NCBI GenBank assembly: GCA_030066455.1
Contig: JASJBQ010000129.1
Coordinates: 1 to 11,534, forward strand
Reading direction: 5' to 3'
Length of the DNA stretch: 11,534 nt
DNA from: Desulfobacterales bacterium
Lineage (GTDB): Bacteria; Desulfobacterota; Desulfobacteria; Desulfobacterales; UBA5852
In this document: piece by piece, positions 1-11,534 of the stretch
Layout: every line of letters starts with the position of its first letter
Position numbering within the stretch: position 1 is the stretch's first letter
The notes under the pieces: model-generated
Told to the model about the DNA's origin: nothing
Database searches by the model: none
What the model saw: the letters and a program-made list of their open reading frames with translations, nothing else
Program-made: the position numbers and the translations under genes

Positions 1-1
1 G

Positions 2-613
2 TCCGAGGAGTTCCTGGCGATCTACACCGAACCCCACATCATGGAGAAAACCGATCTGCCCATCCTGACCCTCAAACTGCTCGACGACGAAGAGCAGTCC
101 TGCCCCTTCGTACGCGAGGACGGCTGCATCGTCTACGAGGACCGCCCCACCACCTGCCGCTACTACCCCTTGGGCGTGGCCTCGCTGATGCACAAGGAGG
201 ATGCCGACGACGAGGGCTTCTATTTCTTCGTCGAGGAGCCCCACTGCAAGGGGTATGAGGAAGACCAGCAATGGTCGGTGGCCGAGTGGCGCCAGGACCA
301 GGGGGTTGACCGCCATGACGCGATCAACGCGGAGTGGACCGATCTGGTGGTGCGCAAGCGCTCCTTTCCGCCGAACATCAAGCTCACCGATCAGAGCAAG
401 CAGATGTTTTTCCTGTCGAGCTACAACCTGGACAAGTTCCGGCAATTCGTTTTCGAGAGCTCGTTTCTGGAGCGCTATGACATCGATCCGGAAACGCTGG
501 AGAAGATCAAGGCGGACGAGATCGAGCTGCTCAATTTCGGCATGCGCTGGCTGAAGTTCATTCTGTTCAAGCAGGGCGAGTTCAAGCTTAAAACCGCTGA
601 CGGAGAAGGCTGA
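2..613 (+). CDS. YkgJ-family cysteine-cluster protein, 5' partial
   Basis: This is the C-terminal part of a protein whose start lies left of the window; the frame is open from base 2 to a TGA at 611-613. It contains C-P-F-x5-C-x-V-Y-x2-R-P-x2-C-R-x-Y-P, the cysteine-rich core of the YkgJ family (also called Fe-S-cluster or zinc/iron-chelating CxxCxxCC proteins), and a later H-C-K pair. The N-terminal CxxC half of the family motif should be in the missing part. A Met codon at 41 could be taken as a start, but the reading frame continues upstream with family-like sequence, so it is more likely internal. The rest of the visible protein is hydrophilic and has no membrane segment. Its cellular role is unknown; these proteins are presumed to bind a metal or an Fe-S cluster. 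It converges on the glp redox operon and is probably unrelated to it. Family call fairly sure, function unknown. Confidence 0.72.
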   Translation, partial: SEEFLAIYTEPHIMEKTDLPILTLKLLDDEEQSCPFVREDGCIVYEDRPTTCRYYPLGVASLMHKEDADDEGFYFFVEEPHCKGYEEDQQWSVAEWRQDQGVDRHDAINAEWTDLVVRKRSFPPNIKLTDQSKQMFFLSSYNLDKFRQFVFESSFLERYDIDPETLEKIKADEIELLNFGMRWLKFILFKQGEFKLKTADGEG

Positions 614-717
614 AGCCGCGCCCGAGCGAGCATGCTTGGCGTTGCCCCGTTGCGCCCTCGAAGCATGGCCAGCATCCAATCACAACCAACACCCGGGGGA
701 TCACCGCGCCCGACGAT

Positions 718-734
718 GCCCCGGTTCGCGGGGC
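718..734 (+). terminator. Possible GC-rich hairpin after the ykgJ-like gene
   Basis: A 6-bp perfect stem (GCCCCG at 718-723, CGGGGC at 729-734) with a 5-base loop lies about 105 bases after the ykgJ-like stop codon. No T-run follows, so it is a weak terminator candidate, possibly only a chance GC palindrome. Confidence 0.25.
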
Positions 735-780
735 CATTCCCATCATCCCGCGGCGGTTTGATTCTGTCAGCGCTTTGAAA

Positions 781-803
781 GGGCCTTGCGGCCTGCAAGG
801 CCC
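781..803 (-). terminator. Hairpin terminator of the glpAB-hdr operon
   Basis: GGGCCTTGC (781-789) and GCAAGGCCC (795-803) form a perfect 9-bp stem with a 5-base loop. It sits 18 bases beyond the stop codon of the last leftward gene. Read on the minus strand, the stem is followed by CTTTC, a short T-rich stretch, so it fits an intrinsic terminator for the leftward operon. On the plus strand it could also stop transcripts from the convergent ykgJ-like gene, though there it is followed by C's rather than T's. Confidence 0.6.
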
Positions 804-821
804 CCCTTCAGGCTTCAGATC

Positions 822-1688
822 TCACCCTCCGACGCGTTTTCCTTGCATGGCGGTTATCAAGCGCCCCTGTTCAGCGCCCTTCAGCCCCATGGCCTGCTCC
901 AGAACCTGGCTGTAGAGCATGGCCTGCGGCAGAGGCGCTTCTTCCGCACCCCCGGTCCATTGACCATCCAGATTGTCGAACTGCATCTGACAGTGGGTGC
1001 AGGCCGTGACCAGCACATGGGCGCCGGCCTCGCAGGCGTCTTGAATTTTACGCTGCATGAGCCGGCCTGCCAGGTGATCGTTTTTCCCTTTCAAGGGGCG
1101 GCCGCAGCACTCCAGGCGCAGGGGCCAGTGAACCGCGCGGGCACCGGTGGCTGCCACCAGATTTTCGAAAAGCGTCGGTGCCCGAGGGTTGTCGAACCGG
1201 GTGATGTGCCCGGGCCTCAGGGCATGGCAGCCGTAGTGCGCCGCGATGCGGAGCCCATTCAAGGGCTGCCGGATGCCGGCGCGGATGGTCTCGTAGCCGA
1301 TGTCGACGGCCAGGACCTGGAGCAGGTGGAAGACGCCCCCGCCCGCGACCCAGGTGAGGCCTTCCGACTCAAGGTGGGCGTTGACGTAGCGGCGCAGCTC
1401 CGCATTGCGCTGCAGCCAGTAGGCGGCGTGTTGCAGCTGGCCGTAACAGCACTTGCAGGGCGTCATCAGCGCCTGTCCTTCCCGTGCGGCCAGGGCCATG
1501 TTGCGCGCGGCCGCCAGCATCGAAGCCGCCGGTTCCTGGTCGCGAATCGGGTAGCCGCAGCAGTTCAGCTCCAGCGCCACCAGTTCGATGTCCAGGGCGG
1601 TCATGAGCCTGCGCACGGATCGGTCGTACCGGGGGAGAAACGGTTCGAGTTTGCATCCGGGAAAATAGAGATAGCGGCGCGTTTTCAT
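822..1688 (-). CDS. HdrB-like protein with two CCG domains, GlpC C-terminal-half equivalent
   Basis: A 288-residue soluble protein of the heterodisulfide reductase subunit B / CCG-domain type. Both CCG motifs are complete: C12, C43-C44-G45, C78 and C81 in the first; C154, C194-C195-G196, C230 and C233 in the second. In methanogen HdrB such motifs hold noncubane [4Fe-4S] clusters. In E. coli GlpC and in DsrK/HdrD, the same module is fused behind two ferredoxin-type motifs. Here it is a separate gene, last in the operon. Its ATG overlaps the upstream stop codon (ATGA, 4 bp) and has a good ribosome site (GAGGGG), so translation is probably coupled to the Fe-S/cytochrome b gene. The likely role, inferred, is to join GlpAB to the membrane Fe-S protein and relay electrons from FADH2. 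No membrane segment is seen, so it should be cytoplasmic and peripheral. Real thiol-disulfide chemistry cannot be excluded. Confidence 0.87.
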   Translation of the reverse strand: MKTRRYLYFPGCKLEPFLPRYDRSVRRLMTALDIELVALELNCCGYPIRDQEPAASMLAAARNMALAAREGQALMTPCKCCYGQLQHAAYWLQRNAELRRYVNAHLESEGLTWVAGGGVFHLLQVLAVDIGYETIRAGIRQPLNGLRIAAHYGCHALRPGHITRFDNPRAPTLFENLVAATGARAVHWPLRLECCGRPLKGKNDHLAGRLMQRKIQDACEAGAHVLVTACTHCQMQFDNLDGQWTGGAEEAPLPQAMLYSQVLEQAMGLKGAEQGRLITAMQGKRVGG

Positions 1689-3376
1689 GGCATCCCCTCG
1701 GGGGCGATGTCATCGGTGGCATTCAGGGGATAATGGGCCTTGAACCGCCGGTGGCCCTCGTGGCGCAGCTCGTATAGAATATCGGCGACCCGGATCCCCT
1801 GTGGACAGTGCTCCTGGCATTGGTAGCAGGTCACGCAGTCCCAGACCATCCGGGCGTTCAGGGCCGGTTCCCGGAGTTGAAGCCGCAACAGGTTCATGAC
1901 CTGCTGCGGGGTCAGGTCCAGATCGTCGCTCACCGCCACCACCGGGCACACACTGGTGCAGATGGTGCACTGAAGGCAGGCCCTGAATTTTTCCGGGGCA
2001 GGCGTAAAGTCCAGCGTGGCCGGCCGCCGGCCGGCGGTCATGGGCACCGGAGAAGCTGCCGGCCGGCGGGGTGCCGGGGGGGCGGTTCCTCGGGCGCGGA
2101 TCAGGTTGTCCACCGGCGCAAAACCGCGGCGCATCAGATCGGCCCTGGAGGCCTGCCACAAATCCTGCAGATCGATCCCCGAAGGGCACCAGGTGGTGCA
2201 GCGGCCGCAGGCGGTGCAAATATAGCTCCCTTCGGCCAGGGCGGCGCCCTGACCGGCGGGCCCACCGGATGTCCAGCGCTTCAAGGCCCCCAATTTTTCA
2301 GAGGGCAGGATGGCGGGGTTGGGGTTCGCGCGGTAGACGATGGCCACGGCACAGTGCTGGCTGCAGACCCCGCAATGGGTGCAGGCGTCCAAGCCCATGG
2401 CGCGCCGCACCGGGCGCAGGCGGGCAGGGGCGGCGACCGCGGCAGCCCCTGCCCGCACCAACAGACTTGCGGGGGCGGCCACCAGATGAAAAAACTTCGT
2501 AAAGGGCAACAGGGCCAGACCCAGGCAGGAAACCAGGAAATGAAAATGCCAAAGGATCGTGTTGAAATGAACGTGTTCCAAGGCGGCGGCCAACGGTTTC
2601 ATCAGGCGTGACAGCGGGTAGGACAAAAAGGCGGACTGGGGGCGGTCATGGCAGGCGGCGCAAAAATCCGCATGCAGCTCACGCCCGAGGGCCAGCGTCC
2701 CCGCACCGGCCGCCGCCGACATCGTCGCGGCGGCGCCGAATTCGGCCCGCCAGTAAGCCCGGAGGGCATCGACCTCCACGGCGTCGTCGCTGAACATATA
2801 GTCTTCGACCATGGCCGTGAATATGCTCGGCGAAACGATCTGGTGGCTTTCAAGCAGGATGCCGGAGAGGACGATGGCCGCCAGGAGCACCAATGCCAGC
2901 CGATCGGCCCGATTCCGGGTGGCCCGCAGCAAGGGGTCCGCCCGCCGCCTGAGGGTGGCGAAGACAACCCCCAGAAGGATCAGGGCCGCACCCAGATTGC
3001 GCCCAGGCCGCCAGGGGTTGAGGGTGGGGGCATAATCTCCCCACAGCCTGGCGCTGGTAAAATCGTCCAGGGCGTGAAAGATCACCAGAAAAAAGAACCC
3101 ATAGAATAGCCCCAGGTGCATGATGCCACGTCGCCAGTCCTGCCGCAGGACATGGCCTTGAAGCAGGACTTCCCAGACGAGCGATTTTAAGAGATGGGCA
3201 ATGCGCGGGCTGAAGACCGTCCGGCCGACCGCCTTTGCCGCCTGGAACCCAAGGCCGGTCTTCGATGGCGGCCGGGATTCGGCACCGATCGTTAGGCGGA
3301 ACCAGCGCCCGATACGCCACAGGGTCCCGATCAGTCCGATACCCAGGGCGCTGTATGCGATGATGGCGGTCGTCAT
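1685..3376 (-). CDS. NarI-like cytochrome b / heme c / tetra-[4Fe-4S] membrane fusion protein
   Basis: A 563-residue electron-transfer protein. The N-terminal half has about five membrane helices (near 2-20, 85-103, 127-143, 159-178, 272-292) like NarI/DsrM/HmeC cytochrome b subunits. Histidines in or near them (H87, H101, H178, H277, H279, H297) are possible heme b ligands. Basic loops after helices 1 and 3 put the C-terminus in the cytoplasm. The loop between helices 4 and 5, predicted periplasmic, carries one CAACH heme c motif at 239-243. The C-terminal half has four CxxCxxCxxxC motifs, starting at C332, C387, C467 and C514, so two dicluster ferredoxin modules. The start at 3376 is chosen because it begins at the first helix, 7 bases after the glpB stop; its ribosome site is poor, suggesting coupling. 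A longer reading from 3499 would overlap glpB and add residues unlike a signal. The role is inferred: membrane anchor and quinone-reactive part of a GlpAB complex, replacing GlpC. Confidence 0.85.
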   Translation of the reverse strand: MTTAIIAYSALGIGLIGTLWRIGRWFRLTIGAESRPPSKTGLGFQAAKAVGRTVFSPRIAHLLKSLVWEVLLQGHVLRQDWRRGIMHLGLFYGFFFLVIFHALDDFTSARLWGDYAPTLNPWRPGRNLGAALILLGVVFATLRRRADPLLRATRNRADRLALVLLAAIVLSGILLESHQIVSPSIFTAMVEDYMFSDDAVEVDALRAYWRAEFGAAATMSAAAGAGTLALGRELHADFCAACHDRPQSAFLSYPLSRLMKPLAAALEHVHFNTILWHFHFLVSCLGLALLPFTKFFHLVAAPASLLVRAGAAAVAAPARLRPVRRAMGLDACTHCGVCSQHCAVAIVYRANPNPAILPSEKLGALKRWTSGGPAGQGAALAEGSYICTACGRCTTWCPSGIDLQDLWQASRADLMRRGFAPVDNLIRARGTAPPAPRRPAASPVPMTAGRRPATLDFTPAPEKFRACLQCTICTSVCPVVAVSDDLDLTPQQVMNLLRLQLREPALNARMVWDCVTCYQCQEHCPQGIRVADILYELRHEGHRRFKAHYPLNATDDIAPEGMP

Positions 3377-3383
3377 TCTGAAT

Positions 3384-4664
3384 TCAACCCAAGAGCCGTT
3401 CACATGCGCGCACGGCGGCGTATGCGCTGGCAATGGCCAGACCGCTGCCGCATTTTTCCCGCACCCAGTCCTGATGGGCCAGAATCGAGCCGGCGGCAAA
3501 AAGCCGGGGGTATACCCGCCGGCCGTTGACGCCTACAGGACGGAAGCAGTCATCCACGGGCAGTCCGGCACGATTGATGGCATGCCCCGCGGGATGCAAC
3601 AGATCCTTGTGGTGCCATTCATCCCGGTGCGGCGGTTGATCGACGGGCAGATCAAACAGTGTTTCCCGGATCGCCCTGCGATCGGCGTGCAGGCCTTTGC
3701 CGAAGAAGCGCCCGGTGGCCAGAATGACGGCCTGTGTGCGGGCCTGGAATCCATCCCCATCGCTGCCGATGCCGATCCGGAATTCTCTTGCGCTGGAGGG
3801 CGCCACCGCCGTAACGTTTTGCTGGTACCAGGCACGGACGCCGAGCCGCGGCAGGTGCTGCTCAAAGGTTTCGCGCAGCCGCAGGCCGGGCACACTGGGC
3901 AGCAAGGTCGGGATTTCAAACAGGGGCACCCCCAGAATTTGCTGCATCATCTCGAAATTGCGCCGGGTGCGATGCACACCGACGACGGCCGGCAGGCCCA
4001 CGGCCCGGGCCCCGGCCAGCCGACAATGGATATCGACAGCTATTTGGCGGCAGAGGTCACCGTTTTCCAGGAGCCGGCCCAGCTGCTCCGGCTGTAATTC
4101 CCCCTGCATCCGGGGCACCGCCAGGCGCAGCGCCCGCAAATCGGGCCACTTTGCTCCCAGTGTCGCCGCAATCTGCCGGGCACTGAACCCCTTGAGGCCG
4201 TCAAAATCGACCAGCAGGCAGGGCGGGCGCTTCGCAAGGGCTTCATTGGCGGCCGCCATGGTGTGCGGAAGGGCATAGGTGGTCTTCACCGTACCCACCG
4301 GTGTCATGACCTGCAAGTTGCGCTCGGCCTGCAAGACATAGGGTTGACCGGCGTCGGCCAGAAATTGCAGGCACTCGCGCCAGGCCGCATGCATGTCCTG
4401 GTTGCCCATGCGGGTATAGGGGTGAGCGGGGCACTCCCGGCGCAGACGGGCGATGCCTTCCCAGGGGTCGGTCAGAACCTGGCCCGCAGACGCCGGATAA
4501 ACACCCAGAAGATCCAGAAGTCCGCTGGCAAAGGGGATCGTGCCGCCGCGTCCCACCTGCACGGTGTCGATGCCGCGGCGGGCGGCAAACAGGCTGGCCG
4601 CCATACCGGCCATGCCCGCCCCGATGACGAGCAGCCGGCAGGTGATGTCACGAGGTTTCGGCAT
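3384..4664 (-). CDS. glpB: Anaerobic glycerol-3-phosphate dehydrogenase subunit B
   Basis: A 426-residue flavoprotein, close to the roughly 419 residues of E. coli GlpB. The N-terminus has a dinucleotide-binding fold with G-A-G-M-A-G-M-A-A (residues 15-23). It is followed by the family-typical G-T-I-P-F-A-S-G-L-L-D-L-L-G stretch (41-54). The C-terminus has F-A-A-G-S-I-L-A-H-Q-D-W and C-G-S-G-L-A-I-A (389-412), matching the GlpB ending. In E. coli, GlpB forms the soluble catalytic pair with GlpA and carries flavin. The chosen start at 4664 overlaps the glpA stop by 17 bp and is preceded by GTGGAAAA; a longer reading from 4745 would prefix a basic tail with no family likeness. Gene order glpA-glpB is as in E. 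coli, but what follows is not a standard glpC. Confidence 0.9.
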   Translation of the reverse strand: MPKPRDITCRLLVIGAGMAGMAASLFAARRGIDTVQVGRGGTIPFASGLLDLLGVYPASAGQVLTDPWEGIARLRRECPAHPYTRMGNQDMHAAWRECLQFLADAGQPYVLQAERNLQVMTPVGTVKTTYALPHTMAAANEALAKRPPCLLVDFDGLKGFSARQIAATLGAKWPDLRALRLAVPRMQGELQPEQLGRLLENGDLCRQIAVDIHCRLAGARAVGLPAVVGVHRTRRNFEMMQQILGVPLFEIPTLLPSVPGLRLRETFEQHLPRLGVRAWYQQNVTAVAPSSAREFRIGIGSDGDGFQARTQAVILATGRFFGKGLHADRRAIRETLFDLPVDQPPHRDEWHHKDLLHPAGHAINRAGLPVDDCFRPVGVNGRRVYPRLFAAGSILAHQDWVREKCGSGLAIASAYAAVRACERLLG

Positions 4665-6273
4665 GCGGGTTTTCCACGGCCGGCCGGCCGCGGCCGCCCG
4701 TGCTCTCCGCCGATGAGGACGGCCTGAGTTCGAGACCGAACACACCGCAATGGGTGGCTTCCAGGAGTTCCGCCTGGGCCAGGGAAATATCCCAAAGCAA
4801 CGGTTCCTGTCCCCGCCAGCGTTCCTTTAAAAAAGCCTGGAGTTCGAAGATGCCCCGCTCGGATTGCCATACCCCCTGATCGTAGAGGTAAGCGGCCACC
4901 CGCTGGCTGCAGAAGGTCCCCTGGCATGGCCCCTTGCCGATGCGGCTGCGCAGTCCAAGCGCCTTGAGGCCCGGCGTATCGTCGTGGCGTTTGAGAGAAT
5001 CGACCAGGTCGTCGACCACGGCCTGAGGTACCATTTCACATTCGCACAACAGGAGATCTTCGGGCCGCCCCCGTTCCATCCAGGTTCGGGGCGCAAGGCC
5101 GGGTTCGGTCCAGCGGGCCGCCGCCATATTGGGCAGGGGTTCGGTGCGCGTGCGGCAGGGCGCGGTGCGGCCGATCCGGCGGCAGACCATATCGGCCGTC
5201 TTTTCGGCCATCAGACGGTAGGTGGTGAGTTTGCCGCCGGTGATCGTCACGAAGTTAGCGATGCGACCGGTGTCACCGCGGCCATGATCGATGAGGGCGA
5301 ACCCGCGGCTGACGCTGCGGTCATCGCAGGCGTCCTCGCAGCTGACCAGCGGCCGCACCCCGCAGTAGGCGCGGATATAGCGGGTGCTGGCAAGCAGCGG
5401 GACCATGGCGGCGCCCTGTTCGATGATGTGGTCCACTTCGTGGATTTCGGGGTAGATCACATCCGGCGAAACACTGCGCTCGGAGGTGGTCCCCAGAATC
5501 GAGACCGTGCCGCCCGGCACCAGTATATCCCCGTCCGTTGGTGGCCGCAGACGGTTGATGACACGTTGGCTGATGCGTTCGCTGGTGACCAGCAGACTGC
5601 CCTTTGAATACACCATCGGGATACGGGCGCCGGCCAGGGCGGCCACCTCACCCGCCCAGGCCCCGGAGGCGTTCACCACCACCTCGGCTTCGATGGTCGT
5701 CCTCTCACCGCTGGTTTGGTTTTGGATGCGGACACGGCGAATGCGATGGTTGTGGAGGTCGAATCCAACCAGGGCGCTATAGCGCAGCAGCTTGGCACCG
5801 AGCGCTTCGGCATGGGCCATGTTGTCCAGCGAGAGTTTGAAGGGGTCGATGGTGGCATCTTCGACCTGATAGGCGGCGATCAAGCGGTCGGAAAGGCAGG
5901 GTTCCATTTCCCGGGCGATGGCCCTGTCCAGCGCCTGGATGGAAATGTCGCTACGGCCACAGATCTGGGGAAAATCGGCAATGTAGCTTTCCTCATCGCC
6001 GGCAATGGCCACGAATAGCCCGCCCGTGTTCTCGATACAGTGGGGCGCCAGCTGCTTGAGCAATTGGCCCTCGGCACGGCACTCGGCGGCGGCGGCCGGA
6101 TCCGTGGCGACATAGCGGGCGCCGCTGTGAAGCAGGCCGTGATTGCCCCCGGAAGCGCCGGCGTTGATATCCGCTTTTTCCACGACGATGCATTCGACCC
6201 CGCGGAGGGCCAGATCACGTGCCAGGCCGGTGCCGGTCACACCCCCGCCGATAATGAGAACCCTGGTCTCCAT
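4648..6273 (-). CDS. glpA: Anaerobic glycerol-3-phosphate dehydrogenase subunit A
   Basis: A 541-residue FAD enzyme, against about 542 in E. coli GlpA. It oxidises sn-glycerol 3-phosphate to dihydroxyacetone phosphate in the cytoplasm. An N-terminal GxGxxG FAD fold is seen (G-G-G-V-T-G-T-G, residues 9-16), then the glycerol-3-phosphate dehydrogenase signature around 38-54 (A-G-A-S-G-G-N-H-G-L-L-H-S-G-A-R-Y). A second FAD contact region is near 344-352 (T-I-T-G-G-K-L-T-T). The C-terminal part has a Bfd-like [2Fe-2S] motif: C410, C412, C450 and C455. This tail separates GlpA from the shorter aerobic GlpD and fits an Fe-S electron partner. The ATG at 6273 has a good ribosome site (GGGAGA, 7 bases upstream). 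First gene of the leftward operon, under the operator-bearing region 6274-6539. Very confident. Confidence 0.96.
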   Translation of the reverse strand: METRVLIIGGGVTGTGLARDLALRGVECIVVEKADINAGASGGNHGLLHSGARYVATDPAAAAECRAEGQLLKQLAPHCIENTGGLFVAIAGDEESYIADFPQICGRSDISIQALDRAIAREMEPCLSDRLIAAYQVEDATIDPFKLSLDNMAHAEALGAKLLRYSALVGFDLHNHRIRRVRIQNQTSGERTTIEAEVVVNASGAWAGEVAALAGARIPMVYSKGSLLVTSERISQRVINRLRPPTDGDILVPGGTVSILGTTSERSVSPDVIYPEIHEVDHIIEQGAAMVPLLASTRYIRAYCGVRPLVSCEDACDDRSVSRGFALIDHGRGDTGRIANFVTITGGKLTTYRLMAEKTADMVCRRIGRTAPCRTRTEPLPNMAAARWTEPGLAPRTWMERGRPEDLLLCECEMVPQAVVDDLVDSLKRHDDTPGLKALGLRSRIGKGPCQGTFCSQRVAAYLYDQGVWQSERGIFELQAFLKERWRGQEPLLWDISLAQAELLEATHCGVFGLELRPSSSAESTGGRGRPAVENPHAETS

Positions 6274-6338
6274 GGCCTATCTCCCGGGCATACGACCGAG
6301 ATCGATTTGCGGATCAGTGCCGGAAGGTTTGCACTCGG

Positions 6339-6355
6339 ATTTTCACTTGCGAAAA
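6339..6355. promoter_or_regulatory. GlpR-type operator at glpA promoter (copy 1)
   Basis: ATTTTCACTTGCGAAAA, an interrupted palindrome with arms TTTTC and GAAAA around six bases. An exact 17-base copy lies at 7445-7461 in front of the transporter operon. Two copies flanking the glpR gene, each at a promoter, make GlpR the obvious ligand (inference). The rest of the region is more AT-rich than the genes around it. Confidence 0.75.
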
Positions 6356-6379
6356 TAAAATGCCGGTGCTACGGTGCAA
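6352..6379 (-). promoter_or_regulatory. Candidate glpA promoter
   Basis: On the minus strand TTGCAC (6379-6374) and TATTTT (6357-6352) are 16 bases apart and resemble -35 and -10 boxes with several mismatches. The -10 box overlaps the operator at 6340-6355, the arrangement expected for repression. The same TATTTTC overlap is seen at the transporter promoter. The glpA start codon is about 80 bases downstream. Confidence 0.4.
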
Positions 6380-6450
6380 AGGCGCTTGTCTTTAGCCTTT
6401 AATCGAACAATGATACACAGTTTCCTACCATAAAGCGCGATGTATGTCAT

Positions 6451-6456
6451 TATAAT
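6451..6456 (+). promoter_or_regulatory. Perfect TATAAT box, possible glpR -10
   Basis: TATAAT reads on the plus strand at 6451-6456, and the same AT stretch gives TATAAT on the minus strand at 6454-6449. Neither has a good -35 at 16-18 bases. Start of transcription for glpR near 6463 would put the degenerate operator at 6456-6471 over it. Weak evidence beyond the box itself. Confidence 0.35.
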
Positions 6457-6471
6457 TTTCATTTACCAACA
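6456..6471. promoter_or_regulatory. Degenerate GlpR half-site
   Basis: TTTTC-ATTTAC-CAACA keeps the left arm of the operator perfectly but has two mismatches in the right arm. Its centre is 32 bases (about three helical turns) from the centre of the site at 6488-6503, so cooperative binding is possible. Could be chance in AT-rich DNA. Confidence 0.3.
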
Positions 6472-6487
6472 AATTTAGCATCGAAAT

Positions 6488-6503
6488 TTTTCTTAATTGA
6501 AAA
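6488..6503. promoter_or_regulatory. GlpR-type operator before glpR (copy 3, divergent core)
   Basis: TTTTC-TTAATT-GAAAA has the same arms and the same six-base spacing as the two identical sites, but a different core. It ends 36 bases before the glpR start codon. That position fits autoregulation. AT-rich surroundings raise the chance of a random match, hence lower confidence than copies 1 and 2. Confidence 0.55.
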
Positions 6504-6539
6504 TATTTATGGTGTGGCCCCCATCGAAGGTGGTGCAGG

Positions 6540-7415
6540 ATGTCTGGCAATCCATCGGGTGATCACAATCGGTCGTGCGAGGACCGGACCACCGTTACGG
6601 CCGGCGCCAAGACCGGCCCGGTGCGCGACCGGCATGAAAAAATCAAACAGCGGGTCAACGCCAAGGGATTCGTCACCATCGAGCACCTGGCTGCGGAGTT
6701 CGGGGTCACCCCCCAGACGATCCGGCGTGACATCAACCTTCTCAGCCGGGAAGGCAGCATCCATCGCTACCACGGCGGCGCGGGCGTTCCCCCCAGCACC
6801 GAGAACGTGGCCTATACCCAGCGCAAGGTGCTCTGCCTTAAGGAGAAACAGCAGATTGCCCGCATGGTGGCCGCCCAAATACCCGACCACGCCTCCCTGT
6901 TCATCAACATCGGCACGACTACCGAGGAAATTGCCAAGCGTCTCTGCGACCACGACCGGCTGCGCGTGATCACCAATAGCCTCAACGTGGCGGCGATTCT
7001 GGCAGGCAACGAGAATTTCGAAGTCATCGTGGCCGGGGGGCTGGTCCGCCCCCGGGACGGTGGCATCGTCGGGCCGCTGACCATCGATTTTATCCAGCAG
7101 TTCAGAGTGGATTTCGGCATCATCGGCATCAGCGGGATCGATCTGGACGGTACCCTGCTGGATTTCGACTACCGCGAAGTGCGCGCGGCGCGGGCCATTA
7201 TCGACAACTCACGCAAGGTTTTCCTGGCGGCGGATCACACCAAATTCGGCCGCAACGCCATGGTGCGCCTGGGCAGCATCAGCGAGATCGATGCCCTCTT
7301 TACGGACCGGATGCCGGCGGAACCGGTCACCGAGGCGCTTGGCGCTTCCGAGGTCGAACTGCATGTGGCGGGTTTCGCTTCCCCTATGGCGGAGAACGGT
7401 GTGTTACCCAAGTAA
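6540..7415 (+). CDS. glpR: DeoR/GlpR-family glycerol regulon repressor
   Basis: A 291-residue regulator. The DeoR-type helix-turn-helix spans about 44-70 (V-T-I-E-H-L-A-A-E-F-G-V-T-P-Q-T-I-R-R-D), followed by H-R-Y-H-G-G-A as in GlpR. The C-terminal sugar-phosphate-isomerase-like domain has the effector motif N-I-G-T-T-T-E-E-I-A (123-132), a conserved I-T-N-S-L-N (144-149), and D-x-x-K-F-G-R (232-238). In this family DNA binding is released by glycerol 3-phosphate. E. coli GlpR is 252 residues; this one has about 30 extra residues at the N-terminus, with no recognisable domain. The ATG at 6540 follows an AAGGTGG ribosome site; a later GTG at 6621 would give a normal length but lacks such a site. 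It is divergent from glpA and upstream of the transporter, with operator candidates before and after it. Confidence 0.93.
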   Translation: MSGNPSGDHNRSCEDRTTVTAGAKTGPVRDRHEKIKQRVNAKGFVTIEHLAAEFGVTPQTIRRDINLLSREGSIHRYHGGAGVPPSTENVAYTQRKVLCLKEKQQIARMVAAQIPDHASLFINIGTTTEEIAKRLCDHDRLRVITNSLNVAAILAGNENFEVIVAGGLVRPRDGGIVGPLTIDFIQQFRVDFGIIGISGIDLDGTLLDFDYREVRAARAIIDNSRKVFLAADHTKFGRNAMVRLGSISEIDALFTDRMPAEPVTEALGASEVELHVAGFASPMAENGVLPK

Positions 7416-7438
7416 ATGTTTAATAATGAAACATTATT
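7415..7438 (+). repeat. Two overlapping AT-rich inverted repeats after glpR
   Basis: AATGTTT (7415-7421) pairs with AAACATT (7429-7435), and AATAATG (7422-7428) pairs with CATTATT (7432-7438) over an AAA loop. The two 7-bp stems share bases and exclude each other. They begin at the last base of the glpR stop codon. Without G+C or a T-run they make a poor terminator; they could be a protein site upstream of the transporter promoter. Confidence 0.4.
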
Positions 7439-7449
7439 CTGACTATTTT
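7420..7449 (+). promoter_or_regulatory. Candidate transporter operon promoter
   Basis: TTAATA (7420-7425) and TATTTT (7444-7449) are 18 bases apart, each matching four of six consensus positions. The TATTTT overlaps the left arm of the operator at 7446-7461, just as at glpA. Transcription would start inside the operator, leaving a leader of roughly 120 bases before the first ATPase gene. Readthrough from glpR is also possible. Confidence 0.35.
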
Positions 7450-7461
7450 CACTTGCGAAAA
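7445..7461. promoter_or_regulatory. GlpR-type operator before transporter operon (copy 2)
   Basis: ATTTTCACTTGCGAAAA, identical over 17 bases to the site at 6339-6355. It lies 30 bases after the glpR stop codon and 117 bases before the first transporter gene, in a non-coding stretch. The exact match in two regulatory gaps, 1.1 kb apart, is strong evidence for a shared regulator. Confidence 0.75.
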
Positions 7462-7509
7462 GAAATAGCCGATGATAAGCGCAATGATTGACCGCGTACA
7501 ACGATCCTT

Positions 7510-7562
7510 CCCACCTTAAAACCAAGCCGTTCAACACGGTCGTATCCCCCCGCTCAGGTGGG
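7510..7562 (+). promoter_or_regulatory. Possible leader stem near the glpS ribosome site
   Basis: CCCACCT (7510-7516) can pair with AGGTGGG (7556-7562) around a 39-base loop that holds a small CCGT-TCAAC-ACGG hairpin (7527-7539). The closing stem ends five bases before the GGGAGA ribosome site at 7567-7572. No known riboswitch class is recognised. Could be chance. Confidence 0.25.
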
Positions 7563-7578
7563 CTACGGGAGATGGCAC

Positions 7579-8679
7579 ATGGGGCTGGTGCTCGAGAAGA
7601 TTGACAAAGTCGTCGGCGGCGAAATGCATCTGGCAGGCATCGACCTCGAGTTGCACGCCGGATCACGCAACGTCCTGCTGGGGCGCACACTGGCCGGCAA
7701 AACCTCGCTCTTGCGCATCATGGCCGGTCTGGACAAGCCCACCCGGGGACGCATCATCCTTGACGGGCGCGACGTCACCGGCGTTTCGGTGCGCAAACGC
7801 AGTGTGGCGATGGTGTATCAGCTCTTTATCAATTATCCCTCGCTGACGGTTTACGACAATATCGCTTCACCACTCAAAACCAGCGGGATGGCCAAACCCG
7901 AGATCGATCGCCAGGTGCGTGAAATCGCCGAAATGCTGCGGATCGACGATCTATTAGACCGTCTGCCGGCCGAGCTGTCCGGCGGCCAGCAGCAGCGCAC
8001 CGCCATCGCACGGGCCATGGTCAAGAATGCCGAGCTGCTGCTGATGGACGAGCCGCTGGTCAATCTGGACTATAAGCTCAGGGAAGAGCTGCGGGTCGAA
8101 CTTCAGGACATTTTCGCCCAGCGCAGAGCCATTGTCGTCTACACCACGACCGAGCCGACCGAAGCGCTGATGCTGGGGGGCAACATCACCGTCCTCGACG
8201 AAGGTCGCATTCTTCAGACCGGCACCACCCACACGGCCTACCGCAATCCGGCCACGATCAAAGTGGCCGAAGTCTTCAGCGACCCGCCGATCAACTTTCT
8301 GCACGGCCACATTCAAGGCGCACGGGCGCTCATCGGGCAGGGGATTGAAGTGCCGCTCAACGGCAGTATGCAGGGATTGGCGGACGGCGATTATACCTTT
8401 GGGATTCGCTCCAACCATTTTTTTCTGTCGCGAACGGGTGAAAACGACGCCCAGATCGAAGCGCGTGTGGAGCTGGCCGAGATCAACGGCTCGGAAACCT
8501 TCATCCACTTCAATCACGGCGACAACCGGCTCGTGGCCCAGGAGGACGGCATTTATCCGCACCGGATCGGGACGGCCGTCACCCTCTATGTCAATCCGCG
8601 TTGCCTTTTCGTCTTTGACATGCAGGGCAGCCTGGTTGCCGCCCCGGATCTCGACCGCATTCAACAACAGCCTGCATAG
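7579..8679 (+). CDS. glpS: Glycerol ABC transporter ATPase, GlpS type
   Basis: A 366-residue importer ATPase with a C-terminal TOBE-like regulatory part (from about 240). It has Walker A G-R-T-L-A-G-K-T (35-42), which fits GxxxxGKT but is unlike the usual GPSGCGKT; Q-loop Q81; intact signature L-S-G-G-Q (133-137); and Walker B L-L-L-M-D-E-P (153-159). The switch histidine is missing: the V-T-H-D segment reads T-T-T-E, placing T191 there. No aromatic A-loop residue is evident before Walker A. It should pair with the next gene's ATPase. The ATG at 7579 is chosen because GGGAGA lies 7 bases upstream; a GTG at 7558 is in frame but has no such site. Named after the rhizobial GlpSTPQUV glycerol transporter from gene order (glpR, two ATPases, two permeases). 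A sugar or glycerol-phosphate substrate is possible. Confidence 0.82.
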   Translation: MGLVLEKIDKVVGGEMHLAGIDLELHAGSRNVLLGRTLAGKTSLLRIMAGLDKPTRGRIILDGRDVTGVSVRKRSVAMVYQLFINYPSLTVYDNIASPLKTSGMAKPEIDRQVREIAEMLRIDDLLDRLPAELSGGQQQRTAIARAMVKNAELLLMDEPLVNLDYKLREELRVELQDIFAQRRAIVVYTTTEPTEALMLGGNITVLDEGRILQTGTTHTAYRNPATIKVAEVFSDPPINFLHGHIQGARALIGQGIEVPLNGSMQGLADGDYTFGIRSNHFFLSRTGENDAQIEARVELAEINGSETFIHFNHGDNRLVAQEDGIYPHRIGTAVTLYVNPRCLFVFDMQGSLVAAPDLDRIQQQPA

Positions 8680-8688
8680 GATACGGCC

Positions 8689-9774
8689 ATGGCGCGCATC
8701 GAACTCCATGAAATCGCCCACAGCTATCGTCCCAAACCCGCGGACGAATCGGATTTCGCACTCAAGCGCATCCATCACACCTGGGAGGATGGCGGCGCCT
8801 ATGCCCTGCTGGGCCCTTCGGGCTGCGGGAAGACCACCTTGCTGAACATCATTTCGGGTCTGCTGACACCCACACGCGGAAAGGTGTTATACGACGGTCA
8901 GGATGTTACCGGGCTTCCGCCCGAGAAACGCAACATCGCGCAGGTTTTCCAGTTTCCGGTGCTCTACGACACCATGACGGTCTTCGACAACCTGGCCTTC
9001 CCTCTGCGCAACCGGGGCCACGACGCCGGCGACATCGACCGCCGCGTCCGCGAGGTGGCCGAAATCCTCGATCTGAGCCCCTTTCTAGGCAAACGGGCGG
9101 CAGGCCTGGCCGCCGATGCCAAACAGAAAATATCCCTGGGCCGGGGGCTGGTGCGAAGCGATGTCGCCGCCATTCTTTTTGATGAACCGCTGACCGTGAT
9201 CGATCCCCACCTGAAATGGAATCTGCGGCGCAAACTCAAGGATATCCACGAACAGCTGAAACTGACCTTCATCTATGTGACCCATGATCAGGTGGAAGCC
9301 CTCACCTTTGCCGACAAAGTGGTGGTCATGTACGAAGGCGAAATCGTGCAGATCGGCTCTCCCCAGGATCTCTTTGAAAATCCCGAGCACACCTTCGTGG
9401 GCTATTTTATCGGCAGCCCCGGCATGAATTTCCTCGACTGCACCCTGGAGGGTGATATGGCCCTCTGCAACGGGTCGCGGATCGCCCTCGACGCGGCGGT
9501 GGCGGCCAAAGCGCGCGGTATTGAGGGCAAACTGGAACTCGGCATCCGGCCGATGCATCTCAAGCTCTCCGCCGAGGCCGTCGACGGCGGCATCCCGGCC
9601 CAGGTCAAGGGGGTCGAGGACCAGGGCAGCTACCGGATCGTGAACGTCACCCTGGCGGGCAAGCTCCTGCGGGCCCGGCTGCCGGAAGGCGAGCGCATTC
9701 CCGAGGACAAGGCCTGGCTCATTTTCACCCCGGCCTGGACCCGCCTGTTCGCCGACGGGCGGCTGGTTAAATAG
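8689..9774 (+). CDS. glpT: Glycerol ABC transporter ATPase, GlpT type
   Basis: A 361-residue importer ATPase with a TOBE-like C-terminus. It has an A-loop tyrosine (Y13), Walker A G-P-S-G-C-G-K-T (42-49), Q-loop Q88, Walker B F-D-E-P (164-167) and switch H199 in Y-V-T-H-D. The signature motif is lost: where LSGGQ is expected it reads L-A-A-D-A (140-144), with the flanking K-Q-K-I-S-L-G-R-G-L-V still aligning to QRVALGRALV. The D-loop is also altered (T-V-I-D for SxLD). The loss complements GlpS, which keeps LSGGQ but lacks the switch histidine. The gene starts nine bases after glpS, with AGGATA as ribosome site, so the two are cotranscribed. The symbol follows the rhizobial system and is not the E. 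coli glycerol-3-phosphate antiporter GlpT. Confidence 0.83.
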   Translation: MARIELHEIAHSYRPKPADESDFALKRIHHTWEDGGAYALLGPSGCGKTTLLNIISGLLTPTRGKVLYDGQDVTGLPPEKRNIAQVFQFPVLYDTMTVFDNLAFPLRNRGHDAGDIDRRVREVAEILDLSPFLGKRAAGLAADAKQKISLGRGLVRSDVAAILFDEPLTVIDPHLKWNLRRKLKDIHEQLKLTFIYVTHDQVEALTFADKVVVMYEGEIVQIGSPQDLFENPEHTFVGYFIGSPGMNFLDCTLEGDMALCNGSRIALDAAVAAKARGIEGKLELGIRPMHLKLSAEAVDGGIPAQVKGVEDQGSYRIVNVTLAGKLLRARLPEGERIPEDKAWLIFTPAWTRLFADGRLVK

Positions 9775-9808
9775 TGTCGATCCGGAAATGGTCGATTTTG
9801 GTTCAGGC

Positions 9809-9826
9809 TCCCGCTTTGCAGCGGGA
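9809..9826 (+). terminator. Small GC hairpin after glpT
   Basis: TCCCGC (9809-9814) and GCGGGA (9821-9826) form a 6-bp stem with a 6-base loop, followed by TTTC. It lies 35 bases after the glpT stop codon. Too weak for a full terminator; it might attenuate, or protect, the mRNA between the ATPase and permease genes. Confidence 0.35.
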
Positions 9827-9875
9827 TTTCACATCGGTATTTTATCGACGGTCGGTGTTCAACAAACCGCAGCGA

Positions 9876-9920
9876 TTTTGAAACCACAGGCGTAGTGGCG
9901 CTACGTCGAGGATTTCAAAA
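9876..9920. repeat. 45-bp imperfect palindrome in the glpT-glpP gap
   Basis: Two 20-base arms (9876-9895 and 9901-9920) surround a 5-base loop, TGGCG. The outer 8 bases (TTTTGAAA / TTTCAAAA) and inner 5 bases (CGTAG / CTACG) pair perfectly, and the middle has mismatches. It resembles, from memory and unverified, an interspersed intergenic repeat of Desulfobacterota genomes. It sits inside an operon whose other gaps are a few bases, so an insertion of a repeat unit is a reasonable reading. Confidence 0.6.
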
Positions 9921-9988
9921 GAGCGAGAACATCGGCCTGGGCCGAAAGATGCCTTTTATGGATGGGCGCTAAGCAGCAAGGAGCGGCT

Positions 9989-10870
9989 ATGGACAAGTGG
10001 CCCGACAATAAAGCCTGGTTTCTGGTGTTGCCGGCATTTATCATCGTCGCCTTCAGCGGCATCATTCCTTTGATGACGGTGGTCAACTATTCCCTCCAGG
10101 ATATTTTCGGCCCGGGCGAGGCCGTTTTCGTGGGCACCGAATGGTTCAAGGAAATGCTGGGCAACTACCGGCTGCACGATGCGCTGTGGCGCCAGTTCCT
10201 GTTTTCCGGGATGGCCCTGCTCATCGAGATCCCCCTGGGAATTCTGATTGCCCTGGCCATGCCCAAGCGCGGTTGGGGGGTGTCCGCCTCGCTGGTGATC
10301 CTGGCGCTGCCCCTGGTCATCCCCTGGAACGTGATCGGCACCATCTGGATCATCTTCACCCGGCCGGACATCGGTCTGTTCGGCGTATGGATCAACAGCC
10401 TGGACCTCCTCGAGGTCCCCTTCGATCACACGGCCAAGCCCATCTATGCCTGGATTACGCTGATGGCCATGGAGGTCTGGCACTGGACGCCCCTGGTGGC
10501 CCTGCTGGCCTATGCCGGGCTGCGGGCCATACCCGAGGCCTACTACCAGGCCGCCAAGATTGACGGTGCGTCGGCCTGGGCCACCTTCCTCTACATTCAA
10601 CTGCCCAAAATGCGCGGCGTGCTCACGATTGCCGTTTTGCTGCGCTGGATGGACAGCTTTCTGATTTATGCCGAACCCTTTGCCCTCACCGGCGGGGGTC
10701 CGGGCAACACGACCACCTTTCTTTCCATCTATCTGGTCAAGCTGGCCACCATGCAGTTCGACCTCGGGCCGGCCGCGGCTTTTTCGCTGATCTATTTTCT
10801 GATTGTGCTGCTCTTCAGCTTCGCATTCTACCAGGCCCTGCTCAACGTCGGCCGAGGAGAGAAGGCATGA
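9989..10870 (+). CDS. glpP: Glycerol ABC transporter permease, GlpP type
   Basis: A 293-residue inner-membrane permease of the MalF/UgpA-like binding-protein-dependent family, with about six helices (near 9-31, 72-91, 98-123, 152-176, 209-228, 262-283). The cytoplasmic EAA loop is clear: E-A-Y-Y-Q-A-A-K-I-D-G-A (183-194) followed by F-L-Y-I-Q-L-P. It also has the family's A-L-T-G-G-G-P-G-N-T-T (232-242) ahead of the last helix. The start at 9989 has a perfect AAGGAG five bases upstream; an ATG at 9962 is in frame but has a worse site. It is separated from glpT by 214 bases containing a palindromic repeat, and overlaps the next permease by four bases. It should pair with that permease to form the channel. 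Confidence 0.9.
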   Translation: MDKWPDNKAWFLVLPAFIIVAFSGIIPLMTVVNYSLQDIFGPGEAVFVGTEWFKEMLGNYRLHDALWRQFLFSGMALLIEIPLGILIALAMPKRGWGVSASLVILALPLVIPWNVIGTIWIIFTRPDIGLFGVWINSLDLLEVPFDHTAKPIYAWITLMAMEVWHWTPLVALLAYAGLRAIPEAYYQAAKIDGASAWATFLYIQLPKMRGVLTIAVLLRWMDSFLIYAEPFALTGGGPGNTTTFLSIYLVKLATMQFDLGPAAAFSLIYFLIVLLFSFAFYQALLNVGRGEKA

Positions 10871-11534
10871 AAGTCCAGAAAAGAACCATCGCCCTGTGCA
10901 TCTATTTCGGGCTGCTGATCCTGCCGATCTATTGGATGCTCAACATGTCGCTGCGGACCAACGCCGACATCCTCGGCGACTTTTCGCTTTACCCGGCCGA
11001 TATCACCTTTCGCAATTACATCAAGATTTTCACCGATCCGACCTGGTATACGGCCTATATCAACGCCATCATCTACGTCAGCATGAACACGGTGATGTCG
11101 CTGGCTTTCGCCCTGCCGGCGGCCTACGCCTTCTCACGCTATAGATTCATCGGCGACGGGCAGATGTTTTTCTGGCTGCTGACCAACCGCATGGCCCCCC
11201 CGGCCGTTTTTCTCCTGCCTTATCTTCAGCTCTATTCGACCTTCAAGCTGATGGATACCCATATCGCGGTGGCTTTGGCCCATTGCCTGTTCAACGTCCC
11301 CCTGTCCGTCTGGATTCTTGAGGGCTTCATGTCCGGGATTCCCAAGGAAATCGACGAAACCGCCTTTATCGACGGGTACAGTTTTCCGCGCTTCTTTATC
11401 ACCATATTCATACCGCTGATTCGCGCCGGGGTCGGCGTGACCGCCTTCTTCTGTTTCATGTTCAGCTGGGTCGAACTGCTCTTTGCCCGCACCCTGACGA
11501 TCACCGAAGCCAAACCGATCGTGGCCACCATGAC
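10867..11534 (+). CDS. glpQ: Glycerol ABC transporter permease, GlpQ type, 3' partial
   Basis: The first 222 residues of a MalG/UgpE-like permease; the frame is open to the window end with no stop. Helices are seen near 8-26, 64-88, 100-121, 132-152 and 178-200. The EAA loop is present in diverged form: E-I-D-E-T-A-F-I-D-G-Y (161-171), then F-F-I-T-I-F-I-P-L. The sequence after the first helix (S-L-R-T-N-A-D-I) and the N-R-M-A-P-P segment (107-112) fit this half of the permease pair. The start codon overlaps the glpP stop (ATGA), with GGAGA upstream, so translation is coupled. About 60 residues are probably missing. The symbol follows the rhizobial system and is not the E. coli phosphodiesterase GlpQ. 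The binding protein should follow outside the window. Confidence 0.88.
   Translation, partial: MKVQKRTIALCIYFGLLILPIYWMLNMSLRTNADILGDFSLYPADITFRNYIKIFTDPTWYTAYINAIIYVSMNTVMSLAFALPAAYAFSRYRFIGDGQMFFWLLTNRMAPPAVFLLPYLQLYSTFKLMDTHIAVALAHCLFNVPLSVWILEGFMSGIPKEIDETAFIDGYSFPRFFITIFIPLIRAGVGVTAFFCFMFSWVELLFARTLTITEAKPIVATM

Follow-up and report, generated by a model that had tools for sequence, protein, structure and literature searches.

The locus analyzed here raises the question of how a glycerol-3-phosphate dehydrogenase that has no GlpC beside it could pass its electrons to the membrane. The window (the whole stretch of DNA analyzed, 11,534 nucleotides from a Desulfobacterales bacterium, contig JASJBQ010000129.1) encodes no GlpC. 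It contains a tight minus-strand operon, glpA-glpB-narFeS-hdrB, in which adjacent genes overlap or sit 7 nt apart. The first-pass annotation had claimed this gene order, a separate HdrB-like CCG gene, and four [4Fe-4S] motifs fused behind a NarI-like domain. The order was confirmed from the open reading frames of the window and their family scores, and the other two claims hold for the proteins termed HdrB and NarFeS, respectively. The features are as follows.

822..1688, minus strand: hdrB-like gene, encoding 288 aa with two CCG (cysteine-rich) domains; Pfam CCG 87.2 bits
1685..3376, minus strand: narFeS, encoding 563 aa with a NarI-like cytochrome b, a CxxCH loop and four [4Fe-4S] motifs
1805..1978, minus strand: second [4Fe-4S] motif pair of NarFeS, residues 467-477 and 514-524, the pair matching GlpC and HdrC
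2186..2383, minus strand: first [4Fe-4S] motif pair of NarFeS, residues 332-342 and 387-397, adjoining the membrane domain
2447..3376, minus strand: NarI-like five-helix domain, residues 1-310, with a Pfam NarI-type match over cut-off and candidate heme b ligands H87, H101, H279 and H297
2561..2836, minus strand: loop of 92 residues that joins helices 4 and 5; charge balance predicts a periplasmic position
2648..2662, minus strand: putative c-type heme motif CxxCH, residues 239-243 (CAACH), from alignment conservation
3384..4664, minus strand: glpB; NF003725 520.8 bits (cut-off 345), TIGR03378 212.6 bits (cut-off 174.15)
4648..6273, minus strand: glpA, FAD-dependent glycerol-3-phosphate dehydrogenase subunit; TIGR03377 566 bits (cut-off 552.8)
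4909..5046, minus strand: C-terminal CxC...CxxxxC cysteines of GlpA (410, 412, 450, 455), conserved in the GlpA alignment
6540..7415, plus strand: glpR-like gene for a DeoR-family regulator, transcribed divergently from glpA; PRK10906 324.3 bits, slightly below the cut-off of 331
7558..11534, plus strand: two UgpC/MalK-like ATPase genes plus two permease genes, located behind glpR; the last gene extends beyond the window and lies outside the family scan

The open frame of glpB extends back to position 4745, and the NF003725 match begins at residue 30 of this long frame; the ATG at 4664 is the likely start. The four GlpA cysteines were kept in all 119 aligned rows besides the window, which span three arrangement types, and we take them to form a BFD-like [2Fe-2S] site. 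The transporter genes behind glpR, which resemble GlpSTPQV-type ABC importers of glycerol, probably encode a glycerol or glycerol-phosphate importer of the same regulon. Downstream of hdrB, at 41-613 on the other strand, lies a gene for a CxxCxxCC-type protein (PF03692, 21.9 bits against a cut-off of 23); a relative is likewise found beyond hdrB on the opposite strand in L001-L004.

Both parts of GlpC are represented in the operon. As in E. coli-type GlpABC, GlpA and GlpB exceed their family cut-offs and there are counterparts of the GlpC ferredoxin pair and CCG pair. Unlike in that system, there is no single GlpC; its parts are in two proteins, one of them fused behind a cytochrome b. The GlpC model NF008369 (cut-off 278) gave 81 bits for the whole of NarFeS, with its best region at residues 462-540, and 26.6 bits for HdrB, while TIGR03379 gave 60.4 bits for NarFeS (cut-off 279.9). 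HdrC chains of solved structures match NarFeS residues 463-543, and HdrB matches solved HdrB chains (phmmer E 2e-36). These two likenesses are shared with the HdrABC of methanogens, but no HdrA was recognised in the window and the HdrC part is fused to a membrane domain. We did not assign HdrB to the CoB-CoM heterodisulfide reductases (160.8 bits against an equivalog cut-off of 345.15), nor the module to DsrMK or Qmo (DsrK model 21.8 against 400 bits, QmoC 45.2 against 300). DsrMK and QmoC likewise combine a membrane cytochrome b with Hdr-like parts in sulfate reducers.

To characterize NarFeS, we aligned 106 sequences, 36 glp-linked and 70 without glp genes in view. L142 and L183, whose narFeS is broken, and L209 scored too low for the alignment and for the tree described below, and the contig-cut L231 and L240 were excluded. 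The histidines H87, H101, H279 and H297 were invariant in all 106 sequences. Of the 16 cluster cysteines, 15 were invariant and one was kept in 105 of 106. In the predicted structure, helix 2 carries two of the histidines, and helix 5 with its continuation the other two, an arrangement that matches two-heme NarI-type cytochromes. Confidence in the model drops from residue 431 onward, the second cluster pair included (block pLDDT 36-85). The loop between helices 4 and 5 has 6 K+R and 11 D+E, against 9/3, 4/1 and 5/1 in the loops of the other side (borders set by hand); this loop is predicted to lie outside and the cluster domain inside. Within it, C239, C242 and H243 were found in all 106 intact sequences. 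As these include the 70 with no glp genes in view, the CxxCH is a property of the module and not a trait of glycerol-3-phosphate oxidation. Scanned alone, the loop reached no cytochrome c Pfam cut-off (best PF13442, Cytochrome_CBB3, 14.5 against 27 bits, E 0.046), and cytochrome c assembly proteins were encoded in all 13 genomes tested. The motif likely binds a c-type heme. The first-pass annotation, which proposed a heme b quinone module, overlooked this invariant motif.

We consider it reasonably probable that the four genes encode a membrane-bound glycerol-3-phosphate:menaquinone oxidoreductase, in which GlpC has been replaced by a two-gene NarI/Hdr module. Glycerol-3-phosphate would be oxidised at the FAD of GlpA, with GlpB as its partner. 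Electrons would exit GlpA via the [2Fe-2S] site and pass to the noncubane CCG clusters of HdrB, which is the probable entry site for electrons from GlpA as well as the holder of these clusters. From HdrB they would move to the C-terminal, HdrC-like cluster pair of NarFeS, next to the extra pair and on to two b hemes, where menaquinone would be reduced. The c-type heme in the predicted periplasmic loop would extend this wire, and may modulate the quinone site or provide another exit. Against this explanation, no quinone site was located, and quinone reduction does not require a periplasmic heme c. Some sulfate reducers and a few other bacteria seem to wire glycerol-3-phosphate oxidation into the membrane via iron-sulfur clusters and hemes.

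The same motif raises a different possibility, which we regard as unlikely. The module could carry electrons from glycerol-3-phosphate across the membrane, via the b hemes and the CxxCH heme, to periplasmic c-type cytochromes, assisted by the membrane potential and with or without a quinone site. The invariance of the motif in an acidic loop predicted to be periplasmic and the presence of the assembly proteins are consistent with this. In addition, EtfD, the nearest solved fold (see below), is described with a b heme, and the term 'cytochrome c' does not occur in the main text of its report (PMC13083937). However, no cytochrome c gene was recognised among the window frames scanned, the loop falls short of every cytochrome c family cut-off, and the motif is just as invariant where no glp genes are in view. 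If such a conduit exists, glycerol oxidation could support electron transfer in the periplasm or outside the cell, and a module with an HdrA-like partner would do likewise for other donors. The conserved heme c motif makes this new electron exit directly testable, and together with the distribution of the module it is worth a bench test.

The closest solved fold to the predicted NarFeS structure is mycobacterial EtfD, and NarFeS shares with EtfD and EMO a NarI-type membrane domain, ferredoxin clusters and a common fold. Lower-ranking fold matches (GPCRs, pore-forming proteins) were attributed to chance. When sequences of solved structures were searched with a profile, HdrC and SDH/FRD-type subunits came up but, at E 0.001, neither EtfD nor NarI, so the kinship to these two rests on fold. 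The glycerol-3-phosphate couple is near -190 mV, which fits an EMO-like heme chain. EMO is described as a diheme, iron-sulfur-containing membrane enzyme that works with methylmenaquinone and has b hemes at -80 and -220 mV (PMC8805022, available parts). EtfD, in the available parts of its report, is a single chain with two cubane clusters and one b heme shown, and takes electrons from ETF (PMC13083937). By contrast, the window module has four cubane motifs and the CxxCH, and its presumed donor is GlpAB. The CCG domains are on the EtfD chain, whereas here they form a separate gene. No etfAB was found among the nine window proteins scanned, while glpAB is present.

We searched for the module in other lineages. 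In the class of G010 (locus L011, titled uncultured Spirochaetes bacterium), NarFeS was detected in 6 of 46 genomes, nearly full length and with 62-100% identity to the query (100% being the query's own genome). All six carry the module beside glpAB, and the four newly found ones show the four genes in order. Within the Comamonadaceae, the family of G012 (L078, Rhodoferax sp.), 2 of 150 genomes had NarFeS, both with the four genes. The glpA-glpB-narFeS-hdrB unit therefore occurs in at least three phyla.

This distribution bears on a further possibility, that HdrB retains a disulfide-reducing site and the complex acts as a glycerol-3-phosphate (or quinol):disulfide reductase that feeds sulfite reduction via DsrC or another thiol-disulfide carrier. 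Ten ligand-type cysteines of HdrB (12, 43, 44, 78, 81, 154, 194, 195, 230, 233) were all present in 29 of 29 glp-type rows counted, the window included. Most carriers come from sulfate-reducer lineages, and DsrA was over cut-off in 9 of 13 genomes. Nevertheless, DsrA exceeded its cut-off in only 2 of the 8 Spirochaetota and Comamonadaceae module genomes and not in the other 6 (assemblies may be incomplete), so the module is seemingly not tied to sulfite reduction. The score of HdrB, far below the CoB-CoM cut-off, also argues against this possibility, which we consider improbable.

Modules without glp genes form a larger sister set. A NarFeS scan of genome contigs gave 174 loci, and among the best 80, which were examined, 11 have all four genes in order and 68 show no glpB. 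For 18 of these 68, less than 1.5 kb lies upstream of narFeS, so glpB could lie off the contig there. The 68 loci (e.g. L013-L020) carry NarFeS-HdrB pairs in which the CxxCH is likewise present. One flavoprotein family, HdrA-like by domains, is near 37 of the 68, and FlpD-, NuoE- and NuoF-type genes are near some of them (each label is taken from one representative scanned per family). The sister set resembles a membrane-bound HdrABC that carries a c-heme motif, and the module as a whole resembles a single membrane quinone/Hdr unit combined with various electron donors. L006 (glpB at 6111-7703) has glpB-narFeS-hdrB and no recognisable glpA in the stretch examined. In a quick tree of 99 NarFeS sequences (unrooted, no bootstrap), the 31 glp-linked ones fell together to one side of a branch that has an SH-aLRT of 96.

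A related arrangement is already in print. The genome paper of Desulfobacterium autotrophicum HRM2 (Strittmatter 2009) describes, in its available parts, membrane Hdr genes, HdrF1/F1' and HdrF2, beside glpAB; HdrF1/F1' comprises two genes that encode transmembrane, HdrC and HdrB domains, as in the window, and the authors suggested electron transfer from GlpAB through the HdrF proteins and linked GlpAB to dicarboxylate degradation (PMC2702500). The window is thus a further example of a kind published in 2009. Those parts of the paper mention no periplasmic heme c, four clusters or GlpC replacement. Searches of the open-licence literature showed no other paper and no later study on a GlpAB-linked NarI/Hdr module. 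The first-pass interpretation, one complex with a built-in quinone-reactive module, is partly supported: it was right in outline, incomplete as to the heme, given the CxxCH, and not the first in print (PMC2702500). Two of our loci, L174 and L181, are probably those of HdrF1/F1' and HdrF2. Both show glpA-glpB-narFeS-hdrB with the CxxCH and four cluster motifs, and their NarFeS is on a divergent sub-branch of the tree. HdrF2 is called a one-gene selenoprotein in the available text (PMC2702500). At 10080-10130 of L181, narFeS ends in a TGA that shares the reading frame of hdrB, whose ATG follows 3 nt later, so we did not adopt this call, which is unproven either way and may reflect reading through an ordinary stop codon. 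The frame of hdrB differs from that of narFeS in L174 and in the window.

We then surveyed the class to which G003 belongs, in 241 genomes; G003 carries L003 and is titled Desulfobacterales bacterium. GlpB was over cut-off in at least 109 of the 241 and GlpC in at least 14; with at most seven candidates scored per genome, both counts are lower bounds. The 123 GlpB loci comprised 30 (L081-L110), 92 (L111-L202, four of them, L194, L200, L201 and L202, below the GlpB cut-off) and L003, the own locus of G003; small GlpB fragments (e.g. G072:C89, G068:C529, G142:C163) were dropped. Arrangements were classified in 112 stretches (L111-L222), of which L203-L222 are wider versions of 20 of L081-L110, and five GlpC stretches among them were assigned by hand. 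Of the remaining ten of L081-L110, eight were GlpC-adjacent by coordinates, G007 corresponds to L007 (module), and G203, whose GlpC sits on another contig, was counted as ending too soon.

The module was found downstream of glpB at 23 of the 123 loci, so the linkage proposed across Desulfobacterota is borne out within this class. GlpC was adjacent at 13 loci, neither was found at 75, and 12 ended too soon. The 23 module loci are 18 with hdrB, three cut by contig ends (L129, L185, L209), L003 and L007. No locus had GlpC and the module together (0 of 123), and the 22 genomes that carry the module loci do not overlap with the at least 14 that have GlpC. A standard glpC elsewhere in the genome, which would speak against replacement, was sought in relatives, and GlpC was over cut-off in 0 of 12 and in 0 of 8 genomes with the module, two sets that have three genomes in common and include many draft assemblies. 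The best three sub-cut-off matches in module genomes (224-234 bits; open frames of 955, 1041 and 977 aa) are perhaps GlcD/GlcF-type fusions and were not counted as GlpC.

A locus counted as 'neither' if it had no GlpC and if the 3.5 kb of the same strand downstream of it contained no NarFeS over 50 bits and no HdrB over 100 bits. Of the 75 such loci, which lie within L112-L220, 5 have less than 3.5 kb to search and 5 show no glpA. No module-like match over 100 bits was found anywhere in their stretches (0 of 75), although a very divergent partner would escape; in L114, L172, L175 and L178, a downstream frame carries a cluster motif. Most GlpAB loci examined in the class thus have no GlpC or Hdr module nearby, and the link between glycerol-3-phosphate and respiration in anaerobes is less settled than annotation suggests.

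GlpAB evidently can work without an adjacent iron-sulfur subunit, which counts against the oxidoreductase reading, and it could be self-sufficient, with NarFeS-HdrB being a separate quinone-linked enzyme that happens to share the operon. The occurrence of module relatives with HdrA-like, FlpD or NuoE/NuoF-type genes fits this as well. We nonetheless consider it quite improbable, as the four-gene unit recurs across phyla, the module occupies the place of GlpC, and the glp-linked modules are on one side of a supported branch. Moreover, narFeS-hdrB junctions are close and those of glpB-narFeS often are. Against the oxidoreductase reading, the glpB-narFeS gap exceeds 100 nt by a crude first-ATG measure in L004, L006, L010, L157 and L215, and L209 has glpA on the other strand. 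Two of the 23 module loci, L142 and L183 (the latter by a TAG), have a broken narFeS frame, which may reflect decay or sequencing error.
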